This document shows, piece by piece, positions 1 through 64,000 of a stretch of 64,000 nt of DNA (its first letter is position 1; every line of letters starts with the position of its first letter). Where the stretch lies: assembly GCA_947501265.1 (NCBI GenBank), contig CANMVY010000003.1:1-64000 (forward strand). The letters are read 5' to 3'. Source of the DNA: Bacteroidota bacterium. GTDB lineage: Bacteria; Bacteroidota; Bacteroidia; UBA7662; CANHCV01. The notes under the pieces were generated by a model. It was given only the letters and a program-made list of their open reading frames with translations, ran no database searches and had not been told where the DNA came from. Position numbers and translations under genes: made by a program.

Positions 1-90
1 GGCGCTTTTTTTATGATTATTGGTTGGCTAGATCGTCCCGAAATGCTTCGGGAAGGTCATCGGTTCGACTCCGAACTTCTCCACTACAGA

Positions 91-112
91 AGCGCCTTTT
101 GGCGCTTTTTTT
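91..112 (+). terminator. Rho-independent terminator in repeat unit 1
   Basis: AGCGCC (91-96), loop TTTT, GGCGCT (101-106), followed by a T run to 112. It lies directly after the tRNA-like 3' end, as expected for a terminator that once followed a tRNA gene. Confidence 0.75.
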
Positions 113-190
113 ATGATTATTGGTTGGCTAGATCGTCCCGAAATGCTTCGGGAAGGTCATCGGTTCGACTCCGAACTTCTCCACTACAGA

Positions 191-212
191 AGCGCCTTTT
201 GGCGCTTTTTTT
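191..212 (+). terminator. Rho-independent terminator in repeat unit 2
   Basis: Exact copy of the hairpin at 91-112, one repeat period (100 bp) downstream. This is the last complete terminator of the array before the GIY-YIG leader region. Confidence 0.75.
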
Positions 213-245
213 ATGATTATTGGTTTGTCCTTTTTAAAAGAGTTG

Positions 246-263
246 AAACGTTTATAAACGTTT
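246..263. other. Perfect 18-bp palindrome
   Basis: AAACGTTTATAAACGTTT is identical to its own reverse complement. It lies in the AT-rich stretch between the repeat array and the GIY-YIG leader. A dimeric regulator site is possible, but nothing in the window identifies a binding protein. Confidence 0.45.
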
Positions 264-328
264 AAAAACGGGTAAGTTGCCAAAATAAAACATTTTTGCC
301 TTAAATCAGTAAGTCACCTGGAATTCAA

Positions 329-390
329 CGAGAAGACTTTAGTTCGAACCCACTCACTGTGAGTGACGAAATGGGGTCTTCAGATTCTCT
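329..390 (+). other. Structured, tRNA-like leader upstream of the GIY-YIG gene
   Basis: The sequence can fold with a closing stem GAAGAC/GTCTTC around an internal hairpin CACTCAC-T-GTGAGTG (351-365). It contains a T-loop-like TTCGAACCC just before that hairpin. The stretch is non-coding and ends about 30 nt before the GIY-YIG start. It could be a decayed tRNA, a structured RNA, or the nuclease target or insertion scar. The fold was drawn by eye. Confidence 0.4.
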
Positions 391-422
391 TTTTTATGTA
401 ACATTTGAACAAATTGGTAGAT

Positions 423-692
423 ATGGAATGTGCAGTTTATATTTTGTATTCGATTCAAATGGATCAATTCTACGTTGGTTCCAGTTGTAATTTGGAAGAT
501 CGATTGAATCGACACAAAAATCATGGAAGTAAGGCAACGAAAAAGGCGACCGATTGGGAATTGGTTTATCTGGAAAAATTTAGTGATCGAACTTTGGCGG
601 TGAGAAGGGAATTAGAAATAAAGAAAAAGAAAAGTAGAAAATACATTGAGTTATTAATTCAAGGAGAAAAGGATTCAGAGGGCCATCGATGA
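423..692 (+). CDS. GIY-YIG family endonuclease (small, single domain)
   Basis: An 89-residue protein made almost entirely of a GIY-YIG nuclease fold: VYILYS for the GIY strand, then FYVGSS for the YIG strand, then LEDRLNRH with the usual Arg, and a Lys-rich C-terminal helix. Such single-domain proteins (UPF0213/YhbQ-like) are common in Bacteroidota; their cellular role is mostly unknown. I chose ATG 423 because family members start a few residues before YILYS; a TTG at 405 would add six residues. The last codons (EGHR) read through a tRNA-like remnant in the same frame as the EGHR encoded by the upstream repeat. It stands alone, next to tRNA fragments. Confidence 0.85.
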   Translation: MECAVYILYSIQMDQFYVGSSCNLEDRLNRHKNHGSKATKKATDWELVYLEKFSDRTLAVRRELEIKKKKSRKYIELLIQGEKDSEGHR

Positions 693-784
693 ATTTTGTA
701 AATTCTTACCATGGAAAAAATGCAATCCGCTTGTGAACATCTAACGAGTGCTTCTCAAATTATTGCATACTCATTGCTTCCGTT

Positions 785-1033
785 TTATCCTTTACCTTTA
801 GAATCTAAATGCGAAAGATAAATTTTCTGACAAGCCGCATCCATGGCCTTGAAAAGGGGTATATTGATCTCTTTCTCTCGGGAAATTAGGGTTAATCCTG
901 ATACGGCATGAAATAAAATGGCATGGTTGTTTTTTGCTATTCGTTCCACTGTTTCAATCTTGAAACTTCTTTTGGAGGAATTTGAAACAACGATTTTTTC
1001 GGTTTGGGGATCAATGGCAAAAAGGTAGTTCAT
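785..1033 (-). CDS. Hypothetical protein, 82 aa
   Basis: A short frame starting at an ATG, with mixed protein-like composition and no signal peptide or membrane segment. I recognise no family. No clear ribosome site or -7 box precedes it. It sits between the GIY-YIG gene (opposite strand, about 90 bp away) and a gene-poor stretch. It could be a small real gene, the remnant of a longer one, or chance. Confidence 0.35.
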   Translation of the reverse strand: MNYLFAIDPQTEKIVVSNSSKRSFKIETVERIAKNNHAILFHAVSGLTLISREKEINIPLFKAMDAACQKIYLSHLDSKGKG

Positions 1034-1349
1034 AAGGCATTTATTGATGGTGATGGCAGCGTCCGGAGGGATGGGTAGTCATATTTCGGCATCGAGCTCT
1101 TTTTTGGGTGGTTCCCATTCACCGAGGTGAGTTGTTTCCGATGAAAAAGAGGGTTAAAAAAAATCTCATGGGGTTACAATGAACAAGTTCCATTCAGAAT
1201 TACGGAAATCAATTCTCAGATTGTTTTTGAATGCGAAGGTTTCATAAAAATTTTTTATCGGAAATTTCTGATTTTTCTCATCTCCAATGCCATGGCTCTT
1301 ATGTTAGTTTCTAACGGCCTAACGTTGTTGGTTTGGAAGGAATAAATGT
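1034..1349. other. Gene-poor intergenic stretch
   Basis: About 316 bp with no supported gene, tRNA or terminator. The minus strand has a short open run of about 24 codons near 1090-1160 that ends in a stop and lacks a start. It might be a gene remnant, but it is too short to call. Confidence 0.4.
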
Positions 1350-1754
1350 TTAGCCATTCTTAAGGATGAATTTCAAATGTTGCAGTATATTGGAGTGTTG
1401 GGTTAAGTCGATAGTGATGAGGTTTGGAAGCGCTGAATGAAGTTCTAAAACCTTGATTTCGGAAGAAAATGGCTGATCTTCCAGCCAAAAGAAATCGGAT
1501 TTGAAATCGATGGCCTCGGTTTTGAGTGTTTTCCAAACGGTAGGTTGAATCTTGGATAGGTGTTCGATAGTTTGGGAGCCAAAGTGCTTTGAAAGGTATT
1601 GAACGGCCGTTTGGGCGTTTCCTTTGCAATGGGTTGTTAACCAAAATACCTGAAACTGAGTCGTGATGTACTCGATGAATTCTTCGGCATGCCGTGCGGG
1701 TTTCCCCTGTCGGGTAAGAATCACTCCGTCGATATCGAGGTAGAGGTTTTTCAT
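1350..1754 (-). CDS. HAD-like protein (DxDGV motif), 134 aa
   Basis: The N-terminus YLDIDGVIL matches HAD motif I, with two Asp around the Ile. WLTTHCKGNA near residue 40 fits the Thr/Ser-bearing motif II. FWLEDQP near residue 90 could stand for the acidic motif IV. At 134 residues it is a minimal HAD fold without a large cap. Members of this small group are usually annotated as hypothetical; a phosphatase role is possible but not shown. ATG 1754 puts motif I at the very N-terminus, as is normal. It is a lone gene on the minus strand after the SIMPL gene. Confidence 0.65.
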   Translation of the reverse strand: MKNLYLDIDGVILTRQGKPARHAEEFIEYITTQFQVFWLTTHCKGNAQTAVQYLSKHFGSQTIEHLSKIQPTVWKTLKTEAIDFKSDFFWLEDQPFSSEIKVLELHSALPNLITIDLTQHSNILQHLKFILKNG

Positions 1755-1889
1755 TAGGAGAGAGGAATGAGCGGGGATGAAGGTTTTGAAATATTAATCA
1801 CCCACTGAAAAGGGCTTTCTTAAACTTCACTTCTTCAAGATTTCCCATTCATTTAACTTAAAAAAAACTTTTTTGATCCGGTACAGAAA

Positions 1890-2648
1890 TTATTCAAGAA
1901 AAAAGACAATGGTGCTAACTACCCTGGCTTTTTGTATGTATGGCTCGGTTGGTGCAGAATTGTCAACACCTCCATCTTCGGTATATTGAAATCTTCCGAC
2001 GATGGTAATTTGACCTTGAGAGGCGGTTTTTATTTTACCCAATTTCGCTTTTGAATCGTTGGCAAATTGTTCGCCGGCCACACGCGCATTTTTCGTGCTT
2101 TCTGCAATCAATTTAGGTTTTACCGAGTTTAATTCTGGGAAGGAATAATTGGTACTTATGGTCGAGGTTAATCCTTTGCTGATCAAATCTAATTTGATCT
2201 GAGCTGCTTTGTTTTCAGTTGTTTTGACCTGATTTGTTTCAATAACCAACATTTGATTGGTTCGGTATCGATCAATTTTAGTTTTTACCGGTTTACCGTT
2301 TTGCCATTCGTTGATGTAGTAAGTCTCTTTGTCTTCAATGTCAATGCTTTTAGCCTGAATTTCGGTTTTTGAGAATCCAATGCTCGATAAATAGGATAAA
2401 ATTGCATTCTTTTTTTGTTCAGTTCGTTGATTTAACTCTTGCAAATCATCCCCTGAAAATGAATAAGAAATATAAATGGTGGAAGAATTCGCATTGATGT
2501 TCAATTCAGCCAATCCTTTAACGGTTACAATGCGGTCTTTATCACTGAAAGTTTTTAGCCCCTTGAAGATAAAATATCCAAGCGTTGCCATGCCCACTAA
2601 TAGGGAAATACCTAAAACGTAGGATTTGTTTGATGTTTGATTTTCCAT
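1890..2648 (-). CDS. SIMPL domain-containing protein (DUF541)
   Basis: A 252-residue protein with one N-terminal membrane segment (about residues 9-29) and a large exported domain. The order VTVKGLAELNINANSSTIYISYS, with alternating strands and a Tyr/Asn-rich middle, then a C-terminal VVSTIVFFLE strand, follows the SIMPL/YggE pattern. These proteins are anchored in the inner membrane and face the periplasm; oxidative-stress or envelope roles have been reported for relatives, but the mechanism is unknown. It is monocistronic and divergent from the M13 peptidase gene, with a 391-bp spacer. Confidence 0.8.
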   Translation of the reverse strand: MENQTSNKSYVLGISLLVGMATLGYFIFKGLKTFSDKDRIVTVKGLAELNINANSSTIYISYSFSGDDLQELNQRTEQKKNAILSYLSSIGFSKTEIQAKSIDIEDKETYYINEWQNGKPVKTKIDRYRTNQMLVIETNQVKTTENKAAQIKLDLISKGLTSTISTNYSFPELNSVKPKLIAESTKNARVAGEQFANDSKAKLGKIKTASQGQITIVGRFQYTEDGGVDNSAPTEPYIQKARVVSTIVFFLE

Positions 2649-3039
2649 CAGGTTATTTGGGTTTTTTGTTATTGATTGAGGTGGAGATTTGAACGTTGCA
2701 ATATCCTCATTTATTTATGCTTTTCATTTTTATTCAATAATTTTTTTCTTTTTTAACGTTCGTTGAAAATCAATCCATCGAAAAGCAAGTCTTGAATATT
2801 TTGACAGGATGAATGAGGGAAAATGTAAAGACCAGTTTAGGTTGGATGTTAAATATGTTTGTTGATTGTTTTCATCGATTGATTTTGAATTCAAGTCAGT
2901 GGTTTGACCATTTTAGGTCACGGGAATGAACCTTAAGTTCAAAGTTTTTTCAAACAGAAATCAACCAATTTCCCAAAAATTCAGTCAAAAATGCTGAAGC
3001 ATACCTTACCCATTCTTAACTTTGAACAAACAACCCAAC
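2649..3039. other. Divergent intergenic region, SIMPL / M13 peptidase
   Basis: AT-rich, no gene seen. The only regulatory site I can support is the -7 box just before the M13 gene (3017-3024). I found no good -7 match for the SIMPL gene on the minus strand. Confidence 0.4.
3017..3024 (+). promoter_or_regulatory. Bacteroidota -7 promoter box for the M13 gene
   Basis: TAACTTTG matches the TAnnTTTG consensus exactly, 15 nt before ATG 3040. The TTG at 3022, which would extend the frame, lies inside this box, so it is unlikely to be the start codon. No clear -33 TTTG was seen. Confidence 0.55.
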
Positions 3040-5052
3040 ATGAAGAAAATTCTGTTCTCCCTAACCGCATTGGCCGCCCTCGCTAGCTGCCAGTCCAACC
3101 AAAATGCGGCCAACGAAAAAGTCGAAAAATTCTCCTCCGAATACATCGATTCCTCCGCCAACATCGATAACGATTTCTACCACTATGCCGTAGGAAAGTG
3201 GCTGAAAAACAATCCCATCCCCAACGATCAATCCTCCTGGGGTTCGTTCGAAGTTTTGATGGAAGATAACAATGCCCGTATCGAATCCATCCTTGAGGAA
3301 CTCAGCGCGAAAAGCAACCACACCGCCGGATCCGCTGAACAAATGGTGAACGATTTTTATCGCGCAGCTCTTGACTCAGCAACGCGTACTAAAAACGGAC
3401 TCAACGCTCTTCAGCCTACCCTTCAATCCTACCAAAAAGCCAATTCCTTTGCCGAATTGCTGCAAGCATGGGTCGAAGCCGAAAAAGCCGGACTCACTTC
3501 CCCAGCACCATACAGCATGTACGTGAACGCCGACGATCATCAGGCAACTCAAAACATGCTTTATGTTTTTCAAGGAGGACTTTCGCTTCCTGAAAAAGAT
3601 TACTACCTCAATCCGGCTCCCGAGATGAAAGCCATTCGGGAGAAATACGTGGATCACATCAATCAAATGTTGAAGTTTGCGGGAACTATTGTTCCGGCAA
3701 AGGCCACCGGTAAGGAAATTCTTGAGCTTGAAACCCGCATGGCCAGCATCTCCATGAGCATGAACGATATGCGGGACCCCGATGCCCTTTACAATAAAAT
3801 GGCCATGGCCGATTATTTCCAATTGGCTCCTTCCTTCCAACTGGCTCAACACGCCGCTGCCTTTGGAATTAAATCCGATTCTCTGGTGGTCAACCAACCT
3901 TCTTTCTTGAAAGGGTTGGAAGCATTATCCAAAATTTCTTTAGATACCTGGAAAGCGTATTCCATTTGGCAACAAATTCACAACAACGTAGCTTACTTGT
4001 CGCCAGAAATGGAGAAAGTGAATTTCGACTTCTGGGGTAAAACCATGAACGGCCAACCTAGTATGCGCCCCGCTAAAAAACGAGCTATTCGTGCCATTAA
4101 CGCCAATTTGGGAGAACCCATGGGCAAATTATTCGTGGCTAAATACTTCCCCGAAGAATCGAAAAAATACATCCAAACCATGGTGGAAGACCTTCGCTCG
4201 GCTTACAAAACCCACATCCAACAATTGGATTGGATGAGCCCTACCACCAAAACCAAAGCCCTCGAAAAATTGGCGAAGTTCACCTACAAAATCGGATATC
4301 CCGATGAATGGAAAGACCTTAGCAGCATTAAAATCAATTCGAACGATTATTTGCTCTCCGTAGCTTCGGTTCGCCAATTTGAAATCAAAGACATGCTTTC
4401 GAAAATTGGTCAACCCGTCGATAAAAAAGAATGGGGCATGAACGCACACGAAGTGAATGCCTACTACAATCCGAACGGAAACGAAGTGGTGTTTCCCGCC
4501 GGTATTTTGCAGCCTCCGTTCTTCCACATTACCTACGACGATGCCTTGAATTACGGTGGAATTGGAGCGGTAATCGGACACGAATTTACCCACGGTTTCG
4601 ACGATCAGGGTGCGAAATTCGACGGAGATGGAAATCGCAACGACTGGTGGACTCCCGAAGATTTCAAGAAGTTTACCGAAAAAGGAAATGCCTTGGCCAA
4701 TCAATATTCATCGTACGAACCCATTCAAGGATTGCACATCAATGGAGCCATGACGTTGGGTGAAAACATTGCCGATTTGGGCGGTTTGTCCATCGCATTT
4801 TCCGCATTGAAATCGCACCTCAAAGGAGGAGAACATGATTTGGTTGATGGCATGACCCAAGAGCAGCGTTTCTTCTTCAGCTTTGCTAACGTATGGAAAG
4901 GAAACGAGCGGGAAGAAAGCCTTCGTAACCAGATTTTATCCGATTACCATTCTCCCGGTCCTTACCGCGTAAAAGGAACACTGAAGAACATGTCTCCCTT
5001 TTACGAGTCGTTCAAGTTGAAACAACCTGCCGATCTATTGAAGATTTGGTAA
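3040..5052 (+). CDS. M13 family metallopeptidase (neprilysin/PepO-like), lipoprotein
   Basis: A zinc endopeptidase of about 670 residues, the usual M13 length. The signal peptide ends in a lipobox (LAALASC), so the protein is probably lipid-anchored in the envelope. The zinc site VIGHEFTHGFDD (HExxH) and the downstream GENIADLGG (ExxxD, third zinc ligand) are both intact, and NAYYNPNGNEVVFPAGILQ is the typical substrate-side motif. ATG 3040 is chosen over the TTG at 3022 because it gives a clean lipoprotein signal and spares the -7 box. Likely role: degradation of oligopeptides outside the cytoplasm. It is monocistronic with a strong terminator 8 bp after the stop. Confidence 0.95.
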   Translation: MKKILFSLTALAALASCQSNQNAANEKVEKFSSEYIDSSANIDNDFYHYAVGKWLKNNPIPNDQSSWGSFEVLMEDNNARIESILEELSAKSNHTAGSAEQMVNDFYRAALDSATRTKNGLNALQPTLQSYQKANSFAELLQAWVEAEKAGLTSPAPYSMYVNADDHQATQNMLYVFQGGLSLPEKDYYLNPAPEMKAIREKYVDHINQMLKFAGTIVPAKATGKEILELETRMASISMSMNDMRDPDALYNKMAMADYFQLAPSFQLAQHAAAFGIKSDSLVVNQPSFLKGLEALSKISLDTWKAYSIWQQIHNNVAYLSPEMEKVNFDFWGKTMNGQPSMRPAKKRAIRAINANLGEPMGKLFVAKYFPEESKKYIQTMVEDLRSAYKTHIQQLDWMSPTTKTKALEKLAKFTYKIGYPDEWKDLSSIKINSNDYLLSVASVRQFEIKDMLSKIGQPVDKKEWGMNAHEVNAYYNPNGNEVVFPAGILQPPFFHITYDDALNYGGIGAVIGHEFTHGFDDQGAKFDGDGNRNDWWTPEDFKKFTEKGNALANQYSSYEPIQGLHINGAMTLGENIADLGGLSIAFSALKSHLKGGEHDLVDGMTQEQRFFFSFANVWKGNEREESLRNQILSDYHSPGPYRVKGTLKNMSPFYESFKLKQPADLLKIW

Positions 5053-5060
5053 ATGAAAAA

Positions 5061-5085
5061 CCCCGCCAATCGGCGGGGTTTTTTT
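5061..5085. terminator. Bidirectional terminator between M13 gene and scpA
   Basis: CCCCGCC, loop AATC, GGCGGGG followed by seven T on the plus strand; on the minus strand the stem is followed by a T run as well. It serves the two convergent genes. Confidence 0.9.
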
Positions 5086-5824
5086 ATGCGTCTTCTTTGG
5101 CTGTCAGCCAAAACTGATTAAATCCTTCTCCAAAGACCAAGGCAATTTTCTGCTGTTGCACCAAATCGAGGATGGCTAGAAAATTGAAAATAGCCTCCAT
5201 CTTTTCTTTGGATTGCTTTAAAACCGATAGGAAATCAATCTTCTTCTTCTTTTTTAATTGACCTAGAAGTTGTTCCTTTTTTTCGTCGATGGAATAGGGG
5301 TAAAGGGTGATGGTATGTTTGGGTTTATTCACTTCTTGGAAATGTTTATCCATCACGCCGCGAAAAGCTTTGAGCAGTTTATACAAATCAATCTGACTCA
5401 ATTCTTCCTGCACTTTATTGCCCTCCTTAAAAGATTTCCATTCTTGCTCCACATTCCCTCGGGGATGCATGAGGATTTGCTGGGCTTCCAATTCTCCCAA
5501 TTGCAAACTGGCTTCTTTGAATTTTTTGTAAGCGATGAGTCGATCTACCAAATCTTTTCTGGGATCGATTTCTGCGCCTGTTTCATCGAGGTCGGCACGC
5601 GGCAGTAGCATTTTAGCTTTGATGCGCATGAGCGTGCTAGCGACCAAAATGAATTCACTGGCCACTTCCAGATTGAGTTCTTCCAGCGATTTCAGAAACT
5701 CCAAAAACTCGTTGGTGATGTGAGAAATGGGAATGTCGTAAATATCCAATTCGTCCCTTTCAATAAAGAAGAGCAAAAGGTCGAACGGACCCTCGAATTG
5801 GGGAAGTTTAATTTCGTAGCTCAC
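5084..5824 (-). CDS. scpA: Segregation and condensation protein A
   Basis: A 246-residue kleisin subunit of the SMC-ScpA-ScpB condensin-like complex that acts on replicated chromosomes. The N-terminus FEGPFDLLLFFIERDELDIYDI is the family hallmark, followed by SEFILVASTLMRIKAKMLLP. The C-terminal winged helix (FLAILDLVQQQKIALV) is present. It overlaps the upstream asd gene by 4 bp (ATGA), so translation is probably coupled. scpB and smc are not in the window. Confidence 0.95.
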   Translation of the reverse strand: MSYEIKLPQFEGPFDLLLFFIERDELDIYDIPISHITNEFLEFLKSLEELNLEVASEFILVASTLMRIKAKMLLPRADLDETGAEIDPRKDLVDRLIAYKKFKEASLQLGELEAQQILMHPRGNVEQEWKSFKEGNKVQEELSQIDLYKLLKAFRGVMDKHFQEVNKPKHTITLYPYSIDEKKEQLLGQLKKKKKIDFLSVLKQSKEKMEAIFNFLAILDLVQQQKIALVFGEGFNQFWLTAKEDA

Positions 5825-6816
5825 GCGGGTAACATTCCGTTTTTCAACAGGGTTTCGGCAATTTGGATGGCATTGGTAGCAGCTCCTTTGCGAAGGTTAT
5901 CGCTCACAATCCAGAGGTTGAAACTGTTCGGAAAAGATCGATCGATGCGCACTCGGCCCACAAATACTTCATCGCGTTCGTGCGCATTCAACGGCATCGG
6001 ATAAATTTGGTTGGAGGGATCGTCTATGACTACGATGCCGGGCATTTCCGACATCCAAATGCGTAAATCGGCTACCGTGCAGGGATGTTCTAGGGAGATG
6101 TTCACCGACTCGGAGTGGCCGCCCATCACAGGAATGCGAACGGTCGTGGCCGTCACTTGGATTTGGTTGCTTCCCATGATTTTCTGTGTTTCACGCATCA
6201 TTTTCAGTTCTTCCTTGGTGTAATCGTCGTCGGAAAAAACATCAATTTGAGGAATAGCATTTTTGAAGATGGGATGGGCGTAGGCCATGGGCCCTTCGAT
6301 ACCCTTGATTTCATTTTCGAGTTGATCGACCGCGGCTTTCCCCGTTCCCGTTACCGATTGGTAGGTGGAAACGACAATGCGGTGGATGGGATTTTTTTGG
6401 TGGATGGGATGCAGGGCCAAAACCATTTGGATGGTGCTGCAATTGGGATTGGCGATGATTTTATGCTGTGCTGTTAGCGTGTTTCCATTGACCTCGGGAA
6501 CAATGAGCGGGATTTCAGGATCCATGCGCCAAGCCGAGGAGTTGTCGATGACGGTGCATCCCGCAGCAGCGAATTTCGGCGCCCAAGCCTTGGAGGTGAT
6601 TCCTCCCGCCGAAAACAAGGCTACGTGGGGTGCGAGGGCAACTGCCTGTTCGAGGGTGACCACGGTGTACGGTTTCCCTCGAAACACGATGGTTTTCCCC
6701 GCCGATTTTTCCGACGCTACCGGAATCAATTCGGTTACGGGAAATTGTCGTTCTTCCAGAATTTGCAACATTTTGCTGCCCACCAATCCGGTGGCTCCAA
6801 CTACAGCTACTTTCAT
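5821..6816 (-). CDS. asd: Aspartate-semialdehyde dehydrogenase
   Basis: Converts 4-aspartyl phosphate to aspartate semialdehyde with NADPH, the branch point to lysine/diaminopimelate, threonine and methionine. It has the N-terminal NADP site GATGLVGSKM, the catalytic Cys in NPNCSTIQMV (near residue 125), and the substrate-side GGHSESVNI. The 331-residue length is typical. Start ATG 6816 places the Rossmann glycines at the N-terminus. It is the first gene of an asd-scpA pair. A near-consensus -7 box (TACCTTTA) lies 4 nt before the ATG. Confidence 0.96.
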   Translation of the reverse strand: MKVAVVGATGLVGSKMLQILEERQFPVTELIPVASEKSAGKTIVFRGKPYTVVTLEQAVALAPHVALFSAGGITSKAWAPKFAAAGCTVIDNSSAWRMDPEIPLIVPEVNGNTLTAQHKIIANPNCSTIQMVLALHPIHQKNPIHRIVVSTYQSVTGTGKAAVDQLENEIKGIEGPMAYAHPIFKNAIPQIDVFSDDDYTKEELKMMRETQKIMGSNQIQVTATTVRIPVMGGHSESVNISLEHPCTVADLRIWMSEMPGIVVIDDPSNQIYPMPLNAHERDEVFVGRVRIDRSFPNSFNLWIVSDNLRKGAATNAIQIAETLLKNGMLPA

Positions 6817-6820
6817 GCTT

Positions 6821-6828
6821 TAAAGGTA
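6821..6828 (-). promoter_or_regulatory. -7 box for asd, 4 nt before ATG
   Basis: On the minus strand TACCTTTA (one mismatch to TAnnTTTG), spacer AAGC, then ATG. A transcript starting at the usual distance would have almost no leader. Confidence 0.4.
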
Positions 6829-6931
6829 AGAATTTGTTCGAAATGCTAGGAATAGATTTATGGATGAGGAAAAGTTTTTCATGCTCATTCTTTGATTTAA
6901 ACCTGCAACCGCTTACCTTGTCTGCTTCACT

Positions 6932-7417
6932 ATGAAACTCCTTTGGGCCTTCTGTTTGTCTTTTTTTGTACTCCTGGCCAAGGCCCAAACCGAGGTGCAC
7001 GTTTATTTGCTTGAGGCTTGTCCGATGGCTCAATATTACGGACCAACGTTTCGAAAGCTTCAAAGTGATTTTCCTAGCGTTCGTTGGACCTTAGTTTTTC
7101 CCAACTCCAACGACTCTCTTGCCGCCGCTCAATACCTTTCTAAATATCAACTTTCCCACGCAGCTATCCTTCTTGAAACCGCCGCTTTGGAGGTTTGGAA
7201 CGCTGATCAACCTTTTGCTGTTTCGCCTTCGGTGGTGGTTTGGAGGAATCAAGAAATCGTTTACCGAGGCGCCATCGACGATGCGTTTGTTTCCCCCGGA
7301 AAGCGGCGCATCATCTTTCAAAACCATTACCTTCAAACCGTCCTCGAAAAATCGTCAACAAAACCCATCAATGAAGTAAAACCCGTGGGTTGTCTTTTAT
7401 CTTTACCTAAAACCTAA
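6932..7417 (+). CDS. Exported redoxin-like (thioredoxin-fold) protein
   Basis: A 161-residue protein with a Sec signal peptide ending at AKAQ (about residue 19). LLEACPMAQYYGPTF places a single Cys where redoxins of the DCPIAN type have theirs, and a second Cys lies in the C-terminal VKPVGCLL, a motif that often ends such proteins. The resolving Cys of a CxxC thioredoxin is missing. The gene ends 4 bp before the cytochrome c/PHM-like gene, so they form an operon. In other genomes similar redoxins accompany or are fused to cytochrome/copper monooxygenase-like proteins. Likely periplasmic redox or copper/haem maturation partner; substrate unknown. Confidence 0.7.
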   Translation: MKLLWAFCLSFFVLLAKAQTEVHVYLLEACPMAQYYGPTFRKLQSDFPSVRWTLVFPNSNDSLAAAQYLSKYQLSHAAILLETAALEVWNADQPFAVSPSVVVWRNQEIVYRGAIDDAFVSPGKRRIIFQNHYLQTVLEKSSTKPINEVKPVGCLLSLPKT

Positions 7418-7421
7418 TCGT

Positions 7422-8963
7422 ATGAAAAACTTTCTTCTTCTTGTTTTTTCTTTTGCGATGATTGGCCTGCAAGCGCAGCCCGTCACCTTCGCCACCGATG
7501 TGGCTCCCCTCGTTTACAGCAATTGTACTCCCTGCCACCGAGCCGGAGAGGTTGGGCCGATGCCCTTCACCAATTACCAACAGGTGGCTCAATATGGAAG
7601 CATGATCGCGTACGTTACCCAACAACGGAGCATGCCACCATGGAAACCCGATCGCAATTACTCGCATTTTATCGGCGAGCGTGGATTGAGTGCCGCCGAT
7701 ATTCAAAAATTGCAGGATTGGGTTGCCCAAGGAAAGCCTCGTGGCGATTCTACCCTTGAGCCCCCAGCGCCAACGTTCCCTACAGGTTCTCAACTGGGAA
7801 CTCCCAATTTGGTTTTATCGATGTCTCAAACCTACACCATCCAAGGAAATAATACAGATGATTACCGCAATTTTGTGATTCCAAGTGGACTTTTGCAAGA
7901 CCGTCAAATTGCGGCCATTGAATTCCGTCCCGGAAACGGAAAAATTGTTCACCACGCCTTGATTGGCTTCGATACCACAGGAACTGCTCGCCGGAAAGAC
8001 CAGCAATATGCTGGTTATGGTTACCCCGGCTTCGGCTTCAATGCCGATGTGCAAGACGAATTTACCGGCTATACCCCAGGCTCCCAAGTCCTTCGATATC
8101 CTTCGGGAATTGCGAAACGTTTGCCCGCCAATGCCGATATCGTGGTGCAAATCCATTACGCTCCTTCTCCCGTTTCCGACACCGATCGATCTTCCTTGAA
8201 CATCTTTTTTGCCCAAGGAACGGTAACCCGTCAAGCCATCACCTATGCTGCGAATCCGTACGATTTCCCCAATGGTGCCAATAGTTTCGTGATTCAGCCC
8301 AACACCACACCTACGTTCAGAGCCATCCGTCGCGTGCCTTACGACATTTCACTTATGTCGGTCTACCCGCACGCACATCTCCTTGGAAAATCTTGGAAAA
8401 CCTATGCTGTAACGCCTCGAAACGACACCATACCGCTCATCAAAATAGATGATTGGGATTTCAATTGGCAAGGCTCGTACACTTTTCCAAAATTTGTAAA
8501 AATTCCGGCTTTATCCAATATCATCGTTGAAGGTTCTTACGACAATACCACCAATAACCCCTTGAATCCCAGCAATCCACCCCGTTTAGTAACTTGGGGA
8601 GAAGGTACCACCGATGAAATGTTTTTGAATTACCTCACCTTTGTTTCCTATGTCACTGGCGATGAAAATCGAGCGTTGGGATCGAAAGAGTTAGGGTCAA
8701 ATTCAATGACTATTCCCCTCAATTTTTATCCAAACCCGGTCAAAGGCCGAGGGACCATCGAGTTTAATTTGGAAAGCTCTTGCGTGGTGCAGTTTCAATT
8801 GGTGGATGTGCAGGGGAAAGTAGTGAAAACGTATCCAAAAGAAGTGTTTTCGGCGGGAATACAGGTAAAAAGTTTGGATTTTTCGGGAATCGCCAAAGGA
8901 ATGTATTTGATTTCCATGGAAACGGCCGAGGGAAAAGGAATTCAGAAGATTTATGTCGAATAA
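7422..8963 (+). CDS. Secreted cytochrome c / PHM-like copper protein with T9SS sorting domain
   Basis: A 513-residue protein: signal peptide (1-19), one c-type haem site CTPCH (35-39) with a likely Met ligand in SMPPW (71), then a domain with the ligand order of peptidylglycine/dopamine monooxygenases: His177-His178, His245 (QIHY), His317 and His319 (PHAHLLG), Met400 (TDEM). The C-terminal ~80 residues (YPNPVKG to KIYVE) form a type A T9SS sorting domain, so the mature protein goes to the surface or medium. A copper- and ascorbate-type oxygenase with its own electron-carrying haem is the natural reading; the substrate is unknown. Downstream partner of the redoxin gene; overlaps the sirtuin gene by 11 bp. 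Confidence 0.85.
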   Translation: MKNFLLLVFSFAMIGLQAQPVTFATDVAPLVYSNCTPCHRAGEVGPMPFTNYQQVAQYGSMIAYVTQQRSMPPWKPDRNYSHFIGERGLSAADIQKLQDWVAQGKPRGDSTLEPPAPTFPTGSQLGTPNLVLSMSQTYTIQGNNTDDYRNFVIPSGLLQDRQIAAIEFRPGNGKIVHHALIGFDTTGTARRKDQQYAGYGYPGFGFNADVQDEFTGYTPGSQVLRYPSGIAKRLPANADIVVQIHYAPSPVSDTDRSSLNIFFAQGTVTRQAITYAANPYDFPNGANSFVIQPNTTPTFRAIRRVPYDISLMSVYPHAHLLGKSWKTYAVTPRNDTIPLIKIDDWDFNWQGSYTFPKFVKIPALSNIIVEGSYDNTTNNPLNPSNPPRLVTWGEGTTDEMFLNYLTFVSYVTGDENRALGSKELGSNSMTIPLNFYPNPVKGRGTIEFNLESSCVVQFQLVDVQGKVVKTYPKEVFSAGIQVKSLDFSGIAKGMYLISMETAEGKGIQKIYVE

Positions 8964-9645
8964 ACCGCTTTTGGTTGTGCTTTCTGGTGCAGGAATTAGC
9001 GCCGAAAGCGGTATAAAAACTTTTCGCGACGCCAACGGATTGTGGGATAATCAACGCATTGAAGACGTGGCCTCTCCCCATGGATTTTTGAATAATACGG
9101 CTTTGGTTCACGATTTTTACAATCAACGACGAGCCCAAGCCCAAAAGTGCGAACCCAATGCCGGACATTTGGGCTTGGTGGATTTGGAGAAAGAATTTGA
9201 TGTGGTCGTGGTTACTCAAAATGTGGACGGACTCCACGAGAAAGCGGGCAGTAAAACAGTGATTCATTTGCACGGCGAGCTTTCTAAAGCGAGTTGCTGG
9301 GATGAATATTGCGGATATGTGGAAGAAATTGGAGGTGCTCCGATGTTTGGAGATGAATTGTGTCCCTATGGTCACATGAAAAGGCCGTTCATCGTTTGGT
9401 TTGGGGAAGATGTTCCAAAATTGCAGGAAGCGGCCGATTGGGTTCGGAAAGCCGAATATGTGGTCATCATCGGTACTTCCTTGCAGGTTTATCCAGCGGC
9501 AGGGTTGTTGTACGAGGCACATCCGGATGCCGTAGTGTATTACATCGATCCGAATCCGGCTCCAACGCCTTCTCACATCAAAATCATTCCCGAAGGAGCC
9601 GGAAAGGGAGTTGCAATTTTGAAGGAATTTTTGGGAGTTGAATAA
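8953..9645 (+). CDS. cobB: NAD-dependent protein deacylase (sirtuin)
   Basis: A 230-residue sirtuin with GAGISAESGIKTFRD and TQNVDGLHEKAG (NAD and catalytic His in HLHGEL), FVWFGE-like IVWFGED, and GTSLQVYP. The YNQRR motif near residue 52 matches the Tyr/Arg pair of class III enzymes that accept succinyl- or malonyl-lysine. Zinc ligands look incomplete: CWDEYC is present, but the second pair is reduced to one Cys (CPYGH). It starts inside the end of the preceding gene and is convergent with rsmI. Confidence 0.92.
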   Translation: MSNKPLLVVLSGAGISAESGIKTFRDANGLWDNQRIEDVASPHGFLNNTALVHDFYNQRRAQAQKCEPNAGHLGLVDLEKEFDVVVVTQNVDGLHEKAGSKTVIHLHGELSKASCWDEYCGYVEEIGGAPMFGDELCPYGHMKRPFIVWFGEDVPKLQEAADWVRKAEYVVIIGTSLQVYPAAGLLYEAHPDAVVYYIDPNPAPTPSHIKIIPEGAGKGVAILKEFLGVE

Positions 9646-9681
9646 TGCATGAAAATGATTGCCAAGGATTGGTAAAAGGAA

Positions 9682-10347
9682 TTAGTGTATCACCACCACC
9701 ATTTCACCTTTGAGTTCTTTCCCTTTGATTCGTTCGGAAACCTCCAAAACCTTTCCGCGAATGGTTTCTTCAAATTTTTTCGAAATCTCCCGTGAAATGG
9801 AAATTTCTTTTTCACCACCGCCCAACGCGATCAATTCCTCCACCAGCTTGTGGATGCGGTGGGGCGATTCGTACAAAGCTACTGTTCTCGTTTCTTCCAA
9901 AAGTTTTTTGATGGCAGTTTGCCTTCCTTTCTTCTGAGGTAAAAATCCCAAAAAGGCAAACGAATCCGTTGGCAATCCCGATACCACCAAAGCTGGAATG
10001 AGGGCCGTAGCACCGGGCAAACACAAAACATCAACTCCGTTTTTCACCGCTTCACGCACCAATAAAAATCCGGGGTCTGAAATGCCTGGAGTTCCCGCAT
10101 CCGTAACCACGGCGATGGTTTTTCCTTCCACGGCCTGACTCACCCAATAGCCCACGGCCTGATGTTCGTTGTGCATGTGAAACGACTTCAGGGGCGTCCC
10201 GATTTCAAAATGTTTCATCAGGTTGCCCGACGTTCGGGTGTCTTCGGCGAGGATAACATCGGCCTCCTTCAGCACCCGAATGGCGCGAAAGGTCATGTCT
10301 TCCAAATTCCCAATCGGGGTGGGTACGAAAATGATTTGTCCGCTCAT
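9682..10347 (-). CDS. rsmI: 16S rRNA (cytidine1402-2'-O)-methyltransferase
   Basis: SAM-dependent tetrapyrrole-methylase-fold enzyme that methylates the ribose of C1402 in the 30S decoding centre. It shows FVPTPIGNLEDMTFRAI, AEDTRTSGNLMKHF, VTDAGTPGISDPG and YESPHR, all standard for RsmI. ATG 10347 is chosen because it overlaps the upstream peptidase stop as ATGA and gives the standard start before IIFVPTP; the frame could extend 16 codons further but only through the peptidase gene. Length 221 residues. Last gene of the pssA-purS-M28-rsmI run. Confidence 0.95.
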   Translation of the reverse strand: MSGQIIFVPTPIGNLEDMTFRAIRVLKEADVILAEDTRTSGNLMKHFEIGTPLKSFHMHNEHQAVGYWVSQAVEGKTIAVVTDAGTPGISDPGFLLVREAVKNGVDVLCLPGATALIPALVVSGLPTDSFAFLGFLPQKKGRQTAIKKLLEETRTVALYESPHRIHKLVEELIALGGGEKEISISREISKKFEETIRGKVLEVSERIKGKELKGEMVVVIH

Positions 10348-11534
10348 TGAATTAGGGTATGAATGAGATGAAAAATTTGGTGATATCCCTTCCAAAGCAC
10401 CTTTTCAGGTACGTCATCGGGATGGTGATAGGCTTTCACGCTGGGGCCTTGGGCATACAGGAAAATGGCCCGATATCCGGCTTGAGTAAACGGATAATGA
10501 TCGGAATTGGGAGCGTTGCTTCGTGCTGCGATTTGAGGTAATCCAACTTCTTTGTTGATTTCCAACATGCGCTGGTAAATTTCTTTTTCTTGAATGGCAT
10601 TCACCACCGTGATTCCCTCTTCCCCCGTGGCCATCAAATCTAAATTCACCACAAACTTTAGTTTTTGCAAGGAAACGGACGGATTTTTTACGAAGTAGGA
10701 AGATCCCAATAATCCTGCTTCTTCTCCTGAAAAAGCACAAAATACATACGTGTAAGATCGGTTTTCCTTGGAAAGATGGTGGAATAAATCCAACATCATG
10801 GCTGTTCCCGAAGCGTTATCGTTGGCGCCTGGAAACATCACCGGGCCGCATTGGCCCAAGTGGTCGTAGTGCGCCGAAATTAAAATGATGGAATCTGATT
10901 TTCCGGGAAGAACAGCCCAAACATTTTGAAAGGTGTGATTTTTTGTTTTGGAGTGAATGGAAACCTTCACATCTTTTGGAGGTTCTGAAAAATTACCTTT
11001 CCAATAAAGGGCGCTCGACCTTGAAAACGAACGTTTTACCGTCCACAACGGCGGCTGATTACCGTAAATCAGCAGTGGTTTTTGATTTTTTTGAGCGAAA
11101 TTTTGTGCTTTTGTTCGAATGGAAGAAGGCGCCAAGAAAATGCTATTCCCAGCTATCTGGGTTGAATGAGCAAAGAAGGTCGAATCGAGAATTTGTACCT
11201 TATAATTTCCAGAAAGAGGTAGAGCATCCGCATCGGGCAACCATTCTGAACCGAGGTTCATCTTCTTTCCATCGATGATTAAGCTGGGATTCTTCTTGAA
11301 AACGATGACTTGGTCGTTGAATTCCTGAATTCCGCATTGGGCAGGCTTTTCTTTTTCAAATTCCTTCAGAATCCAATCTGCAGCGCGCTCTTGTCCATGC
11401 CGAACATAACCGCGACCGGCGAATTTCTTGCTGCAAAGAATTTCAAGGGTTTTCCTTGCGAAAACAGTGTCTTGGGCCAGAACAGGTAGGGTTCCGGTAA
11501 GAAAGAAGAGGGAAACGCTGAAAAAGCGATTCAT
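10344..11534 (-). CDS. Exported M28 family zinc peptidase
   Basis: A 396-residue protein with signal peptide (cleavage near VLAQ) and a C-terminal M28 aminopeptidase domain. Metal ligands follow the family: HYDHLG (His), GANDNASG (bridging Asp), FSGEEAGLLGS (catalytic and ligand Glu pair), VNLDLMA (Asp) and SDHYPFTQAG (His). The middle carries a PA-like insert region. It probably trims peptides in the periplasm. It begins directly after the purS stop (no gap) and overlaps rsmI by 4 bp, so it is co-transcribed. Confidence 0.9.
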   Translation of the reverse strand: MNRFFSVSLFFLTGTLPVLAQDTVFARKTLEILCSKKFAGRGYVRHGQERAADWILKEFEKEKPAQCGIQEFNDQVIVFKKNPSLIIDGKKMNLGSEWLPDADALPLSGNYKVQILDSTFFAHSTQIAGNSIFLAPSSIRTKAQNFAQKNQKPLLIYGNQPPLWTVKRSFSRSSALYWKGNFSEPPKDVKVSIHSKTKNHTFQNVWAVLPGKSDSIILISAHYDHLGQCGPVMFPGANDNASGTAMMLDLFHHLSKENRSYTYVFCAFSGEEAGLLGSSYFVKNPSVSLQKLKFVVNLDLMATGEEGITVVNAIQEKEIYQRMLEINKEVGLPQIAARSNAPNSDHYPFTQAGYRAIFLYAQGPSVKAYHHPDDVPEKVLWKGYHQIFHLIHTLIQ

Positions 11535-11786
11535 TTACAGGGCATGAACCGAAATGCGAAATCCTTCCATGATGGGATTCGCCAACAATTTTTCGCAAGC
11601 TTCCTTGGCTTGAACCATGGCAGCTGCTTCGTCGTTCGCTTCCAAAGTAAGAGTAATGTGTTTGCCGATGCGAACATCGTTCAAGGCATGGAATCCCAAA
11701 TTGGTTAATCCAGAATGAACGGCTTTTCCTTGAGGATCCAACAAAGCATCGTGAGGCATTACAGCGATTTCAGCTTTAAATTTCAT
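11535..11786 (-). CDS. purS: Phosphoribosylformylglycinamidine synthase subunit PurS
   Basis: An 83-residue protein with the family start FKAEIAVMPHDALLDPQGKA and the LTNLGF and DVRIGKHI strands. PurS joins PurL and PurQ to convert FGAR to FGAM in purine synthesis; it binds the complex together. purL and purQ are not in this window. It overlaps pssA by 11 bp and is followed without a gap by the M28 gene. Confidence 0.93.
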   Translation of the reverse strand: MKFKAEIAVMPHDALLDPQGKAVHSGLTNLGFHALNDVRIGKHITLTLEANDEAAAMVQAKEACEKLLANPIMEGFRISVHAL

Positions 11787-12858
11787 GTTGTTGAGGTTTT
11801 AGCGAGAAATAAATCAATGAAAATAGGAGATGAAAAACCAACGCAAACGGCAAGGCAGAAAGCAATGCCGTAACGGGGGTATTTAAACTTAAACGAATCA
11901 GCCAGCCGGTTCCATCGGGATGAGAAAATCCAGGCACTTGGCTCCAATGCAGCATAGCACCGCCAAAGAGAACCACTGCCCAACCGGCAAAAAAGGAAAT
12001 TTTCCAAATCCTTTCGGGCAGTTGTTTTACGGCAAGAATGGAAACTTCCGCCAACATGAGGATAGATAGAAGCAAGGCTGTTAAAATCAAACCTATCAAA
12101 GTAAAGAAATACCCATTGAAAAATCCGGTGGCCTTCACAAACACCTCACCTGTCGAGATTTTCTGATTCATTTCAACAACGGGAAGTCGGTATTTTTTAG
12201 GCCCCTGCACCAACAGAATTCCCGAATCGGCCAATTCTTTGATTTCGGCTTTCCAAAACAGATCCGAACTCATCTCGGTTTTTCCGACCGACATGAAGAT
12301 GCGATCGTTTTTCTTTAATGTTTCGATGGATGAGACTTGTTTGAGGTTTTTTTCATCGTTGGGATCAACGGAGAAAACGAAAATCATGCTTGCAATTCCG
12401 GCCACAAACAAGGCCGCCATCGGAGTGGGGATGCCGTAGAAATGTTTTCCCTGTCGGGGATCGTTGTTGAATTTCGCCAATCGAAGGGCGGCCGCAATGG
12501 GCAACAGAAGCCCAACGTATTTCCACAGCATCAACGGGTCTTGAAGGGCTTCTGCCCGAGAAAAAGACACCGTAGCTTCGTTGTACAAATTGGCCAAAAG
12601 AATTTCTTGGATGTAGTTCATCAACAATAGTCCTGGAAGGACACCGAAACTCACCAAATCGGCCAACGAATCGAGGTCTTTTCCAATCGAAGATGTTTGA
12701 CCCAGCTTTCGAGCTACCCATCCGTCCAAAACATCCATCACTCCCGCCAAAACGATGAGCATGGAAGCTTCCACGGTACGTTCTTGAATCATCAAAGCGA
12801 TGCCAAAAACACCGCAAACCAAATTCAGTAAAGTTATGAGATTAGGAACCGTAAACAT
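11776..12858 (-). CDS. pssA: CDP-diacylglycerol-serine O-phosphatidyltransferase with extra loop domain
   Basis: Inner-membrane enzyme making phosphatidylserine, precursor of phosphatidylethanolamine. The CDP-alcohol phosphotransferase motif is complete: D42, D45-G46, A49-R50, G59, D63, D67. Membrane segments flank it. At 360 residues it is far longer than the roughly 230-280 usual in the family. The excess includes a soluble stretch (about residues 164-245) between membrane segments, plus a second loop near 315-330. It is first in an operon with purS; a perfect -7 box lies 4 nt before ATG 12858. Confidence 0.9.
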   Translation of the reverse strand: MFTVPNLITLLNLVCGVFGIALMIQERTVEASMLIVLAGVMDVLDGWVARKLGQTSSIGKDLDSLADLVSFGVLPGLLLMNYIQEILLANLYNEATVSFSRAEALQDPLMLWKYVGLLLPIAAALRLAKFNNDPRQGKHFYGIPTPMAALFVAGIASMIFVFSVDPNDEKNLKQVSSIETLKKNDRIFMSVGKTEMSSDLFWKAEIKELADSGILLVQGPKKYRLPVVEMNQKISTGEVFVKATGFFNGYFFTLIGLILTALLLSILMLAEVSILAVKQLPERIWKISFFAGWAVVLFGGAMLHWSQVPGFSHPDGTGWLIRLSLNTPVTALLSALPFALVFHLLFSLIYFSLKPQQHEI

Positions 12859-12862
12859 GCTG

Positions 12863-12870
12863 CAAAGATA
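12863..12870 (-). promoter_or_regulatory. -7 box for pssA, 4 nt before ATG
   Basis: Minus strand TATCTTTG (exact TAnnTTTG), spacer CAGC, then the pssA ATG. It lies in the 18-bp gap after the amidohydrolase gene, so pssA can be transcribed separately. No clear -33 element. Confidence 0.5.
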
Positions 12871-12876
12871 ATCGAA

Positions 12877-15800
12877 TTAATGACGGCAGGAACATTTGCT
12901 TTGACTTCCGTGATGCAAGGTGCCGCTATCTTGGCAGCCGGGCAATTCCCAGTAGAAAGGAGTGCGTTTTTTACCACTTCCATTCATCTGATCCATGGAA
13001 TTTGCATCGTAAAGAACGCCGTTGATCATGGTGTGGGTGATGTTTTTCGAAGATCGAATATCCTTCAATACATCACCATCAATCACCACCAAATCGGCCA
13101 GTTTGCCGGCTTCAATGGATCCAATTTGATCGCCCATGCCGAGGTAATCGGCCCCGTTTTGGGTGGCGCAACGCAGGGCTTCCAAAGAACTCATGCCTCC
13201 TTGCGCCAACATCCACATTTCCCAATGGGCTCCAATTCCTTGGATTTGACCGTGAGCTCCTAAATTTACTTTTACTCCCGCATCTGATAACTTTTTGCAA
13301 TGCTTCGCAATCGCAATATGTCCGTTTTCATATTCCTCTTCTGGAATCATGGTGCGATGGCGAGAACGCGGATCAATCACCGAGCGCGGAGTGAAATTCA
13401 ACAAACGTTTTTCTTCCCAAACATTGGTGTGTTGGTACCAATAATTTTCACCGTTCATGGCTCCATAAGCAACAATGAGGGTAGGGGTATACTGGGTTTT
13501 CGTTTTTGACCAAAGCGATACCACGTCGTTGTACAAAGTTTGAATGGGCACATTGTGCTCAATGCCCGTGTGTCCGTCCATGATTTGCGAAAGGTTGTGG
13601 TAGAAGAAGGAGCCGCCTTCTGGAACCACCTGAACTCCAAGTCGGTTGGCGGCTTCAATCACTTGTTGGCGCTGTTCGCGACGGGGTTGGTTGTAACTTT
13701 TCACACTGAAAGCGCCAAAGGCTTTGGTGCGGTTCACTGCGAAATACGCATCTTGGTAGTTGTTGATGCTTGCTTTAAAATCGCCGTCGGCTCCGTATAA
13801 AATGGTACCCGTGGAGAAAACCCTCGGACCCACCATTCTTCCCGTTTGAACCAACTCCGAAAGTCCGAAAACACGTTCCGAACTCGTCGATGGATCGTGG
13901 GTGGTGGTAACACCGTACGACAAATTAGCGTAGTAAGGCCAGTGTTTTTGGGCGTAAAAATTATCGCCAAAATGCCCAACGTGGGCGTGAACATCCACCA
14001 AACCCGGAATCACTGTTTTTCCTTTAAGATCGATGCCTTTCACAACATCGGGAATGATGATATCGGAAGATTTACCTACTTGAATAATCTTATTTCCTTC
14101 AATCACGATGGTTCCATTTTCAATCACTTCATTTTCTTTCATGGTGATGATGCGAGCATTGGTTAGGTACGTTCTACCGGTTGGAACATACGCTTTTTCC
14201 TTCAAACCAATGGAAATTCCAACGGAATCCATGGGAAGAACGGAATCTACTTTTCCCAAATAAGGGAATCGTTTTTCCATTTCAACCGAGAGGTACTTGC
14301 TTCCAAGCGTCCAAGAAAGCGTTTTCGAATCGGCCGTCCAATGAAGGTTAACTCCCGCATTGGGTGCCACCAACGAAATCGGTACCTGAGTTAGGTCTCC
14401 CGATAAATTGAAAACTTTTCCTGTTTGAGGCATCGCGGCAACATAAACTTTGTACAATTCCTTGAAAGCAATCCATTTTCCATCAGGACTGGGTACAAAA
14501 GAATTGGTATAGGTGGAAGTGAAAAGGGATTTTTCTTCCTTGGATTGAATGTGGATGGATTTGAAGAGTTTTCCATCTCCACCGTACGTTTGAAAATAGA
14601 TTTCTTCGTTATTTTTCCAGAGAAGGTCGAATCCTTCTTCGGTGATGAGTTGAGGTTTGGATCCGGCGGTTAAGGACAAAACGTACATCCCGGGATCATT
14701 GGAGTAGGTAATTCCCAAATCTCCATCTGCTCCGTCTTTGCGGTAGCAAATTTTGGATCCGTCGGGTGAAAATTGGGGCTCTCGGAAGATCCCGTCTTTC
14801 ACCAAGGTGGTTACTTTTTTGCTTCCCAAATCCATAGAAAGAATGCTGCCCATCTTCTCGTCGTTCCAAGAAACGAACACCAACTTTTTACCATCCGCAG
14901 AAAGATGTGGTTCAAAAACCAAGGCGTTTTTATCTTCATAAACCAAAATGGGTTGTGCATTGGGAAGTTCTTTTTTCCAGATGCAACTCAACGCTTGGAA
15001 ATAAATGGATTTTCCATCGGGTGAGCGTTGAACGTTTTTTACCACATTCACTTCCACCTCGGGTTTGAAGGCTTGGTTTTTAAAGTGAAGAGCTTCGCGC
15101 ACAGGAATTTGTGCATCTACTTGAAAGGGGACCTCGGTAACGTTTTTGGTTGAAAGTTCAATTTTTTTGATTTTTCCACCGGCCCAGAAAAAGAGTGATT
15201 TTTGATCGGGGGAAAAGGCCATGTTGGGGTAGGTTCCGAAAATGGTCCACGCTTCCATTTGGTCTTTATCCAGCTGGTTGTAAAGGGTTTGGGTTTGATT
15301 GGTCGATAAATCGTACAGGCACAAGACCGATTGGGTACGTACTCGTTTAACGAAGGCAAGGGTTTTTCCATCCTTGGCGATGGTGGGACGGCAAGCCGAA
15401 CCGGGTCCAGAAAGGATGGTTTTGATTTCTCCTTTTTCTCGGTCGTAGCGTTTTACCACGAAAATCTGGTTGTTTGGGTCTTTGTTGTATTGGAAATAAC
15501 CGCCGGGATACATGTCTTCGCAGAAGTACACGTAGCGACCATCGGCGGAAACGGAAGGTTCATTCAAGTCTTGTTGGTCGTTTTTTCGTTTGGTGAGCTG
15601 CATGCCCGAGCCTCCGGTTTTGTGGTACATCCACAATTCACCCGCTCCTAATGAGCGGCCAGAGGTGAAATGTTTGCGGGCGATGAGGTATTCACCATCG
15701 GGAGTCCACACGGCGTTGTTCAGCAATCGAAACGATTCTTTGGTGATTTGTTTGGCGCCAGATCCATCGGAATTCATCATCCAGATATTGTCGCCACCGC

Positions 15801-16104
15801 CTGCATCGGAAGTGAACGAAATCCATTTTCCATCGGGGGAGAATCGGGGTTGAACTTCGAAAGGAATTCCAATGCGGAGCTGAGTTGCTTTGCCACCGGT
15901 TGCGGGTATGGAATAAATATCCCCCAGCAAATCGAAAACGATGGTTTTTCCATCCGGCGATACGTCCAAATTCATCCATGTGCCCTCGGTGGTTGAAAAG
16001 GAAACAGGAGTGTAAGCGGTGGGTGGTTGGGCCACGTTCCATTTATCTTGAGCGTTTGCACCCCATGTAAGGGCACAAAAAACAGAGATCCATAGTTTTT
16101 TCAT
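12877..16104 (-). CDS. Exported amidohydrolase with N-terminal TolB-like beta-propeller
   Basis: A 1075-residue protein: signal peptide (cleavage near ANAQ), a long run of PD40/TolB-like blades (repeated SPDGK and DG-W-F patterns, about residues 30-610), then an amidohydrolase domain opened by GKTVIPGLVDVHAHVGH (metal-binding HxH near residue 705). Downstream are GIEHN, NLGAHGQ and a closing DLVVIDGD. The fused layout is a known family in Bacteroidota and Proteobacteria, usually annotated as amidohydrolase; the substrate is unknown, with peptide- or imide-like compounds possible. Its own -7 box lies 4 nt before ATG 16104. Confidence 0.9.
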   Translation of the reverse strand: MKKLWISVFCALTWGANAQDKWNVAQPPTAYTPVSFSTTEGTWMNLDVSPDGKTIVFDLLGDIYSIPATGGKATQLRIGIPFEVQPRFSPDGKWISFTSDAGGGDNIWMMNSDGSGAKQITKESFRLLNNAVWTPDGEYLIARKHFTSGRSLGAGELWMYHKTGGSGMQLTKRKNDQQDLNEPSVSADGRYVYFCEDMYPGGYFQYNKDPNNQIFVVKRYDREKGEIKTILSGPGSACRPTIAKDGKTLAFVKRVRTQSVLCLYDLSTNQTQTLYNQLDKDQMEAWTIFGTYPNMAFSPDQKSLFFWAGGKIKKIELSTKNVTEVPFQVDAQIPVREALHFKNQAFKPEVEVNVVKNVQRSPDGKSIYFQALSCIWKKELPNAQPILVYEDKNALVFEPHLSADGKKLVFVSWNDEKMGSILSMDLGSKKVTTLVKDGIFREPQFSPDGSKICYRKDGADGDLGITYSNDPGMYVLSLTAGSKPQLITEEGFDLLWKNNEEIYFQTYGGDGKLFKSIHIQSKEEKSLFTSTYTNSFVPSPDGKWIAFKELYKVYVAAMPQTGKVFNLSGDLTQVPISLVAPNAGVNLHWTADSKTLSWTLGSKYLSVEMEKRFPYLGKVDSVLPMDSVGISIGLKEKAYVPTGRTYLTNARIITMKENEVIENGTIVIEGNKIIQVGKSSDIIIPDVVKGIDLKGKTVIPGLVDVHAHVGHFGDNFYAQKHWPYYANLSYGVTTTHDPSTSSERVFGLSELVQTGRMVGPRVFSTGTILYGADGDFKASINNYQDAYFAVNRTKAFGAFSVKSYNQPRREQRQQVIEAANRLGVQVVPEGGSFFYHNLSQIMDGHTGIEHNVPIQTLYNDVVSLWSKTKTQYTPTLIVAYGAMNGENYWYQHTNVWEEKRLLNFTPRSVIDPRSRHRTMIPEEEYENGHIAIAKHCKKLSDAGVKVNLGAHGQIQGIGAHWEMWMLAQGGMSSLEALRCATQNGADYLGMGDQIGSIEAGKLADLVVIDGDVLKDIRSSKNITHTMINGVLYDANSMDQMNGSGKKRTPFYWELPGCQDSGTLHHGSQSKCSCRH

Positions 16105-16108
16105 GATT

Positions 16109-16116
16109 CAAAAATA
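16109..16116 (-). promoter_or_regulatory. -7 box for the amidohydrolase gene
   Basis: Minus strand TATTTTTG (exact consensus), spacer AATC, then ATG 16104. Same 4-nt layout as pssA and accC. Confidence 0.45.
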
Positions 16117-16201
16117 CACAAAAAAACGTTGGAAAGGGAAGGCGAGAGGGCGCTAAGTTGGCTGAAGGTGATGAAAAATGGAGGTGGGTTTGAACCGATT
16201 T

Positions 16202-16531
16202 TTACAATAAACCGTCTAAACCGCCACCCATTTGTCCCATCATGCCGCCGGTAGCTTCATCGAGGGCTTGCTTTTTCAGCACCGCAGCTCTTGCTTGCGC
16301 TCGAATCAAGGTGTCGGTAAGGTTTTTGGCCAGGGCTTCTGCTTTTTCTGGAAAACAAAAACTTGGATCAATTTTAACTTCCACCATTTTTCCGTTTCCG
16401 GTTAGGGTTACCTTAACGCTTTCGTCAGCGCTGCGTTCGCTCACGGTTACTTTTTCGAGCTCTTCAACGGCTTGCTTGGCGTTTTTCTGCAAGGCTTCGG
16501 CCTTGGCTTTTAAATTCAAAAAATCCAACAT
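16202..16531 (-). CDS. YbaB/EbfC family nucleoid-associated protein
   Basis: A 109-residue DNA-binding protein with the N-terminal amphipathic helix (KAKAEALQKNAKQAVEEL) and the strand motif GNGKMVEVKIDPS, and a Gly/Met-rich C-terminal tail (GGMMGQMGGGLDGLL). In most bacteria ybaB follows dnaX; here it is the last gene after a two-component pair. Its ATG overlaps the response-regulator stop (TAATG), so it is translated from the same message. Confidence 0.93.
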   Translation of the reverse strand: MLDFLNLKAKAEALQKNAKQAVEELEKVTVSERSADESVKVTLTGNGKMVEVKIDPSFCFPEKAEALAKNLTDTLIRAQARAAVLKKQALDEATGGMMGQMGGGLDGLL

Positions 16532-17235
16532 TACTTTTTAATCACAAGTTTAAATCCTACCCCATGGTAGTTGCTAATTTCTACTGAATCGTCTTCATTT
16601 AAATACTTTCGCAATTTTGAGATGAAAACATCGAGGCTTCGACCTGCGAAATAATCGTTGGAGCCCCAAATTTTTCGAAGGATATCTTCTTTTTTCACCA
16701 CTTTTTCTTGTTCCAAACACAGCATTCTCAAAACATCGGCCTCCCGTTGCGTTAATCTTTTCGTATCTCCGGGGCCGATCAATTCCAAGTTGGGATAATC
16801 GAATTGGTAACTGTTGATTTTGAAAATCTGTTCGCCAATGGTGGTGGTTCGATCTTTTCCGCTTCGTTTCAAAAATACTTCGATGCGCAATACCAACTCT
16901 TCCATGCTGAAAGGTTTGGTGATGTAATCGTCGGCTCCCAATCGAAATCCATGAAGTTTATCTTCTTTCATGTTTTTCGCAGTGAGGAAAATAATGGGAA
17001 CTTCTTGGTCGATGGCACGAATGTCGGCGGCAAGGGTAAAGCCATCTTTTTTGGGGAGCATTACATCCAACAAGCAAAGGTCGAATTGTTTTTCCTTGAA
17101 GATTTTCAAAGCTTTTTCTCCGTCATCCACGTGGGTAACGTCGAAATTACGGTCTTCTAGGTTGTCTTTCACAACAAACCCCAGGTTGATATCGTCTTCA
17201 ACGAGGAGTAATTTAGGTTTGTTTTCAGTGCTCAT
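16531..17235 (-). CDS. OmpR-family response regulator (RprY-like)
   Basis: Receiver domain with acidic pocket (VEDD), phospho-acceptor Asp in CLLDVMLPKKDGF, Thr in FLTAKN and Lys in YITKPFS, followed by a winged-helix DNA-binding domain (LTQREADVLRMLC ... SLDVFISKLRKYL). ATG 17235 is chosen: it overlaps the upstream kinase stop as ATGA; a TTG two codons earlier is less likely. Length 234 residues. Partner of the kinase directly upstream. The pair resembles RprXY of Bacteroides; target genes are unknown. Confidence 0.93.
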   Translation of the reverse strand: MSTENKPKLLLVEDDINLGFVVKDNLEDRNFDVTHVDDGEKALKIFKEKQFDLCLLDVMLPKKDGFTLAADIRAIDQEVPIIFLTAKNMKEDKLHGFRLGADDYITKPFSMEELVLRIEVFLKRSGKDRTTTIGEQIFKINSYQFDYPNLELIGPGDTKRLTQREADVLRMLCLEQEKVVKKEDILRKIWGSNDYFAGRSLDVFISKLRKYLNEDDSVEISNYHGVGFKLVIKK

Positions 17236-18494
17236 TTCCAAGGCAAATATACTTGAAACGTACTACCTTTCTCTGGAGTACTGTCGACCCGAATTTTTCC
17301 TTGGTGGGCTCGAACCATGAGGCCAACGTAATGCAGCCCCAAACCGAAACCTTTTACATCGTGAATGTTGCCGGTACTCACGCGGAAAAATTTAAGGAAG
17401 ATTTTTTTCTGGTGTTGTTTTTCGATGCCCATGCCGTGGTCTTTCACCCAAATTTCAAGGCCTTTCTGTTTTGCATGGGTCGAAATTTCAACCACAACTT
17501 CATTGGGACTGTATTTTACGGCATTTTCAACCAAATTATTGAAGATGTTGGTGAGGTGAAGTTTATCTCCAAAGATGGTTGTTTTCTCGCAATCCCAATT
17601 CAATGAAATTTGAGCATTCCGCTCTTTATGGGCCACTTGTGCCGCTAATACCAAATCTTCAAGGGTGCTTTTTAGGTTAAATTCTTCTTTGTTCAGGCGA
17701 ATTTTACTTTCCGAGCGAGCCACCTGCAAAACCCGTTCAATCTGATTTTTGAGTCGGTTTGCTTCTTCCTGAATGATGGTCGCATACATGAAAATCTTTT
17801 GTGGATTATCGGTTGCCCCTGGTTTTTTGATCGCTTCCGCCGAAAGGGAAATGGTTGAAACCGGCGTTTTGATTTCATGGGTCATGTTATTGATGAAATC
17901 GCGTTGAATTTCCGACAAGCGTTTTTGTTTCAATATTACCAATAAACTGTACGAGAAAAAGACGATGACCAATAAAATGACCACAGTAGAGTACAGCCAT
18001 AAACTCATTTCAGACAAAATTCGTTTGGCTTTGTGGGGGAAGTAAATGGAAAAGTAGTAATTGTTGTTTTCCCATTTTGGCAGATTAGCGTTGATTTTTG
18101 GGTTTTTTACTTGATTTCCACCCACCACGGCACCGTAAACAATGCGCTCATTGGAACAATCGTAAATGGCGTATTCGAAATTTTGTTGGATGTGGTTTTT
18201 CCGAAACTCGCGTTGTAGGTAAAATTGAAGAACATTGGCATCGATGCGGTCGTTTACCATAACCACATAATAATCGGAGCTGAGTTGATTAACCGGATCA
18301 GAAATAACCATGTTGTTATTGTTGTACCTCAATACGCCTTCAGCCACCGATTTAAGTGCTGAATTAACGGCTAAATCGAAGGCTTTTTCGTTGTTTTCGA
18401 AGGCGTTTTTAAACCAGAATCCCTGCAATACGGCAATTCCAACGGTAGAGATCATGGCCATGATCACCAACATGCGGATGTTTATTCGGTACAT
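17232..18494 (-). CDS. Membrane sensor histidine kinase (RprX-like)
   Basis: A 420-residue kinase with two membrane segments (about 8-28 and 165-188) enclosing a periplasmic sensor of about 135 residues. The phospho-accepting His206 lies in NNMTHEIKTP. The ATPase domain has an N box (NIFNNLVENAVKYS), G1 (KDHGMGI) and G2 (GFGLGLHYV). It overlaps the response-regulator gene by 4 bp. The sensed signal is unknown. An exact -7 box lies 4 nt before ATG 18494. Confidence 0.95.
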   Translation of the reverse strand: MYRINIRMLVIMAMISTVGIAVLQGFWFKNAFENNEKAFDLAVNSALKSVAEGVLRYNNNNMVISDPVNQLSSDYYVVMVNDRIDANVLQFYLQREFRKNHIQQNFEYAIYDCSNERIVYGAVVGGNQVKNPKINANLPKWENNNYYFSIYFPHKAKRILSEMSLWLYSTVVILLVIVFFSYSLLVILKQKRLSEIQRDFINNMTHEIKTPVSTISLSAEAIKKPGATDNPQKIFMYATIIQEEANRLKNQIERVLQVARSESKIRLNKEEFNLKSTLEDLVLAAQVAHKERNAQISLNWDCEKTTIFGDKLHLTNIFNNLVENAVKYSPNEVVVEISTHAKQKGLEIWVKDHGMGIEKQHQKKIFLKFFRVSTGNIHDVKGFGLGLHYVGLMVRAHQGKIRVDSTPEKGSTFQVYLPWK

Positions 18495-18498
18495 GCCT

Positions 18499-18506
18499 CA
18501 AAATTA
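18499..18506 (-). promoter_or_regulatory. -7 box for the kinase/regulator/ybaB operon
   Basis: Minus strand TAATTTTG (exact consensus), spacer AGGC, ATG 18494. The layout predicts little or no 5' leader. Confidence 0.45.
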
Positions 18507-18552
18507 AGGAAAATCATTAACACGTCCTTAACAAGATTTGATGGTGAAAATG

Positions 18553-18583
18553 TTTGCAATTCTTTTTTTTGGCTTCATATTTG
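18553..18583 (+). promoter_or_regulatory. Bacteroidota promoter (-33 TTTG, -7 CATATTTG) for the DUF1573 gene
   Basis: TTTG at 18553-18556, 19-nt spacer, CATATTTG at 18576-18583 (one mismatch to TAnnTTTG). ATG follows 28 nt later after an A-rich leader. It is the best complete promoter in the window, ahead of a gene of the kind usually expressed strongly. Confidence 0.65.
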
Positions 18584-18611
18584 TAAACAGAAAACAAAAC
18601 CTAAAAAAAAT

Positions 18612-19094
18612 ATGAAAAAAGCAATCTTCACTTTGGCCTTCGGCATGATGTTCGCCGGATTAGCCATGGGCCAAACCAAGGCTCAACCTAAGAAACCAAC
18701 TGCTGCCAAGAAACCAGCTGTTGTTGCTACCCCCGCAACTCCCATGACCGAGACTCCAAGTTTTCAGTGGGAAAAAACCGCTCACAACTTCGGTAAAATT
18801 CCTCAAGGAAACCCAGTTACCGTAACGTTTAACTTCAAAAACAACGGTAAGCAGCCTTTGATCGTTACCAATGCTCAAGCTTCTTGCGGTTGCACTACAC
18901 CCGATTGGACCAAAGAGCCAATTGCTCCAGGGAAATCAGGATACATCAAAGCAACGTACAACGCTGCTAGCGTTGGTCCTTTCAGCAAATCAGTAACGGT
19001 TACTTCTAACGTTGGTCCTGAGCCAACCATTTTAACACTTTCTGGTGACGTTGAAGCTCCAGCACCACAACCAGCTGTTCAAAACAACAATTGA
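18612..19094 (+). CDS. DUF1573 domain-containing exported protein
   Basis: A 160-residue protein: signal peptide (cleavage near AMGQ), an Ala/Pro/Lys-rich linker (about 24-45), then the DUF1573 Ig-like domain: HNFGKIPQGNPVTVTFNFKN, the SCGCTTPDW Cys pair, and IAPGKSGYIKATYNA. A short Ala/Pro/Asn tail ends it. Such proteins are common and abundant in Bacteroidota envelopes; their function is not settled. It has a good promoter and a terminator of its own. Confidence 0.9.
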   Translation: MKKAIFTLAFGMMFAGLAMGQTKAQPKKPTAAKKPAVVATPATPMTETPSFQWEKTAHNFGKIPQGNPVTVTFNFKNNGKQPLIVTNAQASCGCTTPDWTKEPIAPGKSGYIKATYNAASVGPFSKSVTVTSNVGPEPTILTLSGDVEAPAPQPAVQNNN

Positions 19095-19120
19095 TTTAAA
19101 ATCATCTAAATTTTTGATCA

Positions 19121-19152
19121 AGAGCCACCTCCTTATCGGGGTGGCTCTTTTC
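19121..19152 (+). terminator. Terminator after the DUF1573 gene
   Basis: AGAGCCACC (19121-19129), 10-nt loop, GGTGGCTCT (19140-19148) followed by T-rich TTTTC. It separates the DUF1573 gene from the next gene on the same strand. Confidence 0.8.
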
Positions 19153-19156
19153 TTTG
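19149..19156 (+). promoter_or_regulatory. Near-consensus -7 box 4 nt before the 19161 gene
   Basis: TTTCTTTG (one mismatch), spacer CAAC, ATG 19161. It overlaps the T tract of the preceding terminator. Confidence 0.3.
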
Positions 19157-19160
19157 CAAC

Positions 19161-19997
19161 ATGATTCGATTTTTTGTTGTTTTGTTTTTCATTTTGATGA
19201 GCGCCACTACGTTTGCTCAAAAGAAAAGGAACACGGTGGCGCAACCCGCTCCCATTTTTACCGCCACCCACGACTCTTTGCTAAAACTCATGATGGTTTG
19301 GGTGAACGATTCGGATGTTTTTCATCGCATGGAGGCCAACGGAAACTTTGTTAAACTACTCAGCAGAACCCTTAAGCAAGAGCAAGGCTTTCAATTTAAT
19401 TTGGATACCTTGAAAAATGTGAGCTGCATTTCCGATCCTGAAAACACTTTTCGAATTATTACGTGGATGTTTTTGGGGTACGAAGGAGGCTATCGCCATT
19501 TCGGATGCATCCAATTCCAAGAAAACAATCGAATCATTCCATTTTCAGATCGCACCGAATACATTTCGCTTCCAGAAGATACCCTGCTAACGCCACAAAA
19601 GTGGTTCGGGGCTACTTATTATCAGTTGGTGCCCAGTGGAAAGAAAAAGTATTTGCTCATCGGTTTTAACAAAACTGAACCGTTCATGAACCAGAAGGTT
19701 TTGGAGGTGCTCGATTTATCCAACCCCCAACAACCCGTTTTTGGGTCACCCATTTTTTCTACCGATTCAGCCCAGAAAATTTTCAAATACCGAAAAGTTT
19801 TTCAATACAGTGTGATGGCATCGATGATTATGAGGTACGAGGAGAAAGAAAAGAAAATTATTTTAGATCACTTGGTTCCGGTAGAGGAAAGGTTTAAAGG
19901 GATGTATTTCAATTACATTCCTGATGGAAGTTTGGATGCTTTCCGGTTTAAAAAGGGAAAGTGGATTTTTAGCGATAATGTAGTGTTTGGGAAGTAA
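19161..19997 (+). CDS. Conserved exported protein of unknown function, 278 aa
   Basis: A signal peptide (cleavage near TFAQ) is followed by a basic spacer and a soluble domain with no membrane segments or catalytic motif I recognise. Features that may help matching: WMFLGYEGGYRHFGCIQF near residue 105, and a well-formed C-terminus RYEEKEKKIILDHL then MYFNYIPDGSLDAF. I recall similar hypothetical proteins in Bacteroidota but no named domain. Its last 29 bp overlap the convergent trmH-family gene. Confidence 0.75.
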   Translation: MIRFFVVLFFILMSATTFAQKKRNTVAQPAPIFTATHDSLLKLMMVWVNDSDVFHRMEANGNFVKLLSRTLKQEQGFQFNLDTLKNVSCISDPENTFRIITWMFLGYEGGYRHFGCIQFQENNRIIPFSDRTEYISLPEDTLLTPQKWFGATYYQLVPSGKKKYLLIGFNKTEPFMNQKVLEVLDLSNPQQPVFGSPIFSTDSAQKIFKYRKVFQYSVMASMIMRYEEKEKKIILDHLVPVEERFKGMYFNYIPDGSLDAFRFKKGKWIFSDNVVFGK

Positions 19998-20709
19998 GTC
20001 CGTAACACAAGATTCCCGCAGCTACGGCTACGTTTAACGATTCGGTGTTTCCGCCGCCGGGAATACTAACGATGTTTTGACATCGATTTTCGATTTCAGC
20101 AGACATTCCTTGGGCCTCGCTGCCCATCACCAAAACGAGCTTTTCCGGTATTTCAAAATGCTGAAGCATGGTTCCTTTCATGTCGGTTCCAATCCATGAG
20201 GTTTCAGCAGGTAATTCCTTATCAAGGTTTTCGTGGGTCCTTTCTTGAGGTTGCACCCGAAAAATCGAGCCCATGCTGGCCATCACGACTTTTGGATTCC
20301 AAAAGTCAACGCTTCCGGGTTGGGCCACTACCGACCATCCAAACCAATCGGCGATTCGGATGAGTGCTCCCATGTTGCCGGGATCTTGAATGCGGTCCAA
20401 GAATAAAATCCGATTTTTAAACGTTTTTTCGGGAGAAGGAATTCGTGCCAACGCCAAAAAGGGAGACGGGGAGGAAAGGTGGGTCATTCTTTCCATGTCG
20501 TTGCTCGATACCTTTTCCATTTTTGGGCCCCATGCAGCTCTTTTTTCAAATCCCTCTTCGGTGGCCCAAATGGAAATTACCTCCAAATTGGAATGAATCA
20601 ACTCTTCTACCACTTTTTCTCCTTCAGCAACAAAAAGACCCAATTCTTCTCGGGTTTTTCTTCGGTTTAAGGCAGAAATTTCTTTAATTTGTGCTTTGGA
20701 AATTGGCAT
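19969..20709 (-). CDS. TrmH/SpoU-family RNA 2'-O-ribose methyltransferase
   Basis: A 246-residue knotted (SPOUT) methyltransferase. An N-terminal substrate-binding part (FVAEGEKVVEELI) precedes motif 1 (LDRIQDPGNMGALIRIADWF), motif 2 (LVMGSEAQGM) and motif 3 (IPGGGNTESLNVAVAAGI). It methylates a ribose in tRNA or rRNA; the exact site cannot be read from sequence. Its ATG lies back to back with the start of tamL, and its end overlaps the 19161 gene. Confidence 0.92.
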   Translation of the reverse strand: MPISKAQIKEISALNRRKTREELGLFVAEGEKVVEELIHSNLEVISIWATEEGFEKRAAWGPKMEKVSSNDMERMTHLSSPSPFLALARIPSPEKTFKNRILFLDRIQDPGNMGALIRIADWFGWSVVAQPGSVDFWNPKVVMASMGSIFRVQPQERTHENLDKELPAETSWIGTDMKGTMLQHFEIPEKLVLVMGSEAQGMSAEIENRCQNIVSIPGGGNTESLNVAVAAGILCYGLTSQTLHYR

Positions 20710-23054
20710 TGAAAAAGGTTATTTTTTTTCTTCTCCCCCTCGTCGTCTTCGGACTGTCGTCGTGCAGCGTTACTCAACACTTGGCCGAAGATGAACAATT
20801 GGTGGTCAAAAATAAGGTGGTTGGAGTAGATGCCAATATGTCTGACGAAATTTCTTACTTTTTACGGCCAAAACCCAACAAGAAGTTTCTTCAACTTTAC
20901 CGCCTCAATTTACAAGCCTATTACTGGGCTTCAAAAGGGAAAATCAATCGATTAAAGAACAATATTCTCACCAATTATGCCGAAAAACCAGCATTGTTGG
21001 ATTCAGAAGCCATCCTTTCAACCCAAAACCAGATTGGTAAATACTTGTTGGACAAAGGGTATTTCCATGCTACGGTTGGTTTTGAAGTCAAGAAATACAA
21101 AAGAAAGAGGGTAGGATTGAAATACCTTGTTCAATTGAATCAGCCTTGCGTTATTGGTAAAATAGAATGGCCGGAAATGAACGGAGAAATTTCTGACATT
21201 CTAACGGCCATAAAAAGCAACACTCCTTTAAAAGAAGGATTTCCTGTTTCTCGAAGTGTTTTGGACGAAGAAAGGGACCGCATTGCGGTTTATCTTCGGA
21301 ATCGAGGTTATTTTTATTTCAAGAAGGATTTTATTTATTTTGAAATCGACACCCTCAATAATCCCTACTCAGCTCGAGTGGTGATGAGGTTAAAAGAATC
21401 TCCCGACCCTAAAATTTATCAGTCGTTTCAAATTGGTGATATTTATTTGAATACCGATTTTAGTTTGGACCGGGCAAGTTCCCAAGTTGAGCAAGAGTAT
21501 TTGTATGTCGACGGATTTCAAACATTGCTCAATTCGAGAATGTACATCCGTAGAGATGTTTTGGTGGATAACATTTTATTTCGCAAGGGAGATTTATTCA
21601 ACGATCAATTGATTCGTCAAACGCAAGTTCGATTGTCGTCGCTTTCTGCTTTTTCGTATTTGAACATTCGTTTTGAGCCCATTGAAGGGACCAACATCAT
21701 CAATATTCGCATCATGATGCAAGAAGCAGAAAAGAGAAAGCTTTCGTTCGATGCATCGGGATCAACCAATGCCGGTACCACCTTGGGGGTTTTAATTCGG
21801 CCAACGTACGAGAATAGAAACGTATTCAAAGGGGCCGAAACATTTCAATTGTCCTTGAATGGAGGTTTGGAGTCCCAACAAATCAACAACCAAATTGGGG
21901 GAGAAGTCAGAGATGGATTGTTCAATACTTCCCAATTAGGTGCCACAACATCGCTTTTGATTCCTCGCTTTAGTTTCCCGTTTCATTTTCTGAATCAGAA
22001 AAATTATTTAAGCGAAAAGACTCGTATTTCTTTCAATTTTAACTCCCAACAACGAGCCGATTACGACCGTTCTGTTCTGTCTGGAGGGTATGGATTCGAT
22101 TGTCAGATTAATCGAAAGGTGTTGGTGAATTTTTATCCGATTGAGGTTAACCTCGTGCGAACCAATCGGGTCGATTCGTTGCTGAATGTTTTATTACAAA
22201 GTCAGAACGACCCGTACTTAACTTTTTCATTCTCCAATCACCTCACCACCAACATGCGGTTGGGCTATACCTACAACAATCTCAACGATCCTCGCAATCG
22301 TAAATTGTGGTTTTATCGATTGAATGCAGAAACAGCGGGAAATTTGGTGAATCTCCTTTATCCTACCTTGTTTCCCGATAAACAAGCCGAGTTTCCCCGA
22401 AAGGTTTTCGGATTGCCGTACTTTCACTACCTTCGTTTGGATGGAGAAGTAAGAAGGTACTACAACTATTCGCCCAAACATACCTTGGCCCTTCGCGCAT
22501 TTGCCGGTGCTGGAATTCCGCTGAGCAACAGCACCACGTTGCCACTTGAAAAACGCTATTTCATTGGGGGTAATAACAGTTTGAGGGCATGGCCCGCCCG
22601 AAGTTTGGGCCCGGGGTCCAACAATGCCTACCAAAAACGAATTGACCATTTTGGTGAAGTGCGAATTGAAGGCAACTTGGAATACCGTTTTCCGCTTTAT
22701 GGAATTTTCAAAGGGGCGGTTTTCTTGGATGCCGGTAACATTTGGAGTTTGAAAGATACCGTTTCAGCTCGAAGAGAATTTTCTAATTTCAACGTTTCAA
22801 AAAGTTGGAGAGACGTTGCCGTGGGAACAGGATTCGGTTTGAGGATTGATTTTACCTATTTCATCATTCGTTTCGACATGGGTATAAAACTTCGTGATCC
22901 GTCGTTTTCCGATGGGAATAGGTGGGTTATTCGAAATTGGACCAGCACTTCATGGCGAGAAGATCGCTGGAAATCGCAATTGAACCCTGGAGGAACGTAC
23001 CTTAATAACTACCGATTTTGGGGTTTGAACCTGGGTGTTGGCGTTCCTTTCTAA
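20709..23054 (+). CDS. tamL: TamL-like outer membrane lipoprotein of the BamA/TamA family
   Basis: About 780 residues: lipoprotein signal with lipobox FGLSSC, then POTRA-like repeats (about 50-330) and a C-terminal beta-barrel ending in Phe, the usual barrel signature. The lipidated N-terminus marks it as the Bacteroidota TamL type, which works with TamB in moving proteins or lipids to the outer membrane. The start is uncertain: GTG 20691 lies within a TTAATTTG -7-like box, so I prefer TTG 20709, which gives a normal signal peptide. tamB, often adjacent, is not here; the next gene is hutU. Confidence 0.85.
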   Translation: MKKVIFFLLPLVVFGLSSCSVTQHLAEDEQLVVKNKVVGVDANMSDEISYFLRPKPNKKFLQLYRLNLQAYYWASKGKINRLKNNILTNYAEKPALLDSEAILSTQNQIGKYLLDKGYFHATVGFEVKKYKRKRVGLKYLVQLNQPCVIGKIEWPEMNGEISDILTAIKSNTPLKEGFPVSRSVLDEERDRIAVYLRNRGYFYFKKDFIYFEIDTLNNPYSARVVMRLKESPDPKIYQSFQIGDIYLNTDFSLDRASSQVEQEYLYVDGFQTLLNSRMYIRRDVLVDNILFRKGDLFNDQLIRQTQVRLSSLSAFSYLNIRFEPIEGTNIINIRIMMQEAEKRKLSFDASGSTNAGTTLGVLIRPTYENRNVFKGAETFQLSLNGGLESQQINNQIGGEVRDGLFNTSQLGATTSLLIPRFSFPFHFLNQKNYLSEKTRISFNFNSQQRADYDRSVLSGGYGFDCQINRKVLVNFYPIEVNLVRTNRVDSLLNVLLQSQNDPYLTFSFSNHLTTNMRLGYTYNNLNDPRNRKLWFYRLNAETAGNLVNLLYPTLFPDKQAEFPRKVFGLPYFHYLRLDGEVRRYYNYSPKHTLALRAFAGAGIPLSNSTTLPLEKRYFIGGNNSLRAWPARSLGPGSNNAYQKRIDHFGEVRIEGNLEYRFPLYGIFKGAVFLDAGNIWSLKDTVSARREFSNFNVSKSWRDVAVGTGFGLRIDFTYFIIRFDMGIKLRDPSFSDGNRWVIRNWTSTSWREDRWKSQLNPGGTYLNNYRFWGLNLGVGVPF

Positions 23055-23064
23055 GAAAATCGGC

Positions 23065-23072
23065 TATCTTTG
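23065..23072 (+). promoter_or_regulatory. -7 promoter box for hutU
   Basis: TATCTTTG, exact consensus, 33 nt before ATG 23106, 10 bp after the tamL stop. It makes hutU a separate unit. The nearest TTG lies at 23038-23040, a rather long spacer of 24 nt. Confidence 0.55.
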
Positions 23073-23105
23073 CAAACAATTTTTCTCTCCAGAACTTTCT
23101 AGAAT

Positions 23106-24782
23106 ATGAATACTTCTAACGATAAATTATCGCTTTCCGAATTGGTTACTCCAACAGGAACAAAATTGAACTGCAAAGGATGGGTTCAAGAGGCAGCCCT
23201 ACGCATGTTGTACAACAATTTAGATCCGGAGGTTGCCGAGCGACCCGAAGATTTAATCGTTTACGGAGGACGTGGAAAAGCAGCCCGAAACGTAGAAAGT
23301 TTTCATTTGATCGTGAAAGCCTTGAAGGATTTGAATGAAGATGAAACCCTCTTGGTTCAGTCGGGAAAGCCAGTAGCCATTCTTCCTACACACAAAGACG
23401 CTCCCCGCGTTTTGATTTCCAACTCTCAATTGGTTGGTAATTGGGCAAATTGGGAACATTTCGATGAGTTGGAAAAGAAAGGATTGATGATGTACGGTCA
23501 GATGACCGCTGGATCATGGATTTACATCGGATCCCAAGGCATAGTTCAAGGTACATACGAAACCTTCAACGCCGTGGCTGAAAAGCATTTCGGAGGCAGT
23601 TTGAAGGGAACCCTATCGGTTACAGCCGGATTAGGTGGCATGGGCGGTGCGCAGCCCCTAGCCGTAACCATGGCCGATGGCGTATGTTTGGCCGCCGAGG
23701 TAGAAGAGTGGCGTGCTCAAAAACGTGTTGAAACCCGTTATTTGGATGAAATTGAACACGATATCGACCGCGCTATCGATCGGGCTTTGGAGTACAAAGC
23801 CCAAGGAATCAATAAATCCATCGGAGTGATTTGCACCGCCGTAGATTTGTTGCAACGACTCATCGATCGCAATATTACTCCCGATGTATTGACCGATCAA
23901 ACTTCGGCCCACGATCCATTGATCGGATACCTTCCCCAGGGAATGTCGAACGAAGCCGCCGATGCCTTACGCGAATCAGATCCTGCCAAGTACATCGATT
24001 TGAGTTACGATGCCATGGCACTCCACGTGAGGTTAATGCTCGAATTACAAAGCCGAGGTGCTATTACCTTCGATTATGGAAACAACTTAAGAGGTCGCGC
24101 CTTGGAACGCGGCGTTAAAAATGCTTTCGATTTTCCTGGCTTCGTTCCGGCGTACATTCGTCCGCTTTTTTGCGAAGGGAAAGGACCGTTCCGTTGGGCG
24201 GCCTTGAGCGGCGATCCAGAAGATATTCGTGTAACCGATGAATTGATGTTGGAATTATTCCCCGAAAACCAGGGATTGCACCGTTGGATCAAAATGGCTC
24301 AAGAACGCATTGCTTTCCAAGGGTTGCCCGCCCGAATTTGTTGGATTGGTCAAGGAGATCGCGAAAAGGCGGGCCTTGCCTTCAATGAATTGGTTCGAAC
24401 TGGAAAAGTTAAGGCGCCCATCGTTATTGGTCGCGACCATTTGGATACCGGTTCGGTAGCTTCACCCAACCGGGAAACGGAAGCCATGCTGGACGGCTCG
24501 GATGCGGTTGCCGATTGGCCCATTCTCAACGCTTTGGTGAATACAGCAGGTGGAGCTAGCTGGGTGAGTTTGCACCACGGAGGCGGAGTTGGAATGGGGT
24601 ATTCCATTCACAGCGGAATGGTGATTGTTGCCGATGGTACCGAAGATGCTGATCGTCGCCTGAAACGTGTTTTGAACAATGATCCTGGTATGGGAGTTAT
24701 TCGACACATGGACGCCGGTTACGACATTGCGTTGGATACCGCTAGGAAACACCACTTGGATATTCGTGAACGATTGAAATAA
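23106..24782 (+). CDS. hutU: Urocanate hydratase
   Basis: Cytoplasmic NAD-dependent enzyme of histidine breakdown, turning urocanate into imidazolonepropionate. The 558-residue length is typical. The NAD-binding loop [27 protein letters not shown], and the active-site region ICWIGQGDR are intact, as is the end [17 protein letters not shown]. The other hut genes (hutH, hutI, hutG) are not in the window, so the pathway is dispersed. It ends at a strong bidirectional terminator. Confidence 0.97.
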
Positions 24783-24786
24783 GCAA

Positions 24787-24812
24787 AAAGGCGGCCATCG
24801 GCCGCCTTTTTT
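24787..24812. terminator. Bidirectional terminator between hutU and purN
   Basis: AAAGGCGGCC, loop ATC, GGCCGCCTTT followed by T; A-rich on the other side gives a T run on the minus strand. It lies between convergent genes. Confidence 0.9.
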
Positions 24813-25392
24813 ATGGAATCAAACTTAATTGTTCTTCGATCACTCCTGGAAAAAATTCGTATTCCAATCCATGAATTTTTTGGGCCAAATCTTCGGCAGA
24901 AGTACAATTCACGGTAGAAATACTTTTTTGAAAGATGATGTCGCCTTCGTCGTAATGTTCGTTTACCCAATGAACCGTAATTCCACTTTCTTCCTCTTTT
25001 GCTTCGAGAACAGCACGGTGAACATTCATTCCGTACATGCCTTTTCCTCCGAATTTTGGAAGAAGGGCAGGGTGAATATTGATCATTCGTTGTGGGTAGG
25101 CCTCGCAAACGGCTGCAGGTATTTTCCAAAGAAAACCCGCCAATACAATGAAGTCGATTTCTTCGGTTTTGAGTGTGTGCAGCAATAAATCGCTGTTTTC
25201 GTAAGCGCGCCGACTGATGGTTACCAATGGAATACGCAAACGATGGGCGCGCTCAATGACGCCGGCCTTGGGGTTGTTACAAATGATCAACGCAACTTTG
25301 GCCGTGCGCGTCTTTTTAAAATGCTGAACAATGTTTTCGGCATTGCTTCCGCTTCCGGAAGCGAAAATGGCAATCTGGGGCATTCGGTTCAT
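24811..25392 (-). CDS. purN: Phosphoribosylglycinamide formyltransferase
   Basis: Transfers a formyl group from 10-formyl-THF to GAR in purine synthesis. Motifs: FASGSGSNAENIV (phosphate loop), ICNNPKAGV, INIHPALLPKFGG (catalytic Asn-His) and GITVHWVNEHYDEGDIIFQ (catalytic Asp). 193 residues. ATG 25392 is chosen because it overlaps the upstream lipoprotein stop as ATGA; a second ATG three codons later is possible. Confidence 0.96.
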   Translation of the reverse strand: MNRMPQIAIFASGSGSNAENIVQHFKKTRTAKVALIICNNPKAGVIERAHRLRIPLVTISRRAYENSDLLLHTLKTEEIDFIVLAGFLWKIPAAVCEAYPQRMINIHPALLPKFGGKGMYGMNVHRAVLEAKEEESGITVHWVNEHYDEGDIIFQKSISTVNCTSAEDLAQKIHGLEYEFFPGVIEEQLSLIP

Positions 25393-26879
25393 AACCCAAA
25401 TTCCTGTTTTAATATTTTTTGGAACACCGTTTGAATGTTGCTATTCCCATTCAATTGATTCATTTCTAAAGTGCTAATAACAAACTTACTTCCGGTTGCT
25501 GGATTTGTTTTCATGCCCATAACTGGGGCCGTTTGGGAAATGATGTTGGTGCTAAAATTGTTGTTATTCCTCATCAAAAAATGAGCATGGTACCAAGGCG
25601 TTGCTCCTCCCACCAATTTCATGTACCGTCCGCCAGATAGAAATTGTTGGTATTTCAAAGTTGGAAGTCCAGAACTTAAGGGAACCAACGTAGAAGTATC
25701 GGTGAGCAATTGAGTAAAACCTGCTTTGGTTGGAATCAATGAATCAATGGGGCTAAAGGCAAACGACGGGCTTTGAATGTTGGACGAACTCGGTGTAAAT
25801 GCGCTCAGGAATAAATGTCCGCCTTTGCTAACAAAGTCGGCCGTGGTGGCTTGAGCAAATGCAAGCGATTGCTCTAAATCGTCGCCAAACCAAACGATGG
25901 CATCGTAAAGATTGAAAATTTGACCTTGGGTTTTGGCATCAGCAGCCAAGTATTGGTATTGACCGTTTACCTTTTTGAAAAGCGGTAGAAAATCGAAAGG
26001 AATGTTTTGACCTTGAATTTGGCTTTTCATGAAATTTTCGGCCGCTGCATCGGGAGCGTTGTTGGAATTAATCACCAACAAGCGGCCCGATGGAATCGCC
26101 ACTTTTACTTTCGGAGAACCAACCCAGGCCGATTTTGCGCCGGATTTGTCGGTAGCTCGGATGTATAGCACGTTGGAATCGTTGGGAATTAATCCGTTTA
26201 ATTTTAGCGCAAGTGGATTGATGGCTGCTCCAGGAATGACTTCGCAGTTTTGGATCGATCCGCTGTTCAGAATTGCGCGAATGGTGGCACTGCTGTATTT
26301 GGGATCTACTGGAAAAGGATTTGCATTCGTATCGTTTAAACAAAACTCTACGGAAGCAATGTTGGAAGGACCATCGTCATCGGTAGCTTCCCACGTGTAC
26401 CGCAAATGGCTGATGGTGAACGATGGATTTCCCCCCGCCAAAGGGTTTCCGGAATTGGATTGGAAGACAAAACGAATGCTTGGTGCACTGTTTTTAATGG
26501 GTACCCAAAATCGAGCGGGCGTGGGGTCCTTTTCTCCTTCATTATCGATGGACCGAACAGAAAAAACAAAATTCAAAGAATCGTTCCCTAAAGGAATTTG
26601 CATGGGGAAAACAGAATCGGTACGGGTGGTATAATTCCAAACGGTAGCTTCGTTGAGAATGCTATCAAACGTAAATTCATAACCCACAACTACACCATCT
26701 GCGTCATCACCGTTCCATTGCAAAAAAACATTGGTGTTGTAGCGATCGCCACTAAATCGGATGATGGTATCGGTTGGAAGCGACGTTTCGGGTTTTTTAT
26801 TCGGTAATTTATCTCCCTGAATGGAATCCTTACAAGCGATGAACCCCAATAGAAAGAAGAAATAAAGAAGCTTTTTCAC
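25389..26879 (-). CDS. Lipoprotein of unknown function, 496 aa
   Basis: A signal peptide with lipobox LGFIAC (Cys 16) predicts lipid anchoring. Residues about 35-135 and 140-260 look like two Ig/fibronectin-type beta domains (QWNGDDADGVVVGYEFTF, YTWEATDDDG). From about residue 275 a Rossmann-like part begins (RLLVINSNN), with YDAIVWFGDDLEQS and DFVSKGGHLFLSAF, which recalls amidotransferase-like folds without their catalytic Cys. I know no named family. GTG 26879 is the start; an exact -7 box lies 4 nt before it. It overlaps purN by 4 bp. Confidence 0.75.
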   Translation of the reverse strand: MKKLLYFFFLLGFIACKDSIQGDKLPNKKPETSLPTDTIIRFSGDRYNTNVFLQWNGDDADGVVVGYEFTFDSILNEATVWNYTTRTDSVFPMQIPLGNDSLNFVFSVRSIDNEGEKDPTPARFWVPIKNSAPSIRFVFQSNSGNPLAGGNPSFTISHLRYTWEATDDDGPSNIASVEFCLNDTNANPFPVDPKYSSATIRAILNSGSIQNCEVIPGAAINPLALKLNGLIPNDSNVLYIRATDKSGAKSAWVGSPKVKVAIPSGRLLVINSNNAPDAAAENFMKSQIQGQNIPFDFLPLFKKVNGQYQYLAADAKTQGQIFNLYDAIVWFGDDLEQSLAFAQATTADFVSKGGHLFLSAFTPSSSNIQSPSFAFSPIDSLIPTKAGFTQLLTDTSTLVPLSSGLPTLKYQQFLSGGRYMKLVGGATPWYHAHFLMRNNNNFSTNIISQTAPVMGMKTNPATGSKFVISTLEMNQLNGNSNIQTVFQKILKQEFGL

Positions 26880-26883
26880 AACC

Positions 26884-26891
26884 CAAAATTA
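26884..26891 (-). promoter_or_regulatory. -7 box for the lipoprotein/purN pair
   Basis: Minus strand TAATTTTG (exact), spacer GGTT, then GTG 26879. It supports the GTG as the true start. Confidence 0.45.
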
Positions 26892-26899
26892 CTGTTTTT

Positions 26900-27967
26900 T
26901 TACTTCACTCGAAGTTTTTTTCCAGCGTAAATCTTGGTGGTTTTGCTGATGCCGTTCATTTTACAAAGCTGGTCAATCGTTGTGCCATATTTTTTAGCTA
27001 CGGTTGAAAGGTTTTCTCCTTTTGCCAAGGTGTGGTATTTAGAACCAGCAGTATTTTGGGGTTTGGGTTGAGCCGGTTTCGGTTTTGGAGTTGGTGTTCT
27101 TGAAGGAACAATTTCTTGTGAAGGAGCATCTTCCTCTTCCTGTTCTCCAATCGCGATGGCTTCGGTGTTTTTTAAGGTGTTAAACACGTAACTTGGAGTG
27201 TAGCCCCCTTCCGGGATGGTTACCCGATTGCCGATTACGTCTCCCGTTGTGAAGTCGAAAACCTCCAAAGGATTTAAAACACGGTCCAAATAACGCATCT
27301 CAAAGTGGAGGTGAGGAGAAACCGACCGTCCGGTACTTCCGCCCAAACCGATAACTTGACCTTCTTTTACCTCGTCGTTGATATCGACCAAAATTTTACT
27401 GAGGTGAGCGTAATAGGATTCCATGCCGTTGCAGTGGCGAATAATGACAAGGTTTCCGAATCCGCCAGAGTTGTAGGCTGCGTGGCGAATTTTACCACTG
27501 AAGGCGGCCACCACAGTGTCGCCCAAACGAAGTCCAACGTCCATTCCTTTGTGGCCACCACTTACGCCGCGGTAAACGCGTCCGGCCACTGGAATCACGG
27601 CTTTACCAACTGAAATTTGATCAGGAAAAGTATGTGAATTTGTTACATCTCGAAAAGTTATGATTCGATTGGTTTCCCATTTCATTTTGAAAACCGAATC
27701 GCAAGCAAAGACATCAGAGATAACCTCTTTATCCTTGGTTTTTTCGGGCTTTGCCACCACTCGTTCCCGATCGGGAGTGGGAGTGGGCTTCGGAGTTGGG
27801 GCTGGCTTAGGTTCAACAAATTGCCACGTATAGTCTTTTTTCAAAACAATTTTTTTTCCTCTAAACCAAATGGTATCACCTTCAGAAGGAACTTGGGAAA
27901 AGCTAACCTTTGAAAATCCAATAGAAAAAAGAATGAAAAAGAAAATATATTTGAATTTGGAAGTCAT
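26900..27967 (-). CDS. Exported M23 peptidoglycan endopeptidase with LysM domain
   Basis: Signal peptide (cleavage near SFSQ), then a Pro/Thr-rich linker, an M23 domain with HKGMD (first zinc ligands) and HLHFE (catalytic His and zinc ligand), and a C-terminal LysM domain (YHTLAKGENLSTVAKKYGTT) that binds peptidoglycan. All LytM catalytic residues are seen, so it is probably an active cell-wall hydrolase. I chose ATG 27967 over ATG 28060: the longer form adds a second hydrophobic stretch before a perfect signal peptide, and a -7-like box lies between the two. 355 residues. Confidence 0.9.
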   Translation of the reverse strand: MTSKFKYIFFFILFSIGFSKVSFSQVPSEGDTIWFRGKKIVLKKDYTWQFVEPKPAPTPKPTPTPDRERVVAKPEKTKDKEVISDVFACDSVFKMKWETNRIITFRDVTNSHTFPDQISVGKAVIPVAGRVYRGVSGGHKGMDVGLRLGDTVVAAFSGKIRHAAYNSGGFGNLVIIRHCNGMESYYAHLSKILVDINDEVKEGQVIGLGGSTGRSVSPHLHFEMRYLDRVLNPLEVFDFTTGDVIGNRVTIPEGGYTPSYVFNTLKNTEAIAIGEQEEEDAPSQEIVPSRTPTPKPKPAQPKPQNTAGSKYHTLAKGENLSTVAKKYGTTIDQLCKMNGISKTTKIYAGKKLRVK

Positions 27968-27987
27968 TTCGCAGTTTTTTTGGTTTA

Positions 27988-27995
27988 CAAAAATG
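27988..27995 (-). promoter_or_regulatory. Near-consensus -7 box for the M23 gene
   Basis: Minus strand CATTTTTG (one mismatch), about 20 nt before ATG 27967, with a TTG about 20 nt further upstream (28016-28018). It supports the shorter start. Confidence 0.4.
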
Positions 27996-28083
27996 AAAAC
28001 GAACGTGGGTACAACCAATGTGATTAACGTTTTCTTAAGAAGTTTACCTAGCATTAACATCTAAAAAAGTTTTTAAACTTGCG

Positions 28084-28091
28084 TACCTTCG
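28084..28091 (+). promoter_or_regulatory. Near-consensus -7 box 3 nt before the 28095 gene
   Basis: TACCTTCG (one mismatch), spacer TAC, ATG 28095. It is another case of a -7 box touching the start codon. Confidence 0.35.
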
Positions 28092-28094
28092 TAC

Positions 28095-28946
28095 ATGATC
28101 AAACTGTTAGCGGAAAGCGGTTCCACCAAAACCGATTGGATGTTGGTGAATGAACAAGGGGAACGAAATTCATTTACTACTTCTGGAATAAACCCGCTGC
28201 TGCTCTCCATTGAGGAAATTACTGAATTGGTAGAGGAACAACCCCTGTTGGTAAAGTCCGCCATTCAAATAACCCAAGTATTTTTTTATGGTGCAGGTTG
28301 CGGAAACAAGGATGCGGTAAATCGTTTAAAAATTGTTTTTCAAGGATTTTTTTACAATGCTTCCATTGAGGTTTACCCCGATACGTTGGCTGCCTCCAGG
28401 GCGTGTTGCGGAAAAAATCCCGGAATTGTAGGAATCATTGGTACCGGCGCAAATGCAGGGTTTTTTGACGGAGATCGGCAGTTTACGCCGTTCGTGCCAT
28501 CTCTTGGTTTTATCTTGGGAGATGAGGGCTCGGGAAACTGGATCGGTAGAAAATTACTTTCGGATTATTTTTATGGAAGAATGCCGGTTGGGTTGCGGGA
28601 AGCATTTTTGGAGGAATACGCCATCGATTACCAGGAAGTGATTTCTAGGTTGTATCGATCTCAGGCTCCTAATGCCTATTTAGCATCATTTGCTCCTTTT
28701 TGCCACCACCATTTCGCCCACGCTTACTGCACTTCTTTGGTGATGAATGGCATCAATTTGTTTTTAAATCGATTCATTGATCCGGCTATTTTACCGGAAG
28801 GCAGCAAGATTCATTTTGCCGGATCGGTTGCCTTTGCATTCCAGGAACAAATCCGTGAGCAATTGGATACCCGAAAACTAAGCATGGGGAATGTTGTTTC
28901 TAGACCATTGGAAGCTCTTTTATCGTTCCATTTGGACCAAGCATGA
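28095..28946 (+). CDS. BadF/BcrA-type ATPase fold kinase (N-acetylglucosamine kinase-like)
   Basis: A 283-residue protein of the ASKHA fold. The N-terminal phosphate loop AESGSTKTDWMLV and the GTGANAGFFDG and LGDEGSGNWIGRKLL motifs match the eukaryote-like GlcNAc kinase group that is common in Bacteroidota. The likely reaction is ATP-dependent phosphorylation of GlcNAc, useful for chitin or cell-wall sugar recycling; related sugars are possible. It overlaps dxs by 4 bp (ATGA), starting a four-gene run. The -7 box nearly touches the ATG. Confidence 0.85.
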   Translation: MIKLLAESGSTKTDWMLVNEQGERNSFTTSGINPLLLSIEEITELVEEQPLLVKSAIQITQVFFYGAGCGNKDAVNRLKIVFQGFFYNASIEVYPDTLAASRACCGKNPGIVGIIGTGANAGFFDGDRQFTPFVPSLGFILGDEGSGNWIGRKLLSDYFYGRMPVGLREAFLEEYAIDYQEVISRLYRSQAPNAYLASFAPFCHHHFAHAYCTSLVMNGINLFLNRFIDPAILPEGSKIHFAGSVAFAFQEQIREQLDTRKLSMGNVVSRPLEALLSFHLDQA

Positions 28947-30691
28947 TTGATTTTTCTCCTCCGCCACTGAAACAAATTTCCCCTCAAGAATTGACGGGCA
29001 TTGCCAACGATTTGCGGCAATTCATCATCGATCGGGTTTCCCAGCAAGGTGGGCATTTTGCCGCAAACTTGGGAGTTGTTGAACTGACCGTTGCCCTGCA
29101 TTATTTTTTGCAACTTCCTCACGACCAGCTTATTTGGGACGTTGGACATCAAGCATACGCCCACAAAATTTTATCGGATCGAAAAGAACGATTTTCAACC
29201 AACCGCAAACTGGGTGGAATTTCTGGTTTTCCCAAGCGGTTGGAATCGGAGTACGACGCCTTCGGCGTTGGGCACTCCTCCACCTCCATTTCCGCCGCGA
29301 TTGGAATAGCTGAGGCCCAACGAATGACCCATCAAAATCGAAAAGTTGTGGCAGTCATCGGAGATGGGGCACTCACGGCGGGTCAGGCTTACGAAGCACT
29401 CAACCACCTTGCGCACCTGCAATCGCCGGTTCTTGTGGTTGTGAACGACAACCAAATTTCCATCGATCCAACGGTTGGGATTTCTTTATCGGCTACTTTT
29501 TTTGAGTCGCTTGGGTTGAATTACCATGGCCCAATTGATGGACATTCCATTTCTGAAGTTTTGGATGCTTTGCATCTTTGGCAAAAAGATTATTCCCAAC
29601 GGCCCTTTGTGGTACACGTGAAAACGGTTAAAGGGAAAGGGTTTGCTCCTGCAGAATTGGAACAAACTCGTTGGCATGCTCCCGGCAAGTTTGATAAAAT
29701 TACCGGCACCTTGGAGCCTAAAAATGTTACCGATTTACCCACTTATCAGCACGTTTTTGGTAAAGCCATGGTTGAACTTGCTCAATTTTTTCCTCGTTTG
29801 GTTTCCATTACTCCAGCCATGACTTCGGGTTCCAATTTGTTGGAATTCCAAGAAAAATTCCCCAATCGTTTTTTTGATACTGGAATTACCGAGCAGCATG
29901 CGGTCACCTTCGCTGCCGGTTTGGCCACCCAAGGAATTCAACCGGTTTTGTCCATTTATTCCACCTTCCTTCAACGCGGTTATGACCAGTTGATTCACGA
30001 TGTTGCTCTTCAAGAAATCCCGGTGATTTTTGCTGTTGATCGAGCCGGTCTGGTGGGAGAAGACGGACCCACACACCACGGGGTTTACGACATTGCCGCC
30101 TTGAACGCCATTCCTCAAATGATTCTTGCGTCCCCTTCGAATGGAATTGAACTTCGAAACTTGCTCTATTCGTCAATGGAATGGGTTCAGCCTTCCGCGA
30201 TTCGCTATCCCCGTTCAAAAATTCCGTTTGCCATTCCCGAAAATTCAACGTTTCAAACCCTTCCATTGGGCAAAGCCAACCGAATTCAAACCGGCACCTC
30301 TGGTGTGGCAGTACTTGTTTACGGAGCATTTCTTCATTCCGTCTTGGAAGCAGTTGCTTCCCTTGAAAGTGAAGTGACCGTGGTCGACATGCGATTTGCT
30401 AAACCCTTGGATGAGGCTCTGTTAGAAGACCTTTCTAAAGAAGCCCCCATTTGGGTCACGGTTGAAGACGGTTCGTTGAACGGGGGCTTTGGTTCCATTG
30501 TTCAACAGTGGGTTTCCAACCATGGAAAAGTTAATCAGGTTTTTGCGTTGGGAATTCCCGATCAGTTCATCGAACACGGAAAATTAGAAGAATTGCACCA
30601 CCTCCTCGGTTTAGATACCGCAGGATTTACCCGATATTTTAGTCAACTTTTTGGAGAAAACGATGAAAGCGACCTTCACTTTATGGAATAA
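28943..30691 (+). CDS. dxs: 1-deoxy-D-xylulose-5-phosphate synthase
   Basis: Thiamine-diphosphate enzyme for the first step of the MEP isoprenoid pathway, from pyruvate and glyceraldehyde 3-phosphate. Motifs: GGHFAANLGVVELTVALHY, DVGHQAYAHKIL, the TPP site GDGALTAGQAYEALNHL through NDNQ, and GITEQHAVTFAAGLA in the central domain. 582 residues, slightly shorter than the E. coli enzyme but with all three domains. Translation is probably coupled to the kinase gene (ATGA) and its end covers the start of the cyclase gene. Confidence 0.97.
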   Translation: MIDFSPPPLKQISPQELTGIANDLRQFIIDRVSQQGGHFAANLGVVELTVALHYFLQLPHDQLIWDVGHQAYAHKILSDRKERFSTNRKLGGISGFPKRLESEYDAFGVGHSSTSISAAIGIAEAQRMTHQNRKVVAVIGDGALTAGQAYEALNHLAHLQSPVLVVVNDNQISIDPTVGISLSATFFESLGLNYHGPIDGHSISEVLDALHLWQKDYSQRPFVVHVKTVKGKGFAPAELEQTRWHAPGKFDKITGTLEPKNVTDLPTYQHVFGKAMVELAQFFPRLVSITPAMTSGSNLLEFQEKFPNRFFDTGITEQHAVTFAAGLATQGIQPVLSIYSTFLQRGYDQLIHDVALQEIPVIFAVDRAGLVGEDGPTHHGVYDIAALNAIPQMILASPSNGIELRNLLYSSMEWVQPSAIRYPRSKIPFAIPENSTFQTLPLGKANRIQTGTSGVAVLVYGAFLHSVLEAVASLESEVTVVDMRFAKPLDEALLEDLSKEAPIWVTVEDGSLNGGFGSIVQQWVSNHGKVNQVFALGIPDQFIEHGKLEELHHLLGLDTAGFTRYFSQLFGENDESDLHFME

Positions 30692-31442
30692 AAGCTGTTC
30701 TGTAGATTTTTCAGCACCTATTTCGATTCATTTGCCGCTCAATTTTGAAGCGGCCAACCCGCAATGTTTTTACATTGAACAACCTACGTTTGCTCCTTTG
30801 CGGGTTGGTTCCTACGTGGGTTCCGTTGCCGAAGGAGGATCCTGCAATTGCGAGGTGCTAACGCTTACTCCGCATGGACAAGGAACGCACACCGAATGTG
30901 TGGGTCACCTTACCACCGAGCGTCGATTCATTCGTGATTCGCTCTCCAAAACCCACTTTACGGCCGACGTTATTTCGGTAACTCCCGAGGTTTTGGAAGA
31001 AGATATCCCTGGAACAACCTCAAAAAAGGGAGATCAAATCATTACAAAAAGTTCGCTGGAACACGTTCTTTGGGCCGATTCCTCCGAAGCCATTGTGGTT
31101 CGTACCTTACCCAATAACGATTCCAAAAAAACGGCCAATTATTCGGGGCATAATCCCATTTATTTCTCCCCCGGTGCAACCGAATATTTGCGCGAAAGAG
31201 GTTATCAGCATCTTTTGTGCGATACTCCTTCGGTGGACCGAGAGGAAGATGCTGGATTGTTATTGGCCCACAAAGCTTGGTGGAATTATCCGTATGCACC
31301 CAGAATGAAAGCCACCATTACCGAACTGATCTTCGTTCCCAGGCAGGTTGAAGACGGGCGTTATTTGTTGGAAATTTGCGTTGCTCCCTTGGCCAGCGAT
31401 GCGTCGCCCAGTTCCATTTTTCTATATGCCATCGAGTCGTGA
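30663..31442 (+). CDS. Cyclase family protein (kynurenine formamidase-like)
   Basis: A 259-residue metal hydrolase. The motif HGQGTHTECVGH corresponds to HxGTHxDxPxH of the cyclase/formamidase family, with Glu for Asp. DTPSVDREED and HNPIYFSPGATEYL fit further. ATG 30663 is chosen, preceded by a GGAG ribosome site inside dxs; a TTG at 30651 is less likely. The substrate cannot be told; kynurenine formamidase activity would need a tryptophan pathway, which is not seen here. It overlaps dxs by 29 bp and the next gene by GTGA. Confidence 0.85.
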   Translation: MKATFTLWNKSCSVDFSAPISIHLPLNFEAANPQCFYIEQPTFAPLRVGSYVGSVAEGGSCNCEVLTLTPHGQGTHTECVGHLTTERRFIRDSLSKTHFTADVISVTPEVLEEDIPGTTSKKGDQIITKSSLEHVLWADSSEAIVVRTLPNNDSKKTANYSGHNPIYFSPGATEYLRERGYQHLLCDTPSVDREEDAGLLLAHKAWWNYPYAPRMKATITELIFVPRQVEDGRYLLEICVAPLASDASPSSIFLYAIES

Positions 31443-32230
31443 AACCGCTGTACATTTCGCTTTTCCTTTTTGGAATTTCCATAGCAGGATTTGCTCAAAA
31501 AATTGATCTTCAAATTCCTGTTTATCAATCGTTTCAACAAAAAAGTAATTGGCAAAAGCTAGGGGTGTGCGCTATTGCAGCAGCACCTTCTTTCTTTCTT
31601 GATCGCTCGGTGAACGGCATGATGCAACGAAACCAAACCGAATGGTTGGAATTTACGGAACGCAACATTGTTGAACCTTTTGGAAATAAATACACGATTT
31701 CACTGATGGGCGGCTCCATTCTTTTAGGATATGCTTTGAAAAATGAAAAGTTGGTTGATTTGGGAACCATTGGTTTGGCATCGGGAGTGGTGGCATCTAT
31801 TCTTACCCAAATTCCAAAGCAAGGGTTTCACCGCCAAAGGCCCTATACCACCGCCAATGATCCCGGACTTTGGTGGGGACCTTTTAACAATGGAAAAGAA
31901 AAATTAAGTTGGGAGTCGGTGAAAAACGGATTCTTCAATACCGAGAATCAATCGTTTTGTTCCGGACATACCAGTTTTGCCTTTGCTTCGGCAGCTGCAG
32001 TAGCTCATCGGTTTCCCGATCAAAAAGGGGTTCAAATTGCTGCATACGGCGTGGCCTCTATGGTGGGTATATCTCGGGTTTACCAAGGGTATCACTGGAC
32101 CAGCGACGTATTGTATGGAGCGATGTTGGGCCTCGCATCCAACTGGATCGTAGAGAAACGTTGGAAGGAGGCCCAAAAATCATTTGCCAAACGCGATTAC
32201 GTTTGGTATTCGGAAATCGTCAATCAATAG
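31439..32230 (+). CDS. Exported PAP2-family phosphatase
   Basis: An acid phosphatase/lipid phosphatase fold with the three motifs: KQGFHRQRP, CSGHTS and SRVYQGYHWTSDV, all catalytic residues present. The signal peptide (cleavage near GFAQ) points to the periplasm or membrane. The GTG at 31439 overlaps the cyclase stop as GTGA and gives a proper signal peptide; a longer frame upstream would not. 263 residues. Possible substrates are undecaprenyl pyrophosphate or phospholipid phosphates. Convergent with nuoN, 7-bp overlap. Confidence 0.9.
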   Translation: MKPLYISLFLFGISIAGFAQKIDLQIPVYQSFQQKSNWQKLGVCAIAAAPSFFLDRSVNGMMQRNQTEWLEFTERNIVEPFGNKYTISLMGGSILLGYALKNEKLVDLGTIGLASGVVASILTQIPKQGFHRQRPYTTANDPGLWWGPFNNGKEKLSWESVKNGFFNTENQSFCSGHTSFAFASAAAVAHRFPDQKGVQIAAYGVASMVGISRVYQGYHWTSDVLYGAMLGLASNWIVEKRWKEAQKSFAKRDYVWYSEIVNQ

Positions 32231-33639
32231 AACATCAACCCGTACAACTGAGTGGCGAAAAGAGGTGCTATCAATAATCCGAGGCACATCAATCCCAAAA
32301 CAAACAGGTTTATCCTTGGCATCGCCGGTACTTCCTCTTCTGAAATAGCTGGAGAGAAGAACATGGCAATGATGATGCGGAAGTAGTAATAAATACTGAT
32401 CACCGAGTTGATCGCCGCAACCAGCACCAACCACCAGAATCCACCATCTTTTGAAAGCGCACCTTGGTTGAAGACTTCAGCAAAGATGAAGTATTTACCA
32501 AAGAAGCCCGACAATGGAGGTAATCCGGCCATGGAAAGCATGGCAACTGCCATTAAACCTGCTAAAATCGGATGTTTTTTTGCCAAACCATTGAAGGCGG
32601 TAAAATCGTGTTTCCCGGTATGTCCGGCCACCCAACTCATCCCAATCATCAAGACCAAGGTAGAAAGTGAGTACGCCAATAAGTAAAACAAAAGGGTAGG
32701 AATGATGATGGGGTCGTTAATGGTGATGCCCAACATCAAATAACCGGCATGGCTGATGGAGGAATAGGCCAACGTTCTTTTGAAACTCATTTGTTTCAAA
32801 GCAGAGAAGTTACCCACCACCAAACTGAGACCTGCCATGATTGCGAAGGTCATTTCCCATTGTTTGTTGAGGAAACCAATGCTCAATAAGAAAATAGTAA
32901 TGGCAACAATTCCCGCCGTTTTTACGACGGTAGCCATAAATGATGTGATCAAATCTGGCGCCCCTTCGTAAACGTCGGCACTCCAAAAATGGAAGGGCGC
33001 CGCAGCAATTTTAAAGGCCAATCCAAACATCATCATGAAAACGCCCATGTTGAACATGGTCAATCCTCCTCCAGAATACAATTGGTAATTGATGATGTTA
33101 TTTGCCTTCGAACCTCCAATGAAGAAACTTCCGGAAGCGCCATAAACCAAAGCAATACCGAAAAGCAAAATCCCGGTCGCAAAAGCACCTTGCAAAAAAT
33201 ACTTCAACGACGATTCATTGGAAGCCAAATTATCTTTATCAGATCCAGCTAAGACGTACAATGGAATGGATAAAATTTCTACTCCCAAGAACAACATCAA
33301 CAAATTGGAATACGCGAAAAGAATCAAAGCACCGCAAATCGAGAAAAGCATGAGCGCATAAACATCTCCACGATTCTTTCCTGCATAAGTAATGGAATAC
33401 TCCGAAGTTCCAATCAAGATTAATCCAATCAAAATGGTTAAACCCGAAAAGATGGTAGAAGCGTGTGAAAAGTAAAGCATTTCAGAAGCATCTTCGTACG
33501 GATTTGAAAAATCGTAAAAGCAAACTCCCAATGCAACGGCCAAACCAAGTGTAGCCACAGGACGAGACCATTTGGTATTGACCAAATTGACAAACAAGGT
33601 GATGATGGCGGTCAGTAAAACGGTAACTAATGCAATCAT
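32224..33639 (-). CDS. nuoN: NADH-quinone oxidoreductase subunit N
   Basis: Antiporter-like membrane subunit of complex I, 471 residues with about 13-14 membrane segments and the proton-channel motifs of the family (YALMLFSICGALILFAYSNLLMLFLGVEI with the key Glu, LAFKIAAAPFHFWSADVYEG with the key Lys). ATG 33639 overlaps the nuoM stop (ATGA). Last gene of the nuo run; it ends 7 bp into the convergent PAP2 gene with no terminator hairpin seen. Confidence 0.96.
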   Translation of the reverse strand: MIALVTVLLTAIITLFVNLVNTKWSRPVATLGLAVALGVCFYDFSNPYEDASEMLYFSHASTIFSGLTILIGLILIGTSEYSITYAGKNRGDVYALMLFSICGALILFAYSNLLMLFLGVEILSIPLYVLAGSDKDNLASNESSLKYFLQGAFATGILLFGIALVYGASGSFFIGGSKANNIINYQLYSGGGLTMFNMGVFMMMFGLAFKIAAAPFHFWSADVYEGAPDLITSFMATVVKTAGIVAITIFLLSIGFLNKQWEMTFAIMAGLSLVVGNFSALKQMSFKRTLAYSSISHAGYLMLGITINDPIIIPTLLFYLLAYSLSTLVLMIGMSWVAGHTGKHDFTAFNGLAKKHPILAGLMAVAMLSMAGLPPLSGFFGKYFIFAEVFNQGALSKDGGFWWLVLVAAINSVISIYYYFRIIIAMFFSPAISEEEVPAMPRINLFVLGLMCLGLLIAPLFATQLYGLMFY

Positions 33640-35090
33640 GGCATGACTTTGATGGCGTTGAACAAGGAAAGGAGGTTGGAAACGGATCTTTCCGTTAATC
33701 CGAAGAAGGGGTCAGGGTTAATTCCGATCCACAAGACAAAAAAGCAAAGGGTTCCTAAGCCAATTCCTTCGGCCCAAGTAAGGGGCGTAAATTTTTCATT
33801 TTGCGCATTCGATGGGCCGAATAAGCTGAATTGAACCATGCGCAACAAATAAACGGCACAGAAAATAATGGTTAATCCTGCAATTACTCCCAAGGTAGCG
33901 TTGGAGTCAAACACCGATTTCAATAGGATGAATTCTCCTACAAATCCATTGGTTAACGGAACTGCAACCGATCCCATAACAAGGATAAGGGTCATCACCG
34001 CGAATACTGGAGATACTTTGGCAATGCCTGAAAGCAGCGTTAATTCGCGGGTTTCCATTCTCCGTTCAATAACATCAATCACAAAGAATAAACCAATGGC
34101 CGTAATTCCGTGGTTCAACATTTGAATGATTGCACCTTGAAGTCCTTCCAGCGACTGAGTGAAAATTCCAGCTGCAATCAATCCAACGTGAGCCATGGAG
34201 CTGAACGCCACCAATCGCTTCATGTCGTTTTGCTTGATGGCAATGATTGAACCGTAAACGATTCCGATGACTGCTAAAACTGAAAGGAAATGCATCATGT
34301 TCTCTCCAACATGGGGTACCAATGGCAAGGCCCATTTGATGAATCCAAACAATCCCATTTTCAACATGATGCCGCTTAACAACATGGTTCCACCCGCAGG
34401 TGCAACGGTGTACGTATCGGGCTGCCAGGTGTGAAAGGGGAAAAGAGGTAATTTGATTGCAAATGCTAATGCAAATCCAAGGAACGCCCAAAAAGCAATG
34501 TCGGATGGGATTTGCGACTGTACCAAACTCATCCAAGCGAATCCGTTGGTGCTGCTGCCGTAAGATTTCCACAACAACAATCCAACCAACATGAAGATGG
34601 ATCCAAAAAACGTGTAGATGAAGAATTTGAGGGTGATTCGGTTTTTGTTCTCACCGCCCCAAATGGCCGAGATGAAGTAAATTGGAATCAGCGCTAATTC
34701 CCAAAAGACGTAGAAAAGAATTCCGTCTTGGGCCAGGAATACCCCAACAAGTGCCGCTTGCATCAGCAACGCAAGGCCCAAGTACAAGGGCGATTTTCCG
34801 TAGTTGCGATCCCAAGAAGCTAAAAGAATGATGGGCAGGGCCAAATTGGTCAATAACACCATCATCAAAGCGATTCCATCGTAAGCCAATGTAAATCGAA
34901 TGCCGGCAAATTTCAACCACTCTACATCTACCAAATTTACGGTGCTGCCATCCATGGCATAACCACTGATCATGCAAATGGTCCAGCCTAACGAAACCAG
35001 AGTAGATGCCAAAGCCAACCAGCTGGCGGTGCGTCCTTTTACAAAGAATTGAACCGCTGCAAAGAATAAAGGAATAAGAATAAGTTCCAC
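33636..35090 (-). CDS. nuoM: NADH-quinone oxidoreductase subunit M
   Basis: Antiporter-like membrane subunit of complex I, about 484 residues. Channel residues in FYVFWELALIPIYFISAIWGG (Glu) and FAIKLPLFPFHTWQPDTYT (Lys), and conserved VAFSSMAHVGLI. The start is GTG 35090, one base after the nuoL stop, which gives the usual NuoM N-terminus (VELILIPLFFAAVQFF). The frame stays open for 33 more codons into nuoL, but that extension has no family counterpart. Confidence 0.95.
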   Translation of the reverse strand: MELILIPLFFAAVQFFVKGRTASWLALASTLVSLGWTICMISGYAMDGSTVNLVDVEWLKFAGIRFTLAYDGIALMMVLLTNLALPIILLASWDRNYGKSPLYLGLALLMQAALVGVFLAQDGILFYVFWELALIPIYFISAIWGGENKNRITLKFFIYTFFGSIFMLVGLLLWKSYGSSTNGFAWMSLVQSQIPSDIAFWAFLGFALAFAIKLPLFPFHTWQPDTYTVAPAGGTMLLSGIMLKMGLFGFIKWALPLVPHVGENMMHFLSVLAVIGIVYGSIIAIKQNDMKRLVAFSSMAHVGLIAAGIFTQSLEGLQGAIIQMLNHGITAIGLFFVIDVIERRMETRELTLLSGIAKVSPVFAVMTLILVMGSVAVPLTNGFVGEFILLKSVFDSNATLGVIAGLTIIFCAVYLLRMVQFSLFGPSNAQNEKFTPLTWAEGIGLGTLCFFVLWIGINPDPFFGLTERSVSNLLSLFNAIKVMP

Positions 35091-35091
35091 G

Positions 35092-36978
35092 TTACAGCAC
35101 GAATTTAAAAACCAACAAGAAGAAAATGCCAAGCACCATGTACAACAAGTAATACTCAACGTTTCCGTTTTGAATTCTGCGAAGCGCATTTCCAGCCACC
35201 TCTACACTTTTTCCAATGAAATTAACGGAACCGTCAATGATTCCCCGATCGATGATGTTGTATCCTAAATTGGAAATCGCTTCGATTGGTTTCTGAACCA
35301 CAGATTGGTACAATTCATCGATGTAAAATTTGTTGTTCATCCACTTCTGAATCCCCGTTAACTGATCGTCTTCCGCGGCCGTCGATTTCTTGGAAACATA
35401 CACCACATAGGTTGAAACCAAAATGATCAAGGCCAAGGCCGAAGCAACACCCATCAACATCCACTCTGTGCTGTGATCCAAATGATGTCTACCAGAAACA
35501 TAGGTTACCACCGAATTCAACCACGTGTGTAAATGCTCAGAACCTTCAGAAATAAATTCAGGAACGTTTAGAAATCCGCCAGCCAAGGACAGAACCGCCA
35601 AAACCATCAAAGGTAAAGTCATGGAAATGGGACTTTCGTGCAAGTGGTGTTCTTGGTCGTGGGTTCCTCGGAAAGATCCGTGGAACGTAAGGAAAAACAT
35701 GCGAAGCATGTAAAACGCCGTGATGGCCGATGCCAACAACAACAATCCCCACATGATCGGGCTGTGTTCGTACACTTTCGCCAAAATTTCATCTTTGGAA
35801 AAGAACCCGGAAGTGAGCGGGAATCCGATGATGGCCAAGGTTCCAACGAGGAACGTTAGGTGTGTAATTTTCAATTTTTTCGCCAAACCACCCATTTTGC
35901 GGATGTCTTGTTCTCCACCCATGGCGTGAATTACGCTACCTGAGCCCAGGAACATGAGCGCTTTAAAGAATGCGTGGGTGGTTAAGTGGAACATGGCGGT
36001 TGAATACGCTCCCACGCCCAAAGCCACAAACATGAAACCCAATTGAGAAACGGTCGAATAGGCCAATACCTTCTTGATGTCGTTCTGACGAATAGCGATG
36101 AGGCCGGCAAAAAGAGCAGTAGCTAATCCAACGTAACCAATGATTTCCAAAACTTCTGGAACCATGGAATACAAGGCCGAAGAGCGAACAATTAAGTAAA
36201 TACCGGCGGTTACCATGGTAGCTGCGTGAATCAAGGCAGAAACCGGAGTTGGGCCGGCCATCGCGTCGGGTAACCACGTGTACAAAGGAATTTGAGCACT
36301 TTTACCCGTAGCTCCAACAAACAATAGTAAACCAATGCAAGCGGCTTTTTCGGTAGAAAGTGTTGACAGAGATGCCATGACTTCTTTGTACTCCAAACTT
36401 CCAGCATGTTGCAACAACATGAATAATCCGAGCATCAAACCCAAATCGCCGATGCGATTCATCACAAATGCTTTTCGGGCAGCTTTTCCGTATTCCAAAT
36501 TTTGGTACCAAAAACCAATCAAGAGGTAAGAACACAATCCAACGCCTTCCCAACCGAAGAATAACAGCAAGTAATTGCTGCCCATAACGAGCAGTAACAT
36601 GCTGAAAATAAATAAATTGAGGTAAGCGAAGAATTTGTAGAACCCTTCGTCTTTGTGCATGTATCCGATCGAATAAAGGTGAATCAACGATCCAATTCCG
36701 GTGATGATGAGCATCATTTGGGTGGAAAGTTGATCGGCCAAGAAGGCAATGTCGAATTTCAAGCCCGCAATTTGCATCCAAGTAAATGCGGTGTGCGAAA
36801 GGGCTTGACCCGATTCCCTCACTTCGAGGAACGCCAACAAACTAAGGATGAAAGAACCGAAAACGACCAGCGTTCCAAGTGCTCCAACGACGTTTTTAGG
36901 TAGTTTTTTTCCGAAAATTCCGTTGATTAAAAAACCAATCAGCGGCAAAAGTGGAATGAGAATTAAGTTTTTTTCCAT
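35092..36978 (-). CDS. nuoL: NADH-quinone oxidoreductase subunit L
   Basis: Largest membrane subunit of complex I, 628 residues. Seen: LLLFFGWEGVGLCSYLLIGFWY (channel Glu region), GKSAQIPLYTWLPDAMAGPTPVSALIHAATMVTAGIYL (Lys and His), LAYSTVSQLGFMF. The long C-terminal lateral helix region (about 540-628) is present. It starts 6 bp after nuoK. Confidence 0.97.
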   Translation of the reverse strand: MEKNLILIPLLPLIGFLINGIFGKKLPKNVVGALGTLVVFGSFILSLLAFLEVRESGQALSHTAFTWMQIAGLKFDIAFLADQLSTQMMLIITGIGSLIHLYSIGYMHKDEGFYKFFAYLNLFIFSMLLLVMGSNYLLLFFGWEGVGLCSYLLIGFWYQNLEYGKAARKAFVMNRIGDLGLMLGLFMLLQHAGSLEYKEVMASLSTLSTEKAACIGLLLFVGATGKSAQIPLYTWLPDAMAGPTPVSALIHAATMVTAGIYLIVRSSALYSMVPEVLEIIGYVGLATALFAGLIAIRQNDIKKVLAYSTVSQLGFMFVALGVGAYSTAMFHLTTHAFFKALMFLGSGSVIHAMGGEQDIRKMGGLAKKLKITHLTFLVGTLAIIGFPLTSGFFSKDEILAKVYEHSPIMWGLLLLASAITAFYMLRMFFLTFHGSFRGTHDQEHHLHESPISMTLPLMVLAVLSLAGGFLNVPEFISEGSEHLHTWLNSVVTYVSGRHHLDHSTEWMLMGVASALALIILVSTYVVYVSKKSTAAEDDQLTGIQKWMNNKFYIDELYQSVVQKPIEAISNLGYNIIDRGIIDGSVNFIGKSVEVAGNALRRIQNGNVEYYLLYMVLGIFFLLVFKFVL

Positions 36979-36984
36979 GCTCGA

Positions 36985-37296
36985 TTAGTTCTTTAATTGA
37001 TCCAACAAACTAACATCGGTACTGCGGGTATTTCGGTACACCATCACCAAGATTGCCAATCCAACAGCAACTTCTGCCGCTGCAACAACCATGATGAAAA
37101 AAACGAAAATTTGTCCGGCAGAATCTTTGTGGTGGCTTGAAAAAGCAACCATAAGCAAGTTGACGGCATTCAGCATCAATTCAACGCACATCAATACCAC
37201 AATGGCATTTCTACGTATCAATACTCCAGCTACCCCAATAACAAAAAGGGTAGTGGCAAGAATGATGTAGTGTTCGGCTGTTACTTCGGTCATCAT
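36985..37296 (-). CDS. nuoK: NADH-quinone oxidoreductase subunit K
   Basis: A 103-residue subunit with three membrane segments and the two buried Glu in [16 protein letters not shown] and [18 protein letters not shown] that carry the proton path. ATG 37296 overlaps the nuoJ stop; a second ATG directly follows it. Confidence 0.95.
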
Positions 37297-37805
37297 GATT
37301 TTGATTCTTTAGGGGTTCGTTTACCAAGGAGAACAGCTCCGACCATCCCAGCAAGGAAAAGGATGGAGCTGATTTCAAACGGAACCAGATAATCGGTGAA
37401 TAAAACTTTTCCAAGGTGTTTAACCAATCCAATTTCTTGAATGTTGGTCACGTTTCGATCGCCCATGGTGGCGTCGATAACCATTCCTGCACTGAATACC
37501 AAACTCAATAATCCCGCTGATGCCGAGGCAATTACTCGGAAACGATTCGATTTTTGAGGCTCGGTATCGGCACTTAAATTCAATAACATCAATACAAAAA
37601 GGAAGAGAACCATAATGGCACCGGCGTAAACGATGATTTGAACCACGAACAAAAATTGGGCGTTCATCAACAAGTACAGGCCAGCGATGGAAAAGAAGGT
37701 AACGATGAGGGATAAAACCGAGTGAACCGGATTTTTTGCGAAGACCACAAACATGGCACTCACCACGGCGATGATCGCTAAAGTTAAAAAGATCGTAGGA
37801 CTCAT
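37293..37805 (-). CDS. nuoJ: NADH-quinone oxidoreductase subunit J
   Basis: A 170-residue membrane subunit with five hydrophobic segments and the family stretch [41 protein letters not shown]. Its ATG overlaps the nuoI stop (TAATG) and its stop overlaps nuoK. Confidence 0.95.
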
Positions 37806-38344
37806 TACTTGGCTAAATTTTTGTGCGCCTGACGAGTCGTAATGTCGGTGCGATGGTTGACATCTTCTACCAATTTATCTTTTCCATAAATGAAATTAGA
37901 ACGATCGTAATTGGCAGGGGTAATTTCTGTTGTTAGGAAAATGGCTTCTTTTGGACAAGCTTCCTCGCACATTCCGCAGAAAATACAACGCAACATGTTG
38001 ATTTCGTACGTTTCGGCGTATTTCTCTTCCCGATAAAGTTTTTCCTCTCCTTTTTCACGTTCTGCAGCAACCATGGTGATGGCTTCTGCCGGACAAGCAA
38101 CGGCGCAAAGGCCGCAAGCTGTGCAGCGTTCCGCACCATTTTCATCGCGCTTCAAAACGTGCTTTCCACGAAAAACATCGCTGAATGGACGAACTTCTTC
38201 GGGATAACGAATGGTAGCTTGCTTCTTGAAAAAGTGACTCATGGTGGTTTTTAATCCACCCAAAACAGCAGGAAGATAAATCTTCTCTGAAAACGTCATT
38301 TCTTTGTTTACGACCTGTTTTGCTCGATTGGTAAGCGGTTTCAT
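37805..38344 (-). CDS. nuoI: NADH-quinone oxidoreductase subunit I
   Basis: Peripheral-arm subunit with two 4Fe-4S clusters: CTACGLCAVACP and CIFCGMCEEACP. It passes electrons from the NuoG side toward NuoB and the quinone. 179 residues. It lies 15 bp after nuoH and overlaps nuoJ. Confidence 0.97.
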   Translation of the reverse strand: MKPLTNRAKQVVNKEMTFSEKIYLPAVLGGLKTTMSHFFKKQATIRYPEEVRPFSDVFRGKHVLKRDENGAERCTACGLCAVACPAEAITMVAAEREKGEEKLYREEKYAETYEINMLRCIFCGMCEEACPKEAIFLTTEITPANYDRSNFIYGKDKLVEDVNHRTDITTRQAHKNLAK

Positions 38345-38359
38345 ATTCCTATCCTCGCT

Positions 38360-39388
38360 TTATTGATTGAACAAAATAACCGCTCCTGTGGCCAACATAT
38401 TGGCTAGAGCAAGCGGAATTAACATCTTCCAACCCAAATGCATGAGTTGATCGTAACGAAAACGTGGAAGAGTCCAACGAATCCACATGAATAAGAAGAT
38501 GAAGAAAAAGATTTTTCCAAAAAGAACGGCTGTTCCAATTAATCCTTGAACGGTTGGATCAGTGACCATATCCATGAAAGGATAGTTGTAACCGCCGAAA
38601 TACAAGGAAGAAATGATGGCGCAGCTGATGAACATGTTGATGTACTCTGCAAACAAAAAGAATCCCAATTTCATGGAAGAGTACTCAGTATGGTAACCGC
38701 CAATCAATTCACTTTCGCATTCCGCTAAGTCGAAGGGAGCGCGATTGCATTCCGCTAGAGCAGAAATCAAGAAGATGATGAATCCTAACGGTTGATAGAA
38801 TACATTCCAATTCATTCCATGTTGCTGAGCAACAATGTCTTTCAAACTCAATGAGCCCGACATCATAACAATGGCAATGATGCTTAGACCCATGGCCAAT
38901 TCGTAAGAAATCATTTGAGAACTTGCACGAATAGCGCCAAAAAGAGAATATTTGTTGTTGGATGCCCAACCGCCAATCATGATTCCGTAAACCCCAATCG
39001 AAACAACCCCTACGATGAACAAAATCCCAACGTTAATGTCGGCAATTTGAAAATCAAAAGTTTCTCCGAATAACGTGATTTGAGGCCCCCAAGGAATAAT
39101 ACTTCCGGTAAGCAGTGCGGTAAACATGGCAATTCCTGGACCTAGAATGAAGAGGGATTTTGCTGAATTTTGTGGGATAAAGTCTTCCTTGAAAAACATT
39201 TTCCCTGCATCGGCCAGCGGTTGTAGGATTCCAAACGGACCTGCGCGGTCTGGGCCGAGGCGGTCCTGCAGAAATGCAGCCACCTTGCGCTCGAAATAGG
39301 TCAAGTAGGTTGCAATCAGCAAGGTGATTCCGAAAATGGTTAAAACCATCAACGATTTAATGATCAAATAAGTCGTATCTACGTTCAT
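38360..39388 (-). CDS. nuoH: NADH-quinone oxidoreductase subunit H
   Basis: A 342-residue membrane subunit that forms part of the quinone site. Hallmarks: LTYFERKVAAFLQDRLGPDRAGPFG, ALAECNRAPFDLAECESELIGGYHTEYSSMKLGFF. It starts 5 bp after nuoG. Confidence 0.97.
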   Translation of the reverse strand: MNVDTTYLIIKSLMVLTIFGITLLIATYLTYFERKVAAFLQDRLGPDRAGPFGILQPLADAGKMFFKEDFIPQNSAKSLFILGPGIAMFTALLTGSIIPWGPQITLFGETFDFQIADINVGILFIVGVVSIGVYGIMIGGWASNNKYSLFGAIRASSQMISYELAMGLSIIAIVMMSGSLSLKDIVAQQHGMNWNVFYQPLGFIIFLISALAECNRAPFDLAECESELIGGYHTEYSSMKLGFFLFAEYINMFISCAIISSLYFGGYNYPFMDMVTDPTVQGLIGTAVLFGKIFFFIFLFMWIRWTLPRFRYDQLMHLGWKMLIPLALANMLATGAVILFNQ

Positions 39389-39393
39389 GGCGA

Positions 39394-40371
39394 TTATTCG
39401 ATGATTTTATTGGTGAGGTACTGGGTTTCTTTGGGAGCCGCAATTTCGTATTGGTTCATGCCAATAACCGAATGACGGTCGATGTGGCGAGGACCTTCAA
39501 TGGTCCAATCTGATTTTGACTTTTTATCGAAGCGGCAGGTATTGCAGATGAATTCTTCCACTTCCCCATAAGTATCTTTTCGGCCAGTAACGCGAAGAAC
39601 ATCTTCGCCAGCCATCCAAACAGCCGTTTTTCCAGAACACTTGTCGCAGTCGCGGTGAGCATTCAAGGGTTTGGTAAACCATACGCGGCTCTTGAATCGG
39701 AAAGTTTTGTCGGTTAATGCGCCAACGGGACAAACGTCGATGATGTTTCCGTAGAAATCACCATCAATAGCTTGTTGGATGTAGGTTGAAATTTCGGCGT
39801 GGTCTCCGCGATTGATAACGCCGTGAACTCGTCCGTTGGTGAGTTGTTCAGCTGCAAAAACGCATCGGTAGCATAAAATGCAACGATTCATGTGCAGTTG
39901 GATGTATGGACCAATATCGATGCGCTCGAACGTTCTGCGGTCTTCCTCGTAACGGGTATGCGCACCGCCATGTTCAAATCCGAGGTCTTGGAGGTGACAC
40001 TCTCCCGCCTGATCGCAAACGGGACAATCGAGGGGGTGATTGATCAACAAGAACTCAACAACGCCTTTACGGGCTTCAAGAACTTCTGGAGAAGTGGTGT
40101 TGAGAACTTCCATGCCATCCATTACATTGGTGGAGCACGATGGAACCAATTTGGGCATGGGGCGAGGGTCTTTTTCTGATCCTTTGCTCACCTTAACCAA
40201 ACAGGTTCTGCACTTTCCGCCCGATCCTTTTAACTTGCTGTAGTAGCACATCGCCGGAGGAACAATGTTGCCTCCAACCTGACGTGCAGCGTTCAAAATG
40301 GTGGTTCCTTCAGGAACTTCAATCTGAACTCCGTCGATGGTGACCTTCAATAAAGGTTTTTCGTCCGACAT
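39394..40371 (-). CDS. nuoG: NADH-quinone oxidoreductase subunit G, short form
   Basis: A 325-residue NuoG with the N-terminal 2Fe-2S ferredoxin domain (CYYSKLKGSGGKCRTC), the HPLDCPVCDQAGECHLQD cluster region, CILCYRCVFAAEQL and CPVGALT. A final CDKCSG and CNTCRF segment follows. The large molybdopterin-like C-terminal domain of E. coli NuoG is absent, which is usual for Bacteroidota. ATG 40371 is chosen over a TTG 15 bp upstream. A TTACTTTG box (40384-40391) 12 nt before the ATG may start the nuo transcript. First gene of the run in this window. Confidence 0.93.
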   Translation of the reverse strand: MSDEKPLLKVTIDGVQIEVPEGTTILNAARQVGGNIVPPAMCYYSKLKGSGGKCRTCLVKVSKGSEKDPRPMPKLVPSCSTNVMDGMEVLNTTSPEVLEARKGVVEFLLINHPLDCPVCDQAGECHLQDLGFEHGGAHTRYEEDRRTFERIDIGPYIQLHMNRCILCYRCVFAAEQLTNGRVHGVINRGDHAEISTYIQQAIDGDFYGNIIDVCPVGALTDKTFRFKSRVWFTKPLNAHRDCDKCSGKTAVWMAGEDVLRVTGRKDTYGEVEEFICNTCRFDKKSKSDWTIEGPRHIDRHSVIGMNQYEIAAPKETQYLTNKIIE

Positions 40372-40383
40372 ATTTTTCGTTTT

Positions 40384-40391
40384 CAAAGTAA
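40384..40391 (-). promoter_or_regulatory. Candidate -7 box for the nuoG-N operon
   Basis: Minus strand TTACTTTG, one mismatch to TAnnTTTG, 12 nt before ATG 40371, within the 93-bp gap after the ZIP gene. No convincing -33 element. Confidence 0.35.
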
Positions 40392-40464
40392 CACAACCGA
40401 GGGGTTTCGGTTTTCATAAAAATTTGCCAAAGATAACGAGAAACGGACAAAAGGCGCAAACCTT

Positions 40465-41217
40465 TTACACGAAAAGAACCAACAATGCTCCAACGAGGGA
40501 AGCACCAATTTTCCAGATGCTAAACTTGTGATGTTCGGTGCTTTCAAAAAGAATGGTTGAGCCAATGTGCAGCAGCATTCCCGATGCCAAAGCTGTCATT
40601 TGAAGGCTAGTAAGGGAATGTTCTCCCAAATTGGTTTGAATGAATTTTCCCAGCAACGCCCCAGCAGGAGTCATCATTGTGTACCACAACAACAAGGCGA
40701 AAATCCATTTTTTGCCCAAATCGGTTTGAGAAAGTACAGCCACCAAGGCAATGGATGTTGGAATTTTATGAACAACGACAGCCAAAAACAGGGGATGATG
40801 AAATAATTCTCCGATGGATGTTGCTTCGATGGTAGAAATCGGAAGGCCTTCCAACAGGGAATGAATGGATAAACTGGAGAGCAAACCAATGGCAGTGGCC
40901 CATCCTTTTTTGTGGTAATGGGAGTGGTCGTGTCCGTGGTCGTGCCCATCGGGTAAATCCAAGTGCAAGTGCCCGTGTTCCACTCCTTCCGAGAATTTTT
41001 CTAGGATGAGTTGAATAAAGAAACCGATGACAATAAAAATTCCAGCTTGGGTTTGAGCTTCAAAGACTTCCGGGAAGAGGTGGAGCATGACCGTACCGAA
41101 GAGGAATCCTCCACTTACGGTAAGGAGAAAACGAACGACTTGGGCCTGTTTTCGGTGAAGAAAAATGGACAGGGAACCCGAAATAAAAGGAAGAGCGATC
41201 AGAAAGAAATATTCCAT
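40465..41217 (-). CDS. ZIP family metal transporter
   Basis: A 250-residue membrane protein of about eight segments. A His-rich loop (about residues 80-103: HGHLHLDLPDGHDHGHDHSH) and the metal-path motifs IHSLLEGLP and VVHKIPTSIAL mark a ZIP carrier that imports zinc or another divalent metal. ATG 41217 is chosen; an upstream extension would run through the PAP2 gene. Overlap with the PAP2 gene is 19 bp, so it is the last gene of the four-gene run 43422-40465. Confidence 0.9.
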   Translation of the reverse strand: MEYFFLIALPFISGSLSIFLHRKQAQVVRFLLTVSGGFLFGTVMLHLFPEVFEAQTQAGIFIVIGFFIQLILEKFSEGVEHGHLHLDLPDGHDHGHDHSHYHKKGWATAIGLLSSLSIHSLLEGLPISTIEATSIGELFHHPLFLAVVVHKIPTSIALVAVLSQTDLGKKWIFALLLWYTMMTPAGALLGKFIQTNLGEHSLTSLQMTALASGMLLHIGSTILFESTEHHKFSIWKIGASLVGALLVLFV

Positions 41218-41744
41218 GAGTAGCGTTTCGAGAGGGTGAATAAGGCGCGAACGACCAACCAACTAAAAAAAGTTCCAAGCAGCGCTCCAGCCAAAACATC
41301 GGTGAAGTAATGAACTCCAACGTACATTTGGCTGAAAGCAATGAAGCCCGCCCAAATGAACCAAATGGGAGTTTTTTTTACAAAGTTGAAAAAGAAAAAT
41401 GCCAACGCAAAATGATTGGTGGCATGCGTGGAAGGGAAAGAAAAACCGTTTCCGCAAACCACCAATTGCCGCAATAATAGTCCGTTTTCTTGGCAAGGTC
41501 GGAGGCGGCCCACCCAAGGTTTGATGATGCTTGCCGAAGTATAGTCGGTCAGGCCAAATAAAAGGAGAGCACCTAAAAACAAGGGCCAAAAAGATTGATT
41601 TTTATTTCTGATCCAAAATAGTAGAACTCCAAGGTACAAGGGCGACCAAACCCACGATTTCCTTCCCCAAATGCACAAGAAATCGAGAACAGGATTGGAA
41701 AGTTCTTTTTGAAAAAAATGAAGCAAGGAAGTGTCGAGGGTCAT
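41199..41744 (-). CDS. Membrane PAP2-family phosphatase
   Basis: A 181-residue integral membrane phosphatase. Motifs: KPWVGRLRPC, FPSTHATNHF (PSxH variant) and QMYVGVHYFTDVLAG, with several membrane segments. Likely substrates are undecaprenyl pyrophosphate or lipid phosphates. ATG 41744 overlaps the methyltransferase stop as ATGA; a TTG five codons upstream is less likely. Confidence 0.9.
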   Translation of the reverse strand: MTLDTSLLHFFQKELSNPVLDFLCIWGRKSWVWSPLYLGVLLFWIRNKNQSFWPLFLGALLLFGLTDYTSASIIKPWVGRLRPCQENGLLLRQLVVCGNGFSFPSTHATNHFALAFFFFNFVKKTPIWFIWAGFIAFSQMYVGVHYFTDVLAGALLGTFFSWLVVRALFTLSKRYSWNISF

Positions 41745-42469
41745 CCTATTTTTTTCCAAATTGAAATTTGGCGGGGGCTGGTTTTTTCATCCATCGGATT
41801 GAGCGAATAATCGCCAAAAATCTCAATTCTTTCAAATAAACCTTCGCACATGGCTTCTAAATCTTCAGGAGTAAAAAGGTAAACTCGTTCGGTAAACTCC
41901 ATCGGTTTTCCATCCATTTCCCAACGAATATTTTTGCAAAGGAAATTTTCTTCATCCACAAATCGATCAATATCGAAGGTGGTGTTTTCCCGAACAACGG
42001 TTTCTTTTTCTTGGAGGTTTCGAAGGACGCCAAGCGGATTCAAAAAATCGTGAATGAAATACCCGCCTGGTTTTAAGGCATCGTAAATTTGTTCCAACAC
42101 CAACGCATTTTCCTCGGGTTCGTCGAAATAACCAAAACTGGTAAAGAGGTTGAACACAAAATCGAACTCTTCCATTCCGAGATCGCCCCTCATGTCACGA
42201 ACTTCAAAACGGATAGAGGAAGGGCCGATGTTGATGGCCTCTGCAATGGAGTGGGGGGAAAGGTCGAACCCGGTTACCGTTAACCCTTGATTCGCCATCC
42301 AACGGCTATGCCTGCCTTTTCCACAACATAAATCGAGTGCTGTTTTTTGAATGAACGGAGGAAGCGCTAACGAGAGGTTTTTTAAAAATTGTTCCGCCTC
42401 TTCATCGTTTCGGTGGTTGTACAGCAAATGATAATATTCGGAATCGAACCAAGAAGAAAACCAGCTCAT
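41741..42469 (-). CDS. Class I SAM-dependent methyltransferase
   Basis: A 242-residue methyltransferase. SAM site ALDLCCGKGRHSRWMANQG with acidic VTGFDLSPHSI, then FDFVFNLFTSFGYF (motif IV) and LKPGGYFIHDFLN. It resembles stand-alone small-molecule methyltransferases; the substrate is unknown. It overlaps the nuclease gene upstream and the PAP2 gene downstream by 4 bp each. Confidence 0.9.
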   Translation of the reverse strand: MSWFSSWFDSEYYHLLYNHRNDEEAEQFLKNLSLALPPFIQKTALDLCCGKGRHSRWMANQGLTVTGFDLSPHSIAEAINIGPSSIRFEVRDMRGDLGMEEFDFVFNLFTSFGYFDEPEENALVLEQIYDALKPGGYFIHDFLNPLGVLRNLQEKETVVRENTTFDIDRFVDEENFLCKNIRWEMDGKPMEFTERVYLFTPEDLEAMCEGLFERIEIFGDYSLNPMDEKTSPRQISIWKKIG

Positions 42470-43422
42470 TTGAAGATAAATTGAAGGGTTACAGGCATGT
42501 GGTCGGAGTATCCACCTAAATATTTGGGTCCCACGTAGGTACGAAAGGGATTCCCTTTGTATTTTCCCTCTTGCTCTAAGAGAAAAGGAAGCTTTTCAGC
42601 TTTTGCTACCGGGGTTTCGAAGGTCCAAGCTTGATTGTAGAGGATTTGATCGAGTTTGCTCCACTCTTTTTGGTAGAAATGGGTGCCTTCCTCCTTGGGC
42701 CATGCTTCCATGGCGTTGATCAGGTGGGTTGATTTTTTAACCAATTGCATGGAAACATCGCTCGGCTCGTCGTTGAAATCGCCCATTGCAATGATTTGCG
42801 CCGAGGGGTTGGCCCGTTCGAGCGAATCGGCTAAAAAGGCCAACAACTTCGCGGTTGCCATCCTACGAGGAGCCGATTGTTCTGTTCCTCCACTTCTGGA
42901 TGGCCAGTGGTTTTCCATCGCATAAACGTTACCTTTTTTGGTTTTACCTACCATCATAATAATCGGACGGGAAAGAAAAGGAGAGTCGGCAAATCGATCG
43001 GGTTGGAAAGTATACAAGCCTTCCAATTTCACCAGTTTGGGCTGATACAAAAACGCAACATCAATTCCACGAGGATCTTTCGAATCGATATGCCCAACGT
43101 GGTAACCAAATTTTTTCAAACTTTTCTGCTTCACCAAATCCTTCAAAACTTGTTCGTTTTCAACCTCGCAAACTCCCAAAATGGCAAGACCTTTTCCCCC
43201 GTTCAACGCGGCAATGGCTTGGGCCATTCTGTTTAATTTTTTGTGGTAACGTTCTGAATTCCATTGATTTTTTCCGTTTGGAAGGAATTCTTCATCCTTT
43301 ACATTAGGTTGGTCAATCGTATCGAAAAGGTTTTCCAAATTGTAATGGCCAACCGAAAAGTTCTTCTGAGCATGCGTCGAAAAGAACAAAAAACTTAACA
43401 GAAAAGTAAACAAGATCTTCAT
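42466..43422 (-). CDS. Exported endonuclease/exonuclease/phosphatase family protein
   Basis: A 318-residue protein with a signal peptide (cleavage near THAQ) and the EEP (DNase I-like) fold: GHYNLENLFDT, LGVCEVENEQVL (metal Glu), IAMGDFNDEPSD (catalytic Asp/Asn) and GGYSDHMPVTL (final Asp-His). It could cut nucleic acids for phosphate or act on phosphoesters in the periplasm. First gene of a four-gene run; divergent from the LMW phosphatase operon with a 31-bp gap. Confidence 0.92.
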   Translation of the reverse strand: MKILFTFLLSFLFFSTHAQKNFSVGHYNLENLFDTIDQPNVKDEEFLPNGKNQWNSERYHKKLNRMAQAIAALNGGKGLAILGVCEVENEQVLKDLVKQKSLKKFGYHVGHIDSKDPRGIDVAFLYQPKLVKLEGLYTFQPDRFADSPFLSRPIIMMVGKTKKGNVYAMENHWPSRSGGTEQSAPRRMATAKLLAFLADSLERANPSAQIIAMGDFNDEPSDVSMQLVKKSTHLINAMEAWPKEEGTHFYQKEWSKLDQILYNQAWTFETPVAKAEKLPFLLEQEGKYKGNPFRTYVGPKYLGGYSDHMPVTLQFIFK

Positions 43423-43429
43423 GGAAGTG

Positions 43430-43437
43430 TAATTTTG
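43430..43437 (+). promoter_or_regulatory. -7 box for the LMW phosphatase operon
   Basis: TAATTTTG, exact consensus, 16 nt before ATG 43454, in the short gap between divergent genes. Confidence 0.5.
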
Positions 43438-43453
43438 ATAATTCTATACAAAG

Positions 43454-43948
43454 ATGCAACAAGAAAAGAAGGTTTTATTCGTATGCCTCGGGAATATTTG
43501 TCGTTCCCCTATGGCAGAAGGGATTTTTAAGAAGAAAGTGGAAGAAGCTGGGCTCTCCAATCATTTTGTTATTGATTCATGCGGCACCACCAGCCAACAT
43601 TCCGGTGAACTGGCCGATTATCGTGCTCGAAAAGTGGCACAAAAAAATAATATTGAACTCCAACATCGAGCACGTAAATTTACAAAAAACGATTTCACGG
43701 ATTTTGATCTTATTTTAGCCATGGATACCCAAAATTTATTCGAAATTCAACGAATAGCTCAACCCGACCAATTGGAAAAGGTGAAGCTCATGATGGAATT
43801 TTCGGATCTGTTTCCCGCTGAAAGGAATGTTTACGATCCTTATTACGATTCGGAAGATAAATTTGAAGAAGTCTTTGACCTTTTGAATTCCTGCACGTCT
43901 AATTTGTTGCAATCCCTAATTTCGAACAATCATGAATCATCCGTTTAA
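43454..43948 (+). CDS. Low molecular weight protein-tyrosine phosphatase
   Basis: A 164-residue cytoplasmic phosphatase. The P-loop CLGNICRSPMAEG (C-x5-R-S) is intact at the N-terminus and the general acid Asp lies in DPYYDSEDKFEEVF. It acts on phosphotyrosine proteins, often capsule kinases, or on arginine phosphate; the target is unknown. The end of its coding region overlaps the next gene by 17 bp, so it heads the five-gene run to 46177. Confidence 0.95.
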   Translation: MQQEKKVLFVCLGNICRSPMAEGIFKKKVEEAGLSNHFVIDSCGTTSQHSGELADYRARKVAQKNNIELQHRARKFTKNDFTDFDLILAMDTQNLFEIQRIAQPDQLEKVKLMMEFSDLFPAERNVYDPYYDSEDKFEEVFDLLNSCTSNLLQSLISNNHESSV

Positions 43949-44306
43949 AATTGTTGCCATTCTTTTGGGGATGTTTGCCCTAAGCAGTTGCTATTACGAT
44001 AACGAAGAGGAATTGTATCCCAACACCAACGTACCCTGCGATTCCGTGGTGGTGAGTTTCAAAACCGATGTCGATCCCATTCTTCAAAATTATTGTGTAG
44101 GGTGTCATAACGCCAATAATCCGGGAGGTGGTTACATTTACGATACCTATGCGGATACCAAAAATTCGGTCGATGATGGAACCTTGTTAGGCGTTACCAA
44201 TCATTACACGGGATTTTCATCCATGCCCAAAGGCGGCTCTAAATTGCCATCCTGTGAATTGGGAAAAATTCGAAATTGGATCAATGAAGGCGCACTCAAC
44301 AATTGA
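43932..44306 (+). CDS. Haem-binding (cytochrome c-like) lipoprotein
   Basis: A 124-residue lipoprotein (lipobox ALSSC) with one c-type haem site, CVGCH. PILQNYCVGCHNANNPGGG and MPKGG (possible Met ligand), then LPSCELGKIRNWINEGALNN, match the small c-type cytochromes that Bacteroidota carry near YceI genes. It is probably an electron carrier on the outer leaflet of the inner membrane or inner face of the outer membrane. ATG 43932 lies inside the end of the phosphatase gene. Confidence 0.85.
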   Translation: MNHPFKIVAILLGMFALSSCYYDNEEELYPNTNVPCDSVVVSFKTDVDPILQNYCVGCHNANNPGGGYIYDTYADTKNSVDDGTLLGVTNHYTGFSSMPKGGSKLPSCELGKIRNWINEGALNN

Positions 44307-44308
44307 TC

Positions 44309-44773
44309 ATGAAAAAAATCATCATTTTACTTCTGCTTATTCTTATTGGTGTTTTTGGTGTTGTTTATTGGCAATGGAATAAACCCCGAGAAACAGCATC
44401 CAATAGAAAATCTGAAGTCATTATTTCCATTGATTCTCTTTATTCTGCTTTTCAATCCAACGATTCCTTGGCTTTTGCGACCTACCAAAATAAAGTTATT
44501 CAGATTTCAGGATTGCTTGATCGGGTGGAGCGTCAAGGAGATGGCGCAAATCAATCCAACTTTGCGGTTCTTCTTTCAAAAACAGATGGAATTGAAGCCA
44601 AATTTAGTTTTCCAGATACGAGTTCAAATAGTATTTTATCCAATCTCGTGAAGAAAAACGTAGTATTGAAAGGTTTTTTTGCTGGCTTCAACTACGATGC
44701 CATGATGCCTGAAATGGGCGGAACCTTCGAATTCAATCAAAGTGCCATCATTCAAAATAAAACCCATGAATAA
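44309..44773 (+). CDS. Membrane-anchored OB-fold (tRNA_anti-like) protein
   Basis: A 154-residue protein: one N-terminal membrane segment (about 4-22) and an exported domain of OB-fold pattern (VIQISGLLDRVERQGDG, FAVLLSKTDGIEAKFSF, VVLKGFFAGFN). Similar small proteins sit next to YceI and cytochrome genes in other Bacteroidota. The function is not known. ATG 44309 is chosen over a TTG two codons upstream. The YceI start lies inside its 3' end. Confidence 0.7.
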   Translation: MKKIIILLLLILIGVFGVVYWQWNKPRETASNRKSEVIISIDSLYSAFQSNDSLAFATYQNKVIQISGLLDRVERQGDGANQSNFAVLLSKTDGIEAKFSFPDTSSNSILSNLVKKNVVLKGFFAGFNYDAMMPEMGGTFEFNQSAIIQNKTHE

Positions 44774-45314
44774 AATCATCCTCCTTGCAGTTTTTGCTTT
44801 GTTCGCTTCAGCTGCTTCTGCCCAAAAATACATGACCAAAACGGGAAAAATTTCCTTCTTTTCCAAAACCAAGATAGAAGATATTTCGGCCATCAATACT
44901 TCCATTTCCTCCATCATCGATGCCTCAACGGGCGACATGAAGTTTGTTGGATTGATGAAATCGTTCAAATTCCCGAAACCATTGATGGAAGAGCACTTCA
45001 ACGAAAATTATGTTGAAAGCGATAAATTCCCCAAAACCACCTTCGCCGGAAAAATTACCAACGTGTCGGACGTTAATTTCTCAAAAGATGGGAAATACCC
45101 GGTACAAGTAGCAGGAATTCTTGAAATTCACGGAGTTAAGAAAAACGTTGAATCAAAAGGAACCCTAACCGTGAAAGGAAATACCCTTTTGGCTGATACG
45201 AAATTTAGCATTTTACTTTCCGATTACAACATCATCATTCCAACGGCCGTAAAAAAAACCATTAATAATTCCATTGAAATTACGGTAGACGTTGATTATT
45301 CGAAAGCGCCATGA
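44766..45314 (+). CDS. YceI family exported protein
   Basis: A 182-residue protein with signal peptide (cleavage near ASAQ) and the YceI lipocalin-like fold: GKISFFSKTKIEDI, MKFVGLMKSFKFPKPLMEEHFNENYVESDKFP (typical long-hairpin motif) and GILEIHGVKKNV. YceI proteins bind long isoprenoids such as polyprenyl chains in the periplasm. ATG 44766 gives the signal peptide directly; upstream codons would not. Overlap with the OB-fold gene is 8 bp; overlap with the DUF5777 gene is 4 bp. Confidence 0.93.
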   Translation: MNKIILLAVFALFASAASAQKYMTKTGKISFFSKTKIEDISAINTSISSIIDASTGDMKFVGLMKSFKFPKPLMEEHFNENYVESDKFPKTTFAGKITNVSDVNFSKDGKYPVQVAGILEIHGVKKNVESKGTLTVKGNTLLADTKFSILLSDYNIIIPTAVKKTINNSIEITVDVDYSKAP

Positions 45315-46177
45315 AAAAAATTATCCTTTTTCTCGCATTCCTTTCTGTTGGTCTTCCTTCATTTTCTCAAGATGATCCATTCAAAGAGTTAGATTTAGAA
45401 GTGCCGGTGGAAAAAGTGAAAGCCGGATTCAAAACAACCCGGGTGATGAACGGTCATTCCTTCGAAAACGTAGCCAAAGGCGTGCTTGATTTTAAAATTA
45501 ATCACCGTTTCGGAACCTTGAATGGCGGCTTTTATGATCTTTTTGGCTTGGATCAAGCCTACCAAAAAATGTCGTTCGATTACGGTGTTACCGATCGATT
45601 CATGGTAGGAGTTGGTCGCGCCTCCTTCGGAAAAGTGTACGATGCTTTTGGGAAGTATAAAATCTTATGGCAAACTTCGGACAACAAAATGCCTGTTTCA
45701 CTTTTGTACTACACCAGCATCAACGTGAAAACCTTGAAATGGCAAGACCCTAACCGTGAAAACTATTTTCCTTCTCGATTGGCCTTTACGCATCAATTGA
45801 TTTTGGGAAGAAAATTTAACGAGAATTTTTCCATGCAATTGAGTCCAACGTTGGTTCACCGTAACTTGGTAGCAACCAAAGCCGAAAAAAACGATGTTTT
45901 TGCTTTGGGATTTTCCGGCCGTCAGAAGTTGAGCAACCGCTTGGCTTTTACGTGGGAGTACTTCTTGGTTCCCAAAGGTCAGTTGGCATCCAATTTTAAA
46001 AATAGTCTTTCTTTGGGTTTCGATATTGAAACCGGCGGCCACGTTTTTCAGGTTCATTTCACGAACTCTACTTCCATGGTTGATCAAGGTTTCATTTGTG
46101 AAACCACCAATTCGTGGGGAAATGGCGGAGTTCACTTCGGTTTCAATGTGAGCCGGGTTTTTAATGTAGGACGATAA
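45311..46177 (+). CDS. DUF5777-family outer membrane beta-barrel protein
   Basis: A 288-residue protein with signal peptide (cleavage near SFSQ) and alternating amphipathic strands typical of a small outer membrane barrel. VMNGHSFENVAKGVLDFKINHRFG and WGNGGVHFGFNVSRVF recall DUF5777. The role is unknown; its fixed place after cytochrome, OB-fold and YceI genes suggests a shared envelope redox or lipid function. A terminator begins at its stop codon. Confidence 0.85.
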   Translation: MKKIILFLAFLSVGLPSFSQDDPFKELDLEVPVEKVKAGFKTTRVMNGHSFENVAKGVLDFKINHRFGTLNGGFYDLFGLDQAYQKMSFDYGVTDRFMVGVGRASFGKVYDAFGKYKILWQTSDNKMPVSLLYYTSINVKTLKWQDPNRENYFPSRLAFTHQLILGRKFNENFSMQLSPTLVHRNLVATKAEKNDVFALGFSGRQKLSNRLAFTWEYFLVPKGQLASNFKNSLSLGFDIETGGHVFQVHFTNSTSMVDQGFICETTNSWGNGGVHFGFNVSRVFNVGR

Positions 46178-46229
46178 GCCCCGAATTCGACAAAAGTTTT
46201 TTTACGCCTCGAATTTTCGGGGCTTTTTT
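46177..46229 (+). terminator. Terminator of the 43454-46177 operon
   Basis: AGCCCCGAA (from 46177) pairs with TTCGGGGCT (46215-46223), followed by T6. The stem is separated by a long loop that itself contains a T run. Confidence 0.75.
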
Positions 46230-46241
46230 ATTTTATCGTCT

Positions 46242-46249
46242 TATTTTTG
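46242..46249 (+). promoter_or_regulatory. -7 box 4 nt before the 46254 gene
   Basis: TATTTTTG, exact consensus, spacer TTCA, ATG 46254. Another layout that leaves no room for a leader. Confidence 0.45.
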
Positions 46250-46253
46250 TTCA

Positions 46254-47066
46254 ATGAAGATCACTTTTCAGGAATTCGATGCCATTTATCAGCGTCAAGT
46301 CGATTTAGTTACTCCCCTTTGGAGTGCTCAAATGCAAGAAGAAATTGCCAAACACAACCGCGGTTGGGCTGCACCTTACGATTTTATCAATTACTTGCGT
46401 CGTTCCAATTTACGCTATTACGAGTTGATTCAAGATCTTCCAGATGGAGCGAAAACCGTTTGCGATGTGGGTGGATTTTGGGGAGTGCTTCCCTTGGCAC
46501 TTACCGAAATGGGTTTTCAAGTAACCATGACCGAGGCCAAGAAGTATTATTCGGGAAGTTTTGACCCCTTGTTTCAACTCATTGAAAGCAAAGGTGTTCG
46601 AATTTTAGATATGGATCCGTTTGAAGACACCTTTGCACCCAGCGAAAAATTCGATTTCGTTTGCATCATGGCCGTTTTGGAACATTACCCGCATTCCTTA
46701 AAATTCTTCCTGAACAATGTTCACGGAATTCTAAACAAAGGCTCCCGATTGTTCATCGAGGTGCCCAACATGGCCTACCTTAACAAACGCGTTCGCTTCT
46801 TGTTGGGCGTTTCACCCATTACCGATTTGCAGTCCATTTACGATTCTGCCATTCCGTTTACCGGGCACCACCACGAATACACCATGAAGGAATTGAGATT
46901 GCTTTTTCAATGGATGAATTTGCCCATCGTTGGTGAACATTACATCAATTACAGCACATCGTGGAATAAATTGGGTTATTTTTTGAAGCGTCCTGTAAAC
47001 TTCCTTATTTTTTGGCTTTTCCCAACAACTCGAGAAATCATTGGAGTTTGTGGTGAAAAGCGTTAA
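46254..47066 (+). CDS. Class I SAM-dependent methyltransferase
   Basis: A 270-residue methyltransferase. CDVGGFWGVLPLALTEMG is the SAM-binding motif I, TMTEAKKYY the acidic strand, and FDFVCIMAVLEHYPHSLKFFLNNVHGILNKGSRLFIEVPN the core of a type 11/12 domain. Its HHHEYTMKELRLLF segment recalls methyltransferases of sugar or lipid pathways, but the substrate is not clear. Single gene, convergent with trhO (4-bp overlap). Confidence 0.88.
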   Translation: MKITFQEFDAIYQRQVDLVTPLWSAQMQEEIAKHNRGWAAPYDFINYLRRSNLRYYELIQDLPDGAKTVCDVGGFWGVLPLALTEMGFQVTMTEAKKYYSGSFDPLFQLIESKGVRILDMDPFEDTFAPSEKFDFVCIMAVLEHYPHSLKFFLNNVHGILNKGSRLFIEVPNMAYLNKRVRFLLGVSPITDLQSIYDSAIPFTGHHHEYTMKELRLLFQWMNLPIVGEHYINYSTSWNKLGYFLKRPVNFLIFWLFPTTREIIGVCGEKR

Positions 47067-48091
47067 TCTCTAAATTTCTTCCGTTTTAAATACTTGGATC
47101 CATCGGGTTTAAACCGATGACCGAGTTCCTTTTGTTGCTCTTCCGGTAAGTGTAAAAATTCTTTGCATTCGTTGGAGCAACAACCCTGCATTTCTTCAGC
47201 GCAAGTAAGGCACTGAATAAAAAGGGTGTGGCAATATTGGTTCGCACAATTCACGTGATGATCAAACGGTTCCCCGCATTGATGGCAATTGGCCAAAACG
47301 TCATCGGTGATCTTTTCTCCCAATCTTCGATCAAAAACAAAGTTTTTTCCTTTAAACTTCACATCGATTCCGAGGTTTTTTGCTTGACGGGTGTACTCAA
47401 TGATTCCTCCTTCCAAATGGTAAACTTCTTTGAAACCATGGTGTTTGAAATAAGCGGAAGCTTTTTCGCAACGAATACCACCGGTGCAATACATCACCAC
47501 CGGTTTTTCTTTTGCATCTTGAAATTGCTCCACTGCCACAGGCAACTGCTCCCGAAACGTATCTACATCTATTTTTTGAGCTCCTTCAAAATGCCCTACC
47601 TCAAATTCGTAAGCATTCCTCATGTCGATGACCACCACATCGGGGTTGGATTCAACCAAGTTATTGTATTCTTGGGCTTTCAAATAAGTGGCGGCATCGG
47701 CAGGATTAATCAGGCCATCGGGCAAACCATCCGCCACAATTTTTTCTCGGTGCTTCACTTTTAAGGTGGCGAAACTCTTACCATCGTCGTCGATGGCGTA
47801 ATTCAATCGAATTCCATCCAAAAAGTCGAACGGTGGTGTGGCCAGAAGTTGTTCGAATGCTTCCAACCGTTCGGTGGGAAGGGAAATTTGGGCATTGATC
47901 CCCTCGGTTGCTACATAAATTCTTCCCAGCACTTCGATTTTTTCAAAGGCGATGAACAGGGCATCGCGAAAATCCGCAGCGTTTTCAATGCGGTGGTATT
48001 TGTAAAAGGAGAGGGTAGTTCGTGGGCGGGGATCGTTGAGCAAACGTTCCTCCATAATTTTTCGATCAACCTTGTTATGAAGAAAGGGCAT
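47063..48091 (-). CDS. trhO: tRNA uridine(34) hydroxylase, rhodanese family
   Basis: A 342-residue enzyme of the TrhO/YceA family that makes 5-hydroxyuridine at the wobble position of tRNA. Domains: N-terminal ferredoxin-like part (GRIYVATEGINAQISLP), a rhodanese core (VVIDMRNAYEFEVGHFEGA) with the catalytic Cys in MYCTGGIRCEKASAY, and a Cys-rich C-terminus (CHQCGEPFDHHVNC, CLTCAEEMQGCCSNEC) that may bind metal. It starts 12 bp after the DUF5103 gene and is probably co-transcribed with it. Confidence 0.93.
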   Translation of the reverse strand: MPFLHNKVDRKIMEERLLNDPRPRTTLSFYKYHRIENAADFRDALFIAFEKIEVLGRIYVATEGINAQISLPTERLEAFEQLLATPPFDFLDGIRLNYAIDDDGKSFATLKVKHREKIVADGLPDGLINPADAATYLKAQEYNNLVESNPDVVVIDMRNAYEFEVGHFEGAQKIDVDTFREQLPVAVEQFQDAKEKPVVMYCTGGIRCEKASAYFKHHGFKEVYHLEGGIIEYTRQAKNLGIDVKFKGKNFVFDRRLGEKITDDVLANCHQCGEPFDHHVNCANQYCHTLFIQCLTCAEEMQGCCSNECKEFLHLPEEQQKELGHRFKPDGSKYLKRKKFRD

Positions 48092-48103
48092 AAAAGAAGA
48101 ATA

Positions 48104-49414
48104 TTAGTGGTTTCCGTTGGAATAAAGGGTTTGAAATCCAATTAAACGATCGTACAGGCCTATTTGAGATCGGAAATAAACGAAGATGTTGTATTCATTG
48201 TCGGTACCTTGAAAAGAACCTTCCATCGGAGTAAAATCAACCAAAGGGGAATTCGGTTTCTTTATCCCATACATGTAATTGTAGTACCCTTGTTTCACGT
48301 ATAGCGATTTGTGGTAACAAGCGCATCCCTCGTTGTATTCCATTTGATTGGTAGAGTCTGCTTGCCAATTGGTGAGTGCACCCATCAAGAATACATCGCC
48401 TTCTAAAACCCGACCTTGGGTGTTTAGGGTGAAGTGAACGTAGGCGTAGTCGGGGTCTCTGCTCGTAATAAGCCCGTCCCGTTGAACGCAGGCGAAACTT
48501 CCGTTGATGTCGAAATAGTTGTTGTAAGGTAAAGCAGCACGGCTGGCATCGTCGTACAAGAAAATTTGATTGGCCGAATCAACCAAGAATTTACGCACGT
48601 TCAAGCTATTGATTCCCAGCGAACGGGTGTCAAATTGCCTGAATTCATTCATGGCTGGGAAATTAAGGCGATCGTTAAAGGTGTACAACAATGTTTTTTG
48701 ATCCATCAAATTGGGAGTAACGTCGGCCGTAGCTTGGTCCCACCTGCGGTTTTGCTGAACCGTTAATAGAAATTCAGAAAGCGGATTGAAAACCTTCAAG
48801 CTTGGAGATGGAGTTACTTTTAAATCGAGACTTTGGTTGGTTTGAATGCTTCCTGCTGTGAACGAACGACGAAGTTCAGATTCAACCGAAGCGAGGGGTT
48901 CGTAAACAAAAAATCGACGCGTTAACACGGGTTTGCTTTTGTTTCCATTTTCGTAAACAAAAAGAACGTAATTTCCTGATGCAGTAAATTTGATGAAGGA
49001 ATTTGGGAAATCCAACGCATAGGAAGTATAGGTTTGACGTGTATTAACGGCATATTTGTAATTCTGAATTTCATTTTGAAAAAAACCGTCCATGAACTGG
49101 GTTTCAAAAATGCTGCTCTGTTCCCAATTTGCATTGCAATGCATGAAGGTGTACGAATAGGTTGTGAAACCACCGGCTAAATCATCGAACTTAAGCGTTA
49201 GTTTTTCTTCAGTTCCCAGCGCAATTGCTGGGGTGAGAAATTCGTTGGCCTTGGCAAACAACTGCACAGAACGAATGGCATCTCGGTAAACGGCATCGGC
49301 CAAAACAATCGTTTTTCGAGGAGAAGAGTCCTTCTTTTTCGCCGTTCTTCCTTGCGCTAAACAAGAGGTAACCGCAGCAATCAAAAGGAATCCAAAAAGA
49401 AGTGATTTTCGCAT
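48104..49414 (-). CDS. DUF5103 domain-containing exported protein
   Basis: A 436-residue protein with a signal peptide ending near CLAQ. The order YRDAIRSVQLF, LKFDDLAGGFTTYSYTFMHCNANWE, YTSYALDFPN, then GDVFLMGALTNW and YVKQGYYNYMYG matches the DUF5103 family widespread in Bacteroidota; the middle looks carbohydrate-binding/Ig-like. The function is unknown, with an envelope or surface role inferred. ATG 49414 is chosen over a TTG five codons upstream. A GAAATTTG sequence lies 3 nt before the ATG. Confidence 0.85.
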   Translation of the reverse strand: MRKSLLFGFLLIAAVTSCLAQGRTAKKKDSSPRKTIVLADAVYRDAIRSVQLFAKANEFLTPAIALGTEEKLTLKFDDLAGGFTTYSYTFMHCNANWEQSSIFETQFMDGFFQNEIQNYKYAVNTRQTYTSYALDFPNSFIKFTASGNYVLFVYENGNKSKPVLTRRFFVYEPLASVESELRRSFTAGSIQTNQSLDLKVTPSPSLKVFNPLSEFLLTVQQNRRWDQATADVTPNLMDQKTLLYTFNDRLNFPAMNEFRQFDTRSLGINSLNVRKFLVDSANQIFLYDDASRAALPYNNYFDINGSFACVQRDGLITSRDPDYAYVHFTLNTQGRVLEGDVFLMGALTNWQADSTNQMEYNEGCACYHKSLYVKQGYYNYMYGIKKPNSPLVDFTPMEGSFQGTDNEYNIFVYFRSQIGLYDRLIGFQTLYSNGNH

Positions 49415-49462
49415 GCCCAAATTTCGCAATTTTTATGCAATTTTGAGACTGATTTTAATAAG

Positions 49463-50488
49463 TTGAAAAATCCAACCCCACAAATCCTCAGTTTGTACTC
49501 GGCATTGATCATGACCGGGTTCAATTTATTGTTTTCCATTCTTACCGGTGTGCATTGGTTTGATGCCATTATTTACATCGTAGCAACGTTTTTATTGGGT
49601 TTCTCTACCTTTTTCTACTTTTTAAATTTTCTGATTTACCGAAAGATCAAGGTGATTTACAAAATCATCAACCGGCATAAAGCTGGAAAATTTACAGAAT
49701 TTCGTTTTCAATACAACAACGATGTGATTGATGCGGTGAGTAAGGATGTAGAAGAATGGGCTGAAAACAAAGCCAAAGAAATTCAAGAGCTTCAATCCAA
49801 TGAACAGTACCGGAAGGAGTTCGTTGGAAATTTATCGCATGAGCTGAAAACCCCGGTATTCAACATTCAAGGATACCTTTCTACCCTCGTCGACCGGGGT
49901 TTGGAAAATCCCAAAGTAACCGAAAAGTTCCTCGAAAAGGCCATAGAAAATACCGAACGGATGGAAGCCATCATCAACGATTTGATGGAAATCTCCAAAT
50001 TGGAATCGGGCAACGTTCAGCTGAAATGGGAAAAATTCGATTTAGCAGAATTGATGGAAGACGTGTTTCACAATTTGCAGGAACGCGCCGAACGTAAACA
50101 CATCGCCATTCAATTCAAACAAGGGTTGAAACCTCCGTTTTTGGTGTATGCCGATCGAAAACTCATCAACCATGCCGTGATGAATTTGGTTGAAAATGCC
50201 ATCAAATACGGCAAAGAAAATGGAAATGTTTTGGTGGGCATTTACGATATGGATACCCATTATATGTGTGAGGTGACCGACGACGGGGAAGGAATCGAGG
50301 AAGTTCATCATTCCCGCATCTTTGAACGGTTTTACAGGGTTGACAAAGCCCGATCGCGGGATGCAGGCGGAACCGGTCTTGGACTTTCCATCGTGAAACA
50401 CATCTTCGAGTCCCATAGCCAAACCGTTTGGGTTCGCTCCACCAAAGGAATCGGAACTACCTTTGCATTTACCTTAAAAAAGAAATAA
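49463..50488 (+). CDS. Membrane sensor histidine kinase (PhoR-like), no adjacent regulator
   Basis: A 341-residue kinase with two close membrane segments (about 11-30 and 35-58) and almost no periplasmic loop, so it may sense inside the membrane or via partners. The His box NLSHELKTPVFN (His126), N box (LINHAVMNLVENAIKYG), G1 (TDDGEGI) and G2 (GTGLGLSIVKHIF) are intact. A TTG start is used; a CAATTTTG -7-like box lies 17 nt upstream. No response-regulator gene lies beside it. The RluA gene begins directly after its stop. Confidence 0.92.
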   Translation: MKNPTPQILSLYSALIMTGFNLLFSILTGVHWFDAIIYIVATFLLGFSTFFYFLNFLIYRKIKVIYKIINRHKAGKFTEFRFQYNNDVIDAVSKDVEEWAENKAKEIQELQSNEQYRKEFVGNLSHELKTPVFNIQGYLSTLVDRGLENPKVTEKFLEKAIENTERMEAIINDLMEISKLESGNVQLKWEKFDLAELMEDVFHNLQERAERKHIAIQFKQGLKPPFLVYADRKLINHAVMNLVENAIKYGKENGNVLVGIYDMDTHYMCEVTDDGEGIEEVHHSRIFERFYRVDKARSRDAGGTGLGLSIVKHIFESHSQTVWVRSTKGIGTTFAFTLKKK

Positions 50489-51205
50489 TTGAAACCCATT
50501 TCCATTCGCGATATTTTACTTTATGAAGACGAGCACTTACTCATTTTTAACAAACCTCCCTTTGTAAGCTCCCTCGATGAAAGACAGGGTACGGCCGCTA
50601 GCATCCTTTCCATTGCTCGTCAATACTGTTCAACGGTGCAATTGTGCCATCGATTAGATAAAGAAACTTCCGGAATTTTGGTTGCTGCAAAAGATCCCGA
50701 AACCTACCGAGAAGTATCGATTGAATTTGAAAAGCGCCGTGTTCGAAAAATTTACCACGCAGTAGTCGGAGGAATTCATCGTTTCGAAGAATTGGAAGTT
50801 GATTTGCCCATCGGCCCTGCAAAAGATGCTTTGATGCGCATCGATTTCAAAACCGGAAAAGATGCCTTCACCATTTTAAAATCCCTTCAGTTTTTTCGGC
50901 ATTTTACCTTGGTGGGTTGTTTTCCAGTAACAGGAAGAACCCATCAAATTCGCGTTCACTTGGCATCTCAAAATGCACCCATCGTGAATGATCCTGCTTA
51001 CGGTGGCGAACCGCCCTACTTGCATGAAATCAAACGCAAGTATTCTTTCGGTAAATTCGAAGAGTCTCAACCCATGATCAAACGGTTTGCTTTGCATGCC
51101 CGAAGCATTCAGTTTTCCATCTTCAAAAAAGAATTTTCTTTCGAAGCTCCTTACCCCAAAGATTTCGACGTTCTCTTGAAATTATTGGAGAAGTATGATT
51201 CCTAA
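50489..51205 (+). CDS. RluA-family pseudouridine synthase
   Basis: A 238-residue enzyme that isomerises uridine in rRNA or tRNA. Motif II LCHRLDKETSGILVAAKD carries the catalytic Asp, and GRTHQIRVHLA is motif III. No N-terminal S4 domain is present. The TTG start directly abuts the kinase stop (TAATTG). The stop lies inside the next gene (11-bp overlap). Confidence 0.92.
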   Translation: MKPISIRDILLYEDEHLLIFNKPPFVSSLDERQGTAASILSIARQYCSTVQLCHRLDKETSGILVAAKDPETYREVSIEFEKRRVRKIYHAVVGGIHRFEELEVDLPIGPAKDALMRIDFKTGKDAFTILKSLQFFRHFTLVGCFPVTGRTHQIRVHLASQNAPIVNDPAYGGEPPYLHEIKRKYSFGKFEESQPMIKRFALHARSIQFSIFKKEFSFEAPYPKDFDVLLKLLEKYDS

Positions 51206-52172
51206 GAAATTGGTCATCAAAGATGCTCAAATTGGGTATGAGGAATCTTTGGTTCGTTCTCCCATTTCTTTTGAGCTTTCCTCAGGGAAAATTTATGGAT
51301 TAACGGGACCAAGTGGAGGAGGAAAAAGCACCCTGCTAAAAACCTTAGCTGGATTTTTGCCGCCCGTTTCCGGGTTCATCGAATTGGATGGAAAGGTGGT
51401 TTTTCAAAAAGATCGTTTGATTTGGGGTCATGATCACATTGCGGTTCTAGCCCAGGATTTTCAATTGATGGAAAAGCATACCGCCTTCGAAAATCTGTAC
51501 CATGCTTCCAAGGCCGGCACCATGTCTTCCCAAGAAAAAGAAGCCCATCAATGGCTAGATTTTTTAGGAGCGAAGGGATGGAGCAACTCCAGGGTTGATC
51601 GCCTTAGTGGAGGACAGCGGCAGCGGGTGGCTTTGGGCAGAGCTCTGATGCAAAATCCGTCGTTTCTTTTGCTCGATGAGCCAACCAACCAGTTGGATGC
51701 TCATTGGAGAAATGAGCTTTTTTTGTTGGTTCGAAGAATTGCCCAAAGCAAAAACATCGGGGTATTGCTGGTGAGTCACAATCCCCACGAGTTGTTACAG
51801 GTCTGCGACCAAATGTCGGTTATTACCCAAGAGCGAATGACCGGATTTCAATCGGCACAATCTGCTTTGAAAAAGCCCAATTCCTTGGAAATGGCAAAAT
51901 ACTTGGGGTATTTCATTTCGATTCCGAAGAAATATTTTTCCGCACAGCACGATTTTGAACATGTTGAAGAGGTTTTTGTGCGAAAAAACGATTTTGTAAT
52001 CGATTGGGAGGAATCTACCTGGACCATCGAACATACCTTTCTTCGTTTTGATGGGGCTTTTGCCATTGTAAAAAACGATTCATTTTGCTTAGAAATGAAA
52101 ATTCCAACCAAACTTCTAAACAAAATGGGGGAGAAATGTGGCCTCCGTCTAAAAAGTTGGATTCATTTTTAA
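51195..52172 (+). CDS. ABC transporter ATP-binding protein, unpaired
   Basis: A 325-residue protein with a complete ABC ATPase: Walker A GPSGGGKST, Q-loop (LAQDFQLM), signature LSGGQRQRVALGRAL, Walker B FLLLDEPTNQLDAH and the switch His (VSHNPHE). The last 100 residues form a TOBE-like small domain as in PotA/ModC-type importers. No permease or binding protein gene is adjacent. Operon with the kinase and RluA genes, 11-bp overlap. Confidence 0.9.
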   Translation: MIPKKLVIKDAQIGYEESLVRSPISFELSSGKIYGLTGPSGGGKSTLLKTLAGFLPPVSGFIELDGKVVFQKDRLIWGHDHIAVLAQDFQLMEKHTAFENLYHASKAGTMSSQEKEAHQWLDFLGAKGWSNSRVDRLSGGQRQRVALGRALMQNPSFLLLDEPTNQLDAHWRNELFLLVRRIAQSKNIGVLLVSHNPHELLQVCDQMSVITQERMTGFQSAQSALKKPNSLEMAKYLGYFISIPKKYFSAQHDFEHVEEVFVRKNDFVIDWEESTWTIEHTFLRFDGAFAIVKNDSFCLEMKIPTKLLNKMGEKCGLRLKSWIHF

Positions 52173-52201
52173 ATGTTTCAAAAAAAAGATGTCAAATTTT
52201 T

Positions 52202-52231
52202 TTTGGAATTTGTCGGTTTTTGATAGTTTTA
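52202..52231 (+). promoter_or_regulatory. Candidate promoter for the acidic protein gene
   Basis: TTTG at 52202-52205, 18-nt spacer, TAGTTTTA at 52224-52231 (one mismatch), 28 nt before ATG 52260. AT-rich gap after the ABC gene. Confidence 0.4.
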
Positions 52232-52259
52232 CCCTCGAATTGAAATATCACCATCGTTT

Positions 52260-52613
52260 ATGGCAAAAAAGAAATCCATTGTTGACATTAGTAACGCTTC
52301 AGCCGAGGTTTTAGAAATCATTGAAAAGAATTATCCCAATGGGTACGACCAAGCTACCAATATGGTTCGTTACAATAATACCAAAGGTGATTTAATTGTA
52401 GCCCTTCCCATTGAAACAGACGATACCGAGTATTTGGTTAAGGTAAAATTGGTTACCCGTCAGCAAATTGAGGAAGAATTGGCGTTGGATGATCTCAATA
52501 CAGTAGATATTGAAAAGGAGAAAGGTGATTCTTCTTCTTCCTCTTCCGATGATGATGAAGAGGATGATGGATACGGCGATAAACCCGATGAAGAAGAATC
52601 GGATGAAGATTAA
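52260..52613 (+). CDS. Small protein with very acidic C-terminal tail
   Basis: A 117-residue protein. The N-terminal half (EVLEIIEKNYPNGYDQATNMVRYNN) is folded-looking; the last ~30 residues are Ser/Asp/Glu-rich (a run of six Ser, then Asp/Glu). I recall conserved hypotheticals of this type in Bacteroidota without a known function. An acidic tail could bind basic proteins or mimic DNA; this is speculation. It has its own promoter candidate and terminator. Confidence 0.8.
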   Translation: MAKKKSIVDISNASAEVLEIIEKNYPNGYDQATNMVRYNNTKGDLIVALPIETDDTEYLVKVKLVTRQQIEEELALDDLNTVDIEKEKGDSSSSSSDDDEEDDGYGDKPDEEESDED

Positions 52614-52617
52614 AAAA

Positions 52618-52647
52618 AAGCCCCGAAGAAATTCGGGGCTTTTTTTA
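52618..52647. terminator. Bidirectional terminator between acidic-protein gene and accC
   Basis: AAGCCCCGAA (52618-52627), loop GAAA, TTCGGGGCTT (52632-52641), T run downstream and A run upstream. It serves the convergent genes. Confidence 0.88.
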
Positions 52648-54132
52648 TCGATTCATTTTCCAAGCGGATATCCCATTTGTGTTTGAGGTATCGTTGGTTT
52701 TGGAAAGCTGCTTTTTATCTAATTCCGCTGCCGACAGGATGGCGGCGAGTTCTTGATCGTTTCCTTTAGGTAGAACATCTTCGGGGCGGTAGTGGTGCTT
52801 AATGAAATTGGTATCGAATTGCCCCGAACGAAAGGCGGGGTGATTCATCACATAGGTCCCAAAGGGTAGGGTAGTGGCCACCCCGGTAATTTGGTACTCT
52901 TCAATGGCGCGCTTCATGCGATCCATGGCCTCTTCACGAGTAGCCCCATACACCACCAACTTAGAAATCATCGGATCGTAAAAAACCGGAATTTCCATGC
53001 CTTCCTCCATCCCATCGTCTACCCTCACTCCGTAACCTTGTGGACGGCGGTAGGTTTTTAACTGCCCGATATCGGGGGTGAAATTATTGGTTGGATCTTC
53101 GGCACAAACCCTCAACTCAATGGCGTGTCCGCGAATGCTTAAATCTTCTTGGGAATATCCGAGTGGTTCGCCGGCTGCGATTCGAATTTGTTCACGAACC
53201 AAATCCAAACCGGTAATCATTTCGGTTACGGGGTGTTCTACCTGCAATCGGGTATTCATTTCTAGGAAATAAAAATTGAGGTTTTCGTCGCACAGGAATT
53301 CTACGGTTCCCGCTCCAACGTAATGACAGGCTTTTGCTACCCTTACGGCCGCTTCTCCCATGGCTTTTCGAACATCAGGAGTAAGGAGGGCCGAAGGAGC
53401 TTCTTCCACCAACTTTTGGTGCCTGCGTTGAATGGAGCATTCGCGTTCGAACAAATAAACCACGTTTCCTTGGGTATCGCCAAGAACTTGAATTTCAATG
53501 TGTCGAGGGGCGCCAATGTATTTTTCGATAAAAACAGATCCATCTCCAAAGGAAGAGGTTGCTTCTGAAACGGCGAGATTCATTTGTTCTTCAAAATCTT
53601 CCATTTTTTCGACCACTCGCATTCCTTTTCCACCACCACCGGCTGCAGCTTTGATTAGAATTGGAAATCCTACTTCTTGAGCAACTCGTTTTGCTTTTGA
53701 GATATCGGCAATGGCTTCATCCAAACCCGGAACCATGGGGATGTTGAAATCTTTCACGGCATGTTTCGCAGCTAATTTGTTCCCCATCATTTGCATGCTG
53801 CGAGCCGATGGCCCGATAAAAACGAGTCCGGCATCGGCAACGGCTTGAGCAAAATCTGCATTTTCACTCAAAAATCCATAACCTGGATGAATGGCATCAA
53901 CACCTAATTTGATGCATGCCTCAATGATTCGATCTCCTTTCAGGTAACTTTGAGAAGAAGGGGCGGGGCCGAGCAATACTGCTTCATCTGCATAAACAAC
54001 GTGTGGAGCTTTGCGGTCGGCTTCCGAATAAACAGCAACGGTTTTGATGCCCATTTCTTTGGCGCTTCTCATGACACGAAGGGCTATTTCCCCCCGATTA
54101 GCGACCAAGATTTTCTTGATAATTTTTGCCAT
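52645..54132 (-). CDS. accC: Acetyl-CoA carboxylase, biotin carboxylase subunit
   Basis: ATP-grasp enzyme that carboxylates biotin on BCCP, the first half of malonyl-CoA synthesis. Seen: KKILVANRGEIALRVMRSA, HPGYGFLSENADFAQA, the glycine-rich ATP loop KAAAGGGGKGMRVV, ECSIQRRHQKLVEEAPS, EMNTRLQVEHPVTE. 495 residues. ATG 54132 is the family start; the 11 codons upstream are an accidental extension. accB is not adjacent, so partner genes lie elsewhere; a propionyl/acyl-CoA type cannot be excluded. The -7 box lies 4 nt before the ATG. Confidence 0.94.
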   Translation of the reverse strand: MAKIIKKILVANRGEIALRVMRSAKEMGIKTVAVYSEADRKAPHVVYADEAVLLGPAPSSQSYLKGDRIIEACIKLGVDAIHPGYGFLSENADFAQAVADAGLVFIGPSARSMQMMGNKLAAKHAVKDFNIPMVPGLDEAIADISKAKRVAQEVGFPILIKAAAGGGGKGMRVVEKMEDFEEQMNLAVSEATSSFGDGSVFIEKYIGAPRHIEIQVLGDTQGNVVYLFERECSIQRRHQKLVEEAPSALLTPDVRKAMGEAAVRVAKACHYVGAGTVEFLCDENLNFYFLEMNTRLQVEHPVTEMITGLDLVREQIRIAAGEPLGYSQEDLSIRGHAIELRVCAEDPTNNFTPDIGQLKTYRRPQGYGVRVDDGMEEGMEIPVFYDPMISKLVVYGATREEAMDRMKRAIEEYQITGVATTLPFGTYVMNHPAFRSGQFDTNFIKHHYRPEDVLPKGNDQELAAILSAAELDKKQLSKTNDTSNTNGISAWKMNR

Positions 54133-54136
54133 GTTG

Positions 54137-54144
54137 CAAAGGTA
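54137..54144 (-). promoter_or_regulatory. -7 box for accC, 4 nt before ATG
   Basis: Minus strand TACCTTTG (exact), spacer CAAC, ATG 54132. The 19-nt-upstream position has TATG, a weak -33. Because the protein N-terminus is conserved, the start codon is firm, which makes this the best case of the leaderless layout. Confidence 0.55.
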
Positions 54145-54164
54145 CGAAAGGAAAAACAATGGCA

Positions 54165-54188
54165 TAAAAAAACCGCCTTCTGGCGGTT
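54165..54188 (-). terminator. Terminator after the 54199 lipoprotein gene
   Basis: Minus strand AACCGCC, loop AGAA, GGCGGTT, then a T run. It separates the lipoprotein gene from accC on the same strand. Confidence 0.85.
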
Positions 54189-54198
54189 CATTTATGGG

Positions 54199-54726
54199 TT
54201 ACTTAACTTGAATCAGATCGGCATTGATTCTAAACTCAACCTTTAACAGCACATTCTTCACCACGGTAATGTCGTTTCTAAGGGTGCCTTCCATGCGTAC
54301 CGTGATTTCATTCGACTTCACGTAGTTGATGATGTTTTCATTGGTAAGAATGAAATCATTCAAAACGTTGGATCCATTGGCCGTATGGTTTTTGTTAGCA
54401 ATTTCAATCTCGGGCTGATTGGGCGAAGAAACAAAAAGGCGAGCCGATTCAAACTCATCGAAATTTTGGGTGGAATCTGCTAAAGTTGCGTAAGCGCTTG
54501 AAAGGTGAATGGAGTTAACGTTGTTGGGATCGATGTTTTTTGCTACGCAGAAAGAATCGAAATTGGTAACAAGTGTTCTTTGATCGATGGCCTGAACACC
54601 CGCTGTCATGGGGTTAACCCGAAAACGAATGGTGGTGAAATTGTAGTTGTAATCTACCGTAATGGTTTTCTTGTTGCATGATCCCAAAAATAGGATAGGC
54701 AACAAGAATAAAAGAAATTTTTTCAT
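54199..54726 (-). CDS. Lipoprotein of unknown function, 175 aa
   Basis: A lipobox FLGSC follows a short signal peptide. The mature part of about 155 residues is rich in beta strands with no known motif; the C-terminus (VRMEGTLRNDITVVKNVLLKVEFRINADLI) looks like an Ig-type or LEA-like strand pair. ATG 54726 is preceded by a TATATTTA box with a TTG 20 nt further up. It is adjacent to the repeat copy of the phoH segment. Confidence 0.75.
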   Translation of the reverse strand: MKKFLLFLLPILFLGSCNKKTITVDYNYNFTTIRFRVNPMTAGVQAIDQRTLVTNFDSFCVAKNIDPNNVNSIHLSSAYATLADSTQNFDEFESARLFVSSPNQPEIEIANKNHTANGSNVLNDFILTNENIINYVKSNEITVRMEGTLRNDITVVKNVLLKVEFRINADLIQVK

Positions 54727-54760
54727 TGTTTTTGATTTTCGGTAAATATAAAAATCAACT

Positions 54761-54805
54761 TTTACTTTTGCAAGTACATCACTGATTTTGTTGATTTTAC
54801 GATTT
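54761..54805. repeat. 45-bp direct repeat, copy A (duplicate of pdhB 3' end)
   Basis: It matches 56429-56473 in the same orientation at 44 of 45 positions by eye (A for C at one site). Copy B carries the end and stop codon of pdhB; copy A has no gene attached. The two copies bracket the phoH gene. Pattern as for a site-specific insertion at a gene's 3' end, or a tandem duplication that later lost its middle. Confidence 0.85.
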
Positions 54806-54978
54806 CAATGATGGATTGAAAGCCAATCAATTTTAAACCAAATAATTCGGGATTTTATCTTGCCAAATAAAGAATTTGTTTTTTTTGTAACCATGAATTG
54901 GAATAACCTGTGCACAAACGGTCTCGAAGTTAATGTTAAGGTAAAATTAGAACCTTTAAAATTGTAGAAAGGAAATTG

Positions 54979-56295
54979 ATGAAAAAAATTTTTGTTGTAG
55001 ATACTTCTGTATTCCTATTTGACCACCAAGCTATTCGAAATTTTAAAGACAATGACGTCGTTATTCCTATTACCGTTATTGAAGAATTGGATAAATTTAA
55101 AAAAGGCAACGAAACCAAAAATTTTGAAGCCCGTAATTTTATGCGATTTATCGATTCGATCACTCAAAAAAAGGAAATTGATCAATGGATAAAAATTCCA
55201 GGCAAAGGCAATGGAAAACTAAAAATTGGTTGGGTTAGAAAACGTGAAACGTTGCAAAACCTTCCGTTTGTTGAAATGATTAACGACCATTTGATTTTGG
55301 CCGTTGCCAAAGAAACACTTGAAGAAAACTCAACGAAAAAAGTAATTCTCGTTTCAAAAGATCTAAATCTTCGAATTAAAGCCAGAGCCATTGGATTGGA
55401 AGCTGAAGACTATCAAACTGGAAAAATTGATAGTGTTGATGAGTTATTCTTGGGTATTGTTGAAAAGAAAATTACTTCGAAAGCCGTTTTTGAAGAGGGA
55501 ATTCGAAATGGATTCTTTCCATCAGATGTTTTTCTGGGTATTGAAAAAATCCCAAATCAATATTTCATTCTTCAATACAATCGATCAAAAAAAATCTTCA
55601 AATACAACGAATTTTCAGATCGTTTTTTCCATGTTGGCGATTCCTATTGTTACGGAATAAAACCACGAAATGAAGAACAAATGGCCGCGATGGACGCTCT
55701 AATGGATCCAACCATCAAATGTGTTTCGCTTCAAGGCGCTCCTGGAACTGGAAAAACTTTGCTGGCCTTAGCAGCGGCCTTGGAACAACGAAGAAATTAC
55801 AAACAAATTTATTTGGCTCGACCCATTGTTCCTCTGAATAATAAAGACATCGGATTTCTTCCGGGAGACATAAAAAGTAAAATTAACCCCTACATGGAAC
55901 CATTATGGGATAATTTGAAAGTTATTCAGAATCAATTCAACGAAAAAGAAAAAGAGTACCAGCGTATTCAAGAATTGGTGGAAAAAGAAAAATTAATGAT
56001 TACCCCATTGGCATTTATTCGTGGACGTAGCCTTAGCAATGTTTTTTTCATCATTGATGAATCTCAAAACCTCACGCCTTTGGAAATTAAAACCATCGTT
56101 ACTCGAGCTGGAGAAGGAACAAAAATCGTTTTTACGGGTGATATTCGACAAATTGATACCCCTTACCTTGATGAACACTCCAATGGTTTATCGGTCCTCA
56201 TTGAAAAAATGAAAGGGAGTGAGCTGTATGCTCATGTTACCCTCAAACAAGGGGTAAGGAGTGAATTAGCCAACGTTGCAAGCGAACGACTGTAA
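54979..56295 (+). CDS. PhoH2-type PIN nuclease / PhoH ATPase
   Basis: A 438-residue two-domain protein. N-terminal PIN RNase-like domain (VVDTSVFLFDHQAI with acidic VIEELDKF and LVSKDLNLRIKA) joined to a C-terminal PhoH ATPase with P-loop LQGAPGTGKTLLALA, Walker B NVFFIIDESQN, and FTGDIRQIDTPY. PhoH2 proteins unwind and cut RNA in tested relatives; here the role is unproven. ATG 54979 is preceded by an AAGGA ribosome site. The coding region is visibly richer in A and T than its neighbours. It sits between two 45-bp direct repeats. Confidence 0.93.
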   Translation: MKKIFVVDTSVFLFDHQAIRNFKDNDVVIPITVIEELDKFKKGNETKNFEARNFMRFIDSITQKKEIDQWIKIPGKGNGKLKIGWVRKRETLQNLPFVEMINDHLILAVAKETLEENSTKKVILVSKDLNLRIKARAIGLEAEDYQTGKIDSVDELFLGIVEKKITSKAVFEEGIRNGFFPSDVFLGIEKIPNQYFILQYNRSKKIFKYNEFSDRFFHVGDSYCYGIKPRNEEQMAAMDALMDPTIKCVSLQGAPGTGKTLLALAAALEQRRNYKQIYLARPIVPLNNKDIGFLPGDIKSKINPYMEPLWDNLKVIQNQFNEKEKEYQRIQELVEKEKLMITPLAFIRGRSLSNVFFIIDESQNLTPLEIKTIVTRAGEGTKIVFTGDIRQIDTPYLDEHSNGLSVLIEKMKGSELYAHVTLKQGVRSELANVASERL

Positions 56296-56351
56296 AAATG
56301 AATTCTTTGAAATAATGCCGTTTTTTGTTTCTTCAACCCAAGATGAAATGA

Positions 56352-56453
56352 ATTAACAACACGATATTAGTAACCGGTGTTAAAAATAGTATTGGGTTGG
56401 AATTGGCCAAAAAATCAGAAATCCTCGATTTACTTTTGCAAGTACATCACTGA
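56352..56453 (+). pseudogene. Short-chain dehydrogenase N-terminal remnant (candidate)
   Basis: A 33-codon open stretch reads NNTILVTGVKNSIGLELAKK, close to the SDR N-terminus (nucleotide loop TGxxxGIG, here TGVKNSIG). It has no start codon, since a stop lies just before, and it ends inside the 3' end of pdhB on the other strand. It could be the leftover of an SDR gene cut by the event that made the repeat copies. It could also be chance; no other SDR piece is seen. Confidence 0.35.
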
Positions 56454-56473
56454 TTTTGTTGCTTTTACGATTT
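56429..56473. repeat. 45-bp direct repeat, copy B (3' end of pdhB)
   Basis: Same sequence as 54761-54805 with one mismatch. It contains the pdhB stop codon (TAA on the minus strand) and about 14 preceding codons. Confidence 0.85.
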
Positions 56474-57413
56474 TCTCAACGCTGGGTAAATACGCTTCTA
56501 CCAAATTCAAGGCATAGGGCATAGAAACATCAGAACCGTTTACCCGAAGAACCGGCGCATCCAAATAATCAAAGGCGTCTTTTTGAACGCGATAAGCAAT
56601 CTCAGATGAAACCGAAGCGAAAGGCCAGCTTTCATCAATAACAACCAAACGATTGGTTTTCTTTACCGATTCGATGATGGTTTTCGTATCGAGTGGACGA
56701 ATGCTGCGAAGATCGATCACTTCGGCATGAATGCCTTCTTTTTCCAATTCTTCGGCTGCAGCCAAAGTTACTTTCATCATTTTGTTGTAAGAAACCAAGG
56801 TAACGTCCGTGCCTTGTTTCTTCACATCGGCCAAACCAATAGGAATCAAATATTCTCCATCTGGAATCATTCCTTTGTCGCCATACATCTGCTCACTTTC
56901 CATGAAAATCACCGGATCATTGTCGCGAATGGCCGATTTTAATAATCCTTTGGCATCGGCTGGATTGCTTGGAGAAACGACTTTCAATCCCGGACAGTTG
57001 GCGTACCAGCTTTCGAAAACTTGAGAGTGTTGGGCTCCCAAGGTGCCTGCCGAGCCCGATGGGCCACGGAATACGATTGGCACATGGAACTGACCGCCAG
57101 ACATGCTTAACATTTTTGCTGCTGAGTTGATGATTTGGTCGATGGCCACCAACGAAAAGTTAAAGGTCATGAACTCAACAATGGGTCGAAGGCCATTCAT
57201 GGCTGCACCCACTCCAATTCCGGTGAATCCCAATTCTGCAATGGGAGTATCAATCACGCGCTTGGCTCCGAATTCATCCAACATTCCTTGTGAAACTTTG
57301 TAAGCGCCGTTGTACTCGGCTACTTCTTCTCCCATTAAAAATACGGTTTGATCGCGGCGCATTTCTTCACTCATCGCCTCGCGAAGCGCTTCTCTAAATT
57401 GTACTTCTCTCAT
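56430..57413 (-). CDS. pdhB: Pyruvate dehydrogenase E1 component, beta subunit
   Basis: A 327-residue transketolase-type beta subunit. MREVQFREALREAMSEEMRRD, FLMGEEVAEYNGAYKVSQG, DTPIAELGFTGIGVGAA, SPSNPADAKGLLKSAI and RPLDTKTI are standard PdhB motifs. With PdhA it decarboxylates pyruvate and acetylates the E2 lipoyl arm. ATG 57413 is chosen over a TTG 7 codons earlier. pdhA is not adjacent; pdhC is divergent across a 120-bp gap. A -7 box (TACTTTTG) lies 18 nt upstream. Confidence 0.95.
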   Translation of the reverse strand: MREVQFREALREAMSEEMRRDQTVFLMGEEVAEYNGAYKVSQGMLDEFGAKRVIDTPIAELGFTGIGVGAAMNGLRPIVEFMTFNFSLVAIDQIINSAAKMLSMSGGQFHVPIVFRGPSGSAGTLGAQHSQVFESWYANCPGLKVVSPSNPADAKGLLKSAIRDNDPVIFMESEQMYGDKGMIPDGEYLIPIGLADVKKQGTDVTLVSYNKMMKVTLAAAEELEKEGIHAEVIDLRSIRPLDTKTIIESVKKTNRLVVIDESWPFASVSSEIAYRVQKDAFDYLDAPVLRVNGSDVSMPYALNLVEAYLPSVEKIVKATKSVMYLQK

Positions 57414-57431
57414 GATTCCATTAAATTGCCT

Positions 57432-57439
57432 CAAAAGTA
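57432..57439 (-). promoter_or_regulatory. -7 box for pdhB
   Basis: Minus strand TACTTTTG (exact), 18 nt before ATG 57413, with TTG about 17 nt further upstream (57457-57459). Confidence 0.5.
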
Positions 57440-57506
57440 CAAATTTTTCTTCAAACCAAGCCCCTCGCTAGAGGTTTTTAAATGCAAAGGCAATGAACTT
57501 TTTGGT

Positions 57507-57514
57507 TACCTTTG
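57507..57514 (+). promoter_or_regulatory. -7 box for pdhC
   Basis: TACCTTTG (exact), 19 nt before ATG 57534. Together with the box at 57432 it makes a compact divergent control region. Confidence 0.55.
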
Positions 57515-57533
57515 CAAAATTCATGTAGTAGTT

Positions 57534-58832
57534 ATGGCACAGATTATTTCAATGCGAAAAATGAGCGATACCATGTCGGAAGGCGTGGTTGCGAGTTGGT
57601 TGGTGAAAGTAGGTGATAAAATTAAATCGGGCGATATCATTGCCGAGGTTGAAACCGATAAAGCCACCATGGAGTTTGAAAACTTCGATGAAGGAACCGT
57701 TTTAGCTTTGTTAGCTGAACCTGGAAAAGCCATTGCCATCGGGGCTCCTATGATGGTCATCGGAAATCCTGGAGAAGATTTTTCAGCTCTTCTCGCTGCT
57801 CCTGCTGCTCCTGAGTCCACACCAGCTCCAGCTCCAGTGACTGAAGCTGTACCTGTTGTATCAACTCCAGCACCCGCCCCTGCTGCCGCCCCTGTCGCCC
57901 CAGCACCTGCTCCGGTTGCTCCCGCAGCAACAGCTACCGACGATCTATTGAAAGCATCACCGCTTGCACGCCGTTTGGCTGCGGAACGCGGCATAAATAT
58001 TGGCATGGTGAACGGTTCCGGCGACGGTGGCCGCATCGTGAAACGCGATATCGACTTTTTCAATCCGGCCAACGCTGCAGCAGCCTTAGCTGCCCAAGCT
58101 CAAGCCCCAATGTCAACCACCACCATTTCTCTACCGGCCTTCGTTGGAGAAGAGAAATTCGAGGAAATCCCCGTTTCTCAAATGCGGAAAGTGATCGCTG
58201 CTCGCTTGGCAGAAAGCATGTTCACCGCTCCCCATTTCTACTTAACCATGGAAATTCGGATGGATCAAGCTGCCAAAGCTCGCGAAGCCATCAATGCTGT
58301 AGCTCCAGTGAAAGTTTCTTTCAACGATATGGTGGTAAAAGCCTCGGCTTTGGCCCTCAAAAAACACCCAAAAATCAACTCTTCTTGGTTGGGCGATAAA
58401 ATTCGCATCAATCACCACGTGAACATCGGTATAGCTATGGCTGTGGAAGAAGGACTTTTGGTTCCAGTGGTTCGATTTGCGGACGGAAAATCGCTTTCTC
58501 ACATCGCTGCAGAAGTAAAAGACTTTTCGGGAAAAGCGAAATCCAAGAAATTGCAACCGGCCGATTGGTCTGGAAATACCTTCACCATTTCCAACTTGGG
58601 AATGTTTGGTATTGAAGAGTTTACGGCCATCATTAATCCACCCGATGCGTGCATCCTAGCAGTGGGATCCATCAAAGAAACCGTAGTGGTGGAAAAAGGT
58701 GAAATGAAGCCTGGCAAAGTGATGAAAGTTACCTTATCTTGTGACCACCGCGTGGTGGATGGAGCATCTGGTTCTGAATTCCTTCAAACTTTGAAGGCCT
58801 ATTTGGAGAATCCGGTAACCATGCTCGCGTAA
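57534..58832 (+). CDS. pdhC: Dihydrolipoamide acetyltransferase (E2) of pyruvate dehydrogenase
   Basis: A 432-residue E2: one lipoyl domain with lipoyl-Lys in EVETDKATMEFENFDEG (Lys43), an Ala/Pro-rich hinge (about 85-150), a peripheral-subunit-binding domain (SPLARRLAAERGINI ... GGRIVKRDI), and a catalytic acetyltransferase domain with the active-site His in DHRVVDGASGSEFL. ATG 57534 is the family start; the frame is open 62 codons further but that part has no E2 similarity. It works with pdhB, transcribed divergently. Confidence 0.96.
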   Translation: MAQIISMRKMSDTMSEGVVASWLVKVGDKIKSGDIIAEVETDKATMEFENFDEGTVLALLAEPGKAIAIGAPMMVIGNPGEDFSALLAAPAAPESTPAPAPVTEAVPVVSTPAPAPAAAPVAPAPAPVAPAATATDDLLKASPLARRLAAERGINIGMVNGSGDGGRIVKRDIDFFNPANAAAALAAQAQAPMSTTTISLPAFVGEEKFEEIPVSQMRKVIAARLAESMFTAPHFYLTMEIRMDQAAKAREAINAVAPVKVSFNDMVVKASALALKKHPKINSSWLGDKIRINHHVNIGIAMAVEEGLLVPVVRFADGKSLSHIAAEVKDFSGKAKSKKLQPADWSGNTFTISNLGMFGIEEFTAIINPPDACILAVGSIKETVVVEKGEMKPGKVMKVTLSCDHRVVDGASGSEFLQTLKAYLENPVTMLA

Positions 58833-58863
58833 GTTTTATCGGCTTCGGCCCAAATTCAATTTC

Positions 58864-60306
58864 ATGCAATCTACTCATCGCAAGACCCATCCTGCCTTGT
58901 ATACCTTGGTGATGGTCTTCTTCTTTTGGGGTTTTGTTGCCGCTTCAAACACGGTTTTGATCGGACTATTCCGCAAAAATTTCGACCTTAGTCAGTTTCA
59001 AAGTCAATTGGTGGATATGGCCTTTTATTCAGCCTATTTTCTTGGTTCTTTGGTTTATTTCTTTATTTCCATTTCTTCTGGCGACCCTTTGAATAAGATT
59101 GGTCACAAAAAAGGACTGGTTTTAGGTCTTTCTATCTCCGCTTTGGGTGCAATTGGTTTTATTCCAGCAGCAAATCTCCATTCGTTTGGCCTGATGCTCA
59201 CTTCCCTTTTTGTTGTAGGTTTGGGATTTGCTCTTCAGCAAATTGTAGCCAATCCACTGGCCATCGCTTTGGGCGATCCTTCAACCGGGGCTCACCGCGT
59301 TTCTTTAGCCGGGGGGGTGAATTCATTTGGTACCACCATTGGGCCCTTGCTGGTGAACTACGCTATTTTTGGTTCCATTGGAGGTTCTGATGTCAATTTG
59401 GGAATAGAAAATGTAAAACTTCCCTACCTCATTCTTTGCGGTGCGTTCTTGTTGTTTGCTGGAATTCTTTGGTTTTCCAACATGCCTGAAATTCGGAATG
59501 AAGAGAAAATGGAAGGCGATTGGGGTGTTTTTAAGAGTCCTCAAATTATTTGGGGCATGTTGGCCATTTTCGTTTACGTGGGAACCGAAGTTACCATACA
59601 ATCAAATCTTCCAACCTTGATGGAAACGCAGGGATTTCTTGGTTTGGACGATAAGCAAACGGTTCATTTTATCTCCTTGTATTGGGGTAGTTTGATGATT
59701 GGCCGCTGGACAGGCGCCATGACCGTTTTTAATTTCAAACCAGCGGCCAAACGGTTGGCCATGATTCTGGCTCCCATTGCTGCGTTTGCCGTAATCGTTG
59801 GGGTAAACTACATTCGATTCAACGCAGCCGGTGAACAGGTAGAAACCAAATTGAACGACCTCATTGCCTATTGGCCGATGGTTCTCGTTTTTATTGCAGC
59901 CAATTTCATCGCACAAGAAAAACCGGTTCGTACCATGATCGTTTTTGGAGCTGCAGCTGCCATTCTTACCGCTTATGGAACCTTCTTTGAAGGGGAATGG
60001 GCGTTGTACAGTCTCATCGCTGGTGGACTTTTCTGTTCGGTGATGTGGCCGTGCATCTTTGCACTTTCCATTGCCGGACTCGGAAAATACACCAACCAAG
60101 GCTCTTCGCTTTTGGTGATGATGATTCTCGGTGGAGCCTTAATTCCTCCCTTCCAAGGAATCATCAGCGATGCAGCAAACATTCACATTTCTTACTTGAT
60201 TCCCTTGTTTGGATTCGTATTTCTCGCGTTCTACGGATGGAAAGTAGGGAAAATTTTGAAAAATAAAGGAATTCAATTCGACTCGGAAACGACTCAGGCA
60301 CATTGA
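58864..60306 (+). CDS. Sugar MFS transporter, FucP-like
   Basis: A 480-residue, 12-segment MFS porter of the FHS/FucP family. The N-terminal FFFWGFVAASNTVLIGLFRKNFDLSQFQSQLVDMAFY and FALQQIVANPLAIALGDP stretches are family-like. Such porters import fucose, glucose, galactose or N-acetylglucosamine. It lies 4 bp before a GH20 hexosaminidase gene, so GlcNAc (NagP-like) is a fair guess. Confidence 0.88.
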   Translation: MQSTHRKTHPALYTLVMVFFFWGFVAASNTVLIGLFRKNFDLSQFQSQLVDMAFYSAYFLGSLVYFFISISSGDPLNKIGHKKGLVLGLSISALGAIGFIPAANLHSFGLMLTSLFVVGLGFALQQIVANPLAIALGDPSTGAHRVSLAGGVNSFGTTIGPLLVNYAIFGSIGGSDVNLGIENVKLPYLILCGAFLLFAGILWFSNMPEIRNEEKMEGDWGVFKSPQIIWGMLAIFVYVGTEVTIQSNLPTLMETQGFLGLDDKQTVHFISLYWGSLMIGRWTGAMTVFNFKPAAKRLAMILAPIAAFAVIVGVNYIRFNAAGEQVETKLNDLIAYWPMVLVFIAANFIAQEKPVRTMIVFGAAAAILTAYGTFFEGEWALYSLIAGGLFCSVMWPCIFALSIAGLGKYTNQGSSLLVMMILGGALIPPFQGIISDAANIHISYLIPLFGFVFLAFYGWKVGKILKNKGIQFDSETTQAH

Positions 60307-60310
60307 TTTT

Positions 60311-62737
60311 ATGAAAAAAATACTTCTTTTCTTTCTCGCTTTTTTACTCCTTTCTCCCTTACAAGAATCGGAAGCAGCCCGCCGTAAACGGCGCTCTAAG
60401 TCGACCCAAACATCGGGTTCAAAACGTAGAAAAGGAAAGAAATCCAAAGCAGTTCGAAGGAAAAGAGGACGTCGCCGTGGGCACCGCGATCCCGTTGTTC
60501 GTGTTCGAAAAGTAGCCAATCAACTTCCTGCATCCATTCCTGTTATTCCCCAACCCAATTTTTATGCTCCGGTAAAAGCGAAAAATTTTGTTTTTGACAG
60601 ATCCACCATCATCAAAGCTAATTCTGCCCAAGGCATCGCCAACGCCGAAGTCTTCAATCAGTTCCTCTACACCACCCATGGAATCAAGTTGCCCATTGTT
60701 CAAGGAGATCAACTTACTGGGCACGGAATTTTCTTGGAAACCTCTGGAGGGAACGACGATCATTACAAGTTAACCGTTAACCAGCAACAAATTCGAATCA
60801 TTGGAACCGATGCAGGTGTTTTTTACGGACTTCAAACCATCTTACAAATGATTCCCTTGGAAGGAATAAAATCCATTCCCGCCTGCCGCATCGAAGATCA
60901 ACCCCGGTTTGCTTGGCGGGGAATGCATTTGGATGTTGGCCGCCACTTTTTCCCCGTTTCATTCATCAAAAAGTATGTGGATTTAATGGCCATGTACAAG
61001 CTCAATACGTTCCATTGGCACCTTACAGAAGACCAAGGGTGGCGCATCGAAATAAAAAAATATCCGAAACTAACCCAGGTTGGCGCATACCGAGATGGAA
61101 CCCTTATTGGTCATTACCGGGAAACACCCCATCGATTCGATAGTGTTCGTTATGGCGGATTTTATACCCAAGAAGAAATCAAGGAGGTAGTGGCCTATGC
61201 CTCAAAACGTCACATCAAGGTAGTTCCCGAGATCGAAATGCCAGGACACTCCTTGGCGGCCCTTGCAGCTTATCCTGAATATTCCTGCAACGGTGGGCCT
61301 CACCAAGTTCAACAGCTTTGGGGAGTATTCGATGATGTTTATTGCGCCAAAGATTCTACGATTCAATTCATGAAGGATATTTTGGACGAAGTTTGTCAAT
61401 TATTTCCGTCTGATGTCATTCACATTGGCGGAGATGAATGCCCCAAAAATCGCTGGAAAAGTTGTCCCAATTGCCAATCCATCATGAAGCGTGAAGGTTT
61501 GAAGGACGAACACGAATTGCAGAGCTATTTCATTCGAAGCATTGAAAAATACCTGAATTCAAAAGGAAAGAAAATCATTGGGTGGGATGAGATTTTGGAA
61601 GGTGGTTTGGCCCCCAATGCCATGGTGATGAGCTGGAGAGGAGAGTCGGGCGGTATCGCTGCCGCTCAACAAGGGCACTTCGCTGTAATGAGTCCGGGTT
61701 CTCACTGTTATTTCGATCATTACCAAGGAAATCCACGAACCGAACCCACGGCCATCGGAGGGTACACCACCATCGATGAAGCGTACAGCTACAATCCGGT
61801 GCCCGACGAGTTGGATGCCGATGAGGCGAAGTACATTCTAGGGGCACAAGCAAATGTTTGGACCGAATACATGCCAAAACCTGAAGTGGTGGAGTACATG
61901 GCCTTTCCGCGAATGGCCGCTTTAGCGGAGGTCGTTTGGACCGATGCCCCAAAAAAGTCATGGACCCATTTCCGAAGTCGTTTAACATCGCACTTAAGTC
62001 TTCTGGATCGTTGGAAAGTGAACTACAGCAAAGCATTGTACGAAGTGGCCATGTTCCCAGGCAGAAGTGCCTCCTTCGGCGCCCTCGATATCAATTTTAA
62101 ATACAACGTTCCCAGCGCCGAGGTGCGTTACACGGTGGATGGAAGCAATCCAAATACGCAAAGTGATCGCTCCCGAACAGGAATTACCATTTCGGAAAGC
62201 ATGACGGTGAAAGCGCAACTGTTCCAAAATGGAATGGGAATCGGCCCAGTGGCCGAACAAGCTTTCGAGTTCAGCAAAGCCACTTGCCGTTCGGTTCGTC
62301 TTAAAAATCCACCGCATAAAAATTATTCTACTGGTGGAGCATTTACTTTGGTAGATGGCATCGTTGGGAAATTGCCGTGGTACGGAAAAGATTGGTTGGG
62401 TTTTCAAGACGACTTTGAAGCAACGTTGGATATGGGCTATACCCGCCCCATTCAGCGCGTTTCGGCAGACTTTTTGGAAGAAACGGCTTCATGGATTCAT
62501 CTTCCGAAATTGGTTCAGGTGTATCTTTCATCCGATGGGATGAATTTTCAATTGGCGGGTGAACTTTCTAAAGACGATTTATTGGCAGATGGGGGAAGAC
62601 GGGCCATCATCAATGTTGGCGGACTTTCTGGTCGATTCATTAAAATTGTTGCCAAGCATCCTGGAAAAATTCGGGATGGAATGCAAGGAGCTGGAGAAAC
62701 GGCTTGGTTGTTTGTAGATGAAGTTTTGGTAGATTGA
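60311..62737 (+). CDS. GH20 beta-N-acetylhexosaminidase, exported, with polybasic N-terminus
   Basis: An 808-residue enzyme. Signal peptide (to about residue 22), then an unusual 40-residue stretch very rich in Arg, Lys and Ser (RRKRRSKST, then KRRKGKKSKAVRRKRGRRRG). A GH20b-type N-domain follows, then the catalytic barrel with the Asp-Glu pair in HIGGDECPKNRW (near residue 373), then two beta domains, the last F5/8-like (about 680-808). It releases GlcNAc or GalNAc from glycans or chitin oligomers. In operon with the sugar porter (4-bp gap); overlaps the LuxE-like gene by TGATG. Confidence 0.92.
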   Translation: MKKILLFFLAFLLLSPLQESEAARRKRRSKSTQTSGSKRRKGKKSKAVRRKRGRRRGHRDPVVRVRKVANQLPASIPVIPQPNFYAPVKAKNFVFDRSTIIKANSAQGIANAEVFNQFLYTTHGIKLPIVQGDQLTGHGIFLETSGGNDDHYKLTVNQQQIRIIGTDAGVFYGLQTILQMIPLEGIKSIPACRIEDQPRFAWRGMHLDVGRHFFPVSFIKKYVDLMAMYKLNTFHWHLTEDQGWRIEIKKYPKLTQVGAYRDGTLIGHYRETPHRFDSVRYGGFYTQEEIKEVVAYASKRHIKVVPEIEMPGHSLAALAAYPEYSCNGGPHQVQQLWGVFDDVYCAKDSTIQFMKDILDEVCQLFPSDVIHIGGDECPKNRWKSCPNCQSIMKREGLKDEHELQSYFIRSIEKYLNSKGKKIIGWDEILEGGLAPNAMVMSWRGESGGIAAAQQGHFAVMSPGSHCYFDHYQGNPRTEPTAIGGYTTIDEAYSYNPVPDELDADEAKYILGAQANVWTEYMPKPEVVEYMAFPRMAALAEVVWTDAPKKSWTHFRSRLTSHLSLLDRWKVNYSKALYEVAMFPGRSASFGALDINFKYNVPSAEVRYTVDGSNPNTQSDRSRTGITISESMTVKAQLFQNGMGIGPVAEQAFEFSKATCRSVRLKNPPHKNYSTGGAFTLVDGIVGKLPWYGKDWLGFQDDFEATLDMGYTRPIQRVSADFLEETASWIHLPKLVQVYLSSDGMNFQLAGELSKDDLLADGGRRAIINVGGLSGRFIKIVAKHPGKIRDGMQGAGETAWLFVDEVLVD

Positions 62738-63714
62738 TGACTTGGGAAGAGGTTAAAAAACGATCCATTCACGATTTTTCTTCAACTGCATTGGAAGTTT
62801 TCCGCTTTCAATGGGAACATAACAACGTTTATCGGGAGTTTTGCGACGCATTAAACATTCAGGTTGACCAAATTACTACGGTGGAAAAAATTCCGTTTTT
62901 ACCCATCGAAACCTTTAAAAACAGGAAAGTGATTACGGGGAATTGGCCCGAATCCACTCGGTTTACCTCTTCGGGTACAACTGGCCAAGTGGCATCAATC
63001 CACTCCATTCGATTCCTTCAAGATTACCATTCCATTTGCTTAGAATTGTTTGAAAACCAATTCGGATCTCTATCCAATACCTCCATTTTTTCTCTTCTGC
63101 CCGGTTATTTGGAGCGCCAAGGTTCGGGGTTGGTGGCCATGATGGAAGAAGTAATGAAACATGCTTCCCAACCATCAGGTTTTTATTTAAATCAGTGGGA
63201 GGCGTTGAATCAAGCCATTGAAGATGCAAGGCAAAAAGGGCACCGAATCATTCTCCTTGGGGTAACTTTTGCCTTGTTGGAAGCTGCAGAAAATCAACTC
63301 TTACCATTGGATGCCCATGATATCGTGGTTGAAACGGGCGGAATGAAGGGAAGAAGAAAAGAAATTACCCGAGAAGAATTGCATGAGATTCTGAAAAAAG
63401 GCTTGGGGATAAGCCAGGTATTTAGCGAATACGGCATGACCGAACTGATGTCGCAAGCGTATTTCCAGCCGGAAACCGGATGGTTTGTACCAGCGCCATG
63501 GATGAAGATCTTGGTTCGAGATCCTTTAGCTCCTACGCAATTGTTGGATGTTGGACAAGCGGGTGGCCTTCAAGTGATCGACCTGGGAAACCTGCACACG
63601 TGTGCGTTTTTAGCGACAGGCGATGTGGGGAAAGTTTGGGAAGATGGGACGTTTGAAGTGATGGGTCGTTTCGATGCAGCCGAGGTGAGGGGTTGTAATT
63701 TGTTGGTTCAGTGA
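62737..63714 (+). CDS. LuxE/PaaK-like acyl-protein synthetase family enzyme
   Basis: A 325-residue adenylate-forming enzyme. The phosphate-binding loop FTSSGTTGQVASIH (near residue 78), GMKGRRKEI, SEYGMTELMSQAYF and FLATGDVGKV match LuxE-like acyltransferases that activate fatty acids or other carboxylates. ATG 62737 overlaps the GH20 stop (TGATG). Why it follows a hexosaminidase is unclear; the substrate is unknown. Convergent with the VOC gene (directly abutting). Confidence 0.85.
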   Translation: MTWEEVKKRSIHDFSSTALEVFRFQWEHNNVYREFCDALNIQVDQITTVEKIPFLPIETFKNRKVITGNWPESTRFTSSGTTGQVASIHSIRFLQDYHSICLELFENQFGSLSNTSIFSLLPGYLERQGSGLVAMMEEVMKHASQPSGFYLNQWEALNQAIEDARQKGHRIILLGVTFALLEAAENQLLPLDAHDIVVETGGMKGRRKEITREELHEILKKGLGISQVFSEYGMTELMSQAYFQPETGWFVPAPWMKILVRDPLAPTQLLDVGQAGGLQVIDLGNLHTCAFLATGDVGKVWEDGTFEVMGRFDAAEVRGCNLLVQ

Positions 63715-64000
63715 TTAAAACGAACGTTTCTCTTGGTCCATGTACAACACGTTCCATTTGTGTCCGTCCAAATCGGTAAATCCGCAGCCAAACATCCATC
63801 CATCAATTTCGCTGGGTTCGCCGAAAACAGTACCGCCCAACTCTCGTGCTTTTTGGGCTTGAGCCACCACGGTTTCGCGGTTGGGCGCATCAATAGAAAC
63901 CAATATCTCGTTTCCTTTTTGCAGATCGGAGATTTCACCGCCAATAAAGTTTTTGAAAATTTCCCGTTGAAACAACATAACAACGATCGGTTTACTTCCC
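63715..64000 (-). CDS. VOC family protein, 5' end cut by window edge
   Basis: The visible C-terminal part (about 95 residues, continuing past the window end) reads like a glyoxalase/bleomycin-resistance fold: KPIVVMLFQREIFKNF, VVAQAQKARELGGTVFGEP, GWMFGCGFTDLDGHKWNVLYMD. The last motif, with DLDGH-W and a metal-binding Glu replaced by Asn, is typical of VOC proteins near lactoylglutathione lyase. ATG 63978 is inside the domain, so the true start lies beyond 64000. The function is not defined. Confidence 0.85.
   Translation of the reverse strand, partial: GSKPIVVMLFQREIFKNFIGGEISDLQKGNEILVSIDAPNRETVVAQAQKARELGGTVFGEPSEIDGWMFGCGFTDLDGHKWNVLYMDQEKRSF

Follow-up and report, generated by a model that had tools for sequence, protein, structure and literature searches.

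Introduction

Integrative elements with tyrosine integrases that insert at the 3' ends of tRNA genes restore the tRNA 3' end upon integration. In fungal mitochondria, mobile ORFs carrying a C-terminal duplication have been described in atp6 of Allomyces and in atp6, atp9, cox2, and nad3 of Glomus (PMC3630166). In T-even phages, SegB and related proteins are free-standing GIY-YIG homing endonucleases; SegB cuts tRNA-containing DNA and triggers tandem amplification of the tRNA together with the nuclease gene through short homology (PMC13096335).

Here, we analyzed a 64,000-nucleotide stretch of Bacteroidota DNA (the window), which starts with a tandem array of tRNA fragments near a small GIY-YIG gene. 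Position 1 of the window is base 1 of contig C3, and the array is broken off there by the contig end. We conclude that the array probably derives from a GIY-YIG homing element of a self-restoring kind, located at tRNA-Ala(GGC), and has lost the nuclease gene.

Structure of the array at the window start

The exact tandem array reported in the initial annotation, with two identical 100-bp units and the start of a further one, was recovered in full (Table 1). The unit contents likewise bear out its description as tRNA 3' parts, each with a hairpin and a terminator: from 5' to 3', a unit comprises the 3' part of the D arm, the hairpin, the variable loop, the T arm, the acceptor 3' strand, and the terminator. 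An ATG directly follows the T run of the terminator, as it does for the GIY-YIG genes of intact elements, and this ATG and the TTGGCTAGATCG in front of the hairpin correspond to the start and end positions, respectively, of the GIY-YIG gene in locus L180. A complete cloverleaf is absent, as ARAGORN called no tRNA in the window and the acceptor 5' strand is missing from the units. Nothing in the window reached the gathering score of an Rfam family, and a permissive Rfam scan of positions 1-800 returned weak matches only.

Table 1. Features of the array, the neighboring tRNA gene, and the GIY-YIG gene (window coordinates unless a contig is given)
Feature	Position	Strand	Remark
Terminator end (GGCGCTTTTTTT) of a preceding repeat or of the intact tRNA gene	1..12	+	In register with 101-112 and 201-212
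3'-type unit 1, 100 bp	13..112	+	Identical to unit 2
18-nt hairpin TCCCGAAATGCTTCGGGA replacing the anticodon arm, unit 1	36..53	+	7-bp perfect stem
3'-type unit 2	113..212	+	Identical to unit 1
Hairpin TCCCGAAATGCTTCGGGA of unit 2	136..153	+	As in unit 1
Opening bases of a further unit (ATGATTATTGG); the array ends there	213..223	+	Window sequence
GIY-YIG nuclease gene, member of the tRNA-linked family; 89 aa from ATG	423..692	+	PF01541 match
Intact tRNA-Ala(GGC)	C4:369-295	-	Between the 5' and 3' units

Every exact match to the hairpin plus GGTC pattern in the genome falls within the array (the count covers the hairpin together with GGTC). Among exact matches, no REP/RAYT-like dispersal of this pattern was found elsewhere in the genome, and a genome-wide repeat of the motif is thus ruled out for this organism. 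The confinement of the matches to the array, together with a congener that has its own array of both unit types, indicates more than a chance feature.

The missing side of the array

In reverse orientation, contig C4 overlaps the start of the window with 271 of 284 columns identical, and the overlap includes the unique flank at window positions 224-280. Because of this overlap and the common unique flank, C4(-) runs into C3(+). Read in this direction, C4 presents three 74-75 bp units of the tRNA 5' part, an intact tRNA-Ala(GGC) gene (no second Ala(GGC) gene was found among the genome's tRNAs), and two 3' units, and C3 continues to the GIY-YIG gene. Each 5' unit consists of the complete tRNA 5' part, a TCCCGAAGGAATTCGGGA hairpin, GGTC..TCGA, and a leader. 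In every repeat, whether of the 5' or the 3' type, the anticodon arm is swapped for a TCCCGA..TCGGGA hairpin. The lack of a 5' tRNA half, which had been remarked upon initially, therefore holds within the window but not for C4, where 5' parts and a complete tRNA are both present.

The two 3' units on C4 (99 and 100 bp) share 92% identity, and their identity to the C3 unit is 93% and 99%. Because these counterparts differ, the perfect identity of the C3 units may be an assembly effect at the contig end, and the recent amplification that had been read from it is not upheld. If both contig ends are one place, the 3' units in the assembly number two. The initial annotation had also considered a complete tRNA gene upstream with the repeats as an assembly artefact; the tRNA gene does exist on C4, while an artefact as the sole cause is ruled out, since C4 and the congener G002 have arrays of their own.

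G002 has four or more 3' units as well as eight 5' units, distributed over two contig ends. The congener G001 has one or more 5' units and lacks a complete 3' unit, and GATTATTGG also follows its tRNA terminator. A GIY-YIG gene adjoins the array or the tRNA in all three congeneric species. The array is the right flank of an intact tRNA-Ala gene that is flanked on both sides by hairpin-scarred partial copies, and not a set of free-standing tRNA tails.

An exact 18-bp palindrome, AAACGTTTATAAACGTTT, is located at window positions 246-263 and has 19 exact places in the genome, compared with 0 for the reversed control. Other copies are found at C4:17-34, which lies within the stretch common to C4 and the window, C12:40846-40863, C3:74788-74805, C3:75061-75078, and further places. 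The palindrome stands upstream of two small GIY-YIG genes of the genome (in the window and on C12), and it could be a site bound by a regulator or a dispersed palindrome. In the gap that separates the array from the GIY-YIG gene, positions 330-388 hold GAAGACTTTAGTTCGAACCCACTCACTGTGAGTGACGAAATGGGGTCTTC, a T-loop-like stretch inside a larger hairpin, which is perhaps the decayed tail of another such element.

The GIY-YIG gene of the window

The GIY-YIG nuclease gene noticed near the array is indeed there (Table 1). Its protein matches the PF01541 profile with an E-value of 7.1e-16 and 58.7 bits (cut-off 22.6), and the presence of the conserved GIY/YIG tyrosines, Arg, and Glu places it in the GIY-YIG superfamily. 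In an alignment of 18 tRNA-linked proteins, Y6, Y17, G19, R27, H31, and E63 are invariant (numbered from the M of MEC). The dN/dS of the gene between the three congeners is 0.05-0.11, indicating that the protein is maintained by purifying selection. In the protein tree described below, the rows nearest to the window protein are mainly linked to tRNA-Ala. No recognizable tRNA tail is present behind the gene, which lies ~200 bp from the array, compared with a typical distance of ~57 bp; because of the missing tail and the wide gap, the gene is tied to the array by position and family rather than as part of an intact element.

GIY-YIG loci linked to tRNA genes across the phylum

A scan for the hairpin plus T-arm pattern in one genome per species (84,980 species) yielded at least 118 stretches. 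Among the matches listed, most were from Bacteroidota (Chryseobacterium, Algoriphagus, Pedobacter, Chitinophaga, and others) and some were from Acidobacteria, Ignavibacteria, Calditrichaceae, and others. The usual order, found in many genera, was an intact tRNA, a GIY-YIG ORF on the same strand, a hairpin with the tRNA 3' part, and a terminator. These loci often stood in tandem at about 330-380 bp, and at several of them the D arm of the tRNA fragment doubles as the coding sequence for the C-terminus of the GIY-YIG protein (e.g. KYIEWLISSAG*).

Because these loci had been selected by their hairpin, a protein-based search was made. A profile of the 18 tRNA-linked GIY-YIG proteins matched 122 of 198 genomes from the phylum of the window, and 89 loci were taken from the matches irrespective of their DNA context, with several genomes giving more than one locus; the sample represents close relatives, since the profile was built from tRNA-linked members. 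Within it, an intact same-strand tRNA gene was found no more than 700 bp from the GIY-YIG gene in 78 of the 89 loci, compared with about 1.3% expected by position. The tRNA lies upstream in 66 of these (median 57 bp) and downstream in 12; several of the 11 loci without an intact tRNA within 700 bp are at contig ends. At 76 of the 78 linked loci, the tRNA fragment matches the neighboring tRNA better than all other isotypes (median score 50 vs 17), and in such fragments a hairpin usually takes the place of one arm. A mirror type, with a scarred 5' half, the GIY-YIG gene, and a complete tRNA, is seen in most of the 12 downstream loci, and this mirror image of the standard element would explain the 5' units on C4. 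These counts, together with the empty sites in relatives described below, strongly support the earlier suspicion of a mobile-element-like unit that targets tRNA 3' ends and is paired with GIY-YIG genes in Bacteroidota.

A tree built from 126 GIY-YIG proteins, in which many forks are unresolved and near copies inflate the isotype contrast, required 41 changes of isotype as opposed to 86.5 with shuffled labels (0 of 200 shuffles as low). In two acidobacterial loci (L104 and L125), the order of intact tRNA, GIY-YIG gene, and scar recurs at tRNA-Val(GAC) and tRNA-Ile(GAT). An IMG/VR contig (L211) carries a GIY-YIG gene and a scarred tail near the viral contig end, ~12.9 kb into the locus, which is possibly a prophage boundary at a tRNA. 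In the open-access literature on GIY-YIG proteins and Bacteroidetes tRNA genes and on single-strand-specific GIY-YIG enzymes, we found no published description of these elements; earlier work may have been missed.

Occupied and empty sites

Insertion at a conserved target, with clean empty sites in relatives, was seen in two independent sets of occupied and empty genomes, both at tRNA-Ala. G190 carries the element at its tRNA-Ala(GGC) gene, whereas G259 and G041, of the same genus, have an empty site there. The native terminator (AAACCCTTGTAAA..) stands directly 3' of the tRNA in the two empty genomes, whereas in G190 it follows the tail instead (scores of 60 and 54, compared with no more than 25 for shuffled sequence), the intact tRNA being followed by another terminator. 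A recoded anticodon arm as a mark of occupied alleles was suggested by this comparison; among 47 tRNA-Ala genes of the genus, both anticodon-arm alleles occur with and without the element.

In the other set, the empty G246 and the occupied G162 align at 80-84% over 2.4 kb, both sides together. The tail of G162 has a tRNA 3' half and a terminator that match those of the empty host G246, while two compensating changes in the T stem and another terminator set its intact tRNA apart. The 60 bases after this intact tRNA are identical to those in the occupied G224 and match the element-free G221 and G248 (score 78, shuffled at most 32). Because the foreign 3' sequence matches that lineage, the unit of G162 was acquired from the G224/G221/G248 lineage or a relative, and since the 3' part and terminator of the complete tRNA derive from another lineage in this pair, the unit moves horizontally. 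Judged from these sequences, the insertion brings one half of a tRNA gene and displaces the resident one, in which one arm is converted into a hairpin, and it moves between lineages. A third comparison, at tRNA-Gly in the genus of G120, gave no usable empty site, since the tRNA gene and its downstream flank are on opposite strands in the relatives.

Hairpin scars by isotype

The part that is replaced varies with the isotype: it is the anticodon arm in Val, Ala, Arg, Pro, and Lys, the T arm in Asp and Gly, and the region between the anticodon and T arms in Asn. TCCCG is the most frequent start of the stem, with TGGCGC prevailing in Pro(CGG) and CTCCGA in Lys. As a bulk statistic, the longest perfect stem beat 95% of shuffles in only 25 of 66 regions, so a clear hairpin is not found in every locus. 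At the tRNA-Ser loci L247, L255, L266, L279, L284, and L299, the scarred 5' parts hold at least two successive perfect hairpins. TCCCGA-type hairpins occur in the D or T arm besides the anticodon arm at L137, L165, L205, L106, and L124.

Proposed mechanism and alternative explanations

The standard element has the form P-[S-terminator-GIY-p-hairpin]-S, with P standing for the 5' part and S for the 3' part of a single tRNA. Because the element brings a new S, P and S together form a complete tRNA gene, and the displaced, hairpin-scarred part of the same tRNA stands behind the nuclease gene. In our model, the GIY-YIG protein would cut element-free tRNA genes at the arm that becomes the hairpin in the scar, recombinational repair from the donor would copy the whole unit with the displaced S serving as downstream homology, and the hairpin would render the scar uncuttable. 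Tandem copies could arise by unequal recombination between the repeated halves. At the window locus, the 74-75 bp 5' units would be mirror-type scars and the 100-bp 3' units standard-type scars that multiplied after loss of the nuclease gene, one GIY-YIG gene presumably persisting just downstream of the array. That the GIY-YIG protein makes the break is suggested by its family, the tree that follows isotype, the purifying selection, and the example of SegB. Both the specificity of the nuclease and the role of the hairpin are what we infer: with a length of about 80-95 aa, the predicted proteins barely exceed the catalytic domain, and sequence-specific cutting is for this reason not obvious. 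The model also expects the restored tRNA to be immune, but the anticodon-arm alleles in the tRNA-Ala set do not follow the presence of the element. Further weak points are the 11 of 89 loci with no intact tRNA nearby and the lack of a tail behind the GIY-YIG gene of the window.

Alternatively, the GIY-YIG protein could act on the TCCCGA-type hairpin itself, single-stranded or cruciform, with the tRNA pieces as a landing place or passengers, a reading modelled on RAYT proteins with REPs and on the IS200/IS605 transposase with its end hairpins. The minimal size of the protein would fit, as would the stems shared by isotypes and arms (TCCCG being the commonest) while the tRNA sequence differs, and the extra hairpins of like kind in D and T arms at some loci. 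We nevertheless consider it unlikely, because the target isotype tracks the GIY-YIG phylogeny, some clades use other stems (those of Pro(CGG) and Lys), the pattern has not spread as a repeat beyond the array in this genome, and the scar always matches the neighboring tRNA.

Very unlikely, in our judgment, is that replication slippage simply duplicated parts of a tRNA gene in tandem, with no element involved and the GIY-YIG gene as a bystander. Partial duplications on either side of one functional gene would leave truncated copies, and the unit number does differ among congeners, but slippage does not explain why the hairpin substitution is alike on both sides, why GIY-YIG genes are linked throughout the phylum with a fragment of the same tRNA, or why foreign 3' halves occur with the native halves behind the nuclease gene. 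It is already disfavoured by the empty-site pairs. Neither unit type can fold as a tRNA, because one acceptor strand is missing in each (the 5' strand in the 3' units and the 3' strand in the 5' units), and no tRNA was called; this makes it highly improbable that the units encode functional tRNA-like small RNAs, acting as decoys or regulators, with the nuclease being secondary. Such a function would account for the terminator of each 3' unit, the well conserved T arm and acceptor 3' strand, and the complete tRNA 5' part retained in the 5' units. However, the 3' units drop to zero in G001, and the conservation is explained by recent copying. Nothing in the present data calls for the tandemly repeated stable RNA suggested in the initial annotation.

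Compared with these alternatives, a homing element that restores its tRNA target remains our preferred explanation. Taken further, it might amount to a natural bacterial cleave-and-rescue system, a proposal that we put forward tentatively and with some reservation: a minimal GIY-YIG nuclease would destroy the element-free essential tRNA gene, the uncuttable half carried by the element would restore the tRNA, and the arm of the displaced copy would be rewritten as a neutral hairpin, the system having reached many isotypes across much of one phylum, as well as several other phyla. The observation made in the initial annotation is real and its direction was guessed correctly, and the wider system of tRNA-restoring GIY-YIG elements is the finding of interest. 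If this holds, a large class of tRNA fragments that lack annotation in Bacteroidota, and of small genes annotated there as 'GIY-YIG nuclease family', would find an explanation. Essential tRNA genes would then be hosts to selfish elements that do without splicing or an integrase, since such elements put back the half that they displace. Culturable Flavobacterium and Chryseobacterium would allow tests of homing into tRNA genes, target immunity, and scar formation, and from the minimal nucleases one could learn how a GIY-YIG catalytic domain of ~80 residues acquires specificity.

Comparison with known systems

The stand-alone GIY-YIG proteins of UPF0213 (1ywl and 1zg2) resemble the proteins described here in size and domain and, within the PDB, are the best sequence matches to them, albeit weak ones (E about 0.01); we know of no tRNA linkage for them. 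Unlike the elements with tyrosine integrases, the present unit has no integrase, is about 350 bp in length, and replaces a part that extends into the anticodon arm. SegB shares the placement of a GIY-YIG nuclease next to tRNA genes but resides in phage genomes and is a larger protein, and the available portion of its description mentions neither a restored tRNA half nor a hairpin-scarred remnant (PMC13096335).

The fungal mitochondrial mobile ORFs are the closest precedent for the gene-end-restoring logic. As here, an endonuclease ORF sits in an essential gene and brings a foreign 3' end that restores it, the native 3' end is displaced behind the ORF, and the foreign end shows horizontal transfer (PMC3630166). 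A foreign end in the restored gene and the native end behind the ORF are what was seen in G162 relative to G246 and G221/G224/G248. In contrast, the fungal elements occupy mitochondrial protein-coding genes and encode LAGLIDADG (atp6) or other endonucleases (PMC3630166), whereas those described here have a minimal GIY-YIG protein, often stand in tandem arrays, show a hairpin instead of one arm in the displaced copy, and include a mirror type in which the 5' half is the one restored. The tRNA-linked element works like a fungal mobile ORF without being a member of that group, its targets being bacterial tRNA genes.
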